DNA of 64,000 nucleotides from Vulcanimicrobiota bacterium (GTDB lineage: Bacteria > Vulcanimicrobiota > Xenobia > Xenobiales > JADMJV01). Positions 1-64,000 of this stretch are shown one piece after another. Made by a program: the position numbers and the translations under genes. Positions within the stretch are counted from its first letter, which is position 1. Each line of letters opens with the position of its first letter. The stretch covers positions 1 through 64,000 of the forward strand of contig JAHBVR010000003.1 of NCBI GenBank assembly GCA_019637395.1. Reading direction: 5' to 3'. Below the pieces are notes generated by a model. The model ran no database searches and was not told the origin of the DNA. It saw only the letters and a list, made by a program, of their open reading frames with translations.

Positions 1-618
1 CTAGAATTTGGTCTGGATGGCACACCTTGTTCCGACGATATTATGCCCGACAAAGTGCTCGAAGCGGCCAGCAAACGCCGTCCCTACGAGCTGGAGAGCC
101 ACAATCAGGAGCGCTGGCACTTTGCCTTTCGCGCCTGGGGAAGGCGGCTCTCAAATCTACGGATCGACCCAAGAAAAGCGGCCTGGATACGCCAGCTGGT
201 GCGCGTCGACTCGGCCATTGAAGCCCTTGCCTGGCTCTTGTTGCTGGCCGCCGGCGCGAAAGTCTTTCTGGGCAATCCCCATCTTTGGGGCTTTCGTCTC
301 CATCCGCTGGTCGATTCCCTGGGGGCCTGCCTGGGAGAGCGAGTGCTGCCGGGGCTCTACCTGGAACGAGAAAACGGGCGAATTTGGATCTGGCCGCAAG
401 TTCACCTCAGGCCGAAAGAGTTCGCCTTTCGCCCTGACGCACTGGTACTGATCGTATCCGGCAACTCATGCCGCTGGTGCATTTTGGAAATTGACGGATA
501 TGGTCACAATTCAGCCAAAGACCTCTTTCGCCAGGAGCAGTTGAAGATGCACGAATTCCGCTTCAGCAAGAAGGAAATCGAAGATGGGGCTTTCCTCGAG
601 AAGTTGCTAGCCGCGTAA
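1..618 (+). CDS. Hypothetical protein with nuclease-like C-terminus, 5' partial
   Basis: The frame is open to the left edge, and the first ATG (position 43) has no Shine-Dalgarno sequence, so the gene probably starts outside the window. About 205 residues are visible. A Leu/Ala-rich hydrophobic stretch sits near residues 75-100. The C-terminal 60 residues carry PD, about 15 residues later EIDGYGH, and then an R/L/RF pattern. This resembles the PD-(D/E)XK-like layout of DUF559/Vsr-type endonuclease domains. That family link is inference from motif layout; the upstream two thirds are not recognised. It converges on the lipase-like gene with a 12-base overlap. Confidence 0.6.
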   Translation, partial: LEFGLDGTPCSDDIMPDKVLEAASKRRPYELESHNQERWHFAFRAWGRRLSNLRIDPRKAAWIRQLVRVDSAIEALAWLLLLAAGAKVFLGNPHLWGFRLHPLVDSLGACLGERVLPGLYLERENGRIWIWPQVHLRPKEFAFRPDALVLIVSGNSCRWCILEIDGYGHNSAKDLFRQEQLKMHEFRFSKKEIEDGAFLEKLLAA

Positions 619-1884
619 GGTGTCACTAATCCATTGCTGGCCTTCAGCGTCCGAGACCAGAGCCTTGTGATTCAGGTGCAGAACCGATTTTGCTTTGATA
701 TTCGAAGTGCTGGGCATATGCAGGGCCGAATCCACGAACAGTAGCCCGTCGCTGGGACCGGTATTTTCATTCATGATGCCCGGAATATTCGGATTATCTC
801 CAGCCAAAAGAGCCACCTCGACCTGAGGATCAATGCGAGCCTCATTCAGCCGGGCGATATAATGCCCACCCTGGGCGATATAATGGTCGATTCCCTTGGA
901 AGAGCTGACGAAACCTTCGCCACCGTGATAGGTGGTATGAGAATCTTGCTCCCAGTAAGCGATGGGGTACTTGCTGTCCCAGCGAGCCAACAATTGATCC
1001 TGACCGGGCCAGCAATCCCCTGCCTTATCAGAATAGCTCTGAGCAGAGATATCGATGGGCACCAGACCCATAAACTTGGTTTTCTCCCAGGAGGTGGGCG
1101 CATTCAGCAGAGGGCTATCACTCTGCGAAAGCAGCGCCAGATTCGAAGAAGCATGCCGAAAAGTCGTATCCAGACCGCCGTTGGCCGCGCCCACCAACAG
1201 CAAGCGGCGCACGTCGCCGCGATAAGGCGTCATCCACTGCTCGCGCATATCCGAAACATAAGCCCGCGCCGGCGCCCCACCCTTGGAATGAGCCACCAGG
1301 TCCACCTGATCGGCGCCGCTTAACTGGCGCACCCGCTCGATCCCATTGGCCAATTGCTCGGCCCACACGAAATTATCATCGTGAGGATGAGCAAAGGACA
1401 CAAAATAAACTTCATAACCCTCGGCCCGCAACTTTTGGGGCAACCCCTGATCAGAACCATCCTCGTGGGGATCCCACCAGAACTCACCAGTCTTGTTGGC
1501 GCCATGCACCAGCACCACTGGATGCGGCTGGCGAGCCACCCCGGCCGGCGGAGCGCCGGCGTAGTGCAACAACACATTACCCGAATGGGGAGTATCGCTG
1601 CCGAAGGCCTCCGCGATCTCGGCGGAACGCTGTCGCCCGCGCGGACCAAAATTGGCCTGCGAAAAATGGGGATCGGAATCAAATAAACGCTCGGTCCAGG
1701 CCCATTTCTTACTGGGAAAACGACCCACCACTTCCACGTCCGGGTTGCCCGAAGGGGGAGCCTCCAGCATCGGCCGGGCATCCGACAGGCGAACCTGGTC
1801 AGAAACCGAAACAGCCGCCTTCGGCGGGACCGAACGCGGCTGGGCTTTGGGTAGCAAAAAGGAGGCGATGGCGCTTAGCTTCAC
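607..1884 (-). CDS. Lipase-like alpha/beta hydrolase
   Basis: This 425-residue protein has an alpha/beta-hydrolase core from about residue 115 on. VVLVHGANKTG forms the oxyanion region, VDLVAHSKGGAPAR carries the nucleophile Ser in an AxSxG box, and near the end SDGLLFVDSA and LNHKAL could supply the Asp and His. The layout matches bacterial triacylglycerol lipases and esterases. The first 100 residues are Pro/Ser-rich, without a clear signal peptide. The GTG start has a weak ribosome site. It is the last gene of an apparent phaC-phaE-hydrolase run, so it may act on polyhydroxyalkanoate or granule lipids, but the motifs do not settle the substrate. Confidence 0.8.
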   Translation of the reverse strand: MKLSAIASFLLPKAQPRSVPPKAAVSVSDQVRLSDARPMLEAPPSGNPDVEVVGRFPSKKWAWTERLFDSDPHFSQANFGPRGRQRSAEIAEAFGSDTPHSGNVLLHYAGAPPAGVARQPHPVVLVHGANKTGEFWWDPHEDGSDQGLPQKLRAEGYEVYFVSFAHPHDDNFVWAEQLANGIERVRQLSGADQVDLVAHSKGGAPARAYVSDMREQWMTPYRGDVRRLLLVGAANGGLDTTFRHASSNLALLSQSDSPLLNAPTSWEKTKFMGLVPIDISAQSYSDKAGDCWPGQDQLLARWDSKYPIAYWEQDSHTTYHGGEGFVSSSKGIDHYIAQGGHYIARLNEARIDPQVEVALLAGDNPNIPGIMNENTGPSDGLLFVDSALHMPSTSNIKAKSVLHLNHKALVSDAEGQQWISDTLRG

Positions 1885-1924
1885 CGAACTACTCTACCAC
1901 GAACGGCCTCAAATTGTGCTGAAA

Positions 1925-2341
1925 CTACTTCTTAACCGGAGCTTTCTTGACCACTTTCTTAACCGGGGCCGCTTCAGCCGGCGCCGGCTGCGCGGCAATA
2001 CTATGCTCCACCATCTTCTGCATGGCCGTGCTCATGGCGCCGAGCAAGCCGGCCATCTTATCCAGGCGGTCCTCCAGGTCGGCGATGCGCATCTCGACGG
2101 CCGTGACCTGCTTGGAAATGCGAGCGATGTCGCTGCGCTTGGGGAACTCCAGCGAATCCAGGAACTGGCCGGTATTGCTGCGCATCTGTTTTTGCCAGGA
2201 CAAAGCCCAATCCATATAGGAAGAGGACGCGGCTGCGAAACTGTCGGAACCGACCACTTGCTTGGTCGCCTTGCTCCAACCGTCCAACATGATCTCCTGC
2301 CACTGGCGGGTCATGGCTTCCAAATCGATTCCTTCAGACAT
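1925..2341 (-). CDS. phaE: PhaE-like subunit of class III PHA synthase (or phasin)
   Basis: The start chosen is the ATG at 2341, preceded by GGAGG at five bases, rather than an upstream ATG; this gives 138 residues. The N-terminus contains MTRQWQEIMLDGWSKA and WQKQM-type helices. A predicted coiled coil at about residues 65-105 follows, ending in an Ala/Pro/Lys tail with repeated PVKK. This fits PhaE/phasin-like granule proteins, which bind PhaC or the granule surface. It lies 31 bases downstream of phaC on the same strand, which is the strongest evidence for the assignment. It is shorter than classical PhaE (about 350 residues), so a phasin-like role is an alternative. Confidence 0.75.
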   Translation of the reverse strand: MSEGIDLEAMTRQWQEIMLDGWSKATKQVVGSDSFAAASSSYMDWALSWQKQMRSNTGQFLDSLEFPKRSDIARISKQVTAVEMRIADLEDRLDKMAGLLGAMSTAMQKMVEHSIAAQPAPAEAAPVKKVVKKAPVKK

Positions 2342-2372
2342 TGTTGCCTCCATGATACTTTTCACTCTCCTT

Positions 2373-3389
2373 CTACGAATGCTTGGCAAACCATTGGCAG
2401 GCCACCGGCCAGACCTTCTTGAGCGAGCCGCGGCTCACCGACAGGCCGATGTGGCCGCTGTCGGCCAGAATCACACTGACGTCGCGGAAGGGACCGTTCT
2501 CCACGCAGGTCGTCTCGGGGGGAACCAGGTGGTCCGACTTGCCGGCGATCAACTGGACCGGGCAGGCAATGCTGCTCAAATCCACCTTGCGGCCACCCAG
2601 CTCCAGGCGGCCCTCGATCAGCCGGTTCTCTTTGAAGCAGGCGTGGCAGAACTCCGCGTAGCAAGCGCCGGGCATCGACACATTATCGTTTACCCACTGG
2701 TCCATAGCCAGATAGTTCTCCAGGAACTCGGGATCGTCCAGGTTATCGTAGAGATGCTTCATCACCTTGGGCTTCTTATCGGCGATCAACAGCGAGTAGC
2801 CGTCAAACGACCAGGCCGGGGCCATGCCCCAGGCTTCCACGATCTTGCGGCTGTCAAAGCGCTCCGGATGGGTTCCCCACTTGTAGAGCAACTGCTCGGA
2901 GCGGAAGTTGAGGGGCGTGCCCAGCAGGGTCAGCGTCTTCACCTTCTCTGGGTAAAGCGCCGTATACATGGCGGCCAGACAACCGCCCATACAGTAGCCC
3001 AGCAAGTGCAACTGCGGCACTTCGGCGAACTCGCAGACGCGGCGCACGGCCGTGCGAATGAACAGGCTGACGTAGTCGTTCAAATCGTTGTGCTGATCAA
3101 GCGGATCGGGACGACCCCAGTCCAGCAGGTAGACATCGTGACCGGCCTGCACCAGATGCTCGATGACGCTGCGACCCGGCTGCAAATCCAACACCGAGGG
3201 GCGGTTGACCAGCGAATAGATGAGCAAAATCGGCGTCTTATAACGGGCCGGCTCCTTGCTCAGGTAATGATAAAGACAAAGACGATCGCGCTGGTAGATT
3301 AACTCACGCGGAGATGTGCCGATTTCCACCTGGATATTCCCGGTGACCACCTTGTTGAATAGCGCCACGCGCTCTGGTTTGACGTTCAT
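2373..3389 (-). CDS. phaC: Class III poly(3-hydroxyalkanoate) synthase PhaC
   Basis: PhaC polymerises 3-hydroxyacyl-CoA into polyhydroxyalkanoate carbon-storage granules in the cytoplasm. The 338-residue length is typical of class III enzymes. The lipase-like box is GYCMGG with catalytic Cys at residue 133. KSDHLVPP supplies the Asp and DSGHIGL the His, completing the triad. DVYLLDWG and MDQWVNDN are also characteristic of the family. phaE follows on the same strand, and a divergent gene starts 54 bases upstream, so the short gap probably holds promoters for both directions. The assignment is secure from motifs and context. Confidence 0.95.
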   Translation of the reverse strand: MNVKPERVALFNKVVTGNIQVEIGTSPRELIYQRDRLCLYHYLSKEPARYKTPILLIYSLVNRPSVLDLQPGRSVIEHLVQAGHDVYLLDWGRPDPLDQHNDLNDYVSLFIRTAVRRVCEFAEVPQLHLLGYCMGGCLAAMYTALYPEKVKTLTLLGTPLNFRSEQLLYKWGTHPERFDSRKIVEAWGMAPAWSFDGYSLLIADKKPKVMKHLYDNLDDPEFLENYLAMDQWVNDNVSMPGACYAEFCHACFKENRLIEGRLELGGRKVDLSSIACPVQLIAGKSDHLVPPETTCVENGPFRDVSVILADSGHIGLSVSRGSLKKVWPVACQWFAKHS

Positions 3390-3443
3390 AATAAAGTCAA
3401 TCTAGGTGGAGGCCGTTGCAGAGGCGTTGCCAAAGCAAAACCG

Positions 3444-4961
3444 ATGCGTTCCTTCCTGCAGATGGTGCTGATCAGCGGCCTGATCCTGGGCCTGGCCTGG
3501 TTTTTCTCCACCTTGAGTCTGACACCCAAGCCCGATAGCACCCGTATCAAGGGCAGCCTGCGGGTGGGCTGGATGGAATATTATCCCTACCAGTTCACCA
3601 CCCGCGTCAACGGCGTGGCCCGGCGCGAGGGTCTGGGCCTGAAAATGGTGGAGGCCGCCTTTCACCGGGCCGGCTACAGTCCGGAATTTGTGGAAATGGC
3701 CTGGCAAGAGCAGCTTAATGCCTTCGCGGATAACCAGCTGGACGTTATCATGCTGGCCTCACCCAGTCTGGAACGGCTGCAAACCGCTCATTTCTCGCAG
3801 CCTTACGCCAACTTCAAGCTGGGCACGTTCTATTCCAAAGCACATATCGGCCCCCCACCGGAAGACCCGAAACAATTAGCTGCCTTCTGTCGTCAGAAAC
3901 AAATTCGCATCGGAATGATCAAAGGATTTCAACTGCCCGGCGAGCTGGCTCCCACTCTGGAGGATGCCGACCGCGAGGGCCGCCTGATCCGCCTCGACCG
4001 GGCCGAGGATAACTTGCAGGATCTGGCCGACGGCGACATCGAGGTGGCCTTTGTGGACGAACTGGTGGGCTTTTCGCTGGTGCGCACCCATCAATGGGCC
4101 AACCTCATCGGCTACCAGGAGCTCGACTGCAGTCCTGATTCCACCTGCCTGATGTTCAACCGCAAGACCATCACCCCGGAGATGGTGGGGCACTTCAACC
4201 AGGCCCTGCAAAGCGTGGCCGACGACGGCAGCCAGTCGGCCCTGATCCGCACCTACCTCTATCCGCGCCTGCTGGGTATTCTCACCCAGAGTCAGTTCTT
4301 TCGCATCATCATCATCGCCGCCGCCATGTTCGCCGGCTTCACCGGCGTACTCATCGCCCATCGCGAAGGTTACGACTGGGTCGGCGCCCTGGTGCTGGCC
4401 GCCTGCCCGGCCGTGGGCGGCGGCGTGCTGCGCGACCTGATCGTCAGCCGCAACCCGCTGGGCGTAGTGGCCGATCCGGCCAATCTGTTGGGAGTGGCCT
4501 GCCTGGTGGTAGCCGTCGGCCTCTTCCTGCGCTTTGCGCCCAAACGCTGGCGCGAAGGCCTGGAGTCGATGGATCCCAGCAAAGACCAGCGTCTGCTCTT
4601 CTTCGATACGCTGGGATTGGCGGCTTACACCGTTACCAATGTCTTCCTGGCCATGAGCTGCGCCTGTGAACCGCTCTGGCTGTGGGGCCCGCTGCTGGCC
4701 GTTTTTCAAAACGGCGGCGGCGGCGCTATTCGCGACATTCTCATCGGCCGGGCCGGCCACATCGCGATTCTCAAAGGCGTTATTTACGGCGAAATCGCCT
4801 TCTTCGGAGCCCTTTGCCTGTCCATCTTCTTCATCTACTATTCGCAACGCGACGATTTCCAAGAGGAACACATGATTGCCGCCAGTCTGATCACCATGCT
4901 GGGTGTGGTGATTGTGCGCACGCTGGTCATCGCCAAAGGTTGGAGAGCCCCCAACTTCTAG
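3444..4961 (+). CDS. Solute-binding domain fused to TRIC/UPF0126 channel
   Basis: Two modules share one 505-residue chain. After an N-terminal membrane anchor (residues 7-25), residues 38-275 read as a periplasmic amino-acid-type solute-binding domain (SBP_bac_3-like). Features are GSLRVGWMEYYPYQF, LGLKMVEAAF and DIEVAFVDELV. From residue 285 there are about seven hydrophobic helices with two GGGxxRD motifs, GGGVLRDLIVSR and GGGAIRDILIGR. These are the signature of UPF0126, the bacterial TRIC-like cation-channel fold. The order suggests that ligand binding outside the membrane gates or feeds the channel; that coupling is inference. No strong ribosome site precedes the ATG. Confidence 0.88.
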   Translation: MRSFLQMVLISGLILGLAWFFSTLSLTPKPDSTRIKGSLRVGWMEYYPYQFTTRVNGVARREGLGLKMVEAAFHRAGYSPEFVEMAWQEQLNAFADNQLDVIMLASPSLERLQTAHFSQPYANFKLGTFYSKAHIGPPPEDPKQLAAFCRQKQIRIGMIKGFQLPGELAPTLEDADREGRLIRLDRAEDNLQDLADGDIEVAFVDELVGFSLVRTHQWANLIGYQELDCSPDSTCLMFNRKTITPEMVGHFNQALQSVADDGSQSALIRTYLYPRLLGILTQSQFFRIIIIAAAMFAGFTGVLIAHREGYDWVGALVLAACPAVGGGVLRDLIVSRNPLGVVADPANLLGVACLVVAVGLFLRFAPKRWREGLESMDPSKDQRLLFFDTLGLAAYTVTNVFLAMSCACEPLWLWGPLLAVFQNGGGGAIRDILIGRAGHIAILKGVIYGEIAFFGALCLSIFFIYYSQRDDFQEEHMIAASLITMLGVVIVRTLVIAKGWRAPNF

Positions 4962-4990
4962 TTGACGAGTTGGCCCGAACTCCCTACACT
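4962..4990 (+). promoter_or_regulatory. Sigma-70-like promoter for the ABC-MFS-trehalase run
   Basis: TTGACG at 4962-4967 and TACACT at 4985-4990 are separated by 17 bases, close to the bacterial housekeeping consensus. It overlaps the stop codon of the upstream fusion gene and lies 65 bases before the ABC gene start. The next genes follow with small or negative gaps, so this is the likely promoter of all three. Confidence 0.6.
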
Positions 4991-5054
4991 CTCGGGGCTA
5001 TGAGATAAGGGAACCCCCCATCCGCTCCGTTCAGTCTCTTCATTGGAGGTTCCT

Positions 5055-6749
5055 ATGTTCACGCTCTGCCGCGCCCTTTGGCGCCACGCCAGCGGCTACC
5101 GCCGCACCGTTCTTCTTTACACCACCATGTCCTTACTGGCCGTGCTCGTGCAATTGGCCGCTCCCTTACTCATGGCTCAACTCATGAATTCGCTCAGCCA
5201 GCCGGGCATCGAAAGCCGGGCTGGCGGGCTGCTGGGCCTGTACGCGCTGACCGGCGTCATCTTCTGGTGCCTGCACGGGCCCAGCCGCGTCCTGGAAACC
5301 ACGGTTGCTTTCCACATCAAACGGGCCTTTCAGGCCTCTCTCATGGAAAAGGTGACGGCTCTACCCGTACGCTGGCATCGCGATCATCACTCCGGCCAGA
5401 CCATCGACCAGGTCTCCAAAGGCGTCACCGCCCTGGGCGAATTCGCCGAGGGCGGCTTTGAGTTACTACATCTGCTGGCTCGCTTCGTGGGTTCAGTCGC
5501 ACTGTTGAGCTGGCTGATGCCGCTGGCCGGCCTCACCATGATCGCGGTCACCGGTCTGACCGCCCTGGTGGTGGTGCTCTTCGACAAGAAGCTGGTCCCC
5601 CAATACGAAGGCTTGAACCTGGCTTACAACCGGGTGGCGGCCGCCGTGCAGGACTACCTGACCAATATTTCCACGGTCATCAGTCTACGTTTGGAGGGCC
5701 GGGTGGTGCGCGAGGTGCGCTCGCGCATCCAGGCCATCTACCCGCTCTACCGCAAAAACACTGTGCTCAACGAGTGGAAATGGTTCACCACCAGCCGCCT
5801 GGTCGATTTTTCTCAGGTCGGCCTGCTGCTGGTGCTGATCCTCTCTCACCAAACCAAGGTGGGTACGCTCTACGCCGTTTCCGAGTATCTGCGCAACCTG
5901 GGCGACGTTTTCTACCAATTTACCTGGAAATACGGCGTGATTGTGATGCAGAGCGCGCGCGTGCGCGGCGTGGAGCATATTGAGCAGGCTTATCAGACGG
6001 TGGCCGTTGAGGCCAGCCTGCCCGAGGACTGGCGGGAAATCCTGATCAAGGATCTGAGCTTCAGTCACCATGATCGGCCGATCCTACAAATCGACAGGCT
6101 GCAACTGAAACGCGGCCGCAGCTACGCTTTCGTGGGGGAAAGCGGCAGTGGCAAATCCAGCCTGCTGGGAGTGCTGCGCGGCCTGCATCAGCCCGCCCAA
6201 CAGCCCGAGGTCCTGTGCGACGGCGTAAAACTGAAGCACGGCCTGGTACATCTCAACCATCAGGCCACCCTCATTCCCCAAGATCCGGAGATCTTCTCGG
6301 ACAGCATTCTTTTCAACGTCACCCTGGGCGTGGAATGCGCGCCCGAGCGAGTACAGAAGGCCATTCAAATGGCTCGCTTCCAAAAGACTCTGGAGCGGTT
6401 GCCGCGCGGCCTGGACACCAACATCGCCGAGAAAGGCGTCAGCCTGAGCGGCGGCGAGCGCCAACGCCTGGCTCTGGCTCGCGGCCTCTTCTTTGAAGGA
6501 GAGATTCGCTCGGGCCTGGTCTTGCTGGACGAACCCACCAGCAGCGTGGACAGCGCCAACGAGCGCCTCATTTACGAGGCGCTCCTGAGCGAATTCCGCG
6601 ACGTCTGCGTGGTTTCGGCCCTGCACAAATTCCATCTGCTGCCGCTGTTTGACGAAGTCGTCGTCTTTCAGGACGGCCGCATCGTCCAGGCCGGGCCGGT
6701 GGCCGGCCTGCCTGGCGGCGAGCTGGGGCGACTGGTGAGTCACGCCTGA
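5055..6749 (+). CDS. ABC transporter, fused permease and ATPase
   Basis: This 564-residue half-transporter has an N-terminal six-helix exporter domain (about residues 1-310) and a C-terminal ATPase. Walker A is GESGSGKSS, the Q-loop is in LIPQDPEIF, the ABC signature is LSGGERQRLALARG and Walker B is LVLLDEPTSSVDS. It would act as a dimer in the inner membrane. The ATG at 5055 is chosen because GGAGG lies at 5045-5049; the upstream TTG at 5043 overlaps that site. The ATPase part is compact, with a short linker after the membrane domain. The substrate cannot be read from the sequence. It is first in a run with an MFS permease and trehalase. Confidence 0.9.
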   Translation: MFTLCRALWRHASGYRRTVLLYTTMSLLAVLVQLAAPLLMAQLMNSLSQPGIESRAGGLLGLYALTGVIFWCLHGPSRVLETTVAFHIKRAFQASLMEKVTALPVRWHRDHHSGQTIDQVSKGVTALGEFAEGGFELLHLLARFVGSVALLSWLMPLAGLTMIAVTGLTALVVVLFDKKLVPQYEGLNLAYNRVAAAVQDYLTNISTVISLRLEGRVVREVRSRIQAIYPLYRKNTVLNEWKWFTTSRLVDFSQVGLLLVLILSHQTKVGTLYAVSEYLRNLGDVFYQFTWKYGVIVMQSARVRGVEHIEQAYQTVAVEASLPEDWREILIKDLSFSHHDRPILQIDRLQLKRGRSYAFVGESGSGKSSLLGVLRGLHQPAQQPEVLCDGVKLKHGLVHLNHQATLIPQDPEIFSDSILFNVTLGVECAPERVQKAIQMARFQKTLERLPRGLDTNIAEKGVSLSGGERQRLALARGLFFEGEIRSGLVLLDEPTSSVDSANERLIYEALLSEFRDVCVVSALHKFHLLPLFDEVVVFQDGRIVQAGPVAGLPGGELGRLVSHA

Positions 6750-6797
6750 CCGGGTGTTAGCGAGGAAGTTCCGCGACTGCGCCCGAACTCGCAAAAC

Positions 6798-7994
6798 GTG
6801 AATTGGCGCGTTCAACTGGGCCTGGCCCTGAATCTGATCGTCTTCGCCACCGTGCTCAATAGTGTGGGCATCGTGGTCGAGCGGTCCATTTCGGAATGGC
6901 ACATCGCCAAGACGGTGGGCGGCACGTTGGAAGGCTGCAAAGACTTGACCATCGCCTTCACCTCGCTGCTGCTGGCCTCGCAGGTCCCGAAAATGGGCTA
7001 CCGCCGCGTCATGATGGGCGGGGTGGCGGCCGTCTGCGCCGTCTGCGCCCTGCTGGCTACGGTCCAGCAGTTCTGGACCGTGCCCATCCTCTTCATCGCC
7101 TGCGGCGCCAGCTTTGCCCTGGTCAAAGTCTCCGTTTACGCCACCGTCGGCCTCTTCGCCAAAGACTCGGCCCAGCACGCCAGCATGATGAACCGCATCG
7201 AAGGCATCTACCAGGTGGGCGCGCTGGTCGCCCCGGTCGTCTTCGCCCAGATGATCGCCCGCGGCAACTGGATCAACACCTACTGGTTTGTAGCCGGCCT
7301 GGCCCTGCTCGCCTTCCTGACCTGGGTCGTCACGCCACTCAAGCCGCCCGATCCCGAAGAAGCGCACCCCGGCACATCGCCGGATAAGCCCAAGGGAGCG
7401 GGAGGCCTGCAAGACGTCAAGTTGTTGCTGCAACGCCCGCTGGTGCTGGTCTTCCTGCTGTGCGCCGCCGTTTACGTCATGATCGAGCAGAGCATCGGCA
7501 CCTGGCTGCCTTCCTTCAACAAAGACGTGCTCTCGCTGGAGCCGGAACGAGCCGCCCTTATGCTCTCCGTTTACTTCGGCTCGCTGGCCCTCTCCCGGTT
7601 CGTCTTCGGCTACCTGGTCAAGCGCATCCCCGCCTTCACCCTGCAGCTGATCTACCTGGCCTGCGCCTTCGCCTTACTGGGCGCCGTGCTCATGACCACC
7701 GCCCAAAATCCCTGGCAAGGGGCTGCCTACCTGCTGGTGCTGGTCGGCTTTTTCATCGGCCCCATCTATCCCACCCTCAACTCCATGATGCTCTCCCAGC
7801 TGGACAAATCGCTGCACAGCTCCATGACCGGTCTGATCATCGTGGCCTCAGCCCTGGGCGGCACCATCGGCTCGCAGATCCTGGGCACCATCTCCCAGCA
7901 CTACACCACTCACACCGCCTTCCACTTTCCCCTGCTCCCCATCGGCACGCTGGCCGTGCTGCTCATTCTCTTTCACCGGTTGGAAAAACAGTGA
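6798..7994 (+). CDS. MFS transporter, sugar-permease-like
   Basis: The 398 residues contain about twelve hydrophobic helices with a central cytoplasmic loop around residues 180-210 (PPDPEEAHPGTSPDKPKG). This is the layout of major facilitator permeases of the FucP/TsgA-like type. The GTG start sits 48 bases after the ABC gene. The stop overlaps the trehalase GTG start as GTGA, so the two are probably translationally coupled. This makes trehalose or a related sugar the most likely cargo. The cargo is inference from context, while the MFS class is clear. Confidence 0.85.
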   Translation: MNWRVQLGLALNLIVFATVLNSVGIVVERSISEWHIAKTVGGTLEGCKDLTIAFTSLLLASQVPKMGYRRVMMGGVAAVCAVCALLATVQQFWTVPILFIACGASFALVKVSVYATVGLFAKDSAQHASMMNRIEGIYQVGALVAPVVFAQMIARGNWINTYWFVAGLALLAFLTWVVTPLKPPDPEEAHPGTSPDKPKGAGGLQDVKLLLQRPLVLVFLLCAAVYVMIEQSIGTWLPSFNKDVLSLEPERAALMLSVYFGSLALSRFVFGYLVKRIPAFTLQLIYLACAFALLGAVLMTTAQNPWQGAAYLLVLVGFFIGPIYPTLNSMMLSQLDKSLHSSMTGLIIVASALGGTIGSQILGTISQHYTTHTAFHFPLLPIGTLAVLLILFHRLEKQ

Positions 7995-9670
7995 TTCACG
8001 TAGAAACCCATTTCCAGGCCCTCCTGCAACAAGAAGACACCGACGGCGACAAGCGCATCACCATCCACGACAAAGGGCCCAAAACCTACGACCTGGACGG
8101 CCAGACCATCAAGGGCACCTACGCTCTCTCCAATCTGCTGCAAGAACTGGCCCTGGCCAAAGAAGCCCAACAAACGCATCTGCAAATCGATCCCCAGGCC
8201 CTCTATGAGCCGCCCACCCAAAGAATCTCGAAGGCTATCAAAAATCGTTGCTGGGACGGCCTCACCCGCAAAATCGACCATCCGGGCATGCTTACGGACC
8301 CCAAAATGCCCTCCGAGCCCCGCCTCTACATTCCCGAAAACGACCAGTTGGCTCAGCACTACTACAAAAACTTTCCGGCCCAAATCATCCAGCTTCCTCA
8401 GATCATCACCCCCGAATACGTCCAATCTCTGAATGACAAACCGGGCCTGCTCAGCCTGGCCATCGAAGAGGACGGCCCCCTGCCCTACGTCGTGCCCGGC
8501 GGGCGATTCAACGAAATGTACGGCTGGGACAGCTATTTCATCGCTCTCGGCCTCCTCCACGATGAAAAAATCGAGCTGGCCAAAGCTATGCTCAACCATC
8601 AAGTCTACCAGATCCGCTTCTACGGCAAAGTCCTTAACGCCAACCGCAGCTACTATCTCACCCGCTCCCAGCCGCCCTTCCTGACCCGCTTCCTCAAGGC
8701 CATCCTCAAATACAGCCGGCAACCCAAAGCCTGGATTGAAGAAGTGCTGCGCACGGCCATGCATGAATACGCCCACGTCTGGACTCGGGAACCGCGCCTC
8801 ACCCGGACCGGTCTGTCGCGCTACTACGGTGAAGGTTTGGGCCAACCGCCGGAAACCGAGCCCGGCCACTACGACTCCATCGCCAATCCCACCCAGGAGT
8901 ACTTCACCCACGACCGCACCGTGCGCGAATCCGGCCACGACACCAGCTATCGGCTGGAAGACCGGGCCGCCCACCTGTGCACCGTCGACCTCAACTCCTT
9001 GCTTTACGCCTACGAAGTCGACCTGGCCGAACTGCTCGACCAGTACGGCGAAATTCCGGGTTATCCCAACAGTGAAGTGTGGCGGGCCCGCGCCCGGCAG
9101 CGCCGGCAACTGCTCACCCAATACTGCTGGGACCCCGCCGAGGGCCAGTTCTTCGACTACGACTTCGTCAAACAGGAACGCACCGGCTACGAATCGGCCA
9201 CCGGCCTGTGGCCGCTATGGGCCGGCCTGGCCACCCCCCAGCAGGCCGAACTGGCCGTCCAACACGCCACCCTGGAAAAAGGCGGACTGGCCGCCGGCAG
9301 CCTCAAAAGCCGAGGCCCCCTGAACGACCAGAGGCCGCCCCGCCAGTGGGATTATCCCTACGGCTGGGCGCCCCATCAAATGATGGCCTGGGAAGGGCTG
9401 CAAAACTGCGGACTCGACCCCTCCGGCTGGGCCGAACGCTGGCTGCGCATGATGACCAAAAACGCCGTCGACTTCAACGGCGTGATCCCGGAGAAATATG
9501 ATGTGGTGGCCGCCAGCCACGAGGTCTTCGCCGAATACGGCAACGTGGGCGCCGACTTCGACTACATCACTAAAGAGGGCTTCGGCTGGTCCAACGCCTC
9601 TTACCAAATCGGACTCACCTACCTCAGTGCGGCTCAACGTCAGGGGCTGGATCAACTGGCCGTCGGTTAG
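7991..9670 (+). CDS. treF: Cytoplasmic alpha,alpha-trehalase (GH37)
   Basis: Trehalase hydrolyses trehalose to two glucoses. Signature 1 reads PGGRFNEMYGWDSYF near residue 166 and signature 2 reads QWDYPYGWAPHQ near residue 451; both are diagnostic of glycoside hydrolase family 37. The start chosen is the GTG at 7991, which overlaps the MFS stop codon. The reading frame stays open far upstream, but that part lies inside the MFS gene. The N-terminus has EDTDGDKRITIHDKG, an EF-hand-like acidic loop I associate with some bacterial GH37 enzymes. There is no signal peptide, so it acts in the cytoplasm on imported or endogenous trehalose. Length is 559 residues, normal for the family. Confidence 0.95.
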   Translation: MIHVETHFQALLQQEDTDGDKRITIHDKGPKTYDLDGQTIKGTYALSNLLQELALAKEAQQTHLQIDPQALYEPPTQRISKAIKNRCWDGLTRKIDHPGMLTDPKMPSEPRLYIPENDQLAQHYYKNFPAQIIQLPQIITPEYVQSLNDKPGLLSLAIEEDGPLPYVVPGGRFNEMYGWDSYFIALGLLHDEKIELAKAMLNHQVYQIRFYGKVLNANRSYYLTRSQPPFLTRFLKAILKYSRQPKAWIEEVLRTAMHEYAHVWTREPRLTRTGLSRYYGEGLGQPPETEPGHYDSIANPTQEYFTHDRTVRESGHDTSYRLEDRAAHLCTVDLNSLLYAYEVDLAELLDQYGEIPGYPNSEVWRARARQRRQLLTQYCWDPAEGQFFDYDFVKQERTGYESATGLWPLWAGLATPQQAELAVQHATLEKGGLAAGSLKSRGPLNDQRPPRQWDYPYGWAPHQMMAWEGLQNCGLDPSGWAERWLRMMTKNAVDFNGVIPEKYDVVAASHEVFAEYGNVGADFDYITKEGFGWSNASYQIGLTYLSAAQRQGLDQLAVG

Positions 9671-9755
9671 CAAGAAATAGCGCAGACAACGAAAACAAAA
9701 GAATTCTCAAAACCGGCAAAATTGAACAAAGGCCTCGCAAGAGACCTCCCCACCC

Positions 9756-10790
9756 ATGGAGAATAGCCCCGGCATGCGCAAATGGTGGTGGGGAATCGGG
9801 CTCATTGCCACAGCCTGGGCGGCCGGTCCGGGCACTTTTGCCTGGGAAAGCACTCAAAGGGTCACGGAGCAGGAAATTTCGCTGGTTTATTCCCCCCACA
9901 GCGCCCGCGCCACCCTGCGCCTGCTGTTTGACGCGGGAGCCGTGCAATTGGCTCCGCTCTGCCAGTTTCAGGCGGATGAGCCGGCGCTGAAACCGGTCGG
10001 CTGGCAATCCGCCCAGGCCGTCTTCTTGGGCCAGGGAGTCCATGCTCCTCCCAAGTACCCATCCAGCGTGCATCCTTTGGATTTTTCCAAACCGACCGCC
10101 TGTAACGAAATCAACAACTGGGTTTCGCAACACACGGCCGGGCATATCCAATCGTTGGTTACCCGCCAGGACCTGCCGGCCAGCACGGCCGTGGCCGCCG
10201 TCAGCGCCGTCTATCTGAAGTCCAGCTGGGTGCACCCGTTCGACCCCAAAAATACCAGCAAGCAACCCTTCTTCCCGAAAGGGAATGTGGAAATGATGAA
10301 TCAGACCGGCGTCTTCGCGCTCTACCACGACCCTGAATTCACCATTCTGGAAATGCCCTATAAAGAAGGCCAGTTGGTCTTCGATTGCTGCCTGCCGGTG
10401 CGCGAGGACGGACTCTCGCAGGTGCGCCGCCGGCTCACTCCGGGCCATTTGGAGACGATCTGGGGCGTGCTGGAAGAATCGCGCCTGGCCGTTCAGGTGG
10501 GACTCCCCAAGTTCCGCCTGCAAAGCCGCCTGGACTTGCTCAAATCCCTGATCATCCCGGATCCCATCAGCCTGCCCGGATTCTCCATCGGGAGCACTCG
10601 AGTGGACGTCTTGGTCCAACAGGCCAACCTGGACGTGGACGAGTTCGGAACGGTGGCTTCAGCGGCCACGGCGGCGGTAGTTTCGCGCAGTCTACCGGAA
10701 AGTTTCGTCGCCGATCACCCGTTTCTTTTCTGGATTCGCGACCGATCCAACGGAACCGTGCTCTTCAGCGGTCAATTCTGCGGCGACTGA
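9756..10790 (+). CDS. Serpin, probably exported
   Basis: Serpins trap serine or cysteine proteases by cleavage of an exposed loop. Family motifs are NNWVSQHTAGHI, AVYLKSSWVHPFDP, the hinge DEFGTVASAATAAVV at about residues 294-308, and the signature ADHPFLFWIRD. The hinge has Gly at P15, Thr at P14, small residues at P12-P9 and Thr at P8, as expected for an inhibitory serpin. Cleavage would fall in or next to VSRSLP. The second Met (9774) begins a signal-like segment, MRKWWWGIGLIATAWA, and may be the true start. The protein is short (344 residues) because the first helices of the fold are mostly missing. It converges with the TetR gene and overlaps it by 19 bases. Confidence 0.9.
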   Translation: MENSPGMRKWWWGIGLIATAWAAGPGTFAWESTQRVTEQEISLVYSPHSARATLRLLFDAGAVQLAPLCQFQADEPALKPVGWQSAQAVFLGQGVHAPPKYPSSVHPLDFSKPTACNEINNWVSQHTAGHIQSLVTRQDLPASTAVAAVSAVYLKSSWVHPFDPKNTSKQPFFPKGNVEMMNQTGVFALYHDPEFTILEMPYKEGQLVFDCCLPVREDGLSQVRRRLTPGHLETIWGVLEESRLAVQVGLPKFRLQSRLDLLKSLIIPDPISLPGFSIGSTRVDVLVQQANLDVDEFGTVASAATAAVVSRSLPESFVADHPFLFWIRDRSNGTVLFSGQFCGD

Positions 10791-11443
10791 ATCAACTGGG
10801 CGAGACGGCGGCGAGTGCGTTCACGCAGAAGTAAAATGTAGCGACTGGTCTGCATGGCGCGACACATGAGCAAAGCACCCTGAATGTCGCAGGCCAGCTC
10901 CTCGGCCATCTCCAACGGCTGAAAACGCCCCACAGCGCCGTTTTCCTGCTGGAGCGCCGACAATCCCTCGGCCATGGCAAGGACCCAACGCTGCAGACAA
11001 AGCGCCGCGGTGGCGCGCACCGAAGGATTGGAAGGACTCAATTCCGAGGCGATGGCTCCGACCGGACAGCCCAGAAAGTCGGGTAACTGGCCGAATTCGA
11101 CATAGGGCTGAAACCACTGGTCGAATTCATCCATGCTCTCCAGCCGCGTAGTATAGGGAGCAATACGCTGCAAAAAGTAATCCATGGTGTAGCGGACCAC
11201 CTCGCAAATGAATTGGTCCTTACTGCCGAAATAATGGTAAAACTGTCCCTTGCCAACCCCGGCAAGTTCCATAACTTCAGCTATCCCTGTCCCATTCACG
11301 CCCTTTTTGTGAAAAACTCGAATGGCATAAAGAATCAGCAGGGTGCGTTTCTTGCAGCGGGAGGGATCGATGACCTCGGTCCAGGCCTCGGTGACGGAAA
11401 CACTTTTTTTGGCCCCGTCTGGTTGGGTGCGTGTAGGCGGCAT
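10772..11443 (-). CDS. TetR-family transcriptional regulator
   Basis: The N-terminal DNA-binding domain is clear at about residues 32-80: ILYAIRVFHKKGVNGTGIAE, then GVGKGQFYHYFGSKDQF. This is the TetR helix-turn-helix followed by the YxHFxSKxxL-type helix. The remaining 140 residues form the variable ligand-binding and dimerisation domain, with no identifiable ligand. The 223-residue length is normal. It reads toward the serpin gene and lies downstream of the CDP-glucose dehydratase gene with a 62-base gap that includes a small palindrome. It may regulate itself or neighbours; nothing fixes the target. Confidence 0.92.
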   Translation of the reverse strand: MPPTRTQPDGAKKSVSVTEAWTEVIDPSRCKKRTLLILYAIRVFHKKGVNGTGIAEVMELAGVGKGQFYHYFGSKDQFICEVVRYTMDYFLQRIAPYTTRLESMDEFDQWFQPYVEFGQLPDFLGCPVGAIASELSPSNPSVRATAALCLQRWVLAMAEGLSALQQENGAVGRFQPLEMAEELACDIQGALLMCRAMQTSRYILLLRERTRRRLAQLIQSPQN

Positions 11444-11493
11444 ACCTCAGAATATTCTCAATAAGTCGGTGACCCCCTGGTAGTTCTTGACCA

Positions 11494-11504
11494 CTTGTTA
11501 CAAG
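11494..11504. promoter_or_regulatory. Small inverted repeat upstream of the TetR gene
   Basis: CTTGTTACAAG is a perfect inverted repeat around a central base. It lies 51 bases before the start of the TetR gene and just after the dehydratase stop codon. It could be part of an operator, but it is short and only one copy is seen. Confidence 0.25.
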
Positions 11505-11505
11505 C

Positions 11506-12555
11506 CTATTTCCGGAATGCCTGAATCTGCCTCAGGCATAACTCGCGCACCGGAGACCCGGCCAGAAACTCCTTTTGCCAACTCACCGTCGCCGCCAGCG
11601 CCTGCTCCAGACTCCAGCGCGGCTGCCAGTTCAACTCGGCCTGGGCCTTACTGATGTCCAACCGCAGCAAGCCTGCTTCCTTGGGGTGGTTTCCGGAGGG
11701 CGACAATTCGACCCGGGCGCCTTCACCCCAAAGCCGGGCCAGGCTCTGAGCCACCCGCCCCACCTCAGCGTGCCCTTCGTCCCCTTTGGGGCCGAAGTTC
11801 CAGCCGCACTCCAAACCATCCCGGCGGAGCAAAGACTCGGCCAAAAGCAGATAACCGGAAAGCGGCTCGAGCACGTGTTGCCAGGGACGTACTGCCTGAG
11901 GATAGCGCAACTCCACCGCCTGCCCGCGTTCGAAGGCGCGCAAGCAATCCGGAACCAGACGATCAGCCGACCAATCTCCGCCGCCGATCACGTTGCCGGC
12001 CCGAGCGCTGGCCAGGCGCACGCCCTGCTCCTGCAAAAAAGAGGCCCGGTAGCTGGCCGTCACGATCTCGGCGGCCGCTTTGCTGGCGCTATAAGGGTCG
12101 TTCCCACCCAGGCGATCGTGCTCCCGATAAGGATAAGGCCATTCCTCATTGTGGTAGACCTTGTCGGTCGTGATCACCACCACCGCCTTCACCGAGCTCA
12201 CCCCGCGCAGCGCCTCCAGCAGATGGACCGTGCCCAACACGTTGGTGGCGAAAGTGCCTACCGGATCTTTATAAGACTCGCGAACCAGCGGTTGGGCCGC
12301 CAAATGGAAGACGATTTCGGGCTCCGCCTGTTGAACCGCCGCCCGCAATCGGGTCAAATCCCTAAGATCCGCCCGGATGTCCGCTTCCAGCTCCAGACCC
12401 AAAGCCTCCCAAAGCGAAGGCTGGGTGACCGGGTCCAAGGCATATCCAGACAGCTTGACTCCCAGATCGTGCAGCCACAAACTCAACCAGCTTCCCTTGA
12501 AACCCGTATGGCCCGTCAAAAAGACGCGGCGGGCGAGCCAGAAAGTCTCATCCAT
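11506..12555 (-). CDS. rfbG: CDP-glucose 4,6-dehydratase
   Basis: This short-chain dehydratase converts CDP-D-glucose to CDP-4-keto-6-deoxyglucose, the entry point to CDP-3,6-dideoxyhexoses. The Rossmann motif is GHTGFKGSWLSLWL, a form I associate with RfbG/DdhB rather than dTDP-glucose dehydratases. VVITTDKVYHN holds the Thr-Asp pair and YSASK the catalytic Tyr and Lys. ARAGNVIGGGDW is also typical. Length, 349 residues, is normal. Its ATG overlaps the end of the Uma2 gene by 8 bases, so it is likely co-transcribed with it. Its pathway partners rfbF and rfbH lie 15-20 kb away in this window. Confidence 0.92.
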   Translation of the reverse strand: MDETFWLARRVFLTGHTGFKGSWLSLWLHDLGVKLSGYALDPVTQPSLWEALGLELEADIRADLRDLTRLRAAVQQAEPEIVFHLAAQPLVRESYKDPVGTFATNVLGTVHLLEALRGVSSVKAVVVITTDKVYHNEEWPYPYREHDRLGGNDPYSASKAAAEIVTASYRASFLQEQGVRLASARAGNVIGGGDWSADRLVPDCLRAFERGQAVELRYPQAVRPWQHVLEPLSGYLLLAESLLRRDGLECGWNFGPKGDEGHAEVGRVAQSLARLWGEGARVELSPSGNHPKEAGLLRLDISKAQAELNWQPRWSLEQALAATVSWQKEFLAGSPVRELCLRQIQAFRK

Positions 12556-13147
12556 TGCCGCGCAACCTTTCCAACTCGGCCAGCGCTTCCTGTAGCTTGC
12601 GTTCGGCCTCCAGAGCCCGTTGCTCGGCGTCCATGTGGGCGCTTACCGCTAGTTTCTGCCCCTTCTCGTCCACCCAGTGCAGCCAACCACCCTCGCTTTT
12701 CAGGCCCAGCCCCAACCGCTGACTGAACAGCTCGCCGCGCTCATTGAGCAGAATGCTCACATAGTCGTTATCCTGCAGCCGAAAGCCGCTCAAACGCTGA
12801 ATGCCGGGGGCATAGAGAAAATACTCGCTGGTGCGAAAGACGTCCCGGTAGAGAATCAACTTGCGACCCCGATCCTGATGCTCGGTATCGGCCGAAGTGA
12901 GTTCCAGGATGAAATCCGGAAATTGCTTATCTTCTTCCCAGACCACGTAGCACGGCCGAGCTTCCGGCGATCGGCCCAGCACCACGTAAAGATCCGGCAC
13001 TACAAAGCGAGGCGGCTTGGTCTGCTGATAATAGATGGAATTCTGCCCACCCACGTAGGCGTCCGGCAAATAAGCCCGCAACGCTTCCAGGAGCATCCTG
13101 CACTGCAAAGTATGCCGCTCGATCTCGGCCGAAAGACTGCGCTTCAT
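12548..13147 (-). CDS. Uma2 family endonuclease (DUF820)
   Basis: A 199-residue protein with the Uma2 PD-(D/E)XK fold. FVVPDLYVV supplies the Asp, ILELTSADTEHQD the Glu and Asp, RGRKLILYRDVFRTSEYFLY the Lys and Tyr region, and a Lys/Glu/Ala-rich coiled tail ends the chain. Members of this family are common and often multicopy, but their role is poorly known; DNA cleavage is inferred from fold. It starts 20 bases after the remnant of an antitoxin-like gene and overlaps rfbG by 8 bases at its end. Confidence 0.85.
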   Translation of the reverse strand: MKRSLSAEIERHTLQCRMLLEALRAYLPDAYVGGQNSIYYQQTKPPRFVVPDLYVVLGRSPEARPCYVVWEEDKQFPDFILELTSADTEHQDRGRKLILYRDVFRTSEYFLYAPGIQRLSGFRLQDNDYVSILLNERGELFSQRLGLGLKSEGGWLHWVDEKGQKLAVSAHMDAEQRALEAERKLQEALAELERLRGNG

Positions 13148-13167
13148 GCGGCTGCCTTCCCGTCGCT

Positions 13168-13360
13168 TTAGAAGGTTCCTCGCCGCATGTAGAGTTCGGT
13201 GCGCTCATACTCCAGCAACTCGGCCAGTGTGTAGCGCGGCCGCGGCTTGGCCTACCGAAGCACCAGCCTGAAGACCCAATTGGTCCAGAAAGGCGGGCGG
13301 CACGGCCAACAGAACCGATCCACCAACCTTGCATAAAATAGTGATGTGATAATTATACAT
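13168..13360 (-). pseudogene. Broken MazE/AbrB-type antitoxin gene
   Basis: From an ATG at 13360 the frame reads MYNYHITIL followed by CKVGGSVLLAVPPAFLDQLG and LQAGASVGQ. This is the swapped-hairpin DNA-binding domain of MazE/ChpS/AbrB-like antitoxins. The next frame then continues with KPRPRYTLAELLEYERTELY and MRRGTF before a stop at 13168. In intact relatives the two parts join through a short GRLVVEP-like segment, which is missing here. A small deletion with a frameshift therefore broke the gene. No toxin gene is adjacent; the Uma2 gene follows instead. The domain identification is from recalled family pattern, while the two-frame layout is seen directly. Confidence 0.65.
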
Positions 13361-13459
13361 AAATATAACTCAGCCGATTCGGCCCCTCAAAGTTCATCTC
13401 CGAGGTGTTCAGAACTCTTTCAGGGTGTACCGGCAAACTGGGCGGACTATAGGAGAGCT

Positions 13460-16400
13460 ATGTCCACGATTAACAAAACCAACAACCTGCAAAATCTGAG
13501 CCCACTGCGCCCGCAGACTCAGCCGGCCCAAACGGAAGCCCCCAAAGACCCCGGCGACGGCTGGGTGGGTGGGGTGGGAGCCAGAGACGATAAACCGGCC
13601 ATCCCTCAGAGTCAAACGCAGGCTGCCGAAGGTCACAAAAGCACCAGCCATCACACCGCGCTCAAAATCGCGCTGGGCACCCTGGGTGTAGCCGGAGCGC
13701 TGGTGGGTATGGCGCAAACCGCCCAGGCTCAAGTGCTGGCCACTCCGAGTGGGGCGCCCCGCTCGCTCACCGACCAGGTGCGCGACACCCGCCCCGTCTT
13801 CGCCGGCAGCGTCAACGATGTGGTTAACAAATTCACCGCCGGCCGCCAGATCTACGTGGTCGGCAATCCTCAATACCAGGGCCAGAACCTCGACCTCAAA
13901 CAGTTCCAGGACGTCTTCGCCAAACACCCCAACGCCTACATCGTGCTCATCGGCCAGAGCGACAACGTCAAAGCCGACGACTACGCCCTCTCGCGCGGCA
14001 TCGCCAACAGCGAACAGTTCAAAAGCGTGGGCGACCAGGAAACGGGCCAGCCCAACGGCCAGGTCTACATGGTTTATTTCAAGGTGACCGACCAGAAGTT
14101 CATTCAGCAGACCGGTAAAGACCGCGCCATCTATATGCGCTCTGAGCAACTGCTGGACGATGCCGGCGTGGGCGAAAACAACTTCGTGGATCGCGAAACC
14201 CTCGAACCTCGCACCCTCATGCAGACTTACGTCAGCGCCATCCAGAGCGGCCAGAGCGTGCCCCAGGCCTTTGCCCAGGTGCTCGACAAAGTCGATGCCG
14301 GCCAGGCAGCTTTCGTCAAGTCCACCGTGCGCGGCGCCCAACAAGCCGTCGATCAGGCGGGCAGCCGGCTCAGCGACGTGCAGAAAACCGTGCGCGACTT
14401 CCAGAAGAAGCATGGCGAGAAAGGCAGCCTGGGCAAGCCCGACGTGCAGGCCTGGCAGGCTCGCCTGCAGACCGCCAAAGACCAGCTCAAGGCCCGCGAC
14501 TACGGCGCCGCCGGCGAAACCGCGCGCGCTCTGATCACCAGTCTTTCCAATTACGAAACCCAGCTTTCCCAATTCAACCAGGCTCCCGCCCAGGCCCAGG
14601 AAATCAGCCGCCAGATCTCGGCCCTGGAACTCGAGGTCCAAAAGCTACCCAACAACGGGCAGGCCCAGCAGGCTCGCGAAAACCTGCAGAGCGCCAAAAA
14701 CAGCCTGGCTGCCTACCAGGCCAAGCACGACGCCAACGAACTCGGCTTCCAACCCGAACTCGACGCCGCCCGTAGTGCGGTGGGCGAAGTGCAGCACCAC
14801 ATCGACGCCTCGCGCAGCAGTGAAGCGGCCATCAAGAACCTCAAGCTCTATGGTTCGGCCGCCCTGGGCGTCAGCCTCATCGCCACCGCCCTGATCCTCA
14901 ACTACAAAGCCCGCGGCCGCCGCAAAGAATCGGAAAAGGAACTCGACGAAGCCCTGGCCGCCCTGGCCGACCGTTCCAAAGAACTCATCAAGGTCATGAA
15001 CGAGGCCGACGTGGCCCAAATCGCCGGCTTCACCGGCACCACCCAGAAACTGGCTAAAGAATTGCTGGGCAACACCGCCGAAGCGCTGGCCCTGCTCGGT
15101 GGCGGCGACAAAATTATCGACGAAGCCCGCGACCTGATCAAAGGCAACTCCTTCGGCTCCCGCCTCAAGAACATGTTCCTCAAAGGCAATTTTGACAAAG
15201 CCGTCGAGCTGCTCACCGATAAGGACGCCAAGATGCCCTTCGAGCTGGCCGACTCCAAGAAGATCGAACTGGAGAAAGGCAGCCGCGCCGAAGCCTGGCG
15301 TGAGCACCTGCTCAGCACGGTCGTCTCTAAAGCCGGCGAAGAGTCGTTCGTGCAGATGCTGGACAAGCTGCAAAGCCTGACCACCGGCAACGCAAAGACC
15401 ACCCAGGTGTTGCTCAAGGAGAGCCGCGAAGTGGGCGCCTACCTGGACGGCGTCAAAGACAAGAACCACGCCATGCAGGGCCAATCGGAAGCCCTCCAAA
15501 AAGCTGGCGAGGAAGACAAGTTCTTCACCGCTCCCAGCGTTACCAGCCGCATCACCCCTTTCGTAGACGGCCTCATCGAAAAAGGCCACCAGGTCAAAAC
15601 CACCGACCCCTTCCGGGCCCGCGAGGAGTTCGGCGAAGTCAGCGAGCGCATGATCGCCGACGGCCACAACATCATTGATATCGGAACCTTCGGACGCAAC
15701 CACACCATGCCTCTGCTGGCCAAAGCCGACGAAGCCCTCCACCCCCACGAAATCGTCACCAACTGGGCTCACCTGCGCAAGGAAGAACTTTCGATCGCTC
15801 TCGACCGCGAGGGCGAAAAGACCATCGAGCAGGAAACCGAAAAGACCGTCGCCCAGATCAAGCAAGACCTGCAAGCCCTGGAATCCCGAGTGGAAACAGT
15901 GGTCCAACTCGACGACAAACGTTGGAACCTGGCCAAGCCGCAGATCAATGACGCCGACCAGGCTATTAAAACCGCCCGCGAAGGCTTATGTAGTGCCCTC
16001 AAAGCGGCCGGAGTGTTCAAAGATGGCAAGCCGGAGCAGGTCTTGAGAGAACCCGACCGCGACCCGTCCGCCCCGCTTTATGAAGCTCAGCAAAATTACG
16101 ACGCCATCAAGCCCTTGCTCGACAAAGGCAACGTCGACCAGCCGCCCACCCACCTCAAAGCCGTCGGCACTCTGACCCGCCAGGCCAGCGATCTGGTCAA
16201 GGACTCGCGAGCCGCCTTCGAAGGCTACCCTGGCGATAGCGGCGAACGCCGCAACCGCCACCTCAACATCACCAACAGCATTCCCAACAAATACCAGCCC
16301 TCGCTGAATCGCATTCAAGAAACTTACACCGAAGCCGCCCAGAAATCGGTGGTGCGCGAAGTCAGCTCCAACCTGAGCAGCAAGGTCGGCACCGTCTCGG

Positions 16401-17962
16401 AGTTTCTGGACAGCACTTTCCGGCTGCTCGACAAAGCCGCCGGCATCACCGACCACGCCGCCTACAACTACGACCGCGCCTATCTGCTTACCGCCAAAGA
16501 CGAACTGGCCCAGGTCCACAACATTCTTATCGAGGGCCAGACCAACCTGGATGCGATTACCAGCGGCGAAGCCACCCTCCAGAGGCGCCAGGCCGAAGCC
16601 GAGCAGGGTTTAAAAGACCTGACCAACCGTATCGCCGGCACCGACAAGAATTCCCAGGCCGTCTACGTGCGCGCCAAGGCCAAGAAATTGCTCCAAGAGG
16701 TCCAGGCCGAACTTGAAAAATCCAAACCGGTGGTCTTCCAAAAACCGGCCAGCCCTTACGAAGCGCTGAACTTCCTGGCCTCGGTCGAGTCGCTCAGAAC
16801 CAAGGTGGAAAACACCATCGCCTTCGACCACCAGGCCTACGACGCGGCCAACGCGGCCATCGCCCAGGCCAGGTCGCTCATTCAAACGGCCGACGCCGAA
16901 GTCGACAAAGCCGCCCGCACCAACTGGTCACAATCGATTTCCGGCTACGGCACGGTCTCCAACGCCGTCAACTCCAGCGACCTCAACCCGGCTCGCCGCA
17001 CCGTCGACGAAGCCCGCGGCCAGACGCAAAAAGCCGAAGGCGAACTCGGCCCCCAAAAATATGAAGAAGCCAAATCAGCCGCCGAAACGGCTCAGGCCAG
17101 CGCCCAAAAGGCCCGCCAGCAAGCGGCTCAAGTGGTCAGCGCCGCTCAGGCCGTCTTCAACCAGATGGTGGCCGGTGGCGAAGCCATCGCCGCGGCCGGC
17201 CGCGAAGTCGACCAGGCCCAGCGCCAATTGGACGACTGCGCCCGCCAGAGCTGGAGCCAGTACGTCAACGGCTTCGGCCAGGTCCAGCACAGCGTCAGCT
17301 CGTCTGACCTGTCGCGTGCCCGCAGCATTCTGGATGACGCTCGCAGCAACATCTCCTCGGCTAAATCCCAGATGAATTCCAACCAGTTCGACAGCGCCAA
17401 GTCGACCGCCAGGCGGGCCGAACAACGCGCTGGCGAAGCCGTTTCCGAAGGCCGCCGAGCTGTCGAAGCCGAGCATCAGATCTTCTTGCGCAAGGTTCGC
17501 GAGGCTCAAGAATGCGCCCAGGCCAAGCAACTGATCGAGCGGGCCGAATCGGATATTCGCAGCGCCGAGTCGGCTATATCCAACGCCTCGCGCCAATCCT
17601 GGAGCAAGAGTGTATCAGGCTACGGCACCGTCTCTCACTCGGTTTCATCCAGTGATCTGAGCAGCGCCAACAGCTATCTGTCCAGCGCCCGCAGCGACCT
17701 GTCCCAGGCCCGCAGTTACCTCAGCTCAAGCAGCTACAGTTCCTCGCAGAGCGAAGCCCGCGACGCCTCGAGCAATGCCGACCGGGCCGAAAGCGAAGCG
17801 CGCCGCGCCGTCGACCGGGCTCACGACGAATTCGAGCGCAAAGTACGCCAGGCGGAAGCCTCCGTGCCCAAACCCCCCAGCGGCGGTGGCGGAGGTGGGG
17901 GCGGCACCGGCGGTGGTGGCATTGGTGGCGGCGGCTCCGGTTCCACCGGCGGCGGTTGGTAG
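13460..17962 (+). CDS. Giant TPM-like coiled-coil membrane protein
   Basis: The chain is 1500 residues from the ATG at 13460, which has AGGAGAG just upstream; an open frame before it lacks such a site. Residues 1-65 are disordered and 66-90 form a hydrophobic segment ending in AQTAQAQ. Residues about 100-235 resemble a TPM domain (IYVVGNPQYQGQNLDLKQFQ, YIVLIGQSDNV). A coiled coil spans 270-450, and LKLYGSAALGVSLIATALIL crosses the membrane near 461-480. Long helical regions then run to 1470. Three repeats with a W-S, G-[YF]-G and SSDL core lie at about 1150-1470. The end is a Gly/Ser-rich tail with a final Trp, as in TPM (YgcG-like) proteins. Function is unknown; an envelope-spanning structural role is a guess. 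Confidence 0.85.
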   Translation: MSTINKTNNLQNLSPLRPQTQPAQTEAPKDPGDGWVGGVGARDDKPAIPQSQTQAAEGHKSTSHHTALKIALGTLGVAGALVGMAQTAQAQVLATPSGAPRSLTDQVRDTRPVFAGSVNDVVNKFTAGRQIYVVGNPQYQGQNLDLKQFQDVFAKHPNAYIVLIGQSDNVKADDYALSRGIANSEQFKSVGDQETGQPNGQVYMVYFKVTDQKFIQQTGKDRAIYMRSEQLLDDAGVGENNFVDRETLEPRTLMQTYVSAIQSGQSVPQAFAQVLDKVDAGQAAFVKSTVRGAQQAVDQAGSRLSDVQKTVRDFQKKHGEKGSLGKPDVQAWQARLQTAKDQLKARDYGAAGETARALITSLSNYETQLSQFNQAPAQAQEISRQISALELEVQKLPNNGQAQQARENLQSAKNSLAAYQAKHDANELGFQPELDAARSAVGEVQHHIDASRSSEAAIKNLKLYGSAALGVSLIATALILNYKARGRRKESEKELDEALAALADRSKELIKVMNEADVAQIAGFTGTTQKLAKELLGNTAEALALLGGGDKIIDEARDLIKGNSFGSRLKNMFLKGNFDKAVELLTDKDAKMPFELADSKKIELEKGSRAEAWREHLLSTVVSKAGEESFVQMLDKLQSLTTGNAKTTQVLLKESREVGAYLDGVKDKNHAMQGQSEALQKAGEEDKFFTAPSVTSRITPFVDGLIEKGHQVKTTDPFRAREEFGEVSERMIADGHNIIDIGTFGRNHTMPLLAKADEALHPHEIVTNWAHLRKEELSIALDREGEKTIEQETEKTVAQIKQDLQALESRVETVVQLDDKRWNLAKPQINDADQAIKTAREGLCSALKAAGVFKDGKPEQVLREPDRDPSAPLYEAQQNYDAIKPLLDKGNVDQPPTHLKAVGTLTRQASDLVKDSRAAFEGYPGDSGERRNRHLNITNSIPNKYQPSLNRIQETYTEAAQKSVVREVSSNLSSKVGTVSEFLDSTFRLLDKAAGITDHAAYNYDRAYLLTAKDELAQVHNILIEGQTNLDAITSGEATLQRRQAEAEQGLKDLTNRIAGTDKNSQAVYVRAKAKKLLQEVQAELEKSKPVVFQKPASPYEALNFLASVESLRTKVENTIAFDHQAYDAANAAIAQARSLIQTADAEVDKAARTNWSQSISGYGTVSNAVNSSDLNPARRTVDEARGQTQKAEGELGPQKYEEAKSAAETAQASAQKARQQAAQVVSAAQAVFNQMVAGGEAIAAAGREVDQAQRQLDDCARQSWSQYVNGFGQVQHSVSSSDLSRARSILDDARSNISSAKSQMNSNQFDSAKSTARRAEQRAGEAVSEGRRAVEAEHQIFLRKVREAQECAQAKQLIERAESDIRSAESAISNASRQSWSKSVSGYGTVSHSVSSSDLSSANSYLSSARSDLSQARSYLSSSSYSSSQSEARDASSNADRAESEARRAVDRAHDEFERKVRQAEASVPKPPSGGGGGGGGTGGGGIGGGGSGSTGGGW
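16911..17850 (+). repeat. Three coding repeats of about 110 residues
   Basis: Within the giant protein, units begin near 16,914, 17,240 and 17,588. Each has an A/S-R-x-x-W-S core, then G-[YF]-G-x-V, a Ser-rich SSDL and an AR-containing helix. Units two and three are most alike (QSWSQYVNGFGQVQHSVSSS versus QSWSKSVSGYGTVSHSVSSS). The spacing is roughly 325 to 350 bases. Confidence 0.8.
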
Positions 17963-18027
17963 CAGACGAGCGAACCCGTCAGAGGTTGTCAGGAAACTCC
18001 TCGACAAATCTGCTAGCCTCGCCAGAG

Positions 18028-18507
18028 GTGAGACATTCGCAAGCCATCGTCCAGGTCGTAGACGTGCCCTTGCTGATCCCTGCCCAAAAGGCGGCGACTA
18101 CGGAAATCTGCCCCCAATGCGGAGGACCCGCCGAAGTGGATCTGTTCTGGTCCACTTCTCCGGGTTGTCCCGGGCTTAAAGTCCTGAAGAAGCAGACCTG
18201 TTGCGGAGGCCGCCGGGGGCGCCACTCTCGCTTTCGCGCGCAACCCCTCAAGCGTTGCCCGGTGAAGGTGGAAATCGTGGAGAGCCAGCCGATTTGCTCG
18301 GCGGTCCCATTGCCTCCCGAACTGGAAATCCCGTTTGACCCCAGCCAACTGGATGCCGCCATTGCTCTGCTGGCTCGACTGGATGAAGCGGAATGTGCCC
18401 AACTGTTGCGGGCGGCCCGGCTTACCCGCCAGTTGCGCGAACGAAAAGCGACGCTGAAATCAAAGCTGACGGTGGGGGCGGATCACGGAGCAACCGATAG
18501 GTTATAG
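18028..18507 (+). CDS. Small hypothetical protein with zinc-ribbon-like cysteines
   Basis: The GTG at 18028 is the first plausible start after the giant gene; the frame is open upstream but overlaps that gene's end. The 159 residues contain ICPQCGGP, then CPGL, then QTCCGG and RCP, which could bind zinc. The C-terminal half is a charged helix (DPSQLDAAIALLARLDEAEC and following). I do not recognise a family. The last third has a convincing protein-like composition, but the start has no clear ribosome site, so the gene call is moderate. Confidence 0.5.
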   Translation: MRHSQAIVQVVDVPLLIPAQKAATTEICPQCGGPAEVDLFWSTSPGCPGLKVLKKQTCCGGRRGRHSRFRAQPLKRCPVKVEIVESQPICSAVPLPPELEIPFDPSQLDAAIALLARLDEAECAQLLRAARLTRQLRERKATLKSKLTVGADHGATDRL

Positions 18508-18563
18508 TGACCGGCTGAAGCAGGTGACAAGCTGGGACTTCAACCGTCCGACCGTACACAAAA

Positions 18564-18583
18564 GAAGCCCCTTCCGGGGCTTC
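18564..18583 (-). terminator. Hairpin with terminator features on the minus strand
   Basis: GAAGCCCC, loop TTCC, GGGGCTTC form a perfect 8-base-pair stem. On the minus strand the stem is followed by TTTTGTG, a short U-tract; on the plus strand the following bases are G-rich. No minus-strand gene was found just to its right, so the direction is puzzling; it may still slow plus-strand transcription. Confidence 0.5.
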
Positions 18584-18730
18584 GTGGGTGGCAGGCAGGC
18601 CTGGAGAAGCGAGAACGTCACCCTTGTTCCCGGGACGTTTGCGCCGAGTCTGGAAATCCCCGGTAGCTCAAACGCCTGCTGCTTCGTGGCTCAACCTCTT
18701 GGTTACACTCACACCATACCAATAACAAGA

Positions 18731-18759
18731 AGTGTGCATGTTACACGGCAGTGTACACT
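18731..18759. promoter_or_regulatory. Inverted-repeat cluster upstream of the methyltransferase gene
   Basis: AGTGTACACT at 18750-18759 is a perfect palindrome. Just before it, AGTGT and ACAC recur around GCATGTT at 18731-18746, so related half-sites are spaced over 29 bases. They lie 64 bases before the methyltransferase start. This could be an operator for a dimeric regulator; no matching regulator gene is known here. Confidence 0.35.
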
Positions 18760-18822
18760 CGGTCAGGCTCCGGCTTTGAAACGCAAGCAGGTGCCCCAAA
18801 GCGGAAACCCAAAGGTTGGCTG

Positions 18823-19578
18823 ATGGATCCGCGCCTGGCCCGAGAATACAAGGATCACGAAGAGAAGCACTGGTGGTTTCGCGTGCGCGAGCAAATCATC
18901 ATGCGCAGCCTGTGCTCCAAGTTGAGCCGTAGCCAGGGATTGCGCATCCTGGATGTCGGTTCGGGCGGGGGCGGCACCAGTCGCGCCCTGGCCGCCCTGG
19001 GCCAGGTCACCTGCGTAGAACCCTCGCCCGAACTTTACGAAGCGCTGCGTCAGACTTCTCCCTCCCCGGTGGTGCACGGCTCCATTTTGGAGCTGCCCTT
19101 CGCCGAGGGTGAATTCGACCTGGTGTGCGCTTTTGACGTGGTGGAACACGTGGACCGGGATGAGCAGGCCGCCGCCGAACTGGCCCGGGTCTGCAAGAAA
19201 GGGGGAATGGTGGCCGTCACCGTGCCCGCCTTCCTATCGCTCTGGAGCCATCACGACGAAGTCAATCATCACTTTCGCCGCTACCGCTCGGGCCAGCTAC
19301 AACGACTCTTCTGCCCACCTTTGCGATTGCGCTACTCGACCTACTTCAACACTCTGCTCTTCGCCCCCATCTGGCTCTTCCGCCGGCTTTCCGGGCTCTT
19401 CCCCAAGCACGCTCACAGCCAGAACTCGGGCAGCGACTTCTCGGCCCTCCCCCACCCATTGGTCAGCGCCTTTTTCTACCAGCTCTTCGCGCTGGAACTA
19501 TACTGGCTGCCGCGCCATTCCTTCCCGTTCGGGGTTTCGCTGTTACAGCTCTACGCAAAATCCGAGGAGTCTCTTTAG
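18823..19578 (+). CDS. SAM-dependent methyltransferase, class I
   Basis: The ATG at 18823 begins MDPRLAREYKDHEEKHWWF, a common start for this group. Motif I is ILDVGSGGGG, the acidic loop VEPSP, and motif post II lies in LVCAFDVVEHVDRD. These form the SAM-binding Rossmann fold over residues 35-160. The rest, with aromatic residues and two hydrophobic stretches near 170-190 and 220-240, may touch the membrane. In glycan clusters such enzymes are often found with polyprenyl-linked sugar genes. The methyl acceptor is unknown. It ends 19 bases before the NUDIX gene. Confidence 0.85.
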   Translation: MDPRLAREYKDHEEKHWWFRVREQIIMRSLCSKLSRSQGLRILDVGSGGGGTSRALAALGQVTCVEPSPELYEALRQTSPSPVVHGSILELPFAEGEFDLVCAFDVVEHVDRDEQAAAELARVCKKGGMVAVTVPAFLSLWSHHDEVNHHFRRYRSGQLQRLFCPPLRLRYSTYFNTLLFAPIWLFRRLSGLFPKHAHSQNSGSDFSALPHPLVSAFFYQLFALELYWLPRHSFPFGVSLLQLYAKSEESL

Positions 19579-19597
19579 CGATCGCGAACGCGCCTGC

Positions 19598-20128
19598 GTG
19601 CCCAGCCAGGAACCCGTCGTCGCTGCCCGCCAGATCGTCTACAGCAATCGTTGGGTCACCCTCGTTCGCAAGGATATTCAGACCGGCACGCGGACCGAGG
19701 ACTACTACACTCTGCAGGTTCCCGACTATGTGGCCATCGTAGCCGTCACACCGGACGGCCGCCTTCCGCTGGTGCGCCAATACCGTCCCGCCGTGGAGGG
19801 CTACACGCTGGAGCTGCCGGCCGGCACGCTGGAACCCGGCGAGACTCCCCTGGAATGCTGCCGCCGCGAACTATGGGAAGAAGTGGGTCTGAAAGCCCGC
19901 CATATCCGCGAGGTCGGCAGTTACCTGCCCGATACCGGGCGGCTGGGCAATCGCCAATATATCTTCCACGTTCAAACCGAAGAACCGAGGCTGGAATTTG
20001 TGCGAGAACAGGGGATCGAAGTGAGCTATCATACCTTGGAGGAACTGGAGCACCTGATCCAGACACGGCAATTGGACCACCTCCTGCACGTCTCGGCGGT
20101 CTACCTGGCGGGGGTGCTCGGTGCGTAA
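19598..20128 (+). CDS. NUDIX hydrolase, ADP-ribose pyrophosphatase-like
   Basis: The NUDIX box reads GTLEPGETPLECC then RRELWEEVGL, matching Gx5Ex7REUxEExGU. Upstream, VPDYVAIVAVTPDGRLPLVR and QYRPAVEGYTLELPAG are typical of ADP-sugar pyrophosphatases. The GTG at 19598 is the likely start because the open frame further left lies in the methyltransferase gene. The 176-residue product probably hydrolyses an ADP- or nucleotide-sugar in the cytoplasm. It overlaps the next gene by 8 bases, so it belongs to the same run. Confidence 0.88.
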   Translation: MPSQEPVVAARQIVYSNRWVTLVRKDIQTGTRTEDYYTLQVPDYVAIVAVTPDGRLPLVRQYRPAVEGYTLELPAGTLEPGETPLECCRRELWEEVGLKARHIREVGSYLPDTGRLGNRQYIFHVQTEEPRLEFVREQGIEVSYHTLEELEHLIQTRQLDHLLHVSAVYLAGVLGA

Positions 20129-21326
20129 CGAAACCATTTCCATCGTGGGGGGCTGCGGCCACGTGGGGCTTCCTCTAGGCATCGTGACGGCGGAAGCCGG
20201 CTACCGAACCTATCTATATGATTTGAATCCCAGCCTGGTTCGCCTGGTGAACCACAAGCAAATGCCGCACCTTGAAGAGGAAGGCCCGGAGCGTCTCGCG
20301 GCTGTGATTGACTCCGGGGAGCTGTCGGCCACCACCGACCCCACCGTGCTGCGCGATAGCAGCTTGATTCTCATTACCATCGGAACGCCGGTGGATGAGC
20401 ACCTGAACCCGCGCCTGCAGGATCTGATCGTGGCTCTACAAGGCTTGCGAGAGTTCTTGCATTCGCCGGAGCAACTGGTCGTTTTCCGTTCCACCATCGC
20501 GCCCGGAACGCTCCGCGTGATTGGCGACCAGTTACAGGAGTGGGGTTGCCCGGTTCGGGTCGCCTATTGTCCGGAACGCATTGTCCAGGGCAAAGCGCTC
20601 ACGGAACTCAAAGGTTTGCCGCAGTTGGTTTCGGGCCTGGACGCCACGGCCGTGGCGCGCGTGAAGGCGCTTTTCCTGGCCCTGACCGACGCCGAACCGA
20701 TCGTGCTCGAACCGATGGAAGCCGAACTGGCCAAGCTTTTTTGCAACGCCTGGCGCTACATCAATTTCGCCATCAGCAATCAATTCTATCAGATCGCCGA
20801 AGAAGCCGGAGCGAATTTTGGCCGTATTCACGAGGCCGCCGTCTCCAACTACCCACGGATGAAAGAGTTTGCTCGGGCCGGACTCACGGCCGGCCCCTGC
20901 CTGCTGAAAGACACCATGCAGTTGGCCTCGTTCAGCCGTAACACTTTCTTCCTGGGACATAGCGCCATGTTGGTCAACGAAGGGCTGCCCGCTTTCCTGC
21001 TGAATCAGTTACGGACCGCCCTGGGCGGCACGCTGCGTGGCAAAACCATCGGACTGCTGGGCATGGCCTTCAAGCCGGATAACGATGACACGCGCGAATC
21101 GCTCTCCTTCAAAATCCGCAAGCTTTTGCTCAATCAGGGGGCTCAGGTCTTATGCCACGACCCCTTTGTGCAGCACGAATATTTTCCGCATATTCGCTTC
21201 GTCGGCCTGGACGAAGCCATGGCCACCGATGGGGTAGTCATCGGCGTCCCCCACAGCCTCTATCGGCATTTGAAATTCGCCCCCGAACAAGTCTGCATCG
21301 ACGTCTGGAACTCCGTTAAACCGTGA
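20121..21326 (+). CDS. UDP-sugar dehydrogenase (UDP-ManNAc/GlcNAc dehydrogenase-like)
   Basis: A 401-residue UDP-glucose/GDP-mannose dehydrogenase family member that oxidises C6 of a UDP-sugar to a uronic acid in two NAD-dependent steps. The nucleotide fold is VGGCGHVGLPLG, the active Cys is in GPCLLKDTMQ, and the C-terminal domain starts at IGLLGMAFKPDNDDTRES. The early Gly-rich motif and the GPCLLKD form are closer to the WecC-like branch than to plain UDP-glucose dehydrogenase. The exact substrate is inference. It overlaps the NUDIX gene and the epimerase gene at its two ends. Confidence 0.85.
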   Translation: MRNETISIVGGCGHVGLPLGIVTAEAGYRTYLYDLNPSLVRLVNHKQMPHLEEEGPERLAAVIDSGELSATTDPTVLRDSSLILITIGTPVDEHLNPRLQDLIVALQGLREFLHSPEQLVVFRSTIAPGTLRVIGDQLQEWGCPVRVAYCPERIVQGKALTELKGLPQLVSGLDATAVARVKALFLALTDAEPIVLEPMEAELAKLFCNAWRYINFAISNQFYQIAEEAGANFGRIHEAAVSNYPRMKEFARAGLTAGPCLLKDTMQLASFSRNTFFLGHSAMLVNEGLPAFLLNQLRTALGGTLRGKTIGLLGMAFKPDNDDTRESLSFKIRKLLLNQGAQVLCHDPFVQHEYFPHIRFVGLDEAMATDGVVIGVPHSLYRHLKFAPEQVCIDVWNSVKP

Positions 21327-22261
21327 ATTATCTGGTTACGGGCGGCACCGGGTTTATCGGCTCGGCAGTGGTGCGCATGCTGCTTAAACAGGGACATTCG
21401 GTGCGTGTGCTCGATGACAATTCGCGCGGCGCCCTGCGGCGTCTGCAAGATGTTGCGGGTGATATCGAGTTTATGGAGCGGGATATCCGAGATGGAGCCG
21501 GGGTGGAGGAGGCTTGCCGGAGAGTGGACGCGGTTTGCCACCTGGCCTACATCAACGGCACCGAGTATTTCTACAGCCAACCGGCTCTGGTGCTGGAAGT
21601 CGGCGTCAAAGGGATGCTCAATGTGCTCGACGGCTGTCGTAAGGCGGGGGTGGGAGAACTCCACCTCATGTCGAGTTCCGAAGTTTACCAGACCCCTCCG
21701 CTCATCCCCACGCCCGAGACGGTTCCCCTGGTTGTGCCCGACCCTCTGGAGGCGCGCTACTCTTACGGCGGAGGCAAAATCATCTCGGAACTGCTGGCCA
21801 TCAATTACGGGCGCCAGGATTTCTCCCGGGTCACCATCGTCAGACCTCACAACGTGTTTGGCCCCGACATGGGCTTTCAGCACGTGATTCCCCAATTTGT
21901 CCAGCGCATGCGAGCCTCTGACGAACCCGTCTTTCCCATCCAGGGTTCGGGCCAGGAAACCCGCTCCTTTATCGAAATCGAGGATTTCGCCGAGGGTATG
22001 CGGATCGTTCTGGAGCGCGGTGAACATCTGCAGATCTATCACCTGGGCAATGACCAGGAAACCAGCGTGGCCGAAGTCGCCCGGTTGGTAGCGAATAGCC
22101 TGAACCGCGAGATTGAGATTCAGCCGGGCAGCCTGCTGCCCGGCAGCACCCTGAGACGTTGCCCGGACATCAGCAAAATGCGCGCGCTGGGTTTCCAGCC
22201 CCGTATCCCGCTGGCGGACGGCATCGATCGTTATGTCAAATGGTATATGATGAGAGCTTGA
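21323..22261 (+). CDS. NAD-dependent sugar epimerase/dehydratase
   Basis: The Rossmann motif is VTGGTGFIGSAVV and the catalytic pair is YSYGGGK. SSSEVYQT carries the conserved Ser. This is an extended short-chain sugar epimerase or dehydratase of 312 residues. The GTG start overlaps the stop of the upstream dehydrogenase as GTGA, so both are likely coupled. Working on the same UDP-sugar as the dehydrogenase is the simplest reading. The 3' end overlaps the opposite-strand GT2 gene by 26 bases. Confidence 0.85.
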   Translation: MNYLVTGGTGFIGSAVVRMLLKQGHSVRVLDDNSRGALRRLQDVAGDIEFMERDIRDGAGVEEACRRVDAVCHLAYINGTEYFYSQPALVLEVGVKGMLNVLDGCRKAGVGELHLMSSSEVYQTPPLIPTPETVPLVVPDPLEARYSYGGGKIISELLAINYGRQDFSRVTIVRPHNVFGPDMGFQHVIPQFVQRMRASDEPVFPIQGSGQETRSFIEIEDFAEGMRIVLERGEHLQIYHLGNDQETSVAEVARLVANSLNREIEIQPGSLLPGSTLRRCPDISKMRALGFQPRIPLADGIDRYVKWYMMRA

Positions 22262-22976
22262 CCGTTTCCGGCCCCCGGCGCAAATAAGTGGTGGCGAAGG
22301 CGTAGAAAAACCACTTCAGGTAAGCCGGCAGCCAGCCTACCACCTGAAACCGGCTTTGCCCGTGCTTGCGTTCGTACCAGCGAGCCGGTACCTCTCCGAC
22401 GCGCCAACCCAGCCGATGCGCTTTGACCAGCAGCTCGATGCTGTAGACGAATCCCTTGGTGGACTCGACTGGGATGGACCGCACCACTCGCCTCGAAAAC
22501 AGCCTGAAACCGCTGGTGGAATCGTGGCTGGGCACGCGGGCCAGGTGATATAGCAGAAAGGAAGCAGTGCGCACCAGCACCGCCTTGAGCAGCGGGCAGC
22601 CCTCCATGCAGCCGCCCGGAAGAAAGCGGCTGGCTGTTACGATCTCGCAGCCCTGGCGGCATTTTTCCACCATTTCATCGAGGATGGGCGCGTTGAAATC
22701 GTCATCGGCCGGCATCACCACGATGGCCTTGGATTCGGCCGCGGCGAAGCCGGTCAACACGGCTCCCTGAGCTCCTTTTCCCTGGTTCTTGATGAGTACG
22801 ATGTTCAATGGAGAAAAATCGTGCCGCTTCAAAGCCTCCAGAGTGGTGTCGGTCTCGAAATCATAGCCGATCAGCACGCGGCACGGCGTCTTTACGTGCT
22901 CGCGCAAGGAATTGAGGGTGGGCACGATGTTGTCGCCTTCGTTGTAGACCGGGATGATAATATCGAGTTCGCTCAT
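22236..22976 (-). CDS. GT2 glycosyltransferase, polyprenol-phosphate type
   Basis: A 246-residue family 2 transferase with the start at MSELDIIIPVYNEGDNIVP. The nucleotide-binding and metal motifs are VMPADDDF (DxD-like) and SRFLPGG. STSGFRLFSR and KGFVYSIELLVKAHR are typical of DPM1-like enzymes that load a sugar on polyprenyl phosphate. No C-terminal membrane helices follow, apart from a weak hydrophobic patch. Only one base separates it from the upstream oxidoreductase gene, forming a run with that gene and the C-methyltransferase. The donor sugar is unknown. Confidence 0.85.
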   Translation of the reverse strand: MSELDIIIPVYNEGDNIVPTLNSLREHVKTPCRVLIGYDFETDTTLEALKRHDFSPLNIVLIKNQGKGAQGAVLTGFAAAESKAIVVMPADDDFNAPILDEMVEKCRQGCEIVTASRFLPGGCMEGCPLLKAVLVRTASFLLYHLARVPSHDSTSGFRLFSRRVVRSIPVESTKGFVYSIELLVKAHRLGWRVGEVPARWYERKHGQSRFQVVGWLPAYLKWFFYAFATTYLRRGPETVKLSSYTI

Positions 22977-22977
22977 A

Positions 22978-23913
22978 TTACAGCTCCTGCCAGCCCGGCC
23001 GGGCGGCTGCTTCCAGTAAATGCTGCACGCGCAGCCCGTGCTCCAGATTTGGTAATTGCTCGTCACTCTCCCCGGTGCGTACACACTGCAGCAGGCGGCC
23101 AGTCAAATGGGCGACCGGGGGAATACGGCCGTCACCGCTGCCCGGCTCGTCCGCAAATAAACAGACGGGCGCCTCTCCGCGGGCTTCGAGTTCCAGTTGA
23201 AAGCCACGAGCGAAATCCCCGCTATTGTTGCTGAGCAACAACCGGCCCTGCTGGCCGTACACCTCTAAGCGGTGACCGGACCCATGATAGCTATCAGCAG
23301 AAAAGGAGGCTGCCGCGTGCATTCCGTTAGCGAACTGGAGCAATAGATCCGCGCCCGCTCCGCCGCGAGCCTGGGAGCAAAGCCGGGCCGCCCTGCCAAA
23401 GAGCCACTCCAAATAATGGAGGGTGTGAGAAGCGAAGTTGAAAAGAGCTCCACCTCCTCGTTCCGGCGAAACCTTCCAGTTACCGGACTCCGGCTGACGA
23501 AAGGCGCGACTCTCCAGGAACCAGGTCAGGTGAGCATGCGTCAACAGCCCCAGCCTGGGCAGCGCCTCCCGGGCCGCTTTCCAGGCGGGCAGGGCGGGAA
23601 ACAGAAAATCCACTCCGTGCCATGCGCCAGCCTGCCGAACCGCCGCCAGAGCCTCTTCCGCCCCGCTCAAATTCCCGGCAACCGGCTTCTCGCAGAAAAC
23701 ATGCTTGCCGGCCGCGGCCGCCTGGCAGATCAGCGCCGGCTGCTCCAACGGAGGCACGCTCAGAGAAAGAATCCGGATGCGCTCGTCCCCCAGCATGGCC
23801 GCCCAGTCGCTTCTTCCGCCGACCGCCAGTACCTTGACCTCTGAATGGCTGCGCCAGGCCGGCAGATGGACGTTCTGTCCGTAGCCACGTCCGACAATCC
23901 CGACCCCGAGCAC
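22978..23913 (-). CDS. Gfo/Idh/MocA family oxidoreductase
   Basis: The 311-residue chain starts at a GTG with VGIVGRGYGQNVHLPAW, the NAD(P)-binding fold, and has CEKPVAGNLS, the conserved EKP lysine. The C-terminal alpha/beta domain contains GGGALFNFASHTLHYLEWL, with the conserved HxxxxL pattern of the family. Such enzymes reduce or oxidise sugar nucleotides, often at C3. Its start touches the end of the C-methyltransferase gene. A 3-keto-sugar reductase is likely, but the substrate is open. Confidence 0.85.
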   Translation of the reverse strand: MLGVGIVGRGYGQNVHLPAWRSHSEVKVLAVGGRSDWAAMLGDERIRILSLSVPPLEQPALICQAAAAGKHVFCEKPVAGNLSGAEEALAAVRQAGAWHGVDFLFPALPAWKAAREALPRLGLLTHAHLTWFLESRAFRQPESGNWKVSPERGGGALFNFASHTLHYLEWLFGRAARLCSQARGGAGADLLLQFANGMHAAASFSADSYHGSGHRLEVYGQQGRLLLSNNSGDFARGFQLELEARGEAPVCLFADEPGSGDGRIPPVAHLTGRLLQCVRTGESDEQLPNLEHGLRVQHLLEAAARPGWQEL

Positions 23914-25178
23914 TACACCACCTTCGGTTCGGGTAACGGTACGATAAACTTGTTGCGAAAGCCGAACTGGCGTAATTTGGGAATCAACTCGTCGGCGATG
24001 TGCCAGGAAAGCAGCAAGGCGTAGTCGGGCTGATCGTCTCCGAAGAGCAAACCCTCTTCCAGGACGGGAATCAGAGTGCCCGGGATATTTTTGCCGATCT
24101 TATGCGAGCCTTTGATCTCCACCACCGAGTCGAGAAGGCCGTCATCCAGGCCGCAGTAACTGATCAAGGTGCTGGCGCGGCTGGGTGCGCTGACTCCCAC
24201 GATCGATTTACCCTGATTTTTAATCTCGGCCAGCAGCCGCCACAGGTCGCTGCGCGATTGGAACACCTGGTGTTTGAAGACCTCCAGGGCCCTGGCGCTT
24301 AGACCTTCGCGTTCGGCCTGCAGTTGGCGCTCCACCGAGTCCCGCACGGCATGCTTACCGCGCCGGGCCGCATAGACCCGGATGGAGCCGCCATGAGTGG
24401 GAATGGGCTTGACATGGATGACTTCCAAACCGTGCATGTCCAGCAAATACTTCAGGCTGTGCAGCGAATAGTAACGCAGGTGTTCGTGGTAAATGGTATC
24501 GTACTGGACCGTCTTGACCAACTCCAGCACATAGTGCGACTCACTGATGAACACTCCATCCTCGCTGAGCAGCTTGAGAATGCCATTCAGAACGCCGTGG
24601 ATGTCCTCCATATGAGCGAAAACGTTGGTGGCCGTGACCAACCGGGCCTGGCCCAGCTCGTGTAAGATCTTCTCCACCACCGGCGGTTGAAAGTAGGAGA
24701 TGATGGTGGGGATACCGCGCCCGATGGCGACTTCGCCGATTTTTTCCGGCGTCACCCCACAGATGCGGTGCTTGTCCTTGAAGTTGATGAGCAGGTTGCC
24801 ATCGTTAGATCCAATGTCGACCACCAGGTGCTCCGCTTTCAGACCGACGATATCGACGCATTCCTCGTACAACTGAGCGAAGTTTTCCCGCAAGATCTTG
24901 GTGGTGCTGCTGGTATACGGATAGCTCGAAGGAAAGAGAATCTCGGCGTCCACGATCAGGCCCAGCTGAATCAGTTGACACTGGGGGCAGAGAAGCAATT
25001 GAGCCGGGTAAGCGACTTCTTCCTGAGGAGGGGAACCGATTTCGCGCATGGCGTTGACGGGCGGCAGGTAGCCGACAAAGAGCAGTGGCTGCAGGTCGGC
25101 GTGGTTACAGATCTGGCAATGAGTGACGACGGTACTGCTGCCGGTTCCGAGAGTGGGGCTCAGGGTTGTCTTGCTCAC
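23913..25178 (-). CDS. Sugar C-methyltransferase (zinc-binding, NovU/TylC3-like)
   Basis: The 421-residue layout is a zinc-binding N-terminus (CQICNHADL and LLLCPQCQL), a SAM-binding domain with VDIGSNDGNLL and TATNVFAHMED, and a C-terminal domain around VGVSAPSRASTLISYCGL. This three-part pattern is that of C-methyltransferases which add a methyl branch to 4-keto sugars on a nucleotide. YDTIYHEHLRYYS holds the conserved Tyr/His pair. It is divergent from the PilZ gene with a 104-base gap. With the oxidoreductase downstream it suggests a C-methyl-branched deoxysugar; the precise sugar is unproven. Confidence 0.85.
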   Translation of the reverse strand: MSKTTLSPTLGTGSSTVVTHCQICNHADLQPLLFVGYLPPVNAMREIGSPPQEEVAYPAQLLLCPQCQLIQLGLIVDAEILFPSSYPYTSSTTKILRENFAQLYEECVDIVGLKAEHLVVDIGSNDGNLLINFKDKHRICGVTPEKIGEVAIGRGIPTIISYFQPPVVEKILHELGQARLVTATNVFAHMEDIHGVLNGILKLLSEDGVFISESHYVLELVKTVQYDTIYHEHLRYYSLHSLKYLLDMHGLEVIHVKPIPTHGGSIRVYAARRGKHAVRDSVERQLQAEREGLSARALEVFKHQVFQSRSDLWRLLAEIKNQGKSIVGVSAPSRASTLISYCGLDDGLLDSVVEIKGSHKIGKNIPGTLIPVLEEGLLFGDDQPDYALLLSWHIADELIPKLRQFGFRNKFIVPLPEPKVV

Positions 25179-25282
25179 GCGGCGAACTTAGCTGGTCGCC
25201 GGGGAAGTCCCTCTACTGGCGGGCGGGTAAAAACTCCGGCGCGGCAAAGTAGTCGCCGAGACAGATTGGGAGGATTGCGCTG

Positions 25283-26014
25283 GTGCTTGGCTTGTTCGGA
25301 CCCGAAGTGGTCCACTTTTTCGAAATGACGGGGAATTCTCTAGCCTTTGTGAGCGCGAAGGCTAAAAAGCCGGAGACCGACCTCAAGGTACGTTTCAGCC
25401 TGGTCGGCTATAAAGCCAAACACGTAGACATCCCCCTCAAGATCCTCGAATCACAGGCCCTGGGCAAAAGCCACCTCTCCACCGGTTCTATCGAAATGGC
25501 GCCAGAGCATTGTAAACAGTTGGAAGAATTACTTTACAACTACAGCACCCGCCCCGACCTTGGCGAGGCCGCCCGGCGCAGTCCACGCCTGCCCATCGGG
25601 CTCAAAGCCATCAGCCGCGAACTTCCCGGCTATAACTGCGTCACCACCGACATCTCCCGGCACGGAGTACGTCTGACCTGCCACGGGCCGGTGGAACTCG
25701 GCACCAAAGTGCAAATATCTCTCGATACCGATCTGGCCGCCCTACCCAACCTGACCCTGAACGGGCGAGTGGTCGGCTGCCAGGAGACCAAGGATAGCCG
25801 AAGCCATAACAAGAGCTACCACATCTCCATGGACTTCGCCGGCCTCCCCGCCGCCCAGGTGGAAACGCTCGACTACTACAACCGGACCCTGGCCGGAAGA
25901 CTCAAAGGTGATGTCATGCAACGTCAAATCGCCGACGGAGAAATGACGGCCGGGCCTTCCACCGGAGGAGCACCTCTCCATCTCGGCGCTCCTCCTCCGC
26001 CTCCGCCCACTTGA
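25283..26014 (+). CDS. PilZ domain protein
   Basis: PilZ domains bind cyclic di-GMP. The hallmark pattern is split here as RRSPRLPIG and TDISRHGVRL, matching RxxxR and (D/N)xSxxG, at about residues 95-135. The 95 residues before are not recognised and could be a YcgR-like partner domain. The tail is Pro-rich, ending in eight Pro residues with one break. The GTG start lies 104 bases from the divergent methyltransferase gene. galE follows after 16 bases, so cyclic di-GMP may tune the glycan locus; that link is inference. Confidence 0.8.
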   Translation: MLGLFGPEVVHFFEMTGNSLAFVSAKAKKPETDLKVRFSLVGYKAKHVDIPLKILESQALGKSHLSTGSIEMAPEHCKQLEELLYNYSTRPDLGEAARRSPRLPIGLKAISRELPGYNCVTTDISRHGVRLTCHGPVELGTKVQISLDTDLAALPNLTLNGRVVGCQETKDSRSHNKSYHISMDFAGLPAAQVETLDYYNRTLAGRLKGDVMQRQIADGEMTAGPSTGGAPLHLGAPPPPPPT

Positions 26015-26030
26015 GGGGAGGCAGACTACC

Positions 26031-27047
26031 ATGAAAATCCTGATTACAGGAGGCGCCGGCTACATCGGCTCCCACACTGCCAAGCACCTTTCCCAAGCCG
26101 GACACGAAATTGTGGTCCTGGACAATTTGGGGCGCGGTCATCGCTGGGCGGTCAAATGGGGACTGCTGGAAGAAGTCGATTTGCTCGATCTCTCAGCCGT
26201 CCAAAGAACCCTCCAGCGCCATCGGCCGGATGCCGTGGCCCACTTCGCCGCCTACGCTCTGGTGGGCGAATCTGTGCAAAACCCCGGCCTCTACTATCGC
26301 AATAATTTTGTGGGAAGCCTGAATCTGCTCGAGGCGTTGATCGGTAGCGGCTGCCGGAAGCTCGTCTTCAGTTCCACCTGCGCCATCTATGGAAATCCAC
26401 AACAACCCCTGCTGGATGAGAGTCACCCACAAAAGCCCGTCAATCCCTATGGTCAAAGTAAGCTGATGGTCGAACAAGCGCTGGCCGACTTTGCCACAAG
26501 TCACGGACTGAAATCTTGCGCTCTTCGCTATTTCAACGCCTGCGGCGCCGACCCGGAAGGGGAGCTGGGCGAAGTCCACGATCCGGAGACTCACCTCATC
26601 CCCAGCATTTTCAATGCCTTGATGAGCGGGCAAACCCTTAAGCTCTTCGGCGACCAATACAACACTCCCGATGGAACCTGTATCCGCGATTATATCAACA
26701 TACTGGACCTGGCCTCAGCCCATCGCCTGGCGCTGGAAGCTCTGGCAACCGAAAAACCGCTACGGACCGCCTACAACCTCGGTACCGGCCGAGGACATAG
26801 CGTCCGTGAAGTCATCGCCATCGTGGAGAGGGTGACCAGACGAAAGATTCCTGTCGAAATCCACCCTCCCAGGGCCGGCGATCCACCATCTCTAGTATCC
26901 AGTGCACGACTAGCCCAGCGCGATTTAGGCTGGCATGCTGAATGGACGGACCTGAGCAGAAGCGTTGAGGTCGCCTGGAAATGGCATCAACGCTGGTTCA
27001 ACTCCAGACTTTCCAGGGAGCCTCAGCCCGGTCCCAAAGCTGATTGA
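26031..27047 (+). CDS. galE: UDP-glucose 4-epimerase
   Basis: GalE interconverts UDP-glucose and UDP-galactose (or the N-acetyl forms). Motifs are ITGGAGYIGSHTAK, SSTCAIYGNP, PVNPYGQSK with the Tyr/Lys pair, LRYFNACGADPEGELGE and DGTCIRDYI. Length (338 residues) is standard. GGGGAGG sits just upstream of the ATG. The C-terminus is a little longer than usual and overlaps the opposite-strand rfbF by 50 bases. A decayed second copy lies at 35.7 kb in the same direction. Confidence 0.95.
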   Translation: MKILITGGAGYIGSHTAKHLSQAGHEIVVLDNLGRGHRWAVKWGLLEEVDLLDLSAVQRTLQRHRPDAVAHFAAYALVGESVQNPGLYYRNNFVGSLNLLEALIGSGCRKLVFSSTCAIYGNPQQPLLDESHPQKPVNPYGQSKLMVEQALADFATSHGLKSCALRYFNACGADPEGELGEVHDPETHLIPSIFNALMSGQTLKLFGDQYNTPDGTCIRDYINILDLASAHRLALEALATEKPLRTAYNLGTGRGHSVREVIAIVERVTRRKIPVEIHPPRAGDPPSLVSSARLAQRDLGWHAEWTDLSRSVEVAWKWHQRWFNSRLSREPQPGPKAD

Positions 27048-27771
27048 GATAAATCTTATCGCGCAGCGTATCCATCGGGCGCCAGAAACCCCGATGCCGG
27101 TAGGCGTGTAACTGCCCTTGAGTGGCCAGGTGCTGGAGTGGCTCCCGTTCCAACACCACACCATCGTGAGGCAGCAAATCGAAAAGGGCGGGCTCGCACA
27201 CGAAAAAGCCGCCGTTAATCCATTGCCCATCCCCCTCCGGCTTCTCCAAAAAGCCGGTGACCGCATCGTTCTCGCCAATCTCCACAGCTCCGAAGCGACC
27301 CTCCGGCAACACGCTGGTCAGCGTGACCACGCCTTTGCTCCTCTCGTGAAAAGCCTTGAGCGCACCTATATCTACATCGCTGACGCCGTCTCCATAGGTC
27401 AAGAAAAAAGACCGGTCGCCTACGTGTTTACGAGCCCGCGCCACGCGGCCGCCGGTCATGGTGTCCAGCCCCGTATCGATCAAAGTAACCCTCCAGGGCT
27501 CGCTGGAGTTTGCGTGCAACTCCATCTTATTCTCGGCCAGATCGAAAGTGACATCGCTTTGATGCAAAAAGTAGTTGGCGAAATACTCCTTGATGACATA
27601 GCCCTTATAACCGAGCAATACCACGAAGTCGTTGACCCCGTAGTGCGAGTAAATCTTCATGATGTGCCAGAGAATCGGCTTACCGCCGATCTCCGCCATA
27701 GGCTTGGGCTTCAGTTCGGTTTCTTCAGCCAGTCGAGTTCCGTAGCCGCCCGCCAGGATCAGGGCTTTCAT
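26998..27771 (-). CDS. rfbF: Glucose-1-phosphate cytidylyltransferase
   Basis: RfbF makes CDP-glucose from glucose-1-phosphate and CTP, the first step toward CDP-3,6-dideoxyhexoses. MKALILAGGYGTRLAEET gives the nucleotide loop, KPKPMAEIGGKPILWHIMK the conserved PMAEIG region and YGDGVSDVD the metal-binding Asp. The start chosen is the ATG at 27771, which matches the usual MKA(L/V)ILAGG start; an in-frame ATG at 27795 is possible. The length is then 257 residues. The C-terminus overlaps galE by 50 bases. Its 5' end lies close behind the long membrane protein gene on the same strand. Confidence 0.93.
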   Translation of the reverse strand: MKALILAGGYGTRLAEETELKPKPMAEIGGKPILWHIMKIYSHYGVNDFVVLLGYKGYVIKEYFANYFLHQSDVTFDLAENKMELHANSSEPWRVTLIDTGLDTMTGGRVARARKHVGDRSFFLTYGDGVSDVDIGALKAFHERSKGVVTLTSVLPEGRFGAVEIGENDAVTGFLEKPEGDGQWINGGFFVCEPALFDLLPHDGVVLEREPLQHLATQGQLHAYRHRGFWRPMDTLRDKIYLNQLWDRAEAPWKVWS

Positions 27772-27799
27772 GGGACGCCTGTTCGCTTGGTCCATGGAC

Positions 27800-29743
27800 T
27801 CATCCTTTGGGGGTGTATATTCTCAGCCTGGCATTGGCGCTTGATTCGATACATTGATAATTGCGCTCGAGGGCCGTCCAAACCAGCTTCTGCCAGGGAA
27901 TCTTCTGGCTCTCCCGCTCAAACTCATAACTAACAATGACTTGGGGCGAGGCCTTCGCTTCGATCACGGCGGCCAGTTGCACGAACTCATCAATGCGGAA
28001 CATCTCGATCAAAGAGTCGAAGGCAAGAAACTGGCTGTGAGTCAGTTGGTGCAACATGGCCGAATGATTGGACAGAATCACCATCTGCCGCGGATACTCG
28101 GAATGTTTCTCGAGCTGAGCAATCTCTTCATTCAAAATATGGCTCTCGGCCAGCACCGCGCGTCCCGACAGTTTTCGTTCGATAGGGATCGCCAGACTGC
28201 CCACGGCCCCGGGCAGACTCACGGCAAAGTTGAGCAAGAGTACGGTCAGTAGCGCACGGAGCGCTCCTCGGAGAGAGCCGCCGCCTGCTCTTGCCCATAG
28301 TTCGTCCAGGAAAACGGTGGCCAACATGGTGGCCGGCCAACTGGCCAGAAACAAGACCCAATCGTGGCTCCGGCCCTGGAAGTAACTAAACAGACCCATC
28401 CCTAAAATGGATAGAGCGAAAACCACCTTCGGCCGCAACTCATCCCGTCGCTCCCGGGCTGCCTGAAAAGCGTAAGCAAGCCCGGCCAGATACAGCAGAG
28501 CCACCACGTTCCAAGCATGGACCGGTTGCATAGGCAGCATAAGATAGCCGATTCCGTAAAACACTTTATGGATATGCACCAGGCCCGGCAATGACAGGCG
28601 CGAGTGCAGCAGTCCCGCTACCACCACCAGGCAAGCGACGCCCTTGAAACCCTGTAGTAACGCATTGCGCAGACTTTCCCGGCGAGGAATGGGCCGCAAA
28701 AACTCCGCGTAGCCCAAAGTCGCCAACCAGGTCCCCCAGGCCGGCAATCCGGAGTCCAAATTTCCAAAACACCCCGCCGAGAACAGCAATGTCCCCAACC
28801 ACTGCCGACGGACCGGACGAGCGACCCAAAGCAGCATCATGGTGGGAAAGAGCGAGCGGATAGGCCAATATTGAAAGTAAGGATCCAATAATTCGAGGAC
28901 GTGCTCCCTCCAGAGGAGCTGCTTCATGGCGAAATAATTGACGTTTGCACAAGCCAAAAATCCCAACAAAGCCACCGCCCGATTGCAGCAGACGTTCCGC
29001 AAGACGAGATAAATACAGCCGAAATTGATGGCCGCCAGCAACCCCATGACCAGGCTGAACTTTTCCACGCTGAGCCCGATAAGCCGAAACAGCGGCAGCA
29101 GGAAGTATGGATAGAGGCCATACTGATTAAAAAAATCCACCAGCAGGATGCGGCCCTCGTAGATTTGCACCATCGAGTAGTAGACGGCATTAAAGTGGGA
29201 ATGGACCACATAAGGGTCGTTGCTGCGCAGGAAACCAGTGAGCACTATAGATAAGAGTGTCGCCGCCACCAGCGAACCCGCTAGCGCCGAAGACGGTTGC
29301 GCACACCGTCGCCAGGCAAGATACAACAAACCAGCGCCCAGCATGCGCCAGGGAAGGCTCAGTCCGAGCCAGGAATAGCGCAAGTAGCAGGTATGGTTGG
29401 GGCCCAGCAACATAGCCGCCAGGGCCAGCCCTGCCAGGACCGCGGAGATACGTTCAAAAAGCTTAAGGAAATCATTTCTCCTGTCCATCCTCAGCATCAA
29501 CCAGGGGACTGCCAGCGGGAAAAAAACCAAAGAAAGAAAATACGCCAACTTTTCCCCGGGCTCAGGATGAATATCCTCGACAACCAGGGCGAGCCGGGCC
29601 AACGCCTCGGAGTCGGGCGGCGCAACCTTCGACTTTGAGACAAGTAAATAGGCTACCGGGCAGAAGAGCACTACCGCCAGACAAACGGCCAGGGCACCCG
29701 CCAGAAACTCTCGCCCTTTCGAGGCTGCGCGGCCTTCAGACAT
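27800..29743 (-). CDS. Polytopic membrane protein, GT-C-like
   Basis: A 647-residue protein with about a dozen hydrophobic segments and a soluble C-terminal domain of some 130 residues. Between the first helices is a loop containing DSEALARLALVV; later, VHSHFNAVYYSMVQIYEG and FFNQYGLYPYFLLPLF resemble the pattern of membrane glycosyltransferases of the C superfamily, but no diagnostic motif is certain. It precedes rfbF on the same strand, and a GT2 gene starts divergently 104 bases away. A role in polyprenol-linked sugar transfer is inference. Confidence 0.6.
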   Translation of the reverse strand: MSEGRAASKGREFLAGALAVCLAVVLFCPVAYLLVSKSKVAPPDSEALARLALVVEDIHPEPGEKLAYFLSLVFFPLAVPWLMLRMDRRNDFLKLFERISAVLAGLALAAMLLGPNHTCYLRYSWLGLSLPWRMLGAGLLYLAWRRCAQPSSALAGSLVAATLLSIVLTGFLRSNDPYVVHSHFNAVYYSMVQIYEGRILLVDFFNQYGLYPYFLLPLFRLIGLSVEKFSLVMGLLAAINFGCIYLVLRNVCCNRAVALLGFLACANVNYFAMKQLLWREHVLELLDPYFQYWPIRSLFPTMMLLWVARPVRRQWLGTLLFSAGCFGNLDSGLPAWGTWLATLGYAEFLRPIPRRESLRNALLQGFKGVACLVVVAGLLHSRLSLPGLVHIHKVFYGIGYLMLPMQPVHAWNVVALLYLAGLAYAFQAARERRDELRPKVVFALSILGMGLFSYFQGRSHDWVLFLASWPATMLATVFLDELWARAGGGSLRGALRALLTVLLLNFAVSLPGAVGSLAIPIERKLSGRAVLAESHILNEEIAQLEKHSEYPRQMVILSNHSAMLHQLTHSQFLAFDSLIEMFRIDEFVQLAAVIEAKASPQVIVSYEFERESQKIPWQKLVWTALERNYQCIESSANARLRIYTPKG

Positions 29744-29847
29744 CGTGGGGCGCGAGTTCCGGCCAGCTCAGATGAACTCCTTGCCGCCGGGGGCGCGGAC
29801 TCATCCTGTGTAGAGGGAACGGCGTCTTTCTGAGGAATGGCCGGGGC

Positions 29848-30837
29848 TTGCGACAAGCACGAGCAAATACTGAAGAGCCGCGCAAGCGTTTAATCAGCGT
29901 TGTCACTCCCTGTTTCAATGAAGAACAGAATGTGGTCGAACTCTATCGGCGCGTCCGTGCCGTCATGCAAGCCGAAACCGGCTACCGCTATGAACACATC
30001 TTTATCGACAATGCCTCTACCGATCAAACGGTAGCCGTGCTCAAGCAGTTGGCCGCGGATGACCGGCACGTGAAAATCATCGTCAATGCCCGCAATTTCG
30101 GCCACCTACGCTCGCCTGTCCACGCTCTCTGCGAAGCGCGCGGAGCGGCCCGCATCCTCATGGTCTCCGACCTGCAAGACCCGCCCGAAATGCTGGCCGA
30201 TTTTCTGCGTAAGTGGGAGGAAGGCTTTGACATTGTGGTCGGTGTCAAAATCGGCAGCGAAGAAGCCAAGCCCATGTATCTACTGCGCCGCCTTTACTAC
30301 AGCGTGCTGGCGCGCTTTGCCGAAGTTCCCCTGGTGCAGAATTTCACCGGCTTCGGACTTTACGATCGCAGGGTGATTCGCCGCCTGCAAAAATTCGGCG
30401 AACCTTATCCTTATCTCCGCGGCCTGGTTAGCGAAACCGGCGGATCGATCTGCGAAATCCCTTACTTTCAGCCCATTCGCAAGCGCGGCATCACCAAAAA
30501 CAACTTCTACACCTTGTTTGATCTGGCCATGCTGGGCATGACCAGCCACTCCAAGGTTCCCCTGCGTTTCACCACCGGCCTGGGCTTTCTTTTGAGTCTC
30601 ATCAGTCTGCTGGTGGGCCTGGGCTACTTCATCGCCAAGCTCATCTTTTGGAATAACTTTACCCTGGGAATCGCCCCCCTGGTAATCGGAGTATTCTGGA
30701 TCAGTTCCGTACAGTTGTTCTTCCTGGGTGTCGTGGGAGAATACCTGGGCGCGGTTCATACCCGGGTGACCAACCGGCCTCTGGTCATTGAGAAAGAACG
30801 CGTCAATTTTCGCGGCAAGCGAGCTTGCCTCAAATGA
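29848..30837 (+). CDS. GT2 glycosyltransferase with two C-terminal membrane helices
   Basis: An N-terminal family 2 domain (LISVVTPCFNEEQNVVELYR, VSDLQDPPE with the metal-binding Asp) is followed by helices at about residues 240-310 (LRFTTGLGFLLSLISLLVGL and VFWISSVQLFFLGVVGEYLG). This is the layout of ArnC/GtrB-like enzymes that pass a sugar to polyprenyl phosphate. TTG at 29848 is the called start. The stop overlaps the rfbH start as ATGA, so the two are coupled, which suggests that this enzyme handles the CDP-dideoxy sugar or its acceptor. Confidence 0.85.
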   Translation: MRQARANTEEPRKRLISVVTPCFNEEQNVVELYRRVRAVMQAETGYRYEHIFIDNASTDQTVAVLKQLAADDRHVKIIVNARNFGHLRSPVHALCEARGAARILMVSDLQDPPEMLADFLRKWEEGFDIVVGVKIGSEEAKPMYLLRRLYYSVLARFAEVPLVQNFTGFGLYDRRVIRRLQKFGEPYPYLRGLVSETGGSICEIPYFQPIRKRGITKNNFYTLFDLAMLGMTSHSKVPLRFTTGLGFLLSLISLLVGLGYFIAKLIFWNNFTLGIAPLVIGVFWISSVQLFFLGVVGEYLGAVHTRVTNRPLVIEKERVNFRGKRACLK

Positions 30838-32147
30838 GTAAGCGCGAGCAAATACTGGCCCTGGCCGAGGAATATTTCGCCGAACAGTTTGCCGCCAGGG
30901 ATTTCGTTCCGGGCGTCACCCCGCTGCCGGCCAACGGCAAGGTCTTGGACGCCTCCGACCTGCGCAATCTGGTGGATTCCTCGCTGGATATGTGGCTGAC
31001 GGCCGGACGTTTCTCCGAGTTGTTTGAGCGCAAGTTCGCCCAGACCTGGGGGGCCCGCTTTTCATTGCTGGTCAACTCCGGCTCAAGCGCCAACCTGCTG
31101 GCTTTCGCGACCTTGACCAGTCCCTCGCTGGGCGACCGCCAACTGAAGCCCGGGGACGAATTCATTACTCCGGCCTCCGGTTTTCCCACCACCATCAACC
31201 CCGCCATTCAGCACGGGCTGGTGCCGGTTTTTGTGGACGTGGATGGGAAGACCCACAACATGACGCCCGAAGCCGTGGCCGCCGCCATCGGACCCAAAAC
31301 CAAACTGGTCATGGCCGCCCACACCCTGGGCAACCCCTTCGATTGTCACGCCATCGGCGACTTGTGCAAGCAACACGGCATGTGGCTGGTCGAAGATTGC
31401 TGTGACGCCCTGGGAGCCCGGCTGAACGGAGAGCACGTGGGCAACCGCGGGGACCTGGCCACCTGCAGTTTCTATCCCGCTCATCACATCACCACCGGCG
31501 AGGGCGGAGCAGTTCTGACCTCCCGGCCCTACCTGAAAAAGATCGCCGAGAGCTTCCGCGACTGGGGGCGCGACTGCTACTGCGCCCCAGGCTGTGAAGA
31601 CACCTGCGGCAAACGTTACAACTGGCAGCTCGGGGAACTGCCGACCGGCTACGATCACAAGTACATCTACAGCCACATCGGCTACAACCTGAAGGCGACC
31701 GATATGCAGGCCAGTCTGGGTCTTTCGCAATTAGAACGACTCGAGAGCTTCATTGAAAAGCGCCGCAGCAACTTCGGCTTTCTTAAGAACGCCCTGAAGA
31801 TTCGCGGCGCCGAGGAGTTTTTCGAATTCCCCGAGGCCCTGGCCAACGCCGAGCCCTCCTGGTTCGGCTTCCTGCTCACCCTCAAAGGCGACCGCATCTC
31901 CCGGCCCTGGCTACTGGAAGAACTGGGTCAGCGCAAAATCGGAACTCGCTTGCTGTTCGGCGGCAATCTGACCAGGCAACCCGCTTACTTGCGCCTCCCC
32001 AAAAGAGTGGTGGGCGAGCTGTCCAATACCGACATCATCATGAACCGTTCCTTCTACGTCGGGGTCTGGCCCGGACTGACGGAAGCGATGTTGGACTATA
32101 TGGCCGAGCAGTTGGTGGCGCTATGTCGCTGCTCCGTCCCGAAGTAA
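30834..32147 (+). CDS. rfbH: CDP-6-deoxy-4-keto-hexose 3-dehydrase (E1)
   Basis: This PMP-dependent iron-sulphur enzyme removes the C3 hydroxyl of CDP-4-keto-6-deoxyglucose. The usual aminotransferase Lys is replaced by His in SFYPAHHITTGEGG, the mark of E1 enzymes. Four Cys in DCYCAPGCEDTCGKR (about residues 246-260) would hold the [2Fe-2S] cluster. The start is the ATG at 30834, overlapping the GT2 stop. Length is 437 residues, as expected. A matching E3 reductase is not seen in this window, so electrons must come from a protein encoded elsewhere. Confidence 0.95.
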   Translation: MSKREQILALAEEYFAEQFAARDFVPGVTPLPANGKVLDASDLRNLVDSSLDMWLTAGRFSELFERKFAQTWGARFSLLVNSGSSANLLAFATLTSPSLGDRQLKPGDEFITPASGFPTTINPAIQHGLVPVFVDVDGKTHNMTPEAVAAAIGPKTKLVMAAHTLGNPFDCHAIGDLCKQHGMWLVEDCCDALGARLNGEHVGNRGDLATCSFYPAHHITTGEGGAVLTSRPYLKKIAESFRDWGRDCYCAPGCEDTCGKRYNWQLGELPTGYDHKYIYSHIGYNLKATDMQASLGLSQLERLESFIEKRRSNFGFLKNALKIRGAEEFFEFPEALANAEPSWFGFLLTLKGDRISRPWLLEELGQRKIGTRLLFGGNLTRQPAYLRLPKRVVGELSNTDIIMNRSFYVGVWPGLTEAMLDYMAEQLVALCRCSVPK

Positions 32148-33043
32148 CATCCCTTGTCCTCGGCTCCGCTGACCTGTGGCCGGCGCTAGCCGGTAGTCGC
32201 ATCTTCCTGACGGGAGCTTCGGGTTTTTTTGGGTGCTGGCTACTGGAAACTCTGTTATTCGCCTCCGATCATTTTGAATTTGGAGTGGAAGTGGTGGCTC
32301 TGACTCGGACTCCTGACCGATTTCTAACCAAAGCGCCCCACCTGGCCGGGCATCCGCGAGTCACACTCTGGCCAGGCGACATGCAAGACTTCTCGTTTCC
32401 CCCCGGGCCCTTTTCTCACATCATCCACGGCGCTGCCGAAGTCAACAGCGACCTGGGCCTCTTAGCCGGAGGGAAGCGGGTGCTGGAATTGGAGTCCGAA
32501 CGTTTTTTGCTTATCAGTTCAGGAGCGGTCTACGGCCCCGCCGCCGGATTTATCAGCGAGGAGCACCCGGCCTCCCCCATCACCGACTATGGGCGCGCCA
32601 AACTTCAACTGGAACAGGCCTGCAACCCAAGAGCCGTCATCGCACGCTGCTTTACCTTCTTGGGCCCTTATCTATCTCTGCATTCCGGCCTGGCCGCCGC
32701 CGATTTTCTGCGCGACGCGCTGGCATGCCGCCCTCTCAAATTGCAAGGCAATGGAGAAACCCGTCGCTCCTACCTCTACGCCGGCGATCTGGCCATCTGG
32801 CTGTGGACGCTACTGCTGCGAGGCACCCCCGGGCGAAGCTACAACGTTGGATCCATGGATGCCATTCCAGTGATCGAACTGGCCCGGCGAATCGCCGGCC
32901 CAAATCCGGTGCAAGTGCTGGGCAAGGAGGCCGGCAGTGACTACCTACCCGACACCACCCGCGCCCGGCAAGAATTGGACCTGCGCCAAACCGTCGACCT
33001 GGACGAAGCCGTGGCGCGCACCTGGAACTGGCTTGGACGATAG
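32123..33043 (+). CDS. NAD-dependent CDP-sugar reductase/epimerase
   Basis: A 306-residue extended short-chain enzyme: FLTGASGFFGCWLLE is the dinucleotide motif, LLISSGAVYGPAA has the catalytic Ser and YGRAK the Tyr and Lys. It overlaps rfbH by 25 bases, so it is coupled to it. In CDP-dideoxysugar clusters this slot is held by abequose/paratose synthases or by the reductase YerF. Because a YerE-like gene lies nearby, YerF-type reduction of the branched sugar is the favoured reading. The first 25 residues precede the fold. Confidence 0.8.
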   Translation: MSLLRPEVTSLVLGSADLWPALAGSRIFLTGASGFFGCWLLETLLFASDHFEFGVEVVALTRTPDRFLTKAPHLAGHPRVTLWPGDMQDFSFPPGPFSHIIHGAAEVNSDLGLLAGGKRVLELESERFLLISSGAVYGPAAGFISEEHPASPITDYGRAKLQLEQACNPRAVIARCFTFLGPYLSLHSGLAAADFLRDALACRPLKLQGNGETRRSYLYAGDLAIWLWTLLLRGTPGRSYNVGSMDAIPVIELARRIAGPNPVQVLGKEAGSDYLPDTTRARQELDLRQTVDLDEAVARTWNWLGR

Positions 33044-33077
33044 GGGAGTCGTGTCCCGTTTCGGGAATTGAACACCT

Positions 33078-33929
33078 ATGAACGGGCTGTCACTGACCAA
33101 CGATATCGTTTTCAAGCTCGTCTTCGGCGCCGAGAAGCGGGAGCGTATCCTCCGCGCTCTTCTCAATGCCGTCCTTGGTCTCAAAGGGCCTGATCGTATT
33201 GTCAAGCTTACCATCATCAATCCCACTCTGGATAAGGCTCATGCCCTGGCCAAGAATTGCATCCTGGATATCAAAGCTCGTGATGGCCGCGGCCGCCGCT
33301 TCAATGTCGAAGTTCAGGTTAGCCGCGACCCCAATTACTTGAACCGCTCCCTTTACTACCTGACCAGTCTCTTCTCCGAACAACTCCAACCTGGCGACGG
33401 CTATGACGAGATCACCAAAGTGGTCAGCCTCTCCTTCGTGGACTACACACTCTTTCCCGACCAGGAATCTCTGCACAGCACTTATCGCCTGTATGATGAG
33501 GAAAACAAAAGGCACTTCCCCGATATCCTGGAGCTTCACTATATCGAGTTGAGCAAATTCAAAAAGGACAAGCCTCAAGATCTGAGGTCCCGTTTTGAAC
33601 GCTGGTTACACATCTTGAAGTTCGGGGAACTCTATCGCGATCAAAACTCGCCCATCCCTGCTAAGCTCATACAAGACAAGGAGGTCGTTATGGCACTCAA
33701 AACCTACCGCCAGGTCAGTTCATCCCAGGAGGTGCGAGAATTGCTCCTGTCAAGAGAAATGGCTGAGCGTGACCGGATCACCAGTCTCAAGCGAGCCTAC
33801 AAAGAGGGCGAACTCAAGGGCGAACTCAAGGGCAAGCTCGAGGCGGCTCAGGCTATGCTATCGCTTGGGATTGACCAGGCCACGGTCTGCGAAAAGTTAG
33901 GCCTTAAACCTGAGGACCTGTCTAGGTAG
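33078..33929 (+). CDS. Rpn/PD-(D/E)XK transposase-like nuclease
   Basis: The 283-residue chain begins MNGLSLTNDIVFKLVFGAEK, characteristic of the recombination-promoting nuclease (RpnA-like) and PDDEXK_2 family. Active-site residues are in ILDIKARDGRGRRFNVEVQV (Asp and the ExQ pair). The region NYLNRSLYYLTSLFSEQLQ and the C-terminal EGELKGELKGKLE stretch are also typical. Such genes are often mobile; members related to RpnA nick DNA and raise recombination. It sits between two sugar genes, with no inverted repeats seen, and overlaps the thiamine-enzyme gene by 8 bases. Confidence 0.85.
   Translation: MNGLSLTNDIVFKLVFGAEKRERILRALLNAVLGLKGPDRIVKLTIINPTLDKAHALAKNCILDIKARDGRGRRFNVEVQVSRDPNYLNRSLYYLTSLFSEQLQPGDGYDEITKVVSLSFVDYTLFPDQESLHSTYRLYDEENKRHFPDILELHYIELSKFKKDKPQDLRSRFERWLHILKFGELYRDQNSPIPAKLIQDKEVVMALKTYRQVSSSQEVRELLLSREMAERDRITSLKRAYKEGELKGELKGKLEAAQAMLSLGIDQATVCEKLGLKPEDLSR
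33807..33839 (+). repeat. 12-base tandem repeat in the Rpn-like gene
   Basis: GGCGAACTCAAG occurs twice head to tail (33807-33818 and 33819-33830) and is followed by a partial third copy. It encodes GELKGELKGKL. Slippage here would change repeat number without a frameshift. Confidence 0.7.
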
Positions 33930-35628
33930 ACTCCATCGCCACCGACTTGAAGAACGGCTCCATCTCCGTCATCGGGCGCCCGAAAGCAATCTTGGGGTAG
34001 GCATTGGCATAGGTATCGACCATGACTTGCAGTAGTCCCGGAGCCAACGGATCTTGCCAAAGCTTCCGCAACCCCTCAGCGACATCCTCGGGCTGGTGCA
34101 CGGTGTAACCTGCGATACCGTAAGCTCCGGCAATCTTCTCGAAGTCCGGCGCCGAATAGCCCCAGAGTGTCGACTGGTAGCGAGCATCGAAGTAGTTCTC
34201 CTGAAACTGGCGGACCATACCGTGGCATTGGTTATTGATGATGACCATCTTGAGGGGGAGCCGGTTGCGCACCACCGTTTGCAGCTCCTGGATATTGGCC
34301 TGGAAGGCACCGTCGCCGGCTACCATGACGACGGGTTGGCCCGGGCGGCACAAGCAAGCCCCGATGGCTGCCGGCAAGGCAAAGCCCATCGAGCCCATTC
34401 CTCCCGAAGTCAAAAACCGCTGCCCGGCCTGGAGATGCAGGGACTGGGCGGCCCACATCTGGTGCTGCCCGACATCCACCACGTAAGCGGCCGCCTGAGC
34501 GCCGCTCACCGACAGCTCGCGCATAAAGACGTTAGGATTGATGCCCGGAAGCTCTTTCAATTCGGCCGTATCCGGCCACTCTTGCTCGAGCGCCTGCAAG
34601 CGGCCGCGCCAGTCAGCAAAAGCGCCGTGGGGCAGCCGGCCGGCGGCGGCGAAGAAGTCGGGGAGTTCACTGACCAGACCCTGACAGCCGCTGAGCCGAT
34701 TGTTAATCTCGCCGGGTTCGCAATCGACGTGAAAAATCTCTCGATTGGATTTGAAAGCATCGGTATCATTGCCGGTCTGGCGAATATCCAGACGGCTACC
34801 CAGCACAATCAGCAAGTCCGCCTCGCCCAGCGCCAGGTTGGCCCAGCGATTGCCGTAGCTGCCGATAAAGCCGATGCGCAACGGATGCTCGAACGGAATC
34901 GTGTCCAATCCCATTAACGAGCACACCACCGGCACTCCCGTGGCCTCGGCGAAAGCCACTAATTCACTCGAGGTTCGCGAGGCGCCCACCCCACCGCCCG
35001 CCAGAATCAAAGGCCGGCGGGCAGTGCGCAAGGCCGCGGCCAGGTTCTCGAAAAAAGCCTCACTCTCGGGCGCTTCCGTGACCCTCCTCGGAAGAGGAGG
35101 AACGGCTTCCACCTGGGCCCGTTGCAAATCCATGGGAACGTCGATCAGCACCGGGCCCGGGCGGCCCTCGACGGCGACTCGAAAGGCCTCGTTGAGGATG
35201 GCCGGCAGTTCGGCTGCAGTTTTGACGCGCCAGGCCTGCTTGGTGATCGGCTCGGCCATGGCCACGATATCGGTTTCCTGGAAGCCCAACTGGCGGATAG
35301 CTCGTTCCCCCTTCTGCTCGTGCAGATTGACCTGGCCGGTGATGAACACGCCTGGCGAGGAGTCAAAATGACAACTGCCGATACCGGTCAGCAAATTGGT
35401 GGCCCCCGGGCCCGAAGTGGCCATGGCCACCCCCGGAATCCCCGTCATGCGGCCGGCCGCGTCGGCGGCGAAAGCAGCCGCCTGCTCGTGGTGTACGCTG
35501 ATCACCGGCACCGTTCCCTGGCGGTTCAGAGAATCGAGGATATGCGTGATCATCCCCCCGGACATCTCAAAAACACAGGTCACGCCGTGCTGTTCAAGTG
35601 CCCAGGCGATATAATCAGAAGCTTTCAT
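33922..35628 (-). CDS. Acetolactate synthase-like thiamine enzyme (YerE-like)
   Basis: Three thiamine-enzyme domains are visible: VFEMSGGMITHILDSL, then HHEQAAAFAADAAGRM with catalytic Glu at residue 48, and the ThDP motif GDGAFQANIQELQT with NNQ about 30 residues on. ATG at 35628 is preferred over a start 15 codons upstream because MKASDYIAWALEQHG is the normal beginning. The FEMSGGMITH form is one I associate with YerE, which adds a two-carbon unit from pyruvate to a CDP-4-keto-3,6-dideoxyhexose to make yersiniose. With rfbF, rfbG and rfbH in the window, this substrate is plausible. A plain acetolactate synthase is less likely here. Confidence 0.82.
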   Translation of the reverse strand: MKASDYIAWALEQHGVTCVFEMSGGMITHILDSLNRQGTVPVISVHHEQAAAFAADAAGRMTGIPGVAMATSGPGATNLLTGIGSCHFDSSPGVFITGQVNLHEQKGERAIRQLGFQETDIVAMAEPITKQAWRVKTAAELPAILNEAFRVAVEGRPGPVLIDVPMDLQRAQVEAVPPLPRRVTEAPESEAFFENLAAALRTARRPLILAGGGVGASRTSSELVAFAEATGVPVVCSLMGLDTIPFEHPLRIGFIGSYGNRWANLALGEADLLIVLGSRLDIRQTGNDTDAFKSNREIFHVDCEPGEINNRLSGCQGLVSELPDFFAAAGRLPHGAFADWRGRLQALEQEWPDTAELKELPGINPNVFMRELSVSGAQAAAYVVDVGQHQMWAAQSLHLQAGQRFLTSGGMGSMGFALPAAIGACLCRPGQPVVMVAGDGAFQANIQELQTVVRNRLPLKMVIINNQCHGMVRQFQENYFDARYQSTLWGYSAPDFEKIAGAYGIAGYTVHQPEDVAEGLRKLWQDPLAPGLLQVMVDTYANAYPKIAFGRPMTEMEPFFKSVAMEST

Positions 35629-35688
35629 GGCGGCCGCGTTCGTGCGACCCCAGGCAAATCCTGGGAAGGACAAGCACCTGCGAACTCA

Positions 35689-35865
35689 ATCAGGCAACTG
35701 GCTCAAGCAGGTAACGCAACCGTGGCGATCCACAACCTGAGCCGGTGCCACCGCTGGGCCGTCAGATGGGCATTGAAGAAGTCGACCTGGCCCTTCAGGA
35801 GTGCTTTCCGCGCCATTGGCCTGACGCGGTCATGCGCTTCGTCGCCCTACGCGCTCGTTGACGAA
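35689..35865 (+). pseudogene. Remnant of a second galE gene
   Basis: Reading the plus strand gives IRQLAQAGNATVAIHNLS then RCHRWAVRW, which aligns with KHLSQAGHEIVVLDNLGRGH and RWAVKW of the intact GalE. One frame on, GIEEVDLALQECFPRHWPDA and VMRF match GLLEEVDL and RHRPDAVAHF. A third frame gives SPYALVDE for AYALVGE. Two frameshifts are needed to follow it, so it is dead. The remnant runs the same way as the intact gene at 26,031. Confidence 0.75.
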
Positions 35866-36629
35866 GGGTGCATGCCCTTGCTGGTTAATCTACGCAGAAT
35901 CAAACGTGCCGTTTGCCGGGCGTCGCCCCTTGGTCCGGCCCAGAAGATTGCGTTCTGCACACAAGTGCTGAGACAGCTTAAGGCCAAGCCGGGAGCTTTT
36001 CGGGCGGTGACCGTGTGAGCCATCAGTTCCATCGCGGCGCGGCCGGGACTCAGTTCCGTGGGTTTCCAACTGCGTCCTGCTTGATACCTTGTAGCAATCA
36101 CCGCTACTACCGGTGACGGAATGGCGCATAAATGCTCGGGTGACAGACGTTGACCACCGTCCACTCGTAAAGCGATGGGGCGAGGAAAAGGATGGACAGC
36201 GCCGGTCTGATCTATCACGGCGTATTCATCCGAAAGATACTCCGCGCCCTCCTGAACCAGCTGGTGGGTTAAGGTTGACTTTCCTGAAAAACTGCTCCCG
36301 GGTATTAAAATAACTCTACCTTGCCAGGCAACAGCTCCGGCATGCACAAATACCACACCCTGACAGTGGTTCGCCAGATAGAAATGTATCCGTCGTTCTA
36401 AAGCTTCGAAGATATCGGCTCGGTGTGGACGCGGCGGTTCGTCGTCCGGGCCGTGGATGAGCACGGCCCCATCCGGACACGATGAAATGCGGAAGACGGC
36501 AGTCGGAATTAACTCGGGCTGGTGTGACCAAATTGGTAGTAACAAGCTCCAAAGACACTCATCCAGCTCAGGGTTGTCCCATTCTAAAGCAATCCGAACC
36601 CCGAAGTAGACAAACTTAAGAAGAGCCAC
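35847..36629 (-). CDS. HprK-related serine kinase-like protein
   Basis: The Walker A motif VILIPGSSFSGKSTLTHQ and the following YLSDEYAVIDQTGAVHPFPR match the HPr kinase-related group found beside PqqD-like genes. It differs from true HprK by its N-terminal region. A GTG at 36629 is proposed as the start (about 260 residues); the open frame further left would run into the divergent amidotransferase. The last codons (GMHPSSTSA) read through the antisense of the galE remnant, so the original C-terminus may have been lost. The kinase target is unknown. Confidence 0.75.
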   Translation of the reverse strand: MALLKFVYFGVRIALEWDNPELDECLWSLLLPIWSHQPELIPTAVFRISSCPDGAVLIHGPDDEPPRPHRADIFEALERRIHFYLANHCQGVVFVHAGAVAWQGRVILIPGSSFSGKSTLTHQLVQEGAEYLSDEYAVIDQTGAVHPFPRPIALRVDGGQRLSPEHLCAIPSPVVAVIATRYQAGRSWKPTELSPGRAAMELMAHTVTARKAPGLALSCLSTCVQNAIFWAGPRGDARQTARLILRRLTSKGMHPSSTSA

Positions 36630-36703
36630 GAAACGTTCCCGTTCCGTGGTCTTAGAGCGAATCCTGCGAGGATTCCAGTCCAGTTTGCGAAAGAGGGGCC
36701 GCC

Positions 36704-38563
36704 ATGTGTGGTATTGTCGGGCTTTATCAGACGGGCGTTGGATTAACTCAGGAAGAGACCCGCTTCCGTGTGGAAACCATGCGAGACAGCCTCCGACATC
36801 GCGGCCCCGACGACGCTGGGACCTGGCTCGAACCGAATGGCCGCCTGGCAATGGGACATCGCCGACTCGCAATCTTGGATCTTAGCCCCGAAGGGCACCA
36901 ACCAATGGCCTCCAGGGACGGACGTTATCAGTTGGTTTATAACGGCGAAGTCTATAATTTCTTAGAACTACGCAGACAACTGGAACAATTCGGTCACCAC
37001 TTCAATGGGAGTTCCGATACTGAAGTGCTTCTCGCCGCCTTCTGCCAATGGGGCCTGGAGAACACCCTGCCGCGCTTAAACGGTATGTTCGCCCTGGCTC
37101 TCTGGGACGCTCGCGCTCAGCGCCTGGCCCTGGCGCGGGATCGCTATGGCAAGAAACCTCTTTACTACGGCCTTGTTGGTGAAGCCTGGGCCTTCGCTTC
37201 TGAGCTTAAAGCGCTGAAAACTCTTCCCGAATTCGACTCTTCCGTAAACCGCGCGGCATTAGGCGAGTACTTTCGATTGGGTTACGTACCCGCCCCCCTT
37301 AGCATCTATCAGGGCATTCATAAACTGCCGCCAGCAAGCTTTTGCTGGCTACCCGAAAGCCCTAAACCGTACTGGACCCTCGGCGCCACCGCCAGGAGTA
37401 ACCAACCAACCAGCCTGGAACAGATAGAGCAGGCGTTATTGACCGCAGTCAAACTACGTATGGCTTCGGACGTTCCTCTTGGCGCCTTTTTATCGGGTGG
37501 AATCGATTCATCCTTGATCGTGGCCATGATGCAGGAGCAGAGTGACCAACCTGTACGTACCTTTAGCTTGGGATTTCATTCCGCGACCCACGACGAGGCC
37601 ATTTATGCCCGCAAAGTTGCGGAACATCTGGGTACTCAACACGTCGAGCACTATGTGACGGCGACGGAGGCTCTGGATGTGGTCCCGCATCTACCTCGAT
37701 TCTACGATGAACCGTTCGCCGACTCGTCTCAGATCGCCACCTATCTGGTTTCAAAACTGGCCCGCACACAAGTTACCGTGGCCCTCTCTGGCGACGGTGG
37801 AGATGAAGTGTTTGGAGGCTATAACCGCTATCTATTTGCTCCTCAAGTTTGGCGGTGGCTTCGCGTCCTGCCCCTATCTCTGCGAAAAATTTTGAGTGCT
37901 CTTGTGAATCGTCTGCCGCTAAGCTTGCTGGAACCGTTGCTGGCCGGGCGTGTCTCCTATCCGAAAGAAAAGCTCACCAAGCTGGCCCATCTTCTACCTT
38001 GCCGAGACGAGGCTGAGATCTACCGCTCGTTGATCTCCCAATGGCAAGAACCGCGCTCGGTGGTTATCGGCGCCGCCCCTCCAATACCCGAAAAGCCTAT
38101 CAATGGTGATTTCGTGCACTGGATGATGATTCGAGACGCGCAGACTTACCTGCCCGATGACATTCTGGTCAAAGTCGACCGTGCCTCCATGGCGGTCAGC
38201 CTGGAAGCCCGCGCTCCCCTGCTGGACCCGACCGTGACCGACCTGGCCTGGCGACTTCCCCGCGAGCAGAAAATTGAGGGGCGCGAGGGCAAACGTATTC
38301 TTCGCAAGCTACTCTATAAACGGGTCCCATCCTCTTTGTTTCAACGTCCCAAGGCGGGGTTTTCCCTTCCCCTGGGAGACTGGTTGCGAGTGGAACTCAG
38401 GGACTGGGTCGAGACGATGCTGGAAACGGTCTCGAAGGATGGCTACCTCAGAGTCGAACCAGTTCGAAGAATATGGAGGGAGCACACCTCAGGTTATCGA
38501 GATCGGAGCGCGGCGCTCTGGACCGTCCTAATGTTTCAGGCCTGGATGAGGGAGGCTCGTTAG
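36704..38563 (+). CDS. asnB: Asparagine synthase-like amidotransferase
   Basis: This 619-residue protein starts MCGIVGLYQTG, with Cys2 as the glutaminase nucleophile, and continues as a class II GATase domain to about residue 200. The synthase domain has FLSGGIDSSLIVAMM (ATP pyrophosphatase loop) and VALSGDGGDEVFGGYNRY. In exopolysaccharide loci this family often amidates a sugar acid or peptide rather than Asp. It is divergent from the HprK-like gene (74-base gap) and is followed after 146 bases by the PqqD-fusion gene. Its true acceptor is not evident. Confidence 0.9.
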   Translation: MCGIVGLYQTGVGLTQEETRFRVETMRDSLRHRGPDDAGTWLEPNGRLAMGHRRLAILDLSPEGHQPMASRDGRYQLVYNGEVYNFLELRRQLEQFGHHFNGSSDTEVLLAAFCQWGLENTLPRLNGMFALALWDARAQRLALARDRYGKKPLYYGLVGEAWAFASELKALKTLPEFDSSVNRAALGEYFRLGYVPAPLSIYQGIHKLPPASFCWLPESPKPYWTLGATARSNQPTSLEQIEQALLTAVKLRMASDVPLGAFLSGGIDSSLIVAMMQEQSDQPVRTFSLGFHSATHDEAIYARKVAEHLGTQHVEHYVTATEALDVVPHLPRFYDEPFADSSQIATYLVSKLARTQVTVALSGDGGDEVFGGYNRYLFAPQVWRWLRVLPLSLRKILSALVNRLPLSLLEPLLAGRVSYPKEKLTKLAHLLPCRDEAEIYRSLISQWQEPRSVVIGAAPPIPEKPINGDFVHWMMIRDAQTYLPDDILVKVDRASMAVSLEARAPLLDPTVTDLAWRLPREQKIEGREGKRILRKLLYKRVPSSLFQRPKAGFSLPLGDWLRVELRDWVETMLETVSKDGYLRVEPVRRIWREHTSGYRDRSAALWTVLMFQAWMREAR

Positions 38564-38709
38564 TACAGAACTCCACACTTCTCCACTATAAGAACAAATC
38601 TATTGCCCCTGACACCACTTAATGCACCCACAGACTGGCTAAATTCTACCAAACGGAACACAAACCTACCATAGACAGGCGCAGATCTTCCACATAGATT
38701 GATCGCGTC

Positions 38710-39360
38710 ATGAAAGCATATCTGCGTAGACCAGACCTCATAGAACAACCGTTGGGGACTGAGGTTCTCATCTATGATTCGCGCACAGCCCACTGTCATG
38801 TCTTAGCCAGGCAGGCGGCTGAACTTTGGGAGCTACTGCTCCTGCCCCACACACTCCCCGAACTAACGGAGAAGTTCGCTGACAAATGGCCGGATTTCAC
38901 CCGCGAAATGATGACAGTCCTGCTCTCGGAATTCCAAGATAAAGGTCTCTTAGCCGATGGCTCTCCGGAAACAAAGTCTGGCCCCGGTCGTCGAAAAATT
39001 CTGAAAGCTCTGGGGGCGGGACTTTTGCTTTCGTCGGTGGCCCCGACTGCGGCAGCGGCGGCCAGTACCACCCTGAGGATCATCAATTCCCGATACGGTG
39101 CCAACATTGCTACTCGCCTGCTGTGCGGAAGACCGGGCGTAACCCTCGGCAACGGAGATTTCAATAATGTGACTACCGTTATCCGAGGACTGATCTCCGG
39201 CAACAGTTTGAGCGTCCCCGTCAATAACAGTGGAGTGCTCGGCTCCGGTCCGTATCCCGCCCTGGTTCAAGAACTGATCGTCGGCTACACCTGCTCAGAT
39301 GGTGTGTTCCGCCAAGAGCGGACCTGCGACGGTGGACTTTTGACTATAAAATGTCCCTGA
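38710..39360 (+). CDS. PqqD-like domain fused by a twin-arginine signal to an exported Cys domain
   Basis: Residues 1-85 have the PqqD-like (RRE) pattern: LRRPDLIEQPLGTEVLIYDS, HVLARQAAELWELL and LLSEFQDKGLL. Next, GRRKILKALGAGLLLSS (about 93-110) is a twin-arginine-like export segment ending in Ala-rich APTAAAAA. Residues 117-216 read IINSRYGANIA, VTTVIRGLISG, VNNSGVLGSGP and ELIVGYTCSDG, resembling a YG...VT...G.P domain (DUF3395-like in my recall) with four Cys, one of them in the final KCP. PqqD domains normally bind a peptide in the cytoplasm, so an export segment in the same chain is unusual. The last 10 bases overlap the O-antigen ligase gene. Confidence 0.75.
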   Translation: MKAYLRRPDLIEQPLGTEVLIYDSRTAHCHVLARQAAELWELLLLPHTLPELTEKFADKWPDFTREMMTVLLSEFQDKGLLADGSPETKSGPGRRKILKALGAGLLLSSVAPTAAAAASTTLRIINSRYGANIATRLLCGRPGVTLGNGDFNNVTTVIRGLISGNSLSVPVNNSGVLGSGPYPALVQELIVGYTCSDGVFRQERTCDGGLLTIKCP

Positions 39361-40583
39361 CGGTAGGCAGCTTGAGGGGGACTGCTTCACTGGACAGACT
39401 CTGCCAATCGCTCCTATTCTTTCTCGCGCTGACCTTACCACTGGCGCGAATTCCCTTTCCCAGTTCCAATTCTGTCTTGCCGGGACAGGATTTGCAATTA
39501 TTCGATCTTATCGCTTGCCTATCGGCAGTGACGGCCATTCTGTGCTTCATGTTCCGGCCCAACTTTCGTCACCTGGTCCCACTCCTATACCCTATCGCCC
39601 TGGCGGTCAGCGCCTCCGTTTCCGAAAATCCAGGGCAATCCGTAATCCCGTTGGCCAAAGCTATATATCTCTCAGGCCTGGCTTGCCTCGTTCAGGTATT
39701 TCTCGATCGTTCTCCCCAGAAAGGGCATAGGTGGCTAAGATGGGGCTGGCTCGCCGGTCTGACTTTAACCTGTTTCTGTATCATACTGGGCGTTATCGGC
39801 TTCTACTCGGGCTGCAGCACCCAGCAAACGAACATTTTTCTGTTCCACTACGGTTCGATCAAAGCCGGCCATTTTCCAAGAGTGTGCGCCACTTTTTTTA
39901 ACGCCAATCTGCTTTGCAACTATTTACTGGTCAGTCTCGCCTGGCTCAAGAGCGTTCGCGCGCGAGCCCTTGTCGCGTTGTGCTCCCTAGCCACACTATC
40001 CCCCGGTCTCGGACCGCTCTTTCTCCTGTTCCTGTGGGACTTCAAATCCAGACCCTCCCGCATTGCCGGGACGGTCATCGCCCTGACGATGTACCTGCTG
40101 ACCTGGACCTACCCCAACGACTTGTTTCAAGGTCACTTTCGAGCCAGCGGCCGAGTGGAATGCTGGCGCCAATCTACAAACCTGTGGCTGCAGTCACCTT
40201 TACTTGGGCAAGGTCCCGGTCAGGCTTTGGTCCTTGTACGCTGGCAGGCTCCCGATGGAGCGATTGGGACGCTCACCGATCCCCACAACACAAGCTTGAG
40301 CCTCTTGTCCCAAGGTGGAGTGCTGCTTATGGCCGTGGTCATGACCGTTTTTCTCACCAACAGAGCCAACTGCGACCGGGAGTTATTCAAAGCCATCCTC
40401 CTGGCGTTCTGGCTTGACGGTCTAACCGGCTCTTTCGAGGATGCACGCCATATTTGGGTGGCAATTGGAGCCCTGTGCTTATTTCCCGCGGCGGCCGGGT
40501 CGGAAGTGGGTCACAACTGCCAGAAGTACGTGTGCCCGCTCCCTTCTCGGCTCAACCCACCCGTGAGGTCGACCACAATCTGA
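39351..40583 (+). CDS. O-antigen ligase/polymerase family protein
   Basis: A 410-residue polytopic protein (about ten hydrophobic segments) with a large periplasmic loop before the last helices containing GRVECWRQSTNLWLQSPLLG, GQGPGQAL and DPHNTSLSLLSQGG. These are typical of the Wzy_C/WaaL family, which joins or polymerises lipid-linked glycan at the outer face of the inner membrane. The ATG overlaps the PqqD-fusion gene by 10 bases, suggesting coupled expression. The last 73 bases overlap, in opposite direction, the end of the UDP-GalNAc dehydrogenase-like gene. Confidence 0.85.
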   Translation: MSLTVGSLRGTASLDRLCQSLLFFLALTLPLARIPFPSSNSVLPGQDLQLFDLIACLSAVTAILCFMFRPNFRHLVPLLYPIALAVSASVSENPGQSVIPLAKAIYLSGLACLVQVFLDRSPQKGHRWLRWGWLAGLTLTCFCIILGVIGFYSGCSTQQTNIFLFHYGSIKAGHFPRVCATFFNANLLCNYLLVSLAWLKSVRARALVALCSLATLSPGLGPLFLLFLWDFKSRPSRIAGTVIALTMYLLTWTYPNDLFQGHFRASGRVECWRQSTNLWLQSPLLGQGPGQALVLVRWQAPDGAIGTLTDPHNTSLSLLSQGGVLLMAVVMTVFLTNRANCDRELFKAILLAFWLDGLTGSFEDARHIWVAIGALCLFPAAAGSEVGHNCQKYVCPLPSRLNPPVRSTTI

Positions 40584-41788
40584 GCCGGGCTTCCGTTGAG
40601 CATCTCTTGCACGGCCGACACGCTGCCAACCCCGAATTCGGAATGATTTACAGCCAGGACGACAACTTCGTAGACTTGAGTCTGCGGCGAATCCACTACT
40701 TGCAAGCCGGTCTTCCGTAACGCAGCCTGATCCGGGACAGGATCATAAACGGCAACGGTTTTGCTAAATTGGCTGAGCTGGGCAACTAGCTCAAAGACCT
40801 GACTGTTCCTCAAGTCGCGGACGTCAGGCTTGAAAGTCGCGCCCAGAACCAAGATGGAACACTCTTTCGCAGACAGGCCAAGCTTGGCCAACATTCGCAA
40901 GATTTCGTAAGACACGTAGCGGGCCATTTGGTCGTTGATGCGCCGGCCAGCCAGAATAATCTGCGGATGATAGCCCAGCATTTCGGCCTTGTGGGTAAGG
41001 TAGTATGGATCGACAGGAATGCAATGTCCTCCAACCAGACCAGGCTGAAACTTCAAAAAGTTCCACTTGGTGCCCGCCGCGGCCAGCACATCCTGGGTAT
41101 CGATCTCCAACCGGTGAAAGAGCATGGAGAGCTCATTCATCAAGGCGATATTCAAATCTCGCTGTGTATTTTCAATAACCTTGGCCGCTTCCGCAGTCTT
41201 GATGTTAGGAGCCTGATGGATGCGCCCACCGTTGACCTGACCGTAGACCTCGGTCAGCACTGCCAGAGTCTCTGGTGTCTGTGCGGCGACGATTTTGATC
41301 ATGGTGCTGATAGTATGTTCCCTGTCACCGGGATTGATTCTCTCGGGACTGTACCCGACCGTGAAATCCGCCGGGGCGCGCAGTCCAGAGGCGGCTTCCA
41401 GGCGCGGCAGGCAAACTTCTTCGGTGCAGCCCGGATAGACGGTGGACTCAAAAACGACGATGTCCCCCCTTTTGAGATAACGTCCCACCGCATCACTGGA
41501 GTCCCGCAAGGGTGACAAGTCTGGGACGTGAGCATCATCCACAGGAGTAGGCACGGTCACGATATACAAACTTGCTTCGCCAAGGTCAGACTGCTCGGAA
41601 GTGAAAAGGAGGTTCGGTTGCTGCAATTCCTCAGCGGGGAGTTCGCCGTTGCGGTCGATTCCGCACTTCAGTTCGTCGACTCGTGCCGCGAAGATGTCGA
41701 AGCCGACCACGGTATGGGCGCGGGCCAAAGCAACAGCCAATGGCAGACCGACATACCCGAGACCTACTACAGCAATCTTTCGTGACAT
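40511..41788 (-). CDS. tviB: UDP-N-acetylhexosamine 6-dehydrogenase (TviB/WbpO-like)
   Basis: The dinucleotide fold is VVGLGYVGLPLAVALA, the mid-domain has YSPERINPGD, and the active-site motif is GLVGGHCIPVDPYYLT, which separates this group from UDP-glucose dehydrogenases. It oxidises UDP-GalNAc (or GlcNAc) to the uronic acid. The ATG has GGGAGG six bases before it. It is divergent from a GT4 gene with a 249-base gap and converges with the O-antigen ligase gene. Length, 425 residues, is normal. Confidence 0.9.
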   Translation of the reverse strand: MSRKIAVVGLGYVGLPLAVALARAHTVVGFDIFAARVDELKCGIDRNGELPAEELQQPNLLFTSEQSDLGEASLYIVTVPTPVDDAHVPDLSPLRDSSDAVGRYLKRGDIVVFESTVYPGCTEEVCLPRLEAASGLRAPADFTVGYSPERINPGDREHTISTMIKIVAAQTPETLAVLTEVYGQVNGGRIHQAPNIKTAEAAKVIENTQRDLNIALMNELSMLFHRLEIDTQDVLAAAGTKWNFLKFQPGLVGGHCIPVDPYYLTHKAEMLGYHPQIILAGRRINDQMARYVSYEILRMLAKLGLSAKECSILVLGATFKPDVRDLRNSQVFELVAQLSQFSKTVAVYDPVPDQAALRKTGLQVVDSPQTQVYEVVVLAVNHSEFGVGSVSAVQEMLNGSPAQIVVDLTGGLSREGSGHTYFWQL

Positions 41789-42037
41789 AATTCCTCCCAG
41801 CGCGAGGGGACAACGCCGCCCATCGACTCCCTAATTGTAATGCGTGAAGCTCGCCAGCCCCTTCCGACGCCCGGCGCAGCCTTGATGATAGGCGTCTGGA
41901 GCTCCTGCTTGCAGCCCGATCAGTGCGTGCCCTGCTCAGCCGAAAGGTCTGTAACAGAAATTTTACAAATTCGGGAATCCGTCAACCTACATGATTCTTG
42001 AGGAAGGAATCGCTAGAGGGGGTCTGAACCCTCGGGG

Positions 42038-43198
42038 ATGATGCGCGAGAAGATTCTCATGGTAGCCAATACCTCTTGGTACCTATACAACTTTCGTCTA
42101 CCCCTAGCCCGATATCTCAGAGACCAGGGCTACGAGGTGGTCTTTGTCGCTCCCCAGGACACCTATTCCAAGGATCTGGCTGCGGAAGGCTTTCATTTTA
42201 TCCCTCTCGGCATGAACCGCCGTAGCCTGAACCCCCTGCGGGAGCTGCTCACTCTGATAAGCCTTTGGAAGATATACCGGGATGAAAAGCCCTCGGTTTG
42301 TCACCATTTCACCATCAAGTGCGTCCTCTACGGGACCATCGCCAGTAAACTGGCCGGAGTGAAAGCCGTGGTCAACGCGATCACCGGCCTGGGACACGCG
42401 TTCATCGGAAACGGTCGCTTGCACAAAATCGTGCGACCTTTTCTTCGCTTCGTTTACCGTAGAATTCTCACCGCTCGTCGCGTCCAGGTTATTTTTCAAA
42501 ATGGTGACGATTTCAGCGAATTCCAAAGTCGCAATATGATTATTCCTGAGAAGGCCACGATTATCCGAGGCTCAGGCATCAATCTGAAGAGGTTTATGCC
42601 CAGGCCCGGTAAATTGGACGGCGCTCCTTGTCCCACCGTCTTACTTGCCTCCCGCCTGATTCGCGAAAAAGGCGTCGTCGAGTTTGTGGAAGCGGCTCGC
42701 CAGTTGCGCAATCGCGGCCTGCAGGCCCGCTTCTGCCTGGCAGGGCGGGTAGACCCGGGGAATCCTTCTTCGGTCAGCGAAGAAATGCTCGGTGAGTGGT
42801 GTGCCGAAGGAGCGATCGACTACCTGGGCCACACTGACCAAATCGAAGATTTCCTCAAGGTCGCCACACTGGTAACCTTACCTTCCTACCGTGAGGGCAC
42901 CCCCCGAATCTTGCTGGAAGCGGCTGCTATGGGCAAACCTATCGTTACCACCGATGTTCCGGGCTGCCGCGAGGTCGTAAAGCACGGGGTCAGCGGACTG
43001 CTTGTTCCGGCTCGCGACCCAAAAGCGTTGGCGGACGCCATCGAGAATCTAATTACCAATCGGGAAAAAATGGCCGAGTATGGCGCTAACGCACGAAGAC
43101 TGGTACAGGATTTCTGCGAAGACAGTGTGATCCGGCGAACTGAAGAGATCTATCGAAAAGCCCAGGGAAAAAGCCTGGTTAGCGCGGCTTCAGCTTAG
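42038..43198 (+). CDS. GT4 glycosyltransferase
   Basis: The 386-residue protein has the GT-B layout. The N-terminal domain has ILMVANTSWYLYNFRLPLA. The C-terminal domain has LLASRLIREKGVVEFVEAAR and the donor-site ExxxxxxxE pattern in SYREGTPRILLEAAAMGKP. It resembles transferases that add the second sugar of lipid-linked repeats (galactosamine/fucosamine type, by weak recall). The upstream gap forms a small stem GAGGG/CCCTC near the ATG. Its end overlaps the opposite-strand UDP-xylose synthase by 9 bases. Confidence 0.88.
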   Translation: MMREKILMVANTSWYLYNFRLPLARYLRDQGYEVVFVAPQDTYSKDLAAEGFHFIPLGMNRRSLNPLRELLTLISLWKIYRDEKPSVCHHFTIKCVLYGTIASKLAGVKAVVNAITGLGHAFIGNGRLHKIVRPFLRFVYRRILTARRVQVIFQNGDDFSEFQSRNMIIPEKATIIRGSGINLKRFMPRPGKLDGAPCPTVLLASRLIREKGVVEFVEAARQLRNRGLQARFCLAGRVDPGNPSSVSEEMLGEWCAEGAIDYLGHTDQIEDFLKVATLVTLPSYREGTPRILLEAAAMGKPIVTTDVPGCREVVKHGVSGLLVPARDPKALADAIENLITNREKMAEYGANARRLVQDFCEDSVIRRTEEIYRKAQGKSLVSAASA

Positions 43199-44125
43199 TC
43201 GAAGCGCACCTTCGAAATAGTCACAGGTTCGCTTGATACCGTCCCGAGCCGAGACCATTGGCCGCCACCCCAGCCACTCGTAAGCGCGGCTGATATCAGG
43301 ACACCGCTGCTTCGGGTCGTCCTGAGGCAAAGGGCATTCAATCAGAGGAGAATTACTGCCGGTCAATTCCAGCACCAGTTCAGCAATTTGACGAATCGTC
43401 ATCTCGTTCGGATTCCCCAGATTGACAGGGGCATCGACCGGTGGACTGGTGCTTTCCATGAGGAGGTTCAGTCCGCGTATCAGGTCGTCTACATAGCAGA
43501 GGGATCGCGTTTGATTCCCGCTGCCATAGATCGTGATCGGCTTGCCTTCCAGCGCCTGGGAAATAAAGTTGGTAACCACCCGCCCGTCATCAGGAGCCAT
43601 GAAGGGGCCATAGGTGTTGAAGATTCGAGCAACCCGGACGTCGGCCTGGCGATATCGGGAATAAGCATAGCACAGGCTCTCCGCGACACGCTTTCCCTCA
43701 TCATAACAACTGCGGGGACCAAAGGTGTTGACATTCCCCCAGTAAGTTTCGGCCTGCGGTGAAACCTGCGGGTCGCCGTAAATTTCCGAGGTCGAGGTCA
43801 ATAGCAGCCTGGCGCCGCTCCGCAGCGCGAGTTCGAGCATATTGCGAGTTCCCTGGTAGTTCGTATCTAAAGTTTTAACTGGATCGATCTGATACTTGGG
43901 GGGCGAGGCCGGGCAGGCGAGGTGGTAGATCCGGTCTACTTTACCCTCCCAGCCCCGGGCAACGTCGCCCTTCACCTTGGTGAGGCGTGGATGGTCGGGC
44001 AAATTAGTGAAGGAACCGGTGGAGAGGTCATCGAGCACCACCACGGAGTGTCCCTGATCCAGTAAAAGTCTGGAAAGGTGAGAGCCCAAGAAACCAGCCC
44101 CACCTGTAACGAGTGCGTTCCACAT
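43190..44125 (-). CDS. UDP-glucuronate decarboxylase (UDP-xylose synthase)
   Basis: ALVTGGAGFLGSHLSRLLL is the NAD site, HLACPASPPKYQIDPVKTLD is the UXS hallmark, and SCYDEGKRVAES carries Tyr and Lys. IFNTYGPFMAPDDGRVV and YGSGNQTRSLCYVDDL follow, as in this family. The start is the ATG at 44125 with GGGAGGG before it; the open frame to 44365 is an overhang into the divergent ugd region. It turns UDP-glucuronate, made by the adjacent ugd product, into UDP-xylose. Length 311 residues. Confidence 0.92.
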   Translation of the reverse strand: MWNALVTGGAGFLGSHLSRLLLDQGHSVVVLDDLSTGSFTNLPDHPRLTKVKGDVARGWEGKVDRIYHLACPASPPKYQIDPVKTLDTNYQGTRNMLELALRSGARLLLTSTSEIYGDPQVSPQAETYWGNVNTFGPRSCYDEGKRVAESLCYAYSRYRQADVRVARIFNTYGPFMAPDDGRVVTNFISQALEGKPITIYGSGNQTRSLCYVDDLIRGLNLLMESTSPPVDAPVNLGNPNEMTIRQIAELVLELTGSNSPLIECPLPQDDPKQRCPDISRAYEWLGWRPMVSARDGIKRTCDYFEGALRLS

Positions 44126-44228
44126 GGCCCTCCCGTTCTTTCTCTTGAAAGACACACCTTCCATAGCGAACTGGCAGGACGAAGCGGGTTCCTTCCTAAA
44201 GGACCCGCAAACTCGACGGGAAGTGACT

Positions 44229-45524
44229 ATGAGACTGGCGATCATTGGAACAGGATATGTAGGCCTGGTGACCGGTACATGCCTTGCAGAAATGGGCAAT
44301 GACGTAACCTGCATTGACGTGGACGCAGTCAAGATAGAGGCCCTGCAGAAAGGGAAAGTTCCCATCTACGAGCCGGGTCTGGGAGAGTTGATCGAGAGTA
44401 ACGTCAATGAAGGCCGCCTCACCTTCAGTTGCGACACAAAAAGCGCCGTCGCCGAGAGCAGAATCGTCATGATTGCGGTCGGAACCCCTCCCAGCCAGGA
44501 CGGCTCGGCCGATTTGAGCGCCGTCTTCGGTGCCGCGCGGGAGGTGTCAGAAGTCGCCCCCCCCGGTTGCGTCCTGGTCACCAAGAGCACGGTCCCGGTC
44601 GGAACCGCTAAGAAGATTATGGCGATGCTGGAGGAATTGGGCAGGTCGGACATGGCCGTCGTAAGCAATCCCGAGTTCCTCAAGCAGGGCGACGCGATCA
44701 ATGACTTCCTACGTCCCGACCGCGTCGTCATCGGCGCCGACAGCGAATCGGCCGCCCAAACGATGCAGGAACTTTACGCGCCTTTTTTACGCACGGGCAA
44801 CCGACTGATCTTGATGGATGTGGCCTCATCTGAAATGACCAAATACGTAGCGAATTCCTTTTTGGCCACGAAAATCAGCTTCATGAACGAGATCAGCAGA
44901 CTCTGCGAGAAAGTAGGGGCCGATGTGGAACTTGTGCGCTTCGGCATTTCCACCGACAGCCGAATCGGAGATAAATTCCTCTTTCCCGGTCTGGGCTTTG
45001 GCGGCTCATGTTTCCCCAAAGACCTGCGAGCTTTGATTCAGAGCGGGCAATCGGTCGACTGCGAACTCAATATTTTGCGTGCCGTCGCCAACGTCAACGA
45101 GGAACAGCGGGCACTCTTCTGCCATCGCCTCAAGAGCTACTACGGCTCCCTCAAAGGGAAAACATTCGGGATATGGGGGCTGGCTTTCAAACCCCGCACC
45201 GATGACACTAGAGAAGCACCCGCCTTGACAGTGATTGACTGGCTACTGGAAGAAGAAGCGCAGATCCGTGTCTTCGATCCCAAAGCAATGGCCAAAGTCG
45301 CCCAGCAGTATGGCGACCGGCTCACCTATTGCCCTAACGCCTACGAAGCACTGGCGGGCGTCGAAGCCGCCTTGATCGTTACCGAGTGGAACGAGTTCCG
45401 CCGTCCCGACTTTGAGCGGATGAAGTCCCTGATGAAAAGTCCAATTATTTTTGATGGTCGCAACCTCTTTTCTCCAGACCGCATGCGGGAGCGAGGCTTC
45501 GAGTATTTTTGCATAGGCCGCTAG
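44229..45524 (+). CDS. ugd: UDP-glucose 6-dehydrogenase
   Basis: Ugd converts UDP-glucose to UDP-glucuronate. Motifs: IIGTGYVGLVTGTCLAEMG, VSNPEFLKQGDAINDFLRPD, and the active-site GFGGSCFPKDLRAL. The ATG at 44229 gives 431 residues; upstream in-frame codons belong to the gap shared with the divergent decarboxylase. Pairing with the UDP-xylose synthase gives a complete UDP-Glc to UDP-GlcA to UDP-Xyl path. It overlaps the next GT2 gene by 16 bases. Confidence 0.95.
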   Translation: MRLAIIGTGYVGLVTGTCLAEMGNDVTCIDVDAVKIEALQKGKVPIYEPGLGELIESNVNEGRLTFSCDTKSAVAESRIVMIAVGTPPSQDGSADLSAVFGAAREVSEVAPPGCVLVTKSTVPVGTAKKIMAMLEELGRSDMAVVSNPEFLKQGDAINDFLRPDRVVIGADSESAAQTMQELYAPFLRTGNRLILMDVASSEMTKYVANSFLATKISFMNEISRLCEKVGADVELVRFGISTDSRIGDKFLFPGLGFGGSCFPKDLRALIQSGQSVDCELNILRAVANVNEEQRALFCHRLKSYYGSLKGKTFGIWGLAFKPRTDDTREAPALTVIDWLLEEEAQIRVFDPKAMAKVAQQYGDRLTYCPNAYEALAGVEAALIVTEWNEFRRPDFERMKSLMKSPIIFDGRNLFSPDRMRERGFEYFCIGR

Positions 45525-46534
45525 AAGAAAAGCAGCAGCTCGTCTCGGTCCTGATGCCGGCCTACAATGCGGCGCCCTATATAGAGCGAGCCCTGGACAG
45601 CATTCTGGGCCAGAGCTATCGCAATCTCGAAGTGCTGGTCTGCGACGATGGTTCCGATGATCGGACTTACATGATTCTGAGAGAATACCGGGATGACCGC
45701 ATCCGGTTACTGCGAAACGAACGCAATCTCGGAAAGGTGCTGACCTTCAACCGGCTGCTCCAGGCCAGCCGGGGCAGCTTCCTTGCTCAACAAGATGCCG
45801 ACGACTACTCCGCTCCTCAACGACTGCAGCGTCAAATCGAGTTTCTACAGGGAAATCCCCACATCGATCTGGCCAGTTGCGATGGAGTTGTCATCGACGA
45901 AAACGGGTCGGTGAAACGCCCGTGGACCGCCGGCCCGCTTCCGTTGGATCATTGCGAGACTTTACTCAGCAAAGGTTGCTTACCGAATCTGATGCCTTCG
46001 ATCGTCTTCCGCAAAGAGATCATTGATCAAGTCGGGGGGTATCCGGAGAATTTCACCAAACTGCATTGCTATGGCGAAGATTCTTTTTGGGTCGCCAGCA
46101 TGTTGGACCAAGGTTTCCGCCTGGCCAATCTCGCAGAGCCGCTCTATTTTTATCGCGAGGCCTCGGGCTCTCTGTGCAGCCCCAACCTGCATCTGCGTTT
46201 CCAAGATTACCGGAAGCTGTTTGCCGGCGAGATTCTTGGCCAACTTTTCCAGATGAAATATTCCCAGGGCCTTGATCTTACCTTACCCGCTAATAACGAG
46301 CGTCTGGAAAGCTTCCTGGCCGAGTTTCAGCGGAGCCAACGCGAAAATCCCACAATTTTCCTGGAACGATTCCTGCACCGGCGATTTCAAGGCAATGCCC
46401 GGCAGGCCGCGCTCTACTGTCTGCAGCAACTGGTGCAAGGCGCGCCTGACAGGCGATTGGTCCTGATGGGCTTCCTATTTTACTGCCGGCGCTGGTTACA
46501 GGCGCAAGCCAGACGGCTCTTTCCGCAACGCTAG
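45509..46534 (+). CDS. GT2 glycosyltransferase
   Basis: A 341-residue inverting family 2 transferase. LVSVLMPAYNAAPYIERALD opens the fold, VCDDGSDD and AQQDADDYS give the two acidic motifs, and GEDSFW the likely catalytic region. No membrane helices are seen, apart from a weak C-terminal stretch. The TTG start lies inside ugd, so the two are probably coupled. GT4 genes follow in the same direction with almost no gaps. The donor and acceptor are unknown. Confidence 0.88.
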   Translation: MHRPLEEKQQLVSVLMPAYNAAPYIERALDSILGQSYRNLEVLVCDDGSDDRTYMILREYRDDRIRLLRNERNLGKVLTFNRLLQASRGSFLAQQDADDYSAPQRLQRQIEFLQGNPHIDLASCDGVVIDENGSVKRPWTAGPLPLDHCETLLSKGCLPNLMPSIVFRKEIIDQVGGYPENFTKLHCYGEDSFWVASMLDQGFRLANLAEPLYFYREASGSLCSPNLHLRFQDYRKLFAGEILGQLFQMKYSQGLDLTLPANNERLESFLAEFQRSQRENPTIFLERFLHRRFQGNARQAALYCLQQLVQGAPDRRLVLMGFLFYCRRWLQAQARRLFPQR

Positions 46535-46537
46535 GCC

Positions 46538-47674
46538 ATGCACCAGGCAGCTTTCCTTCTACCCGATATCGAGCCTTACTGCAGTGTTTTTGGCGGAGCG
46601 GTGGCCCGCTGGACAGGTGGAATCATGGCCCGCTCCTCACAACAACTTCCCCATCTAGAGGTGTTGGGCCGGGCCGGACCGGAAGCACGGCATCGCTATC
46701 CTGGGAAATTGGTCCGTAACCGGATGGGCGAGCTCCTGGCACTCTACAAAAAGCGCCCTCCTCTTGCGTGGTTGGAAAACCGCTACGATGGCCTTCTCTA
46801 TATCCTGAGCTGGTATCCGTGGCTGCGCAAGAGGCCGGTCCTGATCCTGGAAAACAGAGCCCACTATGCTCTCTACCTGCGTCGTTTAGGCTACAAGGGC
46901 AAATTGCTGCTCCATCTCCACAATCACGTGCTGCCGGCCTACAGCGATGCCTATCTGAACAAATTAGCGGACAGTCTGGACGCCGTTTTGAGCTGCAACG
47001 AATTTCTGGTGACCGACCTCCAGACTCGTCAGCCCGACCTTTACCGCAAGTCCTGGACTATCCATAACGCGGCCGATGAGAGCCTGTTTTTCCCCCGACC
47101 ACACCTGAAAGAATCGGACAGCGTCTTGTTCGTAGGCCGTTTGGTTCCGGAAAAAGGAGTCAAGGAGCTACTGGAAGCCGTTTCCCTGATTCACCGAGAA
47201 AAACCCGGAGTGCAGCTCCGCATCGCCGGGACGGCAGGCTTTGGTCCAAGTTCTAGCCGGACCGACTACGAGCGGCAGCTACACAGCTTCGTCGAACAGA
47301 ACGGCCTGGCGGACAAAGTGCAGTTTCTCGGCCACGTGAACCATGATCAAGAACTCCCGCTACTGTTAGCTCGCTCAACCCTGCTGTGCCTCCCAAGTAC
47401 GGGGCCTGAAGCCGCCCCTCTGACCATCATCGAAGCCATGCACTCGGGAACGCTAACGGTAGCTTCCAATCGAGGAGGAACTCCGCTGCTGCTGGCTGGA
47501 ACCGGTCTGACCGTCGAGCCAGACCCACAAAACCTCGCCCAAGCTATTCTCACCGGCCTTTCCGATGCGAGTCTTAGAGTCCGACTGGAACAAGCGGCCC
47601 GGTCGCTTGCCCAAACACGCTATAGCTGGCCAGCCGTGATCGACCGCCTGGCCCGGCTTCTGGAGTTAGTATGA
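46538..47674 (+). CDS. GT4 glycosyltransferase, paralogue A
   Basis: The GT-B C-terminal domain has FVGRLVPEKGVKELLEAV and a donor-site region STGPEAAPLTIIEAMHSG. The N-terminal half has an unusual VLILENRAHYALYLRRLGYK then LLLHLHNH segment. The same segment returns in the next gene, so the two arose by duplication. It is 378 residues and overlaps the next start by four bases (ATGA). Such tandem pairs usually add two successive, similar sugars to a repeat unit. Confidence 0.87.
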   Translation: MHQAAFLLPDIEPYCSVFGGAVARWTGGIMARSSQQLPHLEVLGRAGPEARHRYPGKLVRNRMGELLALYKKRPPLAWLENRYDGLLYILSWYPWLRKRPVLILENRAHYALYLRRLGYKGKLLLHLHNHVLPAYSDAYLNKLADSLDAVLSCNEFLVTDLQTRQPDLYRKSWTIHNAADESLFFPRPHLKESDSVLFVGRLVPEKGVKELLEAVSLIHREKPGVQLRIAGTAGFGPSSSRTDYERQLHSFVEQNGLADKVQFLGHVNHDQELPLLLARSTLLCLPSTGPEAAPLTIIEAMHSGTLTVASNRGGTPLLLAGTGLTVEPDPQNLAQAILTGLSDASLRVRLEQAARSLAQTRYSWPAVIDRLARLLELV

Positions 47675-48843
47675 TCGTTTTCTGGCTGCCCGAGGATGAG
47701 ATCTATAGCCCGGAAAAGGGAAGCTCCCTGAGCCGATGGGTTTTCGAAGTAGTCCAGGCCTGGGGGCCCTGTGACTCGGAACGGGTCCAGGTTTGGGCCA
47801 ACCAGGCTGCCGCAAGCCAGGCCCGCTACCCGGGGCCCCTCCAGCGAAACCCCTGGTTGCCCTGGTTCCAGGCCTTCAGCCGGACCCGGCTGGGCCGGAT
47901 TCTGGAAGGGCGCTTTCCCGGACTGGCCTATTGCCTGGCCTGGTGGCCCTTCTGGCGCACAGCACGAGTGCTGGTCCTGGAAAATCGTCCGCATTATTCG
48001 CTCTATCTAAGATTTTTAGGCTTTCGCGGTCAAATTGTGCTGCACCAACACAATCGCCGCTTTAGCGGAGTGGAAGATCGCTATCTACGACGCCTGGAGC
48101 GGACGCTAAACGGGATCATCGGCTGCAGTTGGGCCATCCTCATGCCTTTGAAAACTCGCAATCCCCAGCTTTTTTCCCGCTGCCGCGTCGTCTACAACGC
48201 CGCCAATCCAGCGCTCTTCCATCCGGGACGAGGGCAAAAACGGCCGGATGTGATTCTTTTCGTCGGCCAGGTCGTCGACGGCAAAGGCCTCCACCTGCTG
48301 TTCGATGCCGTCCAGCAGATGGGCCCGGAATTCGGTGAAGTGAAGGTCTGGGTCGCCGCCCGAACCGGCCTGACGGGGCATGGCCGGCTTTCCGACTACG
48401 AGAAACAACTGGAGTCCCAGATCAACCATTTGGGATTGGTCGACAGGGTTCGCTGGCTTGGATTTATTCAGCACGAGCGAGAATTACCCAAACTGATGGC
48501 CGAGGCCACCGTCCTCTGCCTGCCCTCCGTCGCCATCGAAGCCTTCCCGTTGGTCATCTTGGAAGCCATGCACGCCGGCACGCCGGTAGTAGCCACCGAC
48601 GTGGGGGGCGTGCGCGAAGGACTGGAAGATGTCGGTCTGGTGGTCGAGCCCGAAGTAGAGCCCCTGGCCAGCGCCCTTACGCGGGTGTTCAACGACGCTG
48701 AACTCCGGGAAAGAATGACTCGAAGCGGACTCGAAAAAGCCCGGCGCGTTTATCGCTGGCCGCTGGTGGCCGAAAACTTTGCGCAGGCCCTCAACTCTTT
48801 GACCGGGACCCTAGAGAATTCAGCAGATCGGAAAACTCCTTGA
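47671..48843 (+). CDS. GT4 glycosyltransferase, paralogue B
   Basis: Paralogue of the preceding gene: LVLENRPHYSLYLRFLGFRG, then IVLHQHN, and FVGQVVDGKGLHLLFDAV at the donor-domain start. The acidic donor-site pattern is in SVAIEAFPLVILEAMHAG. It is 390 residues. The 3' end overlaps the opposite-strand GT4 gene by 53 bases. It differs from paralogue A throughout the N-terminal domain, so the acceptors probably differ. Confidence 0.87.
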   Translation: MIVFWLPEDEIYSPEKGSSLSRWVFEVVQAWGPCDSERVQVWANQAAASQARYPGPLQRNPWLPWFQAFSRTRLGRILEGRFPGLAYCLAWWPFWRTARVLVLENRPHYSLYLRFLGFRGQIVLHQHNRRFSGVEDRYLRRLERTLNGIIGCSWAILMPLKTRNPQLFSRCRVVYNAANPALFHPGRGQKRPDVILFVGQVVDGKGLHLLFDAVQQMGPEFGEVKVWVAARTGLTGHGRLSDYEKQLESQINHLGLVDRVRWLGFIQHERELPKLMAEATVLCLPSVAIEAFPLVILEAMHAGTPVVATDVGGVREGLEDVGLVVEPEVEPLASALTRVFNDAELRERMTRSGLEKARRVYRWPLVAENFAQALNSLTGTLENSADRKTP

Positions 48844-49999
48844 TCCGCTGTCCCGGCTGACACAAGGTCTGAACCTGCTTTCTTCCGTTCCGGCCCATTT
48901 GTTCGGCCAGCGGCCGATTCTGAAGGACTTCCAACATTCGCCGCCCCATCGCCTCAAAGTCGAATTCCTGTACCAGATAGCCGGTCTGACCGTGAATCAC
49001 ATGTTCGGGGATACCATTATGCCAGGTGGAGACTACCGGGACTTCGTGACCAGCCGCCTCAGCCGGACTGATAGCAAACCCTTCCTGGTCCCCGGTCAGA
49101 GAAGTCACGCTGTGCTGAGCAAACAACCAGTGACGGGCCAGCAGTGGAAAGGCTTGCTCCCGCGGCAGCGAGCCCAGCAGGGTGACGTTGTTGTTGAGTT
49201 TTAGCCGCCGAATGGCCTCCAGGCACTCCCCGCGGCAAGGACCCTCGCCAATAATGGTTAACCGTGCCTCCGGTAAGGTCTTACAGACCAGGCCAAAGGC
49301 GTGGATCAAGGCCACCGGGTTCTTCTTGGGGGTCAGCCGCCCCAGAAAAATGACGGAAGGATGCGGCGTTCGCTCATTCCATGGCTGGGGGGTCATCCCG
49401 GCCACGTCGACGCCATAACGAATTACGCAAATCTTTTCTTCGGGGCAGCCGTTCAAGATCAGTAATCTCCGCATGTGGTGCGAGGCTGCAATCAAATAGG
49501 CGGCGCTCGCGAACAACTCCGGCAAGTCGGCTCGGAAAGCGGGATTGGACAATTTATAGGTGATGTCCCAGCCGTGCACGTGGGCAAGGAACGGGATGCC
49601 CGCCCGGCGCAGAAAGGGAGCCAGTGTGGCAGCATGATGCAAATAGTCGACCAGAGCCACCTGGGGCAGGACAGTGCTCGGTAAATTCCGGAGACGGCGA
49701 GAGACCAACAGCTTACGGACGCGGTTCTCCAACTGAAAACCCTTACCCCAGAGTTTTCCCAGCAGATAAGATTTGCGCAGCAACCCCTCCGGGAAATCCG
49801 CATGGCCGGTATACACCTGGCCAGGTCCCAGCCTGTCCTTGCCTCGCCCAACCAGAGTTGTCAAGGGACCCCGCTGCGCGAGACCGGTCAGCAGGTCAAG
49901 AATAAAAGTCTCGGAAACTGCCGGAGACTGCTCGAGAAAATAGCCTATTTGTAACGGACGGACGTCTTTCATTTCCAATCGGGCTTCACGCCAAGGCAT
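48791..49999 (-). CDS. GT4 glycosyltransferase
   Basis: The start is the ATG at 49999, with GGAGGAAGGCA directly upstream; the frame is open 13 codons further. The 402-residue chain has the GT-B C-terminal domain with IFLGRLTPKKNPVALIHAF and SLTGDQEGFAISPAEAAGHE. LAHVHGWDITYKLSNP in the N-domain is typical of colanic-acid-type transferases. Its neighbour on the other strand starts 63 bases away, so a shared divergent promoter is likely. Donor unknown. Confidence 0.88.
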   Translation of the reverse strand: MPWREARLEMKDVRPLQIGYFLEQSPAVSETFILDLLTGLAQRGPLTTLVGRGKDRLGPGQVYTGHADFPEGLLRKSYLLGKLWGKGFQLENRVRKLLVSRRLRNLPSTVLPQVALVDYLHHAATLAPFLRRAGIPFLAHVHGWDITYKLSNPAFRADLPELFASAAYLIAASHHMRRLLILNGCPEEKICVIRYGVDVAGMTPQPWNERTPHPSVIFLGRLTPKKNPVALIHAFGLVCKTLPEARLTIIGEGPCRGECLEAIRRLKLNNNVTLLGSLPREQAFPLLARHWLFAQHSVTSLTGDQEGFAISPAEAAGHEVPVVSTWHNGIPEHVIHGQTGYLVQEFDFEAMGRRMLEVLQNRPLAEQMGRNGRKQVQTLCQPGQRIKEFSDLLNSLGSRSKS

Positions 50000-50061
50000 T
50001 GCCTTCCTCCAGGAGCTTCCAGAGAGAAGGACCCCCACAGGTAGCTAGGAAAGGGGAAGAC

Positions 50062-50730
50062 ATGCAACTACTCTATCGTTTCCGCGCCTGGTTCTGGGGC
50101 TGGCTCGCCCCGCATCTGCCTCTCCACTGGAGGTTCGCCGCCAAGCGGGCGCGGCTTAGGCAGGCCTGGGCTCGCTGGCATCGGTCCGGGCGGCCTCTTC
50201 CCCCTCCGCATGAGGTCAAGCAGTTGCAACTTCTCAACACGCAGCGCCAGTACGGCTACAAAGTCCTGGTGGAAACCGGTACCTTTCGCGGCGATATGAT
50301 GATCGCCATGCACCCGTATTTTGAAAAGCTCTACTCCATCGAACTGTCCCAGGAATTACACCAGGCAGCGCTTGTCCGCCTGCGAGCCTATCCGAAGGCG
50401 ACCTTGCTCCAAGGAGACAGTGGGAAAGTGCTGGCCAACTTGACGGAAGCTTTAGCAAAGCCGGCAATTTTTTGGCTGGATGGACACTACTCTGCCGGCG
50501 ATACCGCTCTGGGCGACCTGGAGACCCCGATCCGAGCCGAGCTTGAAGCGGTGCTAAGTCACTCTGTCCCTCACGCAGTCATCATTGACGACGCCCGCCT
50601 GTTCAACGGCTCCCGTGACTACCCGACGTTGGCGCAAGTCGAGTCCATCGTGAAAGACCTCAATTCCGAGTATCGCATGCACGTTTGCGACGACACCATT
50701 CAAATTTTGCCGCCCCAAATTCCCCGCTAA
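50062..50730 (+). CDS. SAM methyltransferase-like protein
   Basis: The start chosen is the ATG at 50062, with AAGGGGAAGAC before it; this gives 222 residues. KVLVETGTFRGDMMIAMHP and SIELSQELHQ form the SAM-binding loop. FWLDGHYSAGDTALGDLETP and VIIDDARLF are conserved in a class I methyltransferase-like group found in glycan and FkbM-like contexts. It may methylate a sugar, but no substrate is known. It is divergent from the GT4 gene and converges, by 7 bases, on the kinase-like gene. Confidence 0.75.
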   Translation: MQLLYRFRAWFWGWLAPHLPLHWRFAAKRARLRQAWARWHRSGRPLPPPHEVKQLQLLNTQRQYGYKVLVETGTFRGDMMIAMHPYFEKLYSIELSQELHQAALVRLRAYPKATLLQGDSGKVLANLTEALAKPAIFWLDGHYSAGDTALGDLETPIRAELEAVLSHSVPHAVIIDDARLFNGSRDYPTLAQVESIVKDLNSEYRMHVCDDTIQILPPQIPR

Positions 50731-50736
50731 CCACCG

Positions 50737-51390
50737 TCACGCCCGACTCCGATAAGCTGTCTGCTCCATCTGCCGACAGCCCGTCAGAATAACGCCGCGA
50801 ACCTCGACCTGCTGATCACGCAGGTCTTCTACAAAGTGTCCCTCCGCCGGCCCGCTAAATTGATCCAGGCCGACCACCATATAAGCCCCGTCCAGGTGAC
50901 CGGCGATGGTCACCGCGTCACTGCACAGACCCATGGCGGGGGTATCAAATAGAAGCAAGGCGCCGGTCGCTCGCAGCTCTTTGACCAGACCGGCAAATTC
51001 CTCGCGAAGAAGCAAAGCTCCACTGTCCTCCGGGAGGCTCGTTCCGCAAGGCAAACAGCGGAGGCGGTCGACAGCCGTTGAATAAAGCGATAGCCCGGAT
51101 TGACCCGTGAGAAAGTCGGTAAGTCCCGGGCGCTCTTCAAGTTGAAAAACCTTGCTTAAGGTCGGACGGCGTAAGTCCCCATCGACCACAATCACCTGAG
51201 CAGACAACTGGGCCAGGACGATACCCAGGGAGGCGACGACCGAGGTCCGACCTTCACCTTCCCAGGCGCCGACAATGGCCAGGGCGCCGGTTCCATTGCG
51301 GTAGCCCAACATGACTGTGGCGGCGAAACCGCGCAGCGCTTCACTCCAAGGTCCGTCGGGATTACCTAGAATTTCCAGGCTTTGCAGCAC
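50737..51390 (-). CDS. CpsD/CapB-like P-loop protein with altered Walker A
   Basis: A 217-residue BY-kinase fold. The Walker A position reads GAWEGEGRTSVVASL, so the usual Lys is Arg, and there is no Tyr-rich C-terminal tail. VIVVDGDLRRPTL is Walker A' and LLFDTPAMG is Walker B. Loss of Lys and Tyr tail suggests that it is not an active tyrosine kinase, or has a regulatory role. It is downstream of a co-polymerase gene, with three bases between. Together they look like the split halves of a Wzc-type protein. Confidence 0.8.
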   Translation of the reverse strand: MLQSLEILGNPDGPWSEALRGFAATVMLGYRNGTGALAIVGAWEGEGRTSVVASLGIVLAQLSAQVIVVDGDLRRPTLSKVFQLEERPGLTDFLTGQSGLSLYSTAVDRLRCLPCGTSLPEDSGALLLREEFAGLVKELRATGALLLFDTPAMGLCSDAVTIAGHLDGAYMVVGLDQFSGPAEGHFVEDLRDQQVEVRGVILTGCRQMEQTAYRSRA

Positions 51391-51393
51391 AAC

Positions 51394-52833
51394 CTAAACA
51401 GCTACCCCCGAAGCAGCACCGCCTTCATCACCCGAAGAGCGCTCGGTGAAGCGGGGCGCGCTCACAATGTCGCGCTTACAGCCCTCCCAGAGTTCGGCGA
51501 TCGAGATGGGAACCTGGGGGATCACAGTCAGGACCGGCAAATCCAGACGTGACTCAATTTGGGGTAGAATCCTCATGCTGCTGCGCAGATAATCGAGGCC
51601 CACCAACACGCACAAACCTACGGCGATACTGAAAGGGAGTCCGAAAGCCAGGGCGCGCAGGAAACCCTGGCGTTTTTCCGCCTGCACCGGCATTCCGAGC
51701 ATGGGAGCCTGCAATACGGTGATGGCTCCCTGGCGCTTGCTGCTTTGCTCGCCGACGCGAGCCTGGTAAAGCTGCTTGACCAGTTGCAGGTAATTGTCTT
51801 CCCACATGGTGAGCTGCCGCTGCAATTTAGCGACTTCGCGCTTCTCGCTGGAACTGAGCTGCTTGCTGCGCAAATCCGCGAGCCGGGCTTCCAACGATTT
51901 GAGCTGACTGCGCCGATCGGCCAGCATCTGAGCCTTCTCGGTGCGCAACGACTGCACGTATTTGACCAACCGATCCTTGTACTCGGACTGGACTTTACGA
52001 ACTTTTTCCCGCTGGGCTACGACCTGAATATTCTTATCGGTATAGAGTTCTTCCAACTCCATCAACTTTAGCTTGGCATCCGAGGCGGCCGTCTCAAGTT
52101 GTTTCAAGCTGTTGTCGCCCTGCTCGATGATGGCCCATGGGGGGACATCGGACTGGCCACTCAGAAAAGCTCCTAGCGAGTTGACCTCGGTCTCCGCACT
52201 GATGGCCTCTTCTTTCAGTTTGCGTCGCTCCAACTCCAACTCGTTCTGATCGGAAGCCAGGCTTTCACTCTGGTCGGCACTGGCATGCGAGGTCGTCAAC
52301 TTCAACAACTTGTCTTCGGTGACGTCCACTTTCTCTCGTGCCTCAGCCACCAATTCTTCGAGAAAACGCCTGGTATTGGCGAACTCGCGGGCCGAGAGTT
52401 CTTCGACATAACTGACGAATTCTTTGACCAGCGCATCCGTGAGCTGCTTGGCCTCCTCGGGCGAAGCATCGTCCACTCCGAGCGAGAACAAAGTCACCTG
52501 GTAGTCCGCGGAAAGGGGGTCCAGATGCACCTTTTCTTTTAACTCCACCCAGTCTCGTCGTACTTTGGAAGACTGCACAACGCGCGTCAACAAACGCTCG
52601 GAGGTCACCAGCTCCTGAAGAGTAGCCCGGTCCGTGTACCAACTGCGACTCCCCCCCGAATAGCCAGACCCGGATTCGGACGGTGGAGTCAGCAGAATAC
52701 GGGCGGTGGACCGGTAGATGGGAACGACCGAGGCTTGCGGTAGCACGACCACGATCAACAGGGTTGAGACTACGATGGCTAGAAATAGGCCCGAGCGCTC
52801 GCGGACAATGCGAAGAATACGTCTGATGTCCAT
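51394..52833 (-). CDS. Wzz/GumC-like polysaccharide co-polymerase
   Basis: A 479-residue co-polymerase. One membrane helix lies near residues 15-35 (LFLAIVVSTLLIVVVLP) and another near 415-435 (AFGLPFSIAVGLCVLVGL). Between them is a long periplasmic coiled coil with the Wzz domain IYRSTARILLTPPSES near residue 40. Such proteins set chain length and guide export. Its 72-base divergent neighbour is a second co-polymerase gene, giving a mirror-image arrangement. Confidence 0.88.
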   Translation of the reverse strand: MDIRRILRIVRERSGLFLAIVVSTLLIVVVLPQASVVPIYRSTARILLTPPSESGSGYSGGSRSWYTDRATLQELVTSERLLTRVVQSSKVRRDWVELKEKVHLDPLSADYQVTLFSLGVDDASPEEAKQLTDALVKEFVSYVEELSAREFANTRRFLEELVAEAREKVDVTEDKLLKLTTSHASADQSESLASDQNELELERRKLKEEAISAETEVNSLGAFLSGQSDVPPWAIIEQGDNSLKQLETAASDAKLKLMELEELYTDKNIQVVAQREKVRKVQSEYKDRLVKYVQSLRTEKAQMLADRRSQLKSLEARLADLRSKQLSSSEKREVAKLQRQLTMWEDNYLQLVKQLYQARVGEQSSKRQGAITVLQAPMLGMPVQAEKRQGFLRALAFGLPFSIAVGLCVLVGLDYLRSSMRILPQIESRLDLPVLTVIPQVPISIAELWEGCKRDIVSAPRFTERSSGDEGGAASGVAV

Positions 52834-52905
52834 GTGGCTGTCACAGTTAAACTTGAGTTCGGAAACTCCTCGTAGCCTTGATTTGCTTACGGATAGAGGG
52901 CCGGC

Positions 52906-54360
52906 GTGCTAAAAGTCCCCGCAAACCTGAAGACACAAAGATTTCAGGGGCCGGCAGTCTTCTTGCTCGGCTTCCTGCTTTGTCACGCCAAGCTGATGCA
53001 CACCTATGTAAGACCGCAGCAGCTCCAGACCATCAGCGAGGCCTCTTACTCCTCCCAGGGCACCCTGCTCATTGCTCCCAGCTCCCGCTCCAGCCTCGCC
53101 AGCCTCACTCACAATTCCAATTCGGCAATCGATCGCTGGCTACGCGACGAGGAGATGCTCCAACTGCTCATCTCTCGTAGAAAACTCTACTCCCGCGCTC
53201 TGACCAAAATCGCCGACAAACCGCCCAACTTTACCGAGCAAGAGCTGAAGGAGCGTGTCAGCCTCACCACCATTTTTAGCAACACCACCCCGCAATCGGA
53301 AATGACGGAACTGGAGCGGAATCTTCTGAACCAGAAGAAGAAACGCGTGGCTCAGGTGGCCGTCAATGCATACACGAGAGTTCTCATGCTGAAGGTGCAA
53401 ACGGTCGGCCCCTCGCCTCGCCAGGCACAGCAATACGCGGCGGCGGTACTGGCCAGCCTGGAAGAGATCCTCGTGGAAACGAGCTCCGAGACAGCCCGCC
53501 TTCGGCGCGAAAAGCTCGAAGCAACCCTGAAAGAAGTTCAGATAAACCTGGTTAAAGCACGGAGCAAACTCAAGAACTATCATTTTTCCTCACACCGAGA
53601 ACTGGTTGCCAATGAAGCCGATATTGACCACCTTCGCCACGAGGCGCGAAAACTCGAGATCGAGATTCAAGGCTTGACCGAGCGCCTGAGCCAACCGGTC
53701 ATTCTAACTCAGGCGGGCCCGTCCGAGGGATACACCAAAGCCGATGCCGAGTTCATTCAGGCCCAAATCGTCTACCGCCCGAACAGCGCCGGAGCGAAAC
53801 GCGCTGCCAAGAACTCGCAAAGGGAAAACAAATTTCGTGAGGCGCAGCAAGAAGAGCGACTCCGATCCTATCAGCAAAACTTGCTGACTGAACTGACGTC
53901 CAAAAAGAGACTGTTGGGCGAAGTCGAATCGAATATCGTCATCCTGAAAAAGAAACTGCTGAGCAATACTGAGGCAAAAAGTCGAGCATCCCTGCAACGA
54001 GCGGAGCAGTCGTGGGAAGCCGAAGCGGACCGTCTCGCAAACCAGATTTTTGGAGCCCGGATCGAAGAAAGAATGGCCCGTAGTGATTGCTCCACCGTAC
54101 TGCTGCAGCCCCCCATGCCCGGGGCGCGTAATAACTCGGTTCTCAAGACGGTCGCATCCCGTTACTACCTCGTTTTGATCTTGCTTCCCCTGAGCGCAAT
54201 GGCCGGGCTGGCCTGTTATTTAGGGTTGAACTTCTACTACTGGAATCAGGATAAATCCCGACAGGTTTCTCTCGCGCTGGACACTCCCGTGGTTTGCCTT
54301 CTTCCTCTTTTATCGGAACAAGACAGGGTGAAGTGGGAGATTTTCAAGCGAGGAAAGTAG
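52906..54360 (+). CDS. Second, diverged co-polymerase-like protein
   Basis: The 484-residue protein starts at GTG. A hydrophobic N-terminal stretch (AVFLLGFLLCHAKLM) is short, and a second helix near residue 425-445 (YLVLILLPLSAMAGLACYLG) precedes a short C-terminus. The middle is coiled coil, with LRREKLEATLKEVQINLVKA as example. It has the overall GumC/Wzz plan but little similarity to its divergent neighbour. A kinase-like gene with intact motifs follows after 25 bases. Confidence 0.75.
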   Translation: MLKVPANLKTQRFQGPAVFLLGFLLCHAKLMHTYVRPQQLQTISEASYSSQGTLLIAPSSRSSLASLTHNSNSAIDRWLRDEEMLQLLISRRKLYSRALTKIADKPPNFTEQELKERVSLTTIFSNTTPQSEMTELERNLLNQKKKRVAQVAVNAYTRVLMLKVQTVGPSPRQAQQYAAAVLASLEEILVETSSETARLRREKLEATLKEVQINLVKARSKLKNYHFSSHRELVANEADIDHLRHEARKLEIEIQGLTERLSQPVILTQAGPSEGYTKADAEFIQAQIVYRPNSAGAKRAAKNSQRENKFREAQQEERLRSYQQNLLTELTSKKRLLGEVESNIVILKKKLLSNTEAKSRASLQRAEQSWEAEADRLANQIFGARIEERMARSDCSTVLLQPPMPGARNNSVLKTVASRYYLVLILLPLSAMAGLACYLGLNFYYWNQDKSRQVSLALDTPVVCLLPLLSEQDRVKWEIFKRGK

Positions 54361-54385
54361 CGGCCGCGCCAGAAACTCAGCAGCT

Positions 54386-55144
54386 ATGCAAAAAACCGAC
54401 CATATCGTGGTGCTGCAGCATCCTAACTCCGAAATCGCAGAGTGCTATCGTACCCTGCGCGCCACCCTGAGCCGCCACCTCAGCCTGGGAAAGAAAGTCA
54501 TCTGCCTGGTAAGCACCTGGTCGGGAGACGGCAAATCTATGGTCTGCACCAACCTGGCCGTAACCTTGACCCACCTCCACCTGCGCGTCGTCCTGGTTGA
54601 CGGCGACCTGCGTCTACCCACCATCAGCAAAGTTCTGGGCGCGGAGCAGGCGCCGGGATTTACGGACTTCCTGGAAAAGGGCGGCAACCTGGAGGACTAC
54701 CTGGTAGAGACGGTGGTGCCCAATCTTCGACTGCTGCCGCGCGGCCAAAGTCAAGAGAACCCTGCCAACCTGCTTGGTCGAGAACGGCTGGCGGAAATTT
54801 TCAATAAATTGCGCGAAAGCGCCGACTGCGTCATCGTCGATACTCCCCCCATGACGGCCTGCAGTGATGCTGTTCTCATCGGAGTCCAGACGGACGGGGT
54901 CGTCATCGTGGTCAATCCCAAAAGCTGGGACGGCGACATTGAAGTTCGTCACAAGCAACAATTGGTCGATCACAACATCCCGGTCCTCGGTGCTGTGCTC
55001 AACGGGGCTGCAGAAACGGAAAATCGCACCTACGGCGCCTACAACGCGAACCAATCAAATCGCTACCACTACGTGGAGCCGCTCCAGGCATCCCGTGCCA
55101 CGACCGCCAAAAGCGGCGGCTTCTTTAAGCGCAAGAAGAACTGA
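54386..55144 (+). CDS. CpsD/CapB-type tyrosine kinase (BY-kinase)
   Basis: The Walker A motif is intact here (VSTWSGDGKSM), with VVLVDGDLRLPTI as Walker A' and VIVDTPPMTAC as Walker B. The C-terminal tail TYGAYNANQSNRYHYVEP has four Tyr, the usual autophosphorylation cluster. The 252-residue product should be active with the preceding co-polymerase and control polymer length or export. Stop codon is 16 bases before the convergent export-protein stop. Confidence 0.88.
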   Translation: MQKTDHIVVLQHPNSEIAECYRTLRATLSRHLSLGKKVICLVSTWSGDGKSMVCTNLAVTLTHLHLRVVLVDGDLRLPTISKVLGAEQAPGFTDFLEKGGNLEDYLVETVVPNLRLLPRGQSQENPANLLGRERLAEIFNKLRESADCVIVDTPPMTACSDAVLIGVQTDGVVIVVNPKSWDGDIEVRHKQQLVDHNIPVLGAVLNGAAETENRTYGAYNANQSNRYHYVEPLQASRATTAKSGGFFKRKKN

Positions 55145-55160
55145 CCGGTCTCGGTCGGAC

Positions 55161-56351
55161 TCAAAACGAAGTAAAGGTACGAGCCATCAAAAGAAGCTGC
55201 AAAAGCCCGCCTCCTCCGAGCAAGCCGCCACCGGGCGCATCTTGAGGGGGAACATAGACCAGATCCCCATCGTGAACCGGGACCGGAACCAGGCTGGATG
55301 CCTCCTTAAGATACTTCTCCACATCGTAAGTTTCGCGTTTTTCATTTCCTTCGCGAACATCACTGGCGCGGATCACCACCACCTGATCCAGCTTGCCCTG
55401 GCTCAAGCCTGCCTTGGACAGGACGTCCACCAGCGTTTCACTGCCCTCCAAGGGCATGGGGCCGGCCTTGGATACAGCGCCCAGCACGATGACCGCGCGC
55501 GGCTGCACCACCACGGTATCCCCATCCGTCAGCTCCGGATAAGATCCGTTCTTAGGCGGACTCAGAAGATCCACGGTCAGCGGCTTTTCCAAAGTAGGGC
55601 GAACGAGTAAGATCCGACCTGCGGCAGCCGTCTCTTTGGTTCCACCGGCCGCCTTGATGGCGTCCTCAAATTGCGTAGTGGACTTGGCGCTGACCGCGTA
55701 AATACCGGGTTCGCGGACCTCACCCACCACACTCACCCGGCGCCCCGGGTTGACGAAGAAGATGTCTCCCGGGCGCATGCTGAAAGATGCCAGCTTAGGC
55801 TGATTGGCGGTAGAAAGGTTCACCGGCACCTGCTGGCCCTGGCGAATGATATAGGCGCCGTCCGGGTCCGCCTTGGCGGTAACGCCGCCTACTTGAGCCA
55901 AAAGCTCCAAAAGCGAAGTACCGGTGGGTAGAGTGTATTTGCCGGCTTTACCGACCTCGCCCAGAACGGAAACATCCATCTGACTGACCGATACCAGGCC
56001 CAGGCTGAAGCCAGGATCGCGCAACTCCTTCGACAATCGCGCGCGAATCAATTTTTCCAATGAACTGACGGTCACACCAGCCGCTTTCACTTCGCCGATG
56101 ACGGGGTGATTGAAGCGGCCGTCCGCCCTCACCGTATAGCTCTTGGGCAAGTCGGGCAAACTGAAAATATTGAGTTCGAGCTGGTCGCCGGACTGGAGTA
56201 CGTGGGAGGCCGGATTCAAAGCCGGACTCATCAAAATCGCAGGAGCGCCCGAAGCCGGCGCCTGAGGAGGGGTGGGAGGCTGCTGCGCGGGCGCATCGGG
56301 CGCACCAATGAGACTCAGACCGAGGAGACTTAAAACGTAGGAAAATCGCAT
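55161..56351 (-). CDS. OPX (Wza-like) polysaccharide export protein
   Basis: The 396-residue protein has an N-terminal signal-like segment (MRFSYVLSLLGLSLIG...APAQ) with no lipobox Cys. The PES domain LQSGDQLELNIFSLPDLPKS is followed by SLBB-type domains, such as VLGEVGKAGKYTLPTGTSLL and VVGEVREPGIYAVSA, and a third near residue 300. Such proteins form the outer-membrane channel for capsule or EPS. Because no Cys is present, it would not be acylated as Wza is. It is divergent from the FecR-like gene. Confidence 0.88.
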   Translation of the reverse strand: MRFSYVLSLLGLSLIGAPDAPAQQPPTPPQAPASGAPAILMSPALNPASHVLQSGDQLELNIFSLPDLPKSYTVRADGRFNHPVIGEVKAAGVTVSSLEKLIRARLSKELRDPGFSLGLVSVSQMDVSVLGEVGKAGKYTLPTGTSLLELLAQVGGVTAKADPDGAYIIRQGQQVPVNLSTANQPKLASFSMRPGDIFFVNPGRRVSVVGEVREPGIYAVSAKSTTQFEDAIKAAGGTKETAAAGRILLVRPTLEKPLTVDLLSPPKNGSYPELTDGDTVVVQPRAVIVLGAVSKAGPMPLEGSETLVDVLSKAGLSQGKLDQVVVIRASDVREGNEKRETYDVEKYLKEASSLVPVPVHDGDLVYVPPQDAPGGGLLGGGGLLQLLLMARTFTSF

Positions 56352-56524
56352 GGCCCTTAATTAGTCCCGAGCAGTATCTCACCTCTTTAGAGAAGTCGGA
56401 AACGACACGAGAAGAGGACTTTTGGCCACTCTAAAGTTGCATCCCAGATATGACTTGATTCAGTGATGAGCCTACATGTTAACTTTCCCCCGAGACCCCT
56501 GACAAGGCAGGAAACCCGCCCCGG

Positions 56525-56540
56525 CCTGGGAAGGCCCAGG
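56525..56540 (+). promoter_or_regulatory. Leader hairpin before the FecR-like gene
   Basis: CCTGGG, loop AAGG, CCCAGG form a perfect 6-base-pair stem 34 bases before the FecR-like start codon. It could affect mRNA stability or a ribosome site, but no known riboswitch is recognised. Confidence 0.3.
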
Positions 56541-56573
56541 TCAAGTGTTACCCACTTAGAGGAGATTCTGGTA

Positions 56574-57263
56574 ATGAAGATCTTAAAGAGCTTGATGTCT
56601 GGCGGTATTATCGCCTCGTGCTTCATTGGTGCATGGGCGAATCACACCGATCAGTCTGTTGTCCAAGGAACTGTTCAGGTTCAATCCAAAGAAGGCTCCT
56701 GGCGAGACGAGAGCAATCCGGGCGCCGGAGCCTCCATCCGTACGCAAGACGCCGATGCCACTTTGAACTTGGCGGGCGCTCAAATTCGACTGGCCCCTCA
56801 CAGCCAGGTAAAAATCGTTCAGGTGAATGAAAAATCTGTGAGCCTCAGATTATCCGAGGCTGGAGGGCGAGTTTTTGTCCATGTTCCCAAAGACAGCTCT
56901 TGTCAATTAGAGTTTGGCAACGAGAGCATCAAATCCGGTGAGAGCGAGTTTGTCGTGGGTTATGGAAAATCCGTTGGCGTAGAGGTTTTCAGCGGTACTG
57001 TGACTCGGACCGAAGGTGTAAAATCGACCCTTTCCGCCACCGATTGGGAAGGTCAAGGAGTCTTCGCCGACGCTGATGCCGACGAGCCCGAGGATTCAAA
57101 TGAGAAGAAACCGGATGATCCTCAACCCGAGAAAGATGATGACGACGATGACGATGACATCGGAGCCTATGCGGGTGGCGGTGCGGCGGCCATCGTGACC
57201 GCGATCATCCTCCTCAATGGCGATACGGATAGGGATACCTTCTTGGCCAGCGCTAGTCCGTAA
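56574..57263 (+). CDS. FecR-like exported protein with acidic tail
   Basis: The ATG at 56574 has GAGGAGA nine bases before it and starts a signal-like segment (MKILKSLMSGGIIASCFIGA). Residues 30-165 fit the FecR domain pattern: SIRTQDADATLNLAGAQIRL, RVFVHVPKDSSCQLEFG and VGVEVFSGTVTR. A Glu/Pro/Asp linker has eight consecutive Asp, followed by GAYAGGGAAAIVTAIILLNG, a likely membrane anchor. This makes it a periplasmic or surface protein anchored at its C-terminus. It may sense or bind the polysaccharide; that is inference. A strong terminator follows. Confidence 0.7.
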   Translation: MKILKSLMSGGIIASCFIGAWANHTDQSVVQGTVQVQSKEGSWRDESNPGAGASIRTQDADATLNLAGAQIRLAPHSQVKIVQVNEKSVSLRLSEAGGRVFVHVPKDSSCQLEFGNESIKSGESEFVVGYGKSVGVEVFSGTVTRTEGVKSTLSATDWEGQGVFADADADEPEDSNEKKPDDPQPEKDDDDDDDDIGAYAGGGAAAIVTAIILLNGDTDRDTFLASASP

Positions 57264-57282
57264 GATCTATACCTCAGCCAAA

Positions 57283-57314
57283 AGAAGCCACCACGGTTAA
57301 TCGTGGTGGCTTCT
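57283..57314. terminator. Bidirectional intrinsic terminator
   Basis: A perfect 12-base-pair stem, AGAAGCCACCAC and GTGGTGGCTTCT, with an 8-base loop. On the plus strand TTGCTTTTCTTT follows; on the minus strand TTTT follows. It lies between convergent genes and probably ends both. Confidence 0.85.
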
Positions 57315-57348
57315 TTGCTTTTCTTTCAAACATGGCCGGTTAGCCGAA

Positions 57349-58140
57349 CTAGTCGTTTTGCTTGCGTAATACGAAAATCCCACATCCGTAATTCAGGTCA
57401 AACCACCTGCATCTTTCTGGCGATGTCCAGGGCAAGTCTGTGAAGAGTTCGCCGGCATCATCCACAACCGCGAAGTGCTCTACAGAAAAGCGACCGCGGA
57501 ACATTTCCTCGAGTTCATCCAGTCCAAAAACACGGTGAGCGTTGAACTCTACTCGCGCCACTCCGATAGGAACCGAAAAGTAAAAGATGCCTCCAGCTCG
57601 CAACAGCCGGTGCATGTTGGCAAAAGCCTTCTGGTGTCCTTCGGGATCAATAGGATCGCCGTAGCGACCGAGCCCAAAATGCTCCAAGGCGTGAAGACAG
57701 GACAAAGAATCCGGCGCAGCCTCGAGTTGAAACCCCTCATCACTTAAATTACCCTGCAAAAACTCTATATTACGAACATGACTGGTCTGAGGCCGGATAT
57801 CAATGACCTCAATGGTCCGGAAACTGGCGACGTGAGCAACAAACCCATCGACACGTGAGCCGACGTCGATATGCCGTTCGGGACTGGCGAGAAAGATTTG
57901 TTGGGCAACCCAGAGATCTTGATGAAAATAATGGCCCGATGCGACTCCACTGGCTGCGGTATAGTCAAGCAGGCAGGGATAGAACCGCAGTCTCTTCTGG
58001 AAGGTCTTCCTATAAGCCTTACGGAAACGCAGATAATCCCATCCATACTTAGGAAATGCTTGAATTGAGCGATAAACTCGGACCAAGTCGATTCCTAGAT
58101 AAGCGAGCCGTTTCAGCCAGGGGCGCAAGATCTTCTTCAC
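57349..58140 (-). CDS. DUF268 family protein, SAM-binding-like
   Basis: The 263-residue chain starts at GTG with AAGGAG eight bases upstream. RHIDVGSRVDGFVAHVASF and IDIRPQ look like a methyltransferase SAM loop, and SLSCLHALEHFGLGRYGDPI is a hallmark of DUF268 proteins found in glycan loci. The C-terminus has VPIGVARVEFNAHRVF. The biochemical role is not established. It lies downstream of the GT4-like gene on the same strand with a 27-base gap. Confidence 0.8.
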   Translation of the reverse strand: MKKILRPWLKRLAYLGIDLVRVYRSIQAFPKYGWDYLRFRKAYRKTFQKRLRFYPCLLDYTAASGVASGHYFHQDLWVAQQIFLASPERHIDVGSRVDGFVAHVASFRTIEVIDIRPQTSHVRNIEFLQGNLSDEGFQLEAAPDSLSCLHALEHFGLGRYGDPIDPEGHQKAFANMHRLLRAGGIFYFSVPIGVARVEFNAHRVFGLDELEEMFRGRFSVEHFAVVDDAGELFTDLPWTSPERCRWFDLNYGCGIFVLRKQND

Positions 58141-58167
58141 GTTTCACTCCTTAAATTTCTTATTCAT

Positions 58168-59385
58168 CTACTTGCCAGCCGAAAACTCTCGAAAAAGATC
58201 CGTTAACCGGCCTGCGCATAGGGCTGCATCGTATCGATTATCGATAAAGTCTCGAACAAAAAGGCCAGGATCTTGTTTATGCAACTCGATCAAGTCCAGA
58301 ATCTTGGCCTGAACCCCTTTAATATCATCATGTTCAAAACAGTCTCCAAATCGGCCTTGGATGACGTTCTCACATTCACTTTGACGGCCAGTCAAAGCCA
58401 GAATATATTTCCTGGCCAGCATGTAGTCAAGAATTTTGGAAAGGAAAAACATCCCCAACTCGCCTTTTGCAACAAAATCGATCAGTAACAGAACATCAGC
58501 ACTTCGCTGAAGCTCGAGAACCTCGTTCGCCGTCAAAACTCCTCGAAACGTGAAGCACTTGCAGCGATACTTTTCAAAGAGTCCCACTATGCCGCGGTCC
58601 GCAAATCCACAGAAGATGACTTCCAACTGATCTTGGATCTCGAACGGCAAGCCATGAAGAGCCTGAAGGAACGTTTCCGGCGAACGGATGGAAGCCAGGG
58701 CGCCCGTGTGCACAATCCGTAGTTTTCGATTCCGGGGAACTTCGAAACGGTCCGTTCGGTCCTCGGGGTCATAGACGTTGGGAAAAAGCTCATAACGCAC
58801 TCCCGGGTATTTTCTGGAGTAGAAGTCGATCGTCTTCTGAGAAGTTAAACAGACTACGTCAGCGTTCTCAAAACAAGCCCGCTCCAACTTCTGGTTTTTG
58901 GCGCGCACTCGAGGACTGTCACGGCGCAACGGCGAGTCCGCCCAAGGATCGCTCAAATGCATAATCCAGGGGACCTTAAGGGCCTTTTTGAGCTTCAAAG
59001 CCATGAGAGCCGAGCTGGAAGGGAAGGATCGCGAATAAATCACGTCCGGAATAGCAATCTGCCGGGTTGCACGTCTCCACTGATAGTGAAAGGACCACTT
59101 TGAGTCGGGTACCGTGACAAATTCAGGAGCGATTCGGTGGAGAAGATAGTTCAAATACCGATTCTCCCACAGTGGGATTTCCACCAGGCGGTGCACTCCA
59201 GCCAGTAAAGGCCGCAAGCTTTCGTCATCCGGCATGTACAAGGTTGGACTTTTCGAAGTTATAACGTCAAATATAAAATCGTGCGCGTGATTCTGGTAGA
59301 GATACTTGAAGTAGCGAGCAACCTGCCGACCCTCTGAATCAAGTTTGGGCGGGAAAGCAATGCTGACGAACAGTATTCTATGCAA
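58168..59385 (-). CDS. GT4-like glycosyltransferase
   Basis: The start is uncertain: the TTG at 59385 and GTG at 59400 both lie within the end of the upstream formyltransferase gene. From TTG the chain is 405 residues and begins LHRILFVSIAFPPKLDSEGR, a normal start for GT-B enzymes. VIYSRSFPSSSALMALKLKK and VHTGALASIRSPETFLQAL mark the two domains. KGELGMFFLSKILDYMLARK occupies the donor-site position; the usual Glu pattern is weak. It is the last of a run of deacetylase, formyltransferase and this transferase, followed by DUF268. Confidence 0.8.
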   Translation of the reverse strand: MHRILFVSIAFPPKLDSEGRQVARYFKYLYQNHAHDFIFDVITSKSPTLYMPDDESLRPLLAGVHRLVEIPLWENRYLNYLLHRIAPEFVTVPDSKWSFHYQWRRATRQIAIPDVIYSRSFPSSSALMALKLKKALKVPWIMHLSDPWADSPLRRDSPRVRAKNQKLERACFENADVVCLTSQKTIDFYSRKYPGVRYELFPNVYDPEDRTDRFEVPRNRKLRIVHTGALASIRSPETFLQALHGLPFEIQDQLEVIFCGFADRGIVGLFEKYRCKCFTFRGVLTANEVLELQRSADVLLLIDFVAKGELGMFFLSKILDYMLARKYILALTGRQSECENVIQGRFGDCFEHDDIKGVQAKILDLIELHKQDPGLFVRDFIDNRYDAALCAGRLTDLFREFSAGK

Positions 59386-60226
59386 TGCAATTGTCCGCAC
59401 TGACTTCTGGAGGGTCCACCAAACGAAGTGAGGCTTTCCGCTTTGAATAGTCGGCCGAATGAATCCTTTGCTCGAAATGGAGCCAATTCCACAATGCCCG
59501 AAGCTGGTTCCGCAGACCCCACTCCCTGGTGAAGTAGGTCTTACCCTCAACGGCCAGGGTTTCCTGGGGCACGCCAGGGCAGGAAATGCCGGCTAAAATT
59601 GCTTCTACGCACCTTTCATAGAGCTCTTGCCCTGAATCGAAGACTTTTCTCTGAATAGCTGCAAGGTCTTCCTTTCCGGTAAAATCGACTGTCGCGGTGG
59701 CAATGATTTTTCCGGAGTCGATGCCGGCATCCAGCCACATCACCGTATTACCAATGAGATGAAGCTCACCTGTAGCCAGGCACCAGTTGGTGCAGCTAGG
59801 GCCGCCGTTGATATAAGGAGAGAGACCAGTATGCAGGTTCATAATACCTAGCTTACAAGGAAATGAGAGCTGTGGCTCCCGGACCATTCCCGTGCCCGAC
59901 ACCAAGACCAGGTCCGGCCGGCATTGGCGGGTGAAGTCCAGAACCTCAGACGCGTTCACATTCTCGACAAATAGGGTCGGAATGCTCGGATAACCTGGAT
60001 GCAATTCTCGATAATGCGACAACACCTTGAACCAGGCCGCGTGAAGAGGAAAGGCCAACACTCTGCCAAGGACCTTCTCAAACAAGCGCTTAAGAGAAAG
60101 TCGAGGCGCCTGACGGGACTTTCGCTCGAAGACCACCCCGACAACATCAAATCTCTGGTGAAAGCGATGGGCTTGAAAAACCTGGTACGGATGATCTCCG
60201 AACCACAAAACAATGTTCCTTTTCAT
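59378..60226 (-). CDS. Formyltransferase-family enzyme
   Basis: The ATG at 60226 (MKRNIVLWFGDHPYQ) overlaps the upstream deacetylase stop as ATGA. MNLHTGLSPYINGGPS and WLDAGIDSGK contain the Asn, His and Asp of 10-formyltetrahydrofolate-dependent formyltransferases. The 282 residues are near the length of sugar N-formyltransferases and of methionyl-tRNA formyltransferase; the glycan context favours a sugar amine as the acceptor. The deacetylase next to it could create such an amine. This functional link is inference. Confidence 0.85.
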   Translation of the reverse strand: MKRNIVLWFGDHPYQVFQAHRFHQRFDVVGVVFERKSRQAPRLSLKRLFEKVLGRVLAFPLHAAWFKVLSHYRELHPGYPSIPTLFVENVNASEVLDFTRQCRPDLVLVSGTGMVREPQLSFPCKLGIMNLHTGLSPYINGGPSCTNWCLATGELHLIGNTVMWLDAGIDSGKIIATATVDFTGKEDLAAIQRKVFDSGQELYERCVEAILAGISCPGVPQETLAVEGKTYFTREWGLRNQLRALWNWLHFEQRIHSADYSKRKASLRLVDPPEVSADNCIA

Positions 60227-61146
60227 CTTCGCAGAACTCTCTTCAGCGGCTCTAAGTATCCAGTAATCCGTAACAAGGTAACTAGACAAGGTGAGTCCGC
60301 ATAGACATCGACCCGCGGTTCACACCAACGCTCCTTGGAAGTGTTGTCCGCGAAAACTTGGCCTACTCGAAAACCTAACCGATAACCCGATGCTCGAGCG
60401 GCCTGAGCCACTCTGCGATCATAGTCTCCAAAGGGATAAGACACCGACTGCGGGGGGAAACCTAATTCGTTAGCCAGCTTTTCACGAGAGGCTCCTAACT
60501 CGAAGGCAAGGTCGACATCTCCCTCCACTCTAGACAAATAGGGATGGGTATAGGTGTGGGAGCCGATCTCAAAACCCCTTCCAATCAATTCGCGAGCCTC
60601 CGACCAGTTCAACATCCTGGTGGGGCCAGGTGGAACATCGTCTAGCTGTTTGCGGACTTGCTCGTAAATATTGCTAGCCACCGAATGAGGAACGTATCGA
60701 AGCCTGGAAAGCAAATCTTTACCGAAGGTCAGTAGAGCGCCCGGTGATTCGAAGTGGAAGATGCCGCCGAGTTCGCGAGGATTCTCGCAGTCAATCCGCA
60801 ACTGGCGGCGGGCGCTCAAATGAAAGAGACGAGGAAGCTCGTAAGACCAGTTGGGACGACCTGATTCCACAGAATCAACGACGAGGTAAAAGCAGGCCGT
60901 CAGCCTCAGACTCTCCAAAATCGGCGCGGCATACTCGATGTCCTCGCGGAAACCATCATCGAAAGTTACAGTAGCCAACGGCCGTCGTCCTGGCGCAGAG
61001 CAAGTGTACGCCTCCTCAAGGGAACAGACTCTATAGAGACTTTTAAGAACCTTCAGGACTCTGCGGAAGCGGGCAGGCGAAATGGCCGGCCCCCAGGGTT
61101 CAGATTTCGGCGAAACTCTATGAAAGAGAAAGTTACGAACCTGCAT
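60223..61146 (-). CDS. Polysaccharide deacetylase (NodB-like)
   Basis: The ATG at 61146 has GGAGCGGAG before it, giving 307 residues. PLATVTFDDGFREDI holds the two catalytic/metal Asp, and GSHTYTHPYLSR supplies the metal His pair. SVSYPFGDYDRRVA is motif 3. This family removes acetyl from GlcNAc-type sugars. There is no clear signal peptide, so it may act on a cytoplasmic or membrane-facing intermediate. It is divergent from the ABC flippase gene with 128 bases between. Confidence 0.88.
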   Translation of the reverse strand: MQVRNFLFHRVSPKSEPWGPAISPARFRRVLKVLKSLYRVCSLEEAYTCSAPGRRPLATVTFDDGFREDIEYAAPILESLRLTACFYLVVDSVESGRPNWSYELPRLFHLSARRQLRIDCENPRELGGIFHFESPGALLTFGKDLLSRLRYVPHSVASNIYEQVRKQLDDVPPGPTRMLNWSEARELIGRGFEIGSHTYTHPYLSRVEGDVDLAFELGASREKLANELGFPPQSVSYPFGDYDRRVAQAARASGYRLGFRVGQVFADNTSKERWCEPRVDVYADSPCLVTLLRITGYLEPLKRVLRR

Positions 61147-61274
61147 CTCCGCTCCTGCTCCGTTTTTCCAGCGGAATCCTTGCCCCCGATAGGCAGGAAC
61201 CTGATTCACAATGCATCAACCCATAACCTTGACGATTCGGTCTGGGGTCAGGCACCGTCAAAGACAGGTCAAAT

Positions 61275-63107
61275 ATGCTGGTAAAATACATCAATGCACT
61301 GCTTGCACCCATGGACACGGGGGCTCGTAGACAACTCTTCCTGCTGGGAGCGGCCACGACTCTGGCCGGCTTCGTCGAGATGCTTGGTATCGGCCTGGTC
61401 ATCCCCTTTATGATTACCGCATCTAACTCTCAAGCCTTTGGCTTTTCCAACCGTCTCAATCTCTGGCTCAACTGGCTGATGAACACCCTAGGAATTCCTC
61501 ACGAGTGGACGACTCCAGCCCTCGGACTGATACTCGCGGCTGTGATTTGTCTGGCCAATGCGGGCATCTGCGCCTACCAACTCTTCAGCACCTATTTCGT
61601 CGCCAAGCAAAAAGCCATAATTAGCCAGAAAGTACTGCACATCATTTCCAGCCAGCCCATCTCCTATTTCGACGAAAACAACTCGGCGGAGCTGTCTAAA
61701 TCTGTGCTCAGCGATGTCGGTGCTTATATTACGTGCCTGTCTTCAACTGTGCAGCTGGTAGCGGTCGCCATCCGCGTGGCCGTACTCTACCTATTTTTTT
61801 TGCTGGCAAACGCCAACATGGCAGTCGGATTCGCGGCTGCTATGACATGCCTCTACCTGTTCATTCATCACTTCATCCATCACCCGTTGGTGGAAGCCGG
61901 TAAACGGGGACTACAAGCGGCCAGCGACATGTACAAAACCTCCAATGAAGTGCTAAATGCCTTCCGCGATATACAGGTCTCCGGAACGACCCCATACTTT
62001 CTACAACGATTTGAAATGGCAACCAACGCCTCTATCCATCCGGAATACGTCCGAGGGAAGCCGGGCTATATCACCAGAGCCATTCTGGAGACCGCCACCG
62101 TGGCTTCCGTGGTGGGAATGCTGGTCTACTTCCATCATCGGGATGGAAACCTGGGCAATGGATTGCCGCTCATGTCCGCCTACGTCATTGCTGGAATCCG
62201 CTTGATTCCCGCTCTACAACAGGCTCTCTCCCACTGGGTCCAGATCCGCTACCTGATGCCCACCCTTTGGATCATTAAAGAGTTTCTGGATCGCGACCAG
62301 AATGCGAGCCTGCGTTACCTGGACCAGCCTGTCCCCTTTCAACAAACTTTGGAAATGGACAAAGTCAGCTACTCTTATGCTCTGGCCCGGGAGCGCCCGG
62401 TGCTGAACGAAGTCAGTCTGACCATCGAGCGCCACACCCGAGTAGCTTTTGTAGGTTCGACCGGCGCGGGTAAAACCACCGCAACAGATATCCTTCTTGG
62501 ACTGAGAGAGCCGACCAGTGGTCGACTGGTAGTGGACGGCCAACCCATCACAGCGGCTCTGAGTCGCTCGTGGAGAAAGAACATAGGATATGTTCCACAA
62601 GATATCTATCTCCTGGATTCAACCGTGGTGGCCAATGTGGCCTTCGGAATTCCCGAAGTGGAAATCGACCGGCAGATGGTGGAACAGGCTTGCAAAGTTG
62701 CCTGTATCCATGACTTCATTGTCAATGAACTGCCCGACGGCTATCAAAGCAGCATTGGAGAAAGAGGAACACGGCTCAGTGGAGGGCAGTGCCAGCGTCT
62801 GGGAATCGCTCGAGCTCTTTACCACAATCCCGACATCATCATTTTTGACGAAGCCACTTCGTCTTTGGACAACGTTACCGAGAACAGCATCCTGCAAGCC
62901 CTGGACGCCCTTAAAGGAGTCAAGACCCTGATCGTGGTGGCGCACAGACTCCACACCGTTTGGAGTTTCGATAAGCTGTTCGTACTGGAACGAGGGCACC
63001 TGGTGGGGGCGGGCCGAGCCGAAGACTTGTTGGAATCCTGCCAGGCGTTTCGAGAACTCGCCACGGTCCACCCTGACCCCACGCCTCCTGTAACGCTGGT
63101 CACGTAA
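61275..63107 (+). CDS. ABC flippase, PglK/MsbA-like
   Basis: A 610-residue half-transporter. The membrane domain starts with LAGFVEMLGIGLVIPFMI, a form typical of lipid-linked oligosaccharide flippases of the PglK kind. The ATPase has GSTGAGKTT (Walker A), GYVPQDIYLLD (Q-loop), LSGGQCQRLGIARA (signature) and DIIIFDEATSSLD (Walker B). It probably moves the lipid-linked repeat across the inner membrane, since I found no Wzx-type gene here. Lipid A or another lipid cargo is possible. Confidence 0.88.
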   Translation: MLVKYINALLAPMDTGARRQLFLLGAATTLAGFVEMLGIGLVIPFMITASNSQAFGFSNRLNLWLNWLMNTLGIPHEWTTPALGLILAAVICLANAGICAYQLFSTYFVAKQKAIISQKVLHIISSQPISYFDENNSAELSKSVLSDVGAYITCLSSTVQLVAVAIRVAVLYLFFLLANANMAVGFAAAMTCLYLFIHHFIHHPLVEAGKRGLQAASDMYKTSNEVLNAFRDIQVSGTTPYFLQRFEMATNASIHPEYVRGKPGYITRAILETATVASVVGMLVYFHHRDGNLGNGLPLMSAYVIAGIRLIPALQQALSHWVQIRYLMPTLWIIKEFLDRDQNASLRYLDQPVPFQQTLEMDKVSYSYALARERPVLNEVSLTIERHTRVAFVGSTGAGKTTATDILLGLREPTSGRLVVDGQPITAALSRSWRKNIGYVPQDIYLLDSTVVANVAFGIPEVEIDRQMVEQACKVACIHDFIVNELPDGYQSSIGERGTRLSGGQCQRLGIARALYHNPDIIIFDEATSSLDNVTENSILQALDALKGVKTLIVVAHRLHTVWSFDKLFVLERGHLVGAGRAEDLLESCQAFRELATVHPDPTPPVTLVT

Positions 63108-63119
63108 TTGGAACCAAAT

Positions 63120-64000
63120 TCACGGAGAGAAAATCGCTCCTTCCAGCAACTGAGCGAGATAGTGACTTCCTGACGCTGACAGGTGGGCGGCATCTCGATA
63201 CAGGACGTGGCCGTCCAATGCGATTCGGCATACGGCTTGCTTACCTGGATAAAAAAAGTCTATTGGATCAATCAAATGAACCAGGCCTTCTACGCCCGCA
63301 AACGTTTTACGGCTCCGCGAAGAATAGACGAGGCAATCGTCTCGCGAACGCGTGAAAGGAGTTATATCCAGGTTCTGCAGCTTAGCCATGACGAATGCGT
63401 GCGCAACATCCAAATTATGGACAGGTACTTCCTGCATCACCCAGACCCGCTTACCGTCACGCACCAATGCCCGTATGGTAGATAAGACCTGATTGCTGAA
63501 CTCGTCCCGACCGAAATAGTCTTCCCAAGCCGCCACCAACAGAACATCCTTCGCCCGAGAGTTCAGTATGTGACGATAGACTGCGTTATTGTATGCCATG
63601 GTTACACCCGCTAGCTGACTAAAGCGAGGCTCCAGCGAGGCCCCCAGAATCGGTGGCGAGGAGTTGTGAACGGCCGCCTCTCCGCGAAGACCCCGCCTTC
63701 GAAACACCCCATCCAGCCCGGGCAAAACCGACATGGCATGGCTATCGCCCCAAACGATGAGGCGAGCCGGCTCAGGTGTCTCGACACCAAAGGTCACAAG
63801 CTTGCCTGATTCCACCTCTCGCAGACTCAAGTCTCTCTGAAACGGATCGTGACCGGCAAATCCAGCCGCCTCTAAAATCTCGCCGTTGAAACGCTCTGGA
63901 AAACCCTTGCTTACCCGGGAAATAGCAAAGAGACACGCAGCTGTCAACAGAGAGAGAAAACTCACAGCAAAGGCATAGCTGTAAAGCCAGGTTGACCGCC
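63120..64000 (-). CDS. SGNH O-acyltransferase, C-terminal part, 5' truncated by the edge
   Basis: The frame stays open to the right edge; a GTG at 63965 lies inside a hydrophobic helix (STWLYSYAFAVSFLSLLTAA), so it is not the true start. LIVWGDSHAMSVLPGL has the GDSH nucleophile block and DAAHLSASGSHYLAQ the Asp-His pair of SGNH hydrolases. This is the soluble C-terminal domain of acyltransferase-3/SGNH fusions such as OafA-like enzymes, which O-acetylate surface polysaccharide. The membrane part lies beyond the window. Confidence 0.85.
   Translation of the reverse strand, partial: RSTWLYSYAFAVSFLSLLTAACLFAISRVSKGFPERFNGEILEAAGFAGHDPFQRDLSLREVESGKLVTFGVETPEPARLIVWGDSHAMSVLPGLDGVFRRRGLRGEAAVHNSSPPILGASLEPRFSQLAGVTMAYNNAVYRHILNSRAKDVLLVAAWEDYFGRDEFSNQVLSTIRALVRDGKRVWVMQEVPVHNLDVAHAFVMAKLQNLDITPFTRSRDDCLVYSSRSRKTFAGVEGLVHLIDPIDFFYPGKQAVCRIALDGHVLYRDAAHLSASGSHYLAQLLEGAIFSP

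Follow-up and report, generated by a model that had tools for sequence, protein, structure and literature searches.

The window analysed here, a 64,000-nucleotide stretch of DNA with which contig C23 of a 7.66 Mb genome begins, holds a gene for a protein of 1500 residues that on balance would seem to be a bitopic inner-membrane scaffold, with a TPM-fold head outside the membrane and a rod inside. We calculated the open frame, its conservation, two hydrophobic helices, a set of repeats and the predicted folds. The parts of the gene are as follows.

13460..17962, + strand: gene for family copy A; a 1500-aa open frame, kept in four other genomes of the same genus
13460..13651, + strand: hydrophilic N-terminal extension before the signal or anchor, residues 1–64; among the least conserved parts
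13652..13732, + strand: predicted signal peptide or anchor, hydrophobic, residues 65–91, ending AQTAQAQ; hydropathy maximum 1.73 at 67–85
13805..14332, + strand: alpha/beta domain with a predicted TPM fold (the head), residues 116–291; AlphaFold2 pLDDT mostly >90; aligned by VIA-align to 2kw7, 2lt2 and 4oa3
14258..14881, + strand: long-short-long-short-long helices in the AlphaFold2 model, residues 267–474, predicted to be extracytoplasmic up to the membrane helix
14840..14908, + strand: second membrane helix, residues 461–483, followed by KARGRRK; hydropathy 1.66, and a test of its flanking K+R
15347..17863, + strand: predicted rod (AlphaFold2 model), residues 630–1468; nine long (43–68 aa) and eight short (19–27 aa) helices, mean step 99.5 residues
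16811..17149, + strand: repeat 1 (W1156), predicted beta-hairpin at 1155–1169; repeat scoring and AlphaFold2 model
17138..17476, + strand: repeat 2 (W1265), predicted beta-hairpin at 1264–1278; repeat scoring and AlphaFold2 model
17486..17824, + strand: repeat 3 (W1381), predicted beta-hairpin at 1380–1394; repeat scoring and AlphaFold2 model
17873..17959, + strand: disordered Gly-rich tail, residues 1472–1500, ending GSGSTGGGW; pLDDT <50, last residue W or F in 16 of 16 rows

The gene and its relatives

The frame is open from position 13346, with an ATG at 13460 and the stop at 17960–17962 in our reading of the ORFs. The protein is 69–88% identical over its whole length in the four other genomes of the genus, and dN/dS for the window gene against its four clade A relatives is 0.12–0.24. 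It is therefore a real gene, and these comparisons indicate that the family is under purifying selection. The single 1500-residue chain described in the initial annotation is thus upheld, as one open frame conserved in four other genomes. Constraint on the TPM-fold head is among the strongest along the chain (dN/dS 0.05–0.11); the values for the 28-residue signal and the tail are 0–0.19 and 0.06–0.20, respectively.

A second copy, copy B, is encoded 73 kb away in the same genome (L012 6168–10076; C23:90667–94575). It has 1302 residues, is 46–47% identical to copy A, contains one hairpin repeat and has the same GSGSTGGGW end. The N-terminal motif search of seven loci found copy B proteins only. 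Across 149 genomes of the phylum the N-terminal domain is present in nine, all among the 18 genomes of the class; an earlier draw of the phylum gave the family in 9 of 98. Eight of the nine class genomes that lack it belong to one family of 1.9–4.7 Mb genomes, and the ninth is 61% complete. No relative of the protein was found in the viral collection. In a tree of 16 rows, the window protein lies in a fully supported clade of five, clade A.

No conserved operon partner was found and the gene stands alone, and its neighbours offer no clue to its function; scans for promoters and terminators gave no site on the + strand. A divergent gene for a 199-aa protein, which we take to be Uma2-like, is located at 12548–13147 (- strand) and adjoins copy A in three of the four same-genus loci (L063, L064 and L065; not L066). 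Copy B is adjoined by a gene for a 385-aa protein (L012 1952–3106, - strand), an arrangement kept in four other loci (L067, L068, L069 and L074). Between 20000 and 45000 of the window many ORFs appear to encode sugar-nucleotide epimerases, dehydratases and glycosyltransferases, and this region is probably a polysaccharide locus.

The head domain

Is the head a TPM domain? Probably it has a divergent TPM fold, because the AlphaFold2 model of residues 116–291, approximately, aligns with TPM structures. The model of residues 88–475, made from a 16-row alignment, has a mean pLDDT of 88. When the 1000 best Foldseek chains were realigned with VIA-align, residues 29–207 of the model matched 2kw7 at Z 9.6 (rmsd 3.5, 135 aligned), along with 2lt2 (Z 8.8), 4oa3 (Z 8.0) and 8ovc_V (Z 7.3), and among the 50 rows listed the alpha/beta part was covered by these four only. 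One protein, BA42, underlies both 2lt2 and 4oa3. A profile made from nine Pfam-positive TPM domains of the same class recovers 2kw7 (4e-21), 2lt2 and 4oa3 (2.2e-06) as TPM sequences, and has 9wcx_k, a DUF5130 chain, as a sub-threshold match.

The initial annotation had called for an HMM search against TPM. Run on the whole protein and its pieces, this gave no match to the Pfam family, PF04536, at E<=10. Likewise, the NCBIfam scan of the protein gave no TPM match, TPM is absent among the 25 Pfam families listed for the 16 family members, and the seven Pfam TPM places in the genome do not include the window gene. In the PDB, hmmsearch with the N-terminal alignment returned no TPM chain; its top match was 2jua, a designed helical protein (5.8e-05), on the helices. 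Foldseek alone gave nothing for the head model at E<=0.001. The best profile-profile comparisons with TPM had P of 0.034–0.11, the reversed controls 0.08–0.72, so that no significant similarity was seen. The TPM-like domain reported near the start of the protein is therefore supported by its predicted fold and not by these sequence searches. Its placement at residues 95–240 has to be revised to about 116–291, 20–50 residues further on.

Could the head instead belong to an unrelated fold family that resembles TPM through a common beta-alpha arrangement? This lack of sequence support would fit, as would the Asp of the V-x-D-x-A motif, which is invariant in the nine class TPM domains and has no counterpart in a low-confidence forced profile alignment of the head. 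However, that same low-confidence alignment runs from end to end in order, three TPM structures (representing two proteins) align at Z 8–9.6, and no other alpha/beta family covers the head among the VIA-align rows listed. We consider an unrelated fold quite unlikely.

Membrane topology, rod and tail

The helices after the head (267–318, 329–344, 348–394, 400–424 and 431–474) have the same long-short alternation as the rod in the AlphaFold2 model, and the last of them runs into the second membrane helix. Within 15 residues of that membrane helix there are 3–6 K+R after it versus 0–3 before, with more after in 15 of 15 rows; this test leaves out L040, whose frame lies at a contig end and begins only with the membrane helix, and disregards an isolated regex match at residue 794 of L028. 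The excess of K+R after the helix predicts that the N-terminus is in, the head out and the rod in, and we infer this topology from the sequence. The earlier suggestion that the protein may span the envelope is better worded as spanning the inner membrane. Some 1200 residues of helices had been proposed; about 1000 mostly helical residues were found, and the membrane helix, at about 461–483, divides the chain into portions of about 370 and about 1000 residues.

Helical repeats of great length, and ends rich in Gly, occur in surface fibres. The window protein has such features, and several weak structural matches of the head model are surface proteins, so that the whole chain might be exported to serve as a surface fibre or adhesin; the hydrophobic stretch at 461–483 would then belong to the helical stalk. 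Against this, the hydropathy of 461–483 is near that of the signal, the basic cluster follows it in all 15 rows, and no cell-wall or outer-membrane anchor family was matched in Pfam or NCBIfam. Export of the whole chain is highly improbable in our estimation.

The AlphaFold2 model of residues 500–1500 (17 rows) has a mean pLDDT of 88.3 and a pTM of 0.42. The helices of the rod, counted with the omission of one 11-residue helix (model 459–469), are predicted to form triple-helix units, with one continuous helix ending each unit and starting the one after it. Structurally, the rod matches EzrA best (4uy3: Z 13.8, 187/194 residues, rmsd 5.4; 4uxv: Z 11.6, 471/522 residues, rmsd 15.5, Foldseek probability 0.92). 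This is a resemblance only, since according to the alignment tool's own note a Z of up to about 13–14 may be chance for helical rods. Plain Foldseek of the rod model gave nothing at E<=0.001, and Pfam EzrA or spectrin was matched in the rod in 0 of 17 rows at E<=0.01. Within the N-terminal stretch A3, 2 of 16 rows match EzrA (PF06160), at best with 3.8e-06, which is taken as generic helix similarity. Other identities from Pfam and NCBIfam for the protein, its pieces and the family rows were rejected, being weak matches only and mostly to generic helical families. Elsewhere in the genome, a 253-aa frame has a sub-threshold EzrA-like match (L107; C7:234108–234677).

Clear mutual sequence match among the rod units is confined to the three hairpin units. 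The three W-S/G-Y-G/SSDL repeats of the initial annotation are confirmed as repeats of about 113 aa, with the pattern W-S...G-Y/F-G...SSDL, that score 20–25 standard deviations above shuffled units. A structure prediction of the repeat unit had been proposed, together with a search for the repeat elsewhere; in the AlphaFold2 model of the rod, W-S...G-Y-G is a two-stranded beta-hairpin in the loop of each of the last three rod units and S-S-D-L opens the next helix. We know of no counterpart of these hairpins in EzrA. Rod units 1–5 have no sequence match to each other in the pairwise unit comparison. The high scores of adjacent unit pairs, up to 5/6, are artefactual and come from an overlap of 35 residues built into the units; unit 3 against hairpin unit 1, one of 21 non-adjacent pairs compared, has a P of 0.00044.

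The search with the repeat profile found 29 places in 9 of the 18 class genomes, and all assignable ones are within this TPM-headed rod family; a match in a 307-aa frame (G047:C560) was left out of the assignment. Three hairpin units are present in 5 of 5 members of clade A, and one is present in clade B (4/4), in clade C (3/3) and in three more distant rows. G025 has no hairpin unit by motif and a weak repeat-profile match (E 2e-10). As three units occur only in clade A, with one or none elsewhere, the sequences are most simply explained by a single hairpin triplication at the base of clade A.

The Gly-rich tail with a final Trp is also as first described, in that the chain ends GGGW. The last residue is W in 14 and F in 2 of the 16 family rows. 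Genome-wide, GGGW followed by a stop has 8 matches, two of them in long frames with Gly-rich tails, both of which are family members. Similar ends (GASW, GGDW) are found in some Pfam-positive TPM proteins from the class and not in others. For example, a 555-aa protein (L001; C21:11215–12006) has two TPM domains, and after them Cys-rich pairs and a tail of Ser and Gly that ends GASW. The long family may have a short analogue in a 432-aa TPM protein (L006; C36:281465–281746) that ends GGDW and contains a hydrophobic segment and a stretch that looks helical. For the idea of an expanded TPM protein the results are therefore divided: the head has no TPM sequence match but has a predicted TPM fold, and the tail was not found in unrelated proteins of the genome.

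Proposed role and known systems

In the scaffold that we propose, the TPM-fold head and the short helical stalk would be outside the membrane and one helix would cross it. The EzrA/spectrin-like rod of about 840 residues would lie in the cytoplasm, followed by the flexible Gly-rich tail with its conserved terminal aromatic residue. The head may act as a binding site or sensor for some component of the envelope or for a membrane complex under assembly, and the rod and tail may gather cytoplasmic partners under the membrane. The protein would then work like YdjH, the PspA anchor, joined with EzrA: head outside, tether, rod inside. We infer this scaffold role, a plausible idea already raised in the initial annotation, and likewise the identity of any partner. 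Tentatively, the protein may be a spectrin-like linker, with about eight triple-helix units inside, two outside and a TPM head, that couples an envelope complex mechanically to a filament in the cytoplasm, in a lineage where no EzrA is recognisable.

Two further roles draw on the known systems more directly. A YdjH-type envelope-stress anchor would be a membrane receptor that recruits PspA via the cytoplasmic rod. The TPM-fold head, membrane helix and Gly-rich tail are as in PspA-linked TPM proteins, and the genome has two PspA genes, but these are at C3 and C1 and adjoin neither copy A nor copy B; the window gene, on C23, has no pspA operon, and its rod is far longer than described for YdjH. 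This role is possible, if rather doubtful. A division or cytoskeletal scaffold like EzrA, with the rod arching over FtsZ or MreB filaments and the head touching cell-wall enzymes outside, would agree with the top structural match of the rod, with the single pass and the triple-helix units of about 100 aa known for EzrA (PMC5354558), and with a genome that has no EzrA above the family cut-off. Yet the rod is without sequence kinship to EzrA and the surrounding ORFs look, by reading, like sugar-nucleotide and not division genes. Additionally, the family is missing from 9 of the 18 class genomes, which argues that it is not a core division protein, and we regard this role as unlikely.

The bitopic scaffold has a bearing on TPM proteins in general. 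According to PMC11237479, these proteins are widespread and their role is disputed, as phosphatase or assembly aid. An ordered rod of great length, joined across the membrane to a TPM head, is in keeping with the assembly or anchor view, which would be testable in a single chain carrying both. Few bacterial proteins resemble spectrin, and this would be a further one. TPM with a long coiled coil is already in print (PMC11237479). In the open-access papers searched, no TPM-fold head was found described as sitting on an ordered rod like that of EzrA.

YdjH is described as a TPM domain with a low-complexity stretch or long coiled coil behind it, and TPM with a long coiled coil behind it is also described for PspA partners (PMC11237479). 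A chaperone-like role in assembling membrane complexes has been proposed there (PMC11237479; repeated in PMC12419801). In B. subtilis, PspA and YdjI are bound by YdjH, a membrane protein, and depend on it to be recruited to the membrane (PMC8581546). The window protein is like YdjH and the long-coiled-coil TPM proteins in having a predicted TPM-fold head, a membrane helix and a helical or low-complexity stretch. It differs from YdjH in the absence of a Pfam-level match and of a pspA operon, and in its additional extracytoplasmic helical stalk and its ordered rod.

With EzrA, a membrane-tethered rod able to act as a scaffold (PMC5354558), it would have in common one membrane helix and, attached to it in the cytoplasm, a predicted rod of triple-helix units of about 100 residues. 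EzrA has five units, a four-helix bundle and an N-terminal membrane helix (PMC5354558), whereas the window protein would have about eight units inside and a folded head outside, with no sequence kinship to EzrA in the rod. Finally, the YgcG-type TPM proteins, as represented by examples from its own class, have in common with it the head, a membrane segment, a Gly/Ser-rich end and a final aromatic residue. They are 200–300 aa long, in contrast to the 1300–1500 aa of this family with its divergent head.

Follow-up and report, generated by a model that had tools for sequence, protein, structure and literature searches.

In this study, we report that a gene for an HprK-like kinase and a gene for a protein joining an RRE (PqqD-type) domain, a twin-arginine-type signal and a variable tail (here called RRE-Tat) form a real and widespread unit. 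The unit was encountered in a 64,000-nucleotide stretch of DNA (the window), which is the first 64 kb of its contig in a genome of 7.66 Mb. We propose, at about an even chance of being right, that the two genes constitute a modify-then-export system in which cis-RRE-guided phosphorylation of a Ser/Thr residue precedes Tat-type export.

The kinase, the putative RRE-Tat precursor and their neighbours in the window

A kinase, an AsnB, a PqqD-like gene and an O-antigen ligase had been listed here in an initial annotation made from the sequence, and all four were found. The features are:

35847..36629, minus strand: HprK/PEPCK-fold kinase, from TIGR04352 score and fold; divergent from AsnB
36273..36299, minus strand: Walker A motif GSSFSGKST of the kinase, an intact P-loop
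36704..38563, plus strand: AsnB / exopolysaccharide-type amidotransferase, above the TIGR01536 cut-off; judged a bystander
38710..39360, plus strand: RRE(PqqD)-Tat-lectin-like putative precursor, 216 aa, from sequence, predicted structure and family profile
38710..38949, plus strand: RRE/PqqD domain, residues 1-80, from predicted structure matches
38989..39063, plus strand: twin-arginine-type signal RRKILKALGAGLLLSSVAPTAAAAA, residues 94-118, from motif; RR conserved in relatives
39064..39066, plus strand: Ser119, the Ser/Thr after AxA and proposed phosphate acceptor, from conservation and by analogy with PMC13381572
39064..39357, plus strand: predicted exported tail, SUEL / L-rhamnose-binding-lectin-like, 4 Cys, from family profile
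39351..40583, plus strand: Wzy_C O-antigen ligase/polymerase-like membrane protein (Wzy_C E 1.9e-10)

The kinase, AsnB and PqqD-like domain had been described as a fusion; they are three separate genes, none fused to another. The overlap noted between the PqqD-like gene and the ligase gene was confirmed, the start of the Wzy_C gene overlapping the stop of the RRE-Tat gene by 10 nt. Outside the window, genes were called as simple open reading frames.

The kinase probably starts at the GTG at 36629; the TTG start at 36872 of the listed kinase open reading frame was rejected as too long, since it runs into the AsnB start. The best family of the kinase was HprK_rel_A (TIGR04352), at 63-65 bits against a cut-off of 200, its P-loop is intact, and a fold search with its AlphaFold model returned the HprK/PEPCK fold, while a kinase profile gave no match against PDB sequences. 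The window kinase is 63.7% identical to its counterpart in a same-genus genome. TIGR04352 was matched by all 66 kinases compared, and His, the P-loop Lys and S-D-E were unchanged throughout these 66 relatives. The invariant His, Lys and Asp-Glu are the counterpart of the His-Lys-Asp-Asp residues required by lasso kinases (PMC9266682). Some kinase-like partners in the window lineage (L041, L042 and L046) are without the P-loop or have no Lys in it, so not all of these partners are catalytic.

The putative precursor is composed, in order, of the RRE/PqqD domain (1-80), a linker, RRKILKALGAGLLLSSVAPTAAAAA, Ser119 and a 97-residue tail. The PqqD-like domain of the initial annotation was thus recovered as an RRE/PqqD fold, but the protein does not end there: a Tat-like signal follows, and then a lectin-like tail. 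By sequence PqqD is weak in this protein (Pfam E 0.043; PqqD_rel_X, TIGR04353, 19.3 bits against a cut-off of 35). Residues 1-80, for which AlphaFold pLDDT is mostly ~90 or higher, are predicted to form a beta3-alpha3 winged-helix RRE fold, and Foldseek matched them to TbiB1 5v1v (TM 0.80 by target), 6jx3 and PqqD 5sxy, with modest E-values of 0.005-0.4 and probabilities of 0.9-1.0. The entries 5v1v and 6jx3 are lasso B1 proteins with a leader peptide bound. A low-confidence AlphaFold strand was seen at the conserved LPVVxSIVAP stretch, which we put forward as an idea for the ligand of the in-cis RRE.

The signal reads RRKIL...APTAAAAAS. Twin arginine, hydrophobic stretch and AxA are all there, with RR ~94 residues into the protein, a greater distance from the N-terminus than is usual in a Tat signal; judged by motif, the protein is a predicted Tat substrate whose export would be Tat-dependent. 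The tail alone gave no match in Pfam. A profile built from five related tails matched 5h4s (E 1.2e-13) and CSL3 (E 4.8e-8), and by this similarity the tail is a putative SUEL-like domain, sugar binding being a prediction. Compared with the SUEL / L-rhamnose-binding lectins (PF02140; CSL3) that its tail family matched, the window version is bacterial and consists of a single divergent domain behind an RRE-Tat leader.

Linkage of the kinase, RRE-Tat, AsnB and ligase genes

A search of one genome per species with a kinase profile found 265 relatives, the best 80 of which were analysed; removing the window-lineage loci left 77 kinase loci from many phyla. An RRE-Tat gene was present in 50 of the 77, in 42 of them within 400 bp and on the same strand, and 27 had no RRE-Tat gene in the stretch examined. 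A nucleotidyltransferase gene was also found in 50 of the 77, and was PF14907 in the three members tested; the window has no PF14907-type gene, which lies elsewhere in its genome. When neighbours of the 80 loci were clustered, only the kinase, RRE-Tat and nucleotidyltransferase were widely recurrent, and no recurrent third short precursor gene was seen in these neighbourhoods.

To avoid kinase-first bias, RRE-Tat and kinase were searched independently in the same 119 Acidobacteria-phylum genomes. Each was found in six genomes and five genomes shared both (hypergeometric ~2e-7, calculated by hand on genomes that are related and not independent). No kinase in these genomes was more than 2.5 kb from an RRE-Tat gene, and three genomes had one kinase with 2-3 RRE-Tat genes, the extra copies being on other contigs. 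In the window's phylum, wherever a genome gave a full RRE-Tat match, it gave a kinase match too. These co-occurrence figures, computed irrespective of phylogeny, bear out the linkage of kinase and PqqD that had been suggested from the window. Roughly half of the window lineage's RRE-Tat genes, on the other hand, were without a nearby kinase.

AsnB keeps both the N-terminal Cys (MCGIVG) and the SGG.DS loop intact and scored 481.7 bits against TIGR01536 (cut-off 267). As a lasso cyclase it was rejected (NF033535, 226 bits against a cut-off of 525), and its sequence is best fitted by a predicted exopolysaccharide amidotransferase/asparagine synthetase. Its suggested membership of the system did not survive comparison between genomes, and it was rejected as a core part: AsnB occurs in 3 of the 80 kinase loci, and the window genome has five AsnB genes, a single one of which is beside a kinase. 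In the syntenic same-genus copy (L047/L147), the RRE-Tat ortholog (62%) is located between a GalE-like gene and a TPP enzyme, with kinase, AsnB and ligase all absent from adjacent positions. As it is not conserved with the kinase/RRE-Tat pair, AsnB is regarded as a bystander. On the same contig, 9.6 kb from the ortholog, a kinase is abutted by a C-terminal fragment of AsnB, a residual hint of an AsnB link.

Wzy_C genes at most 4 kb from an RRE-Tat gene accounted for 5 of 18 in four genomes, where ~0.1 was expected (calculated by hand); two of these five loci are orthologous, and RRE-Tat and Wzy_C genes alike tend to lie in polysaccharide regions. The tie to glycan ligation drawn in the initial annotation is therefore only partly sustained, by Wzy_C proximity within the window lineage but not by the same-genus ortholog, where the ligase is absent, and while RRE-Tat may plausibly be linked to surface polysaccharide in this lineage, the link is not general. 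Upstream of the window copy are RfbH (CDP-4-keto-6-deoxyglucose-3-dehydrase, E 3e-162), an epimerase/reductase and an acetolactate-synthase-like TPP enzyme, a set that we take to resemble the pathway by which branched 3,6-dideoxyhexoses, yersiniose among them, are made. Since the lectin-like tail is syntenic with this sugar-pathway set in two genomes, our guess is that it may bind that branched sugar.

These results bear on two readings that retain AsnB. That kinase, AsnB and PqqD work together on a peptide or protein whose modification is tied to the glycan ligation of the neighbouring ligase would suit their adjacency and the 10-nt overlap, the clustering of RRE-Tat with Wzy_C genes in the window lineage, the AsnB fragment abutting the same-genus kinase, and the similar location of the LPP clusters of Paenibacillus in capsule loci (PMC13381572). 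We nevertheless consider it very improbable, given the rarity of AsnB at kinase loci, the lack of both AsnB and ligase at the syntenic copy, and the abundance of AsnB-like genes (5-12 per genome in these genomes). A decayed or partial lasso-peptide cluster is harder still to credit and can practically be dismissed: lasso clusters do contain kinase, RRE and AsnB-like proteins (PMC9266682), but the B2 protease (PF13471) was absent near the kinase/RRE-Tat pair, in agreement with the initial annotation, a weak, sub-cut-off PF13471 match lies on another contig, AsnB scores far under the lasso-cyclase cut-off, and the RRE is fused to an export signal. A SynChlorMet cassette was also rejected, the ScmC and ScmD models matching weakly and no recurring radical-SAM neighbour being noted.

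Conserved leaders and diverse tails of the RRE-Tat family

The window genome carries six RRE-Tat-tail genes, the products of which are built from an RRE, RRx(F/I/V)L, a hydrophobic stretch and AxA-x-Ser, followed by differing tails, of which three are lectin-like, two Cys-rich and one a von Willebrand-type domain. An HprK-like gene is beside 4 of the 5 other paralogs; that on contig C7 is without a P-loop, and on contig C1 the P-loop Lys is substituted. Multiple full-length RRE-Tat copies were found in several same-genus, same-family and same-order genomes, and one same-genus genome (G001) gave a partial match only. The family is present in at least the Acidobacteria, Gemmatimonadetes, Cyanobacteria, Chloroflexi, Myxococcales, Planctomycetes and Alphaproteobacteria. 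TatC was found in 8 of 8 genomes tested. A plasmid search returned a single, unannotated record, from Gemmatirosa kalamazoonensis.

Alignment of 72 members showed R94 in all 72, R95 in 70, P112 in 69 and S108 in 60, and RR was found in 78 of 80 sequences; generic Tat models matched just 1-2 of the 72. At the second position after AxA, 55 of the 72 members have Ser and 8 have Thr, giving Ser/Thr in 63, and in 9 tails the proposed acceptor position is Ala, Gly or Asp. After clustering at 50% identity, Ser was the majority residue at this position in 26 of 30 clusters.

Cys makes up 8.7% of the tails against 1.6% of the upstream part. Its number is even in 64 of 65 Cys-bearing tails, most commonly 6 or 8, and remains even in 12 of 12 once similar tails are merged. 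Knottin-like Cys spacing was seen in 18 of 72 tails compared with 3 in shuffles, single tails gave weak matches to small disulfide-toxin Pfam families, and some members have long ordinary domains (vWA, glycine-rich) as tails. In tandem copies from Richelia and Okeania, identity is 92-98% in the RRE and 88-96% in the signal but ~30% in the tail, a pattern in which the leader is conserved and the product diversifies. A MauE-thioredoxin fusion, expected to help extracytoplasmic disulfide formation, adjoins ~10 loci, one of them in the window genome.

Proposed phosphorylation before export and comparison with known systems

In lasso clusters, an HprK-like kinase phosphorylates a Ser of the precursor and through an adjacent nucleotidyltransferase the phosphate comes to carry a hexose (PMC9266682). 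In the LPP system, which has a discrete RRE and an NTP transferase, the kinase LppK places a phosphate on Ser3 of AQSNWK, directly after the leader cut (PMC13381572). Because the conserved Ser of the RRE-Tat family is in the place matching the LPP acceptor, cis-RRE-guided phosphorylation followed by Tat-type export and cleavage is proposed. From the computed folds and architecture, the linkage, the split into leader and tail, the even number of Cys and the conserved Ser, we infer the following course. Precursor and docking domain would be joined in one chain, the N-terminal RRE of which would recruit the HprK-like kinase, together with the PF14907 nucleotidyltransferase where present, and the kinase would phosphorylate the Ser/Thr that is conserved at one or two residues past AxA. 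The tail would then be exported via the Tat-type signal, a signal peptidase would cut off RRE and signal, and the tail Cys would pair into disulfides outside the cytoplasm, assisted at some loci by the adjacent MauE-thioredoxin protein. One kinase could serve several precursors of a genome. Several observations weigh against this course: LppK did not accept Thr (PMC13381572), which some members have at the proposed acceptor, and other tails have Ala, Gly or Asp there; some kinase-like partners are without the P-loop or its Lys; the RR is far from the N-terminus and generic Tat models seldom match; and a kinase is missing beside the same-genus ortholog, as it is beside many RRE-Tat genes of the window lineage, just as an RRE-Tat gene is missing at 27 of the 77 kinase loci.

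As the lectin-like tail is made with a surface-polysaccharide locus, the window product is probably a sugar-binding protein, secreted or at the cell surface, that carries a phospho-tag and perhaps further glycosylation. More broadly, and tentatively, it is quite possible, if somewhat short of probable, that RRE-bearing, Tat-signalled precursors are a widespread undescribed RiPP-like class, in which one kinase (with the nucleotidyltransferase) tags many tails, and hypervariable disulfide-rich mini-proteins (knottin-like, lectins) would be tagged beside the mature N-terminus.

The hydrophobic stretch could instead be an uncleaved anchor, with a cytoplasmic RRE that binds and a kinase acting as partner or regulator of a membrane sensor or surface protein. 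This would accord with the position of the RRE far upstream of the signal, the few matches to generic Tat models, the P-loop-less kinase homologs beside some copies and the long ordinary tail domains of some members; we judge it unlikely, as AxA-x-Ser and the Tat-type RR are kept in nearly all members and the even-Cys mini-protein tails of 40-odd residues resemble released products. A little less likely again is that RRE-Tat is an ordinary exported protein whose RRE recruits kinase and nucleotidyltransferase for another peptide, sugar or lipid. A separate leader peptide is the usual ligand of an RRE (PMC7470986, PMC12710340) and kinase loci without an RRE-Tat gene occur, whereas the neighbourhoods hold no recurring short gene for such a peptide, a single kinase can accompany several RRE-Tat genes, and the leader/tail conservation pattern fits a precursor.

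The proposed phosphorylation and export of RRE-Tat itself can be compared with several known systems. LPP (lppA-K-B-S-D-N, Paenibacillus) shares with the RRE-Tat family an HprK-like kinase and an RRE, and its precursors likewise have a conserved N-terminus and a variable C-terminus (PMC13381572). Its uncharacterised NTP transferase may have a counterpart in the PF14907-type gene of 50 of the 77 kinase loci, a gene that in the window genome lies away from the window. Its phosphate acceptor is a Ser just past the leader cut, and its capsular-polysaccharide loci are paralleled by the polysaccharide locus of the window copy; in the window, the HprK-like kinase is present by fold and family, and Ser phosphorylation is putative. 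In contrast, LPP has a discrete RRE and a separate precursor where RRE-Tat unites both in a single chain that also bears a Tat-type signal and a Cys-rich tail, and it has a SipW-like peptidase and an MsbA-like exporter in place of that signal, neither of which was widely recurrent among the neighbours of the 80 kinase loci. Unlike LPP, the RRE-Tat family is found mostly outside Bacillota. PadeK, ThcoK and PsmK with PsmN (paeninodin/pseudomycoidin-type) have the HprK-type kinase, His-Lys-Asp-Asp(Glu), RRE and, at many loci, nucleotidyltransferase in common with the family, and the three kinases act on the Ser at the C-terminus of a lasso precursor, whereas the window locus is without B2 protease, lasso cyclase and separate precursor.

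The kinase/PqqD link has been noticed before, as the NCBIfam HPr-rel-A models (TIGR04352 with TIGR04353 PqqD_rel_X) show, in which the same kinase superfamily has a PqqD-family partner. The HPr-rel-A PqqD model is a 74-position domain without signal or tail, and membership was rejected, the window kinase and PqqD both falling below the NCBIfam cut-offs. Bufferin-type systems have a different modifying enzyme and a separate RRE and, to our knowledge, no HprK-like kinase. In the RRE-dependent pathways known to us, docking domain and substrate are separate chains, or the RRE is on the enzyme. Bufferin-type systems do resemble the family in having an RRE (DUF2063) and precursors (DUF2282) with a Sec-type export signal (PMC12710340). 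Literature searched for PqqD with twin-arginine or Cys-rich partners, with most subscription papers and preprints outside its scope, contained nothing fitting.

If the proposal is true, a precursor with its own RRE and export signal would be a compact means of tagging and exporting diversifying disulfide-rich proteins. The family spans cultured hosts, so the kinase-substrate prediction is directly testable. Among PF05402 proteins, 21% are long PqqD-domain proteins without other annotation (PMC12710340), and a function could be assigned to some of these.

Sugar locus upstream of the RRE-Tat gene

The RRE-Tat gene of the window (PqqD/RRE domain, twin-arginine-type signal and variable, putatively exported tail) is preceded by a sugar locus:
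30825-35673, RfbH, an epimerase/reductase and an acetolactate-synthase-like TPP enzyme
33078-33929, PD-(D/E)XK Rpn/PDDEXK_2 transposase-type gene within this locus

The enzyme set resembles a branched 3,6-dideoxyhexose (yersiniose-like) pathway, and its gene order next to the RRE-Tat gene was kept in a same-genus genome (L147). A shorter relative of the transposase-type gene was located at L147:7312-7806 (coordinates after L-numbers count within each locus stretch).

HprK-like homologues

The P-loop was not clear in the following HprK-like homologues:
L042:5294-6112
L046:2936-3676
L051:4743-5537
L053:3390-4142
L055:2851-3612
L061:5251-5961
L149:6365-7129

Some of these adjoin RRE-Tat genes and others stand alone; they make up a putative pseudokinase branch, with the motif 'DRLGWxxGFSF...GVRxND', in the window's lineage. 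A kinase of this HprK-like family was also present in four same-genus genomes (L148, L152, L153, L154), in a conserved chromosomal context without an RRE-Tat gene there, and possibly acts on substrates elsewhere or has a separate role.

Unusual RRE-Tat architectures

In the gene at L044:4883-6847, the RRE-Tat leader carries a YfbK-like domain of the von Willebrand type as its fusion partner; a PF14907 nucleotidyltransferase gene lies directly 3', and there is no kinase there. Long glycine-rich tails (VTVTGGxGG...), not Cys-rich, followed the RRE-Tat leaders at L052:7625-8578, L057:6399-7376 and L062:4194-5408, and L056:6353-7378 and L058:6032-7051 appear to carry a tandem pair of PqqD/RRE-like domains upstream of the Tat-type signal.

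Follow-up and report, generated by a model that had tools for sequence, protein, structure and literature searches.

How does one polypeptide come to carry a peptide-recognition domain, an export signal and a Cys-rich domain, and in which compartment does each part work? The question is raised by the gene at 38710–39360 of the window, the whole 64,000-nt stretch of a Vulcanimicrobiota contig that was analysed. A sequence-only reading of this DNA described a PqqD-like domain followed by a twin-arginine-like signal and a separate Cys-rich domain. It offered two explanations: cytoplasmic recognition of a partner with export of the rest, or a protein that is its own modification substrate. The open reading frame is exact, lies on the forward strand and encodes 216 amino acids. 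It is a real gene. Its product shares 63% identity with an orthologue from a sister species. The dN/dS of this pair (NG86) shows purifying selection, with ~0.19 for the whole gene, ~0.21 in the PqqD part and ~0.16 in the C-terminal part; identity is lower in the PqqD part than in the C-terminal part (51% versus 72%). Single-protein scans of genome contigs and viral contigs yield no relative. The features of the locus are collected in Table 1.

Table 1. Features of the locus, in window coordinates
Feature	Position	Strand	Basis
HprK-related kinase	35847..36662	-	TIGR04352 63.5 bits, E 1.7e-17 (cut-off 200); alignment A5, 11 relatives
Asparagine-synthase-type amidotransferase, exopolysaccharide cluster	36704..38563	+	asn_synth_AEB 481.7 bits, above cut-off
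PqqD-like / RiPP recognition element (RRE) domain, predicted, residues 1-83	38710..38958	+	predicted fold; weak sequence-model matches
Internal twin-arginine signal, predicted, residues 90-119: SGPGRRKILKALGAGLLLSSVAPTAAAAAS	38977..39066	+	conservation in the subfamily and in alignment A4
Rhamnose-binding-lectin-like domain, residues 119-216, read as circularly permuted	39064..39357	+	profile homology via paralogues
O-antigen-ligase-like (Wzy_C) gene	39351..40583	+	PF04932 E 1.9e-10

The surrounding cluster is of the exopolysaccharide type and includes glycosyltransferases, Wzz, UDP-sugar dehydrogenases and the O-antigen-ligase-like gene, the start of which overlaps the end of the gene under study. 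A PD-(D/E)XK nuclease family transposase gene (33078–33929) also lies within the cluster. The amidotransferase gene sits between the kinase gene and the gene under study. Its identification as a lasso cyclase is rejected, as NF033535 gives 226 bits against a cut-off of 525 and asn_synth_AEB fits instead. The kinase gene is transcribed divergently from the amidotransferase gene, and its product has a P-loop and the His-Lys-Asp-Asp residues. We take the kinase gene to extend up to ~36662; the longest open reading frame runs to 36872 but overlaps the next gene.

The prediction of an RRE fold for residues 1–83 is well supported. Given an alignment of acidobacterial relatives, AlphaFold models this region with a pLDDT of ~90. 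The predicted elements are strands 4–6, 10–15, 18–23 and 28–32 and helices 34–42, 49–59 and 65–77, and the model has the winged-helix RRE fold of a three-stranded sheet and three helices. The top VIA-align match is TbiB1 (5v1v_A), with a Z of 11.5 and an rmsd of 1.6 Å over 85 residues; TbiB1 is a lasso-peptide B1 RRE whose structure was solved bound to leader peptide. Most of the next matches are RRE proteins or RRE-bearing RiPP enzymes (TigE, NisB, heterocyclases, ThcOx and PqqD). Sequence models match the window protein weakly: PF05402 gives 14.6 bits (E 0.043, gathering cut-off 23.4) and TIGR04353 gives 19.3 bits (E 0.0017, equivalog cut-off 35). Two relatives, L045 and L047, pass the PF05402 cut-off with 36.5 and 34.7 bits. 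The PqqD-like domain of the sequence-only reading is thus recovered as a predicted winged-helix fold, and in the model the hydrophobic segment is separate from it. Two other leader proteins, L032 and L035, have a long N-terminal extension that resembles another RRE-like domain, arranged in tandem ahead of the Tat signal.

The twin-arginine-like signal proposed from the sequence also holds as a prediction, with an RR pair, a hydrophobic stretch and an AxA-type site at a position that is conserved in the subfamily. The segment runs from RRKILK to AAAAAS, and signal peptidase would probably cut near AAAAA-S. Seven residues (Arg94, Arg95, Leu98, Gly102, Ala116, Ala117 and Ser119) are invariant across the six subfamily proteins. 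In the wider alignment A4, Arg94 is present in 21/21 rows and Arg95 in 20/21; the exception, L062, has RA in place of RR. The family pattern around the pair is [SNT]-RR-[EQD]-[VMIL]-[VIL]-[KR]. Its rows were preselected by an R-R/A pattern and the RR count there is partly circular, so the unselected measures are the six-member subfamily and A4. Across the window's open frames with at least 100 amino acids (47,771 residues in all), the internal Tat-like pattern matches once, in this protein. There are two TatC genes in the genome. We know of no internal Tat signal that follows an RRE. The N-terminus is free in most known Tat signals, and the described internal ones come after Sec-inserted helices (PMC5449189). 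The actinobacterial Rieske protein Sco2149 shares the twin-arginine motif inside the chain, but there Sec-inserted helices precede the motif, whereas in the window protein a soluble recognition domain does (PMC5449189).

The C-terminal domain contains, as seen earlier, four Cys and a YG motif. The Cys are residues 139, 195, 206 and 215, of which the last three are invariant in 6/6 subfamily members. PF02140 does not match the window copy, a PDB search with its C-terminal domain by itself returns no lectin, and a single-sequence structure model fails at a pLDDT of ~39. The relationship to rhamnose-binding lectins comes through the paralogues. A paralogue from the same genome alone matches SUEL_Lectin at E 3e-4 and the rhamnose-binding lectin 5h4s at E 4.5e-13, with PF02140 at 21.6 bits, below its gathering cut-off of 31.4. 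The six-member subfamily profile (A3) matches 5h4s at E 1.4e-15 and CSL3 at E 3.8e-10 in the PDB. A profile built from three paralogues detects the window domain at E 1.2e-4, while the best of 2000 shuffles reaches 0.01. The canonical lectin repeat begins with CEGxxLxLxCP and ends with YxC. In the window copy RTCDGGLLTIKCP comes after YTC, which places the C1–C2 strand at the C-terminus, and the domain is therefore read as circularly permuted. Rhamnose-binding lectins form the disulfides C1–C3, C2–C8, C4–C7 and C5–C6 (PMC3269628). By the alignment, Cys139 is C3, Cys195 is C8, Cys206 is C1 and Cys215 is C2, and the four Cys would make up two complete canonical bridges. This supports the separate C-terminal domain of the earlier reading and makes it disulfide-capable. 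With SUEL and CSL3 (PMC3269628) the domain shares profile homology, the YG motif, C3, C8 and the C1–C2 strand; it differs in being permuted, bacterial and Tat-led, with four Cys instead of eight and with the DPC motif lost. The paralogue L012 keeps eight Cys and FGDPC, while the window copy has SGPYP at this place, and sugar binding by the window copy is therefore only putative. Among 148 genomes of the phylum, the lectin domain was found in only six proteins from three genomes, and the same six carry the leader. Given its place in an exopolysaccharide cluster, the window cargo would most likely bind a polysaccharide of its own cell or of a neighbour.

The RRE and the Tat signal together form a transferable leader that precedes unrelated cargos in two phyla. 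Neither this leader role nor the lectin likeness of the C-terminal domain is part of the sequence-only reading. In the window's class, the six-protein profile finds many more proteins that share this RRE and RR signal and continue into unrelated parts, and the cargos include lectin, Cys-rich, Gly-rich and YfbK-like VWA types. One gene of the window's own genome (L038:1297-3261) fuses the RRE and Tat leader to a YfbK-like von Willebrand A protein, and an NTP_transf_5 gene lies directly downstream. A scan of genome contigs with alignment A2 finds the same architecture in Acidobacteriota. We sampled 118 related genomes from the class of one acidobacterial relative, and the leader is present in 74 of them. 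Pyrinomonadaceae SSF56 (G063; L098-L133) has 44 leader-profile matches on ~26 contigs, nearly all of full length, and a second acidobacterial genome has at least 36 copies. Among 40 complete SSF56 copies the leaders have a mean identity of 48%, and the cargos 31%, against 28% for shuffled cargos. These cargos are 54–143 residues long, and all 40 have an even number of Cys (from 6 to 22). Over all rows the count is even in 62 of the 63 Cys-bearing cargos. We read the even-Cys cargos as probable disulfide-bonded exported domains. In genome G071 (L135, L136), collagen-like GPT repeats follow the RRE and Tat leaders in place of a Cys-rich cargo.

The leader family tracks an HprK-related kinase. 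In the acidobacterial sample 72 genomes have both, 2 the leader only, 4 the kinase only and 40 neither, so that both families occur in 72 of the 78 genomes having either one; the Fisher p of 2e-24 overstates independence, since the 118 genomes are related. The kinase gene is usually single-copy, also in the genomes with 44 and at least 36 leaders. In SSF56 the one kinase gene is on contig C31, where none of the listed leaders is found. Alignment A5 shows His, Lys, Asp and Asp to be invariant in 12/12 kinases, and these are the residues that lasso-peptide kinases require (PMC9266682). The other partner is an NTP_transf_5 nucleotidyltransferase. In at least 33 genomes, counted by eye from the tables, its gene lies <1.5 kb downstream of a leader gene on the same strand; only gene position is used, as mere presence (107/118 acidobacterial genomes) does not discriminate. 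Among the 10 genomes of the window's class that match the leader profile, the nucleotidyltransferase is found in 9 and the kinase, by TIGR04352, in 8, and no genome of this class reaches the cut-off of 200. For the window itself, the closest nucleotidyltransferase of the genome lies 2.5 kb past its end, at contig position 66459. In pseudomycoidin biosynthesis such a kinase and nucleotidyltransferase pair phosphorylates and then glycosylates a peptide (PMC9266682). The neighbours of the leader genes include no other recurrent modifying-enzyme family. Three proteins of ~250 amino acids without a P-loop are found near lectin-type leader genes (L012:7963-8715, L015:2933-3676 and L017:3417-4145). 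A BLASTP impression that they are unrelated to the kinase is overturned by profile comparison, which relates them to the HprK-like kinase with 96% probability. They are likely pseudokinases, and given their presence at three loci the lectin subfamily may be diverging from kinase action.

Taking these observations together, we give an even chance to the view that the window protein belongs, as a client, to a system of modification and export whose recognition element sits on the substrate and not on the enzyme. The N-terminal RRE would stay in the cytoplasm and recruit the HprK-related kinase and, in many genomes, the neighbouring NTP_transf_5 nucleotidyltransferase as well. The recruited enzymes would act on the client by modifying it or by licensing its export. 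Led by the internal twin-arginine signal, the C-terminal part would then pass through the Tat translocon; once signal peptidase has cut after AAAAA, the freed domain would close its disulfides outside. We prefer the client model mainly because of the pattern of one kinase and many leaders. The same pattern, with up to 44 leader proteins per kinase gene, and the co-occurrence of the families lend indirect support to the putative second option of the sequence-only reading, a protein that is itself the substrate of modification. Several findings count against the client model. A phospho-acceptor was sought across the family and none is conserved, and the lasso-type C-terminal Ser is absent from the window protein, which ends in IKCP, and present in only 3/68 family members. 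The P-loop-less neighbours, the relative L065, which stops at the hydrophobic segment without a cargo, the RA of L062, the free N-termini of most known Tat signals and the position of the described internal ones after Sec-inserted helices also weigh on this side.

A serious rival, which we nevertheless hold to be rather unlikely, requires no covalent modification. The RRE would be a cis-acting Tat proofreading chaperone, comparable to a fused redox-enzyme maturation protein, that hides its own linker and the RR region until the cargo is ready. The placement of the RRE directly before the RR region suits this role, as do the peptide binding of RRE domains, seen in the matches to RRE–leader complexes, and the unconstrained sequence of the cargo; the near-perfect co-occurrence with a kinase that keeps its catalytic residues and the linked nucleotidyltransferase are left unexplained. 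The hydrophobic segment might also be an uncleaved anchor of a membrane sensor or adaptor, with the RRE inside, the Cys-rich or lectin part outside and the kinase signalling through the inner domain. The best 19-residue hydropathy averages 1.84 over the family and exceeds 1.6 in 86% of the proteins, and the cargo-less L065 fits an anchor; the window copy, however, scores just 1.53. The Ala-rich AxA-type ends and the RR-x-hydrophobic-hydrophobic-K/R pattern suit a cleaved Tat signal, and 44 highly variable outer domains with one kinase would be unusual for sensors. We regard the anchor as unlikely.

That the Cys-rich C-terminal part is a RiPP core, modified by enzymes recruited via the fused RRE and with its even Cys in non-disulfide crosslinks, appears quite improbable. 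Conserved leaders, hypervariable cores and many orphan copies with one kinase are what such a system would present. However, some cargos are whole folded domains, namely the YfbK/VWA protein and the lectin-like domain with its canonical disulfide positions, and among the neighbours no modifying-enzyme family recurs besides the kinase and the nucleotidyltransferase. Very improbable indeed is a gene-fusion relic, in which the RRE has no present role and the gene codes for nothing more than an ordinary lectin-like export product. The faster divergence of the PqqD part between the orthologues points this way, but that part evolves under purifying selection and has been retained ahead of unrelated cargos in two phyla.

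The individual parts are known, and the arrangement with the RRE on a putative exported client appears to be new; the family appears to be undescribed. Known RREs are either separate proteins or domains within modifying enzymes (PMC7470986). RRE-Finder lists RRE–enzyme fusions, and its text contains neither 'twin' nor 'signal peptide'. For the window protein, the architecture is covered at cut-off by neither NCBIfam nor Pfam models, NCBIfam models do not cover the relatives tested either, and the literature searched, with most subscription journals outside it, gives no description of PqqD with Tat. The HPr-rel-A system also combines an HprK-related kinase (kinase A, TIGR04352) with a PqqD-like protein (PqqD family chaperone, TIGR04353). 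The window proteins, however, fall far under both cut-offs (63.5 of 200 and 19.3 of 35), and the TIGR04353 model has 74 positions without Tat signal or cargo, unlike the window protein. With the clusters of phosphorylated and glycosylated lasso peptides (paeninodin PadeK, pseudomycoidin PsmK/PsmN; PMC9266682) the system shares an RRE that is closest to lasso B1, a kinase of the HprK type with His-Lys-Asp-Asp, and a nucleotidyltransferase in the window's genome that is often adjacent in relatives. It differs from them in that the RRE is fused to the client, the client has a Tat signal, no lasso precursor with a C-terminal Ser is present and the amidotransferase is of the exopolysaccharide type.

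An RRE fused with a Tat signal to a predicted exported protein thus occurs in two phyla, in up to 44 copies per genome, in a family that tracks one kinase. Signal-peptide predictors may miss such proteins because the signal starts near residue 90. We tentatively propose a wider class of maturation and export, in which the substrate itself bears the RRE within a universal leader of RRE and Tat signal, dozens of clients share one HprK-related kinase, and hypervariable disulfide-rich or lectin cargos are placed on the cell surface. If true, RRE-guided modification and Tat export would be linked, orphan HprK-related kinases and NTP_transf_5 proteins would gain a suggested function, and soil bacteria would prove to hold a large reservoir of secreted proteins rich in disulfides.
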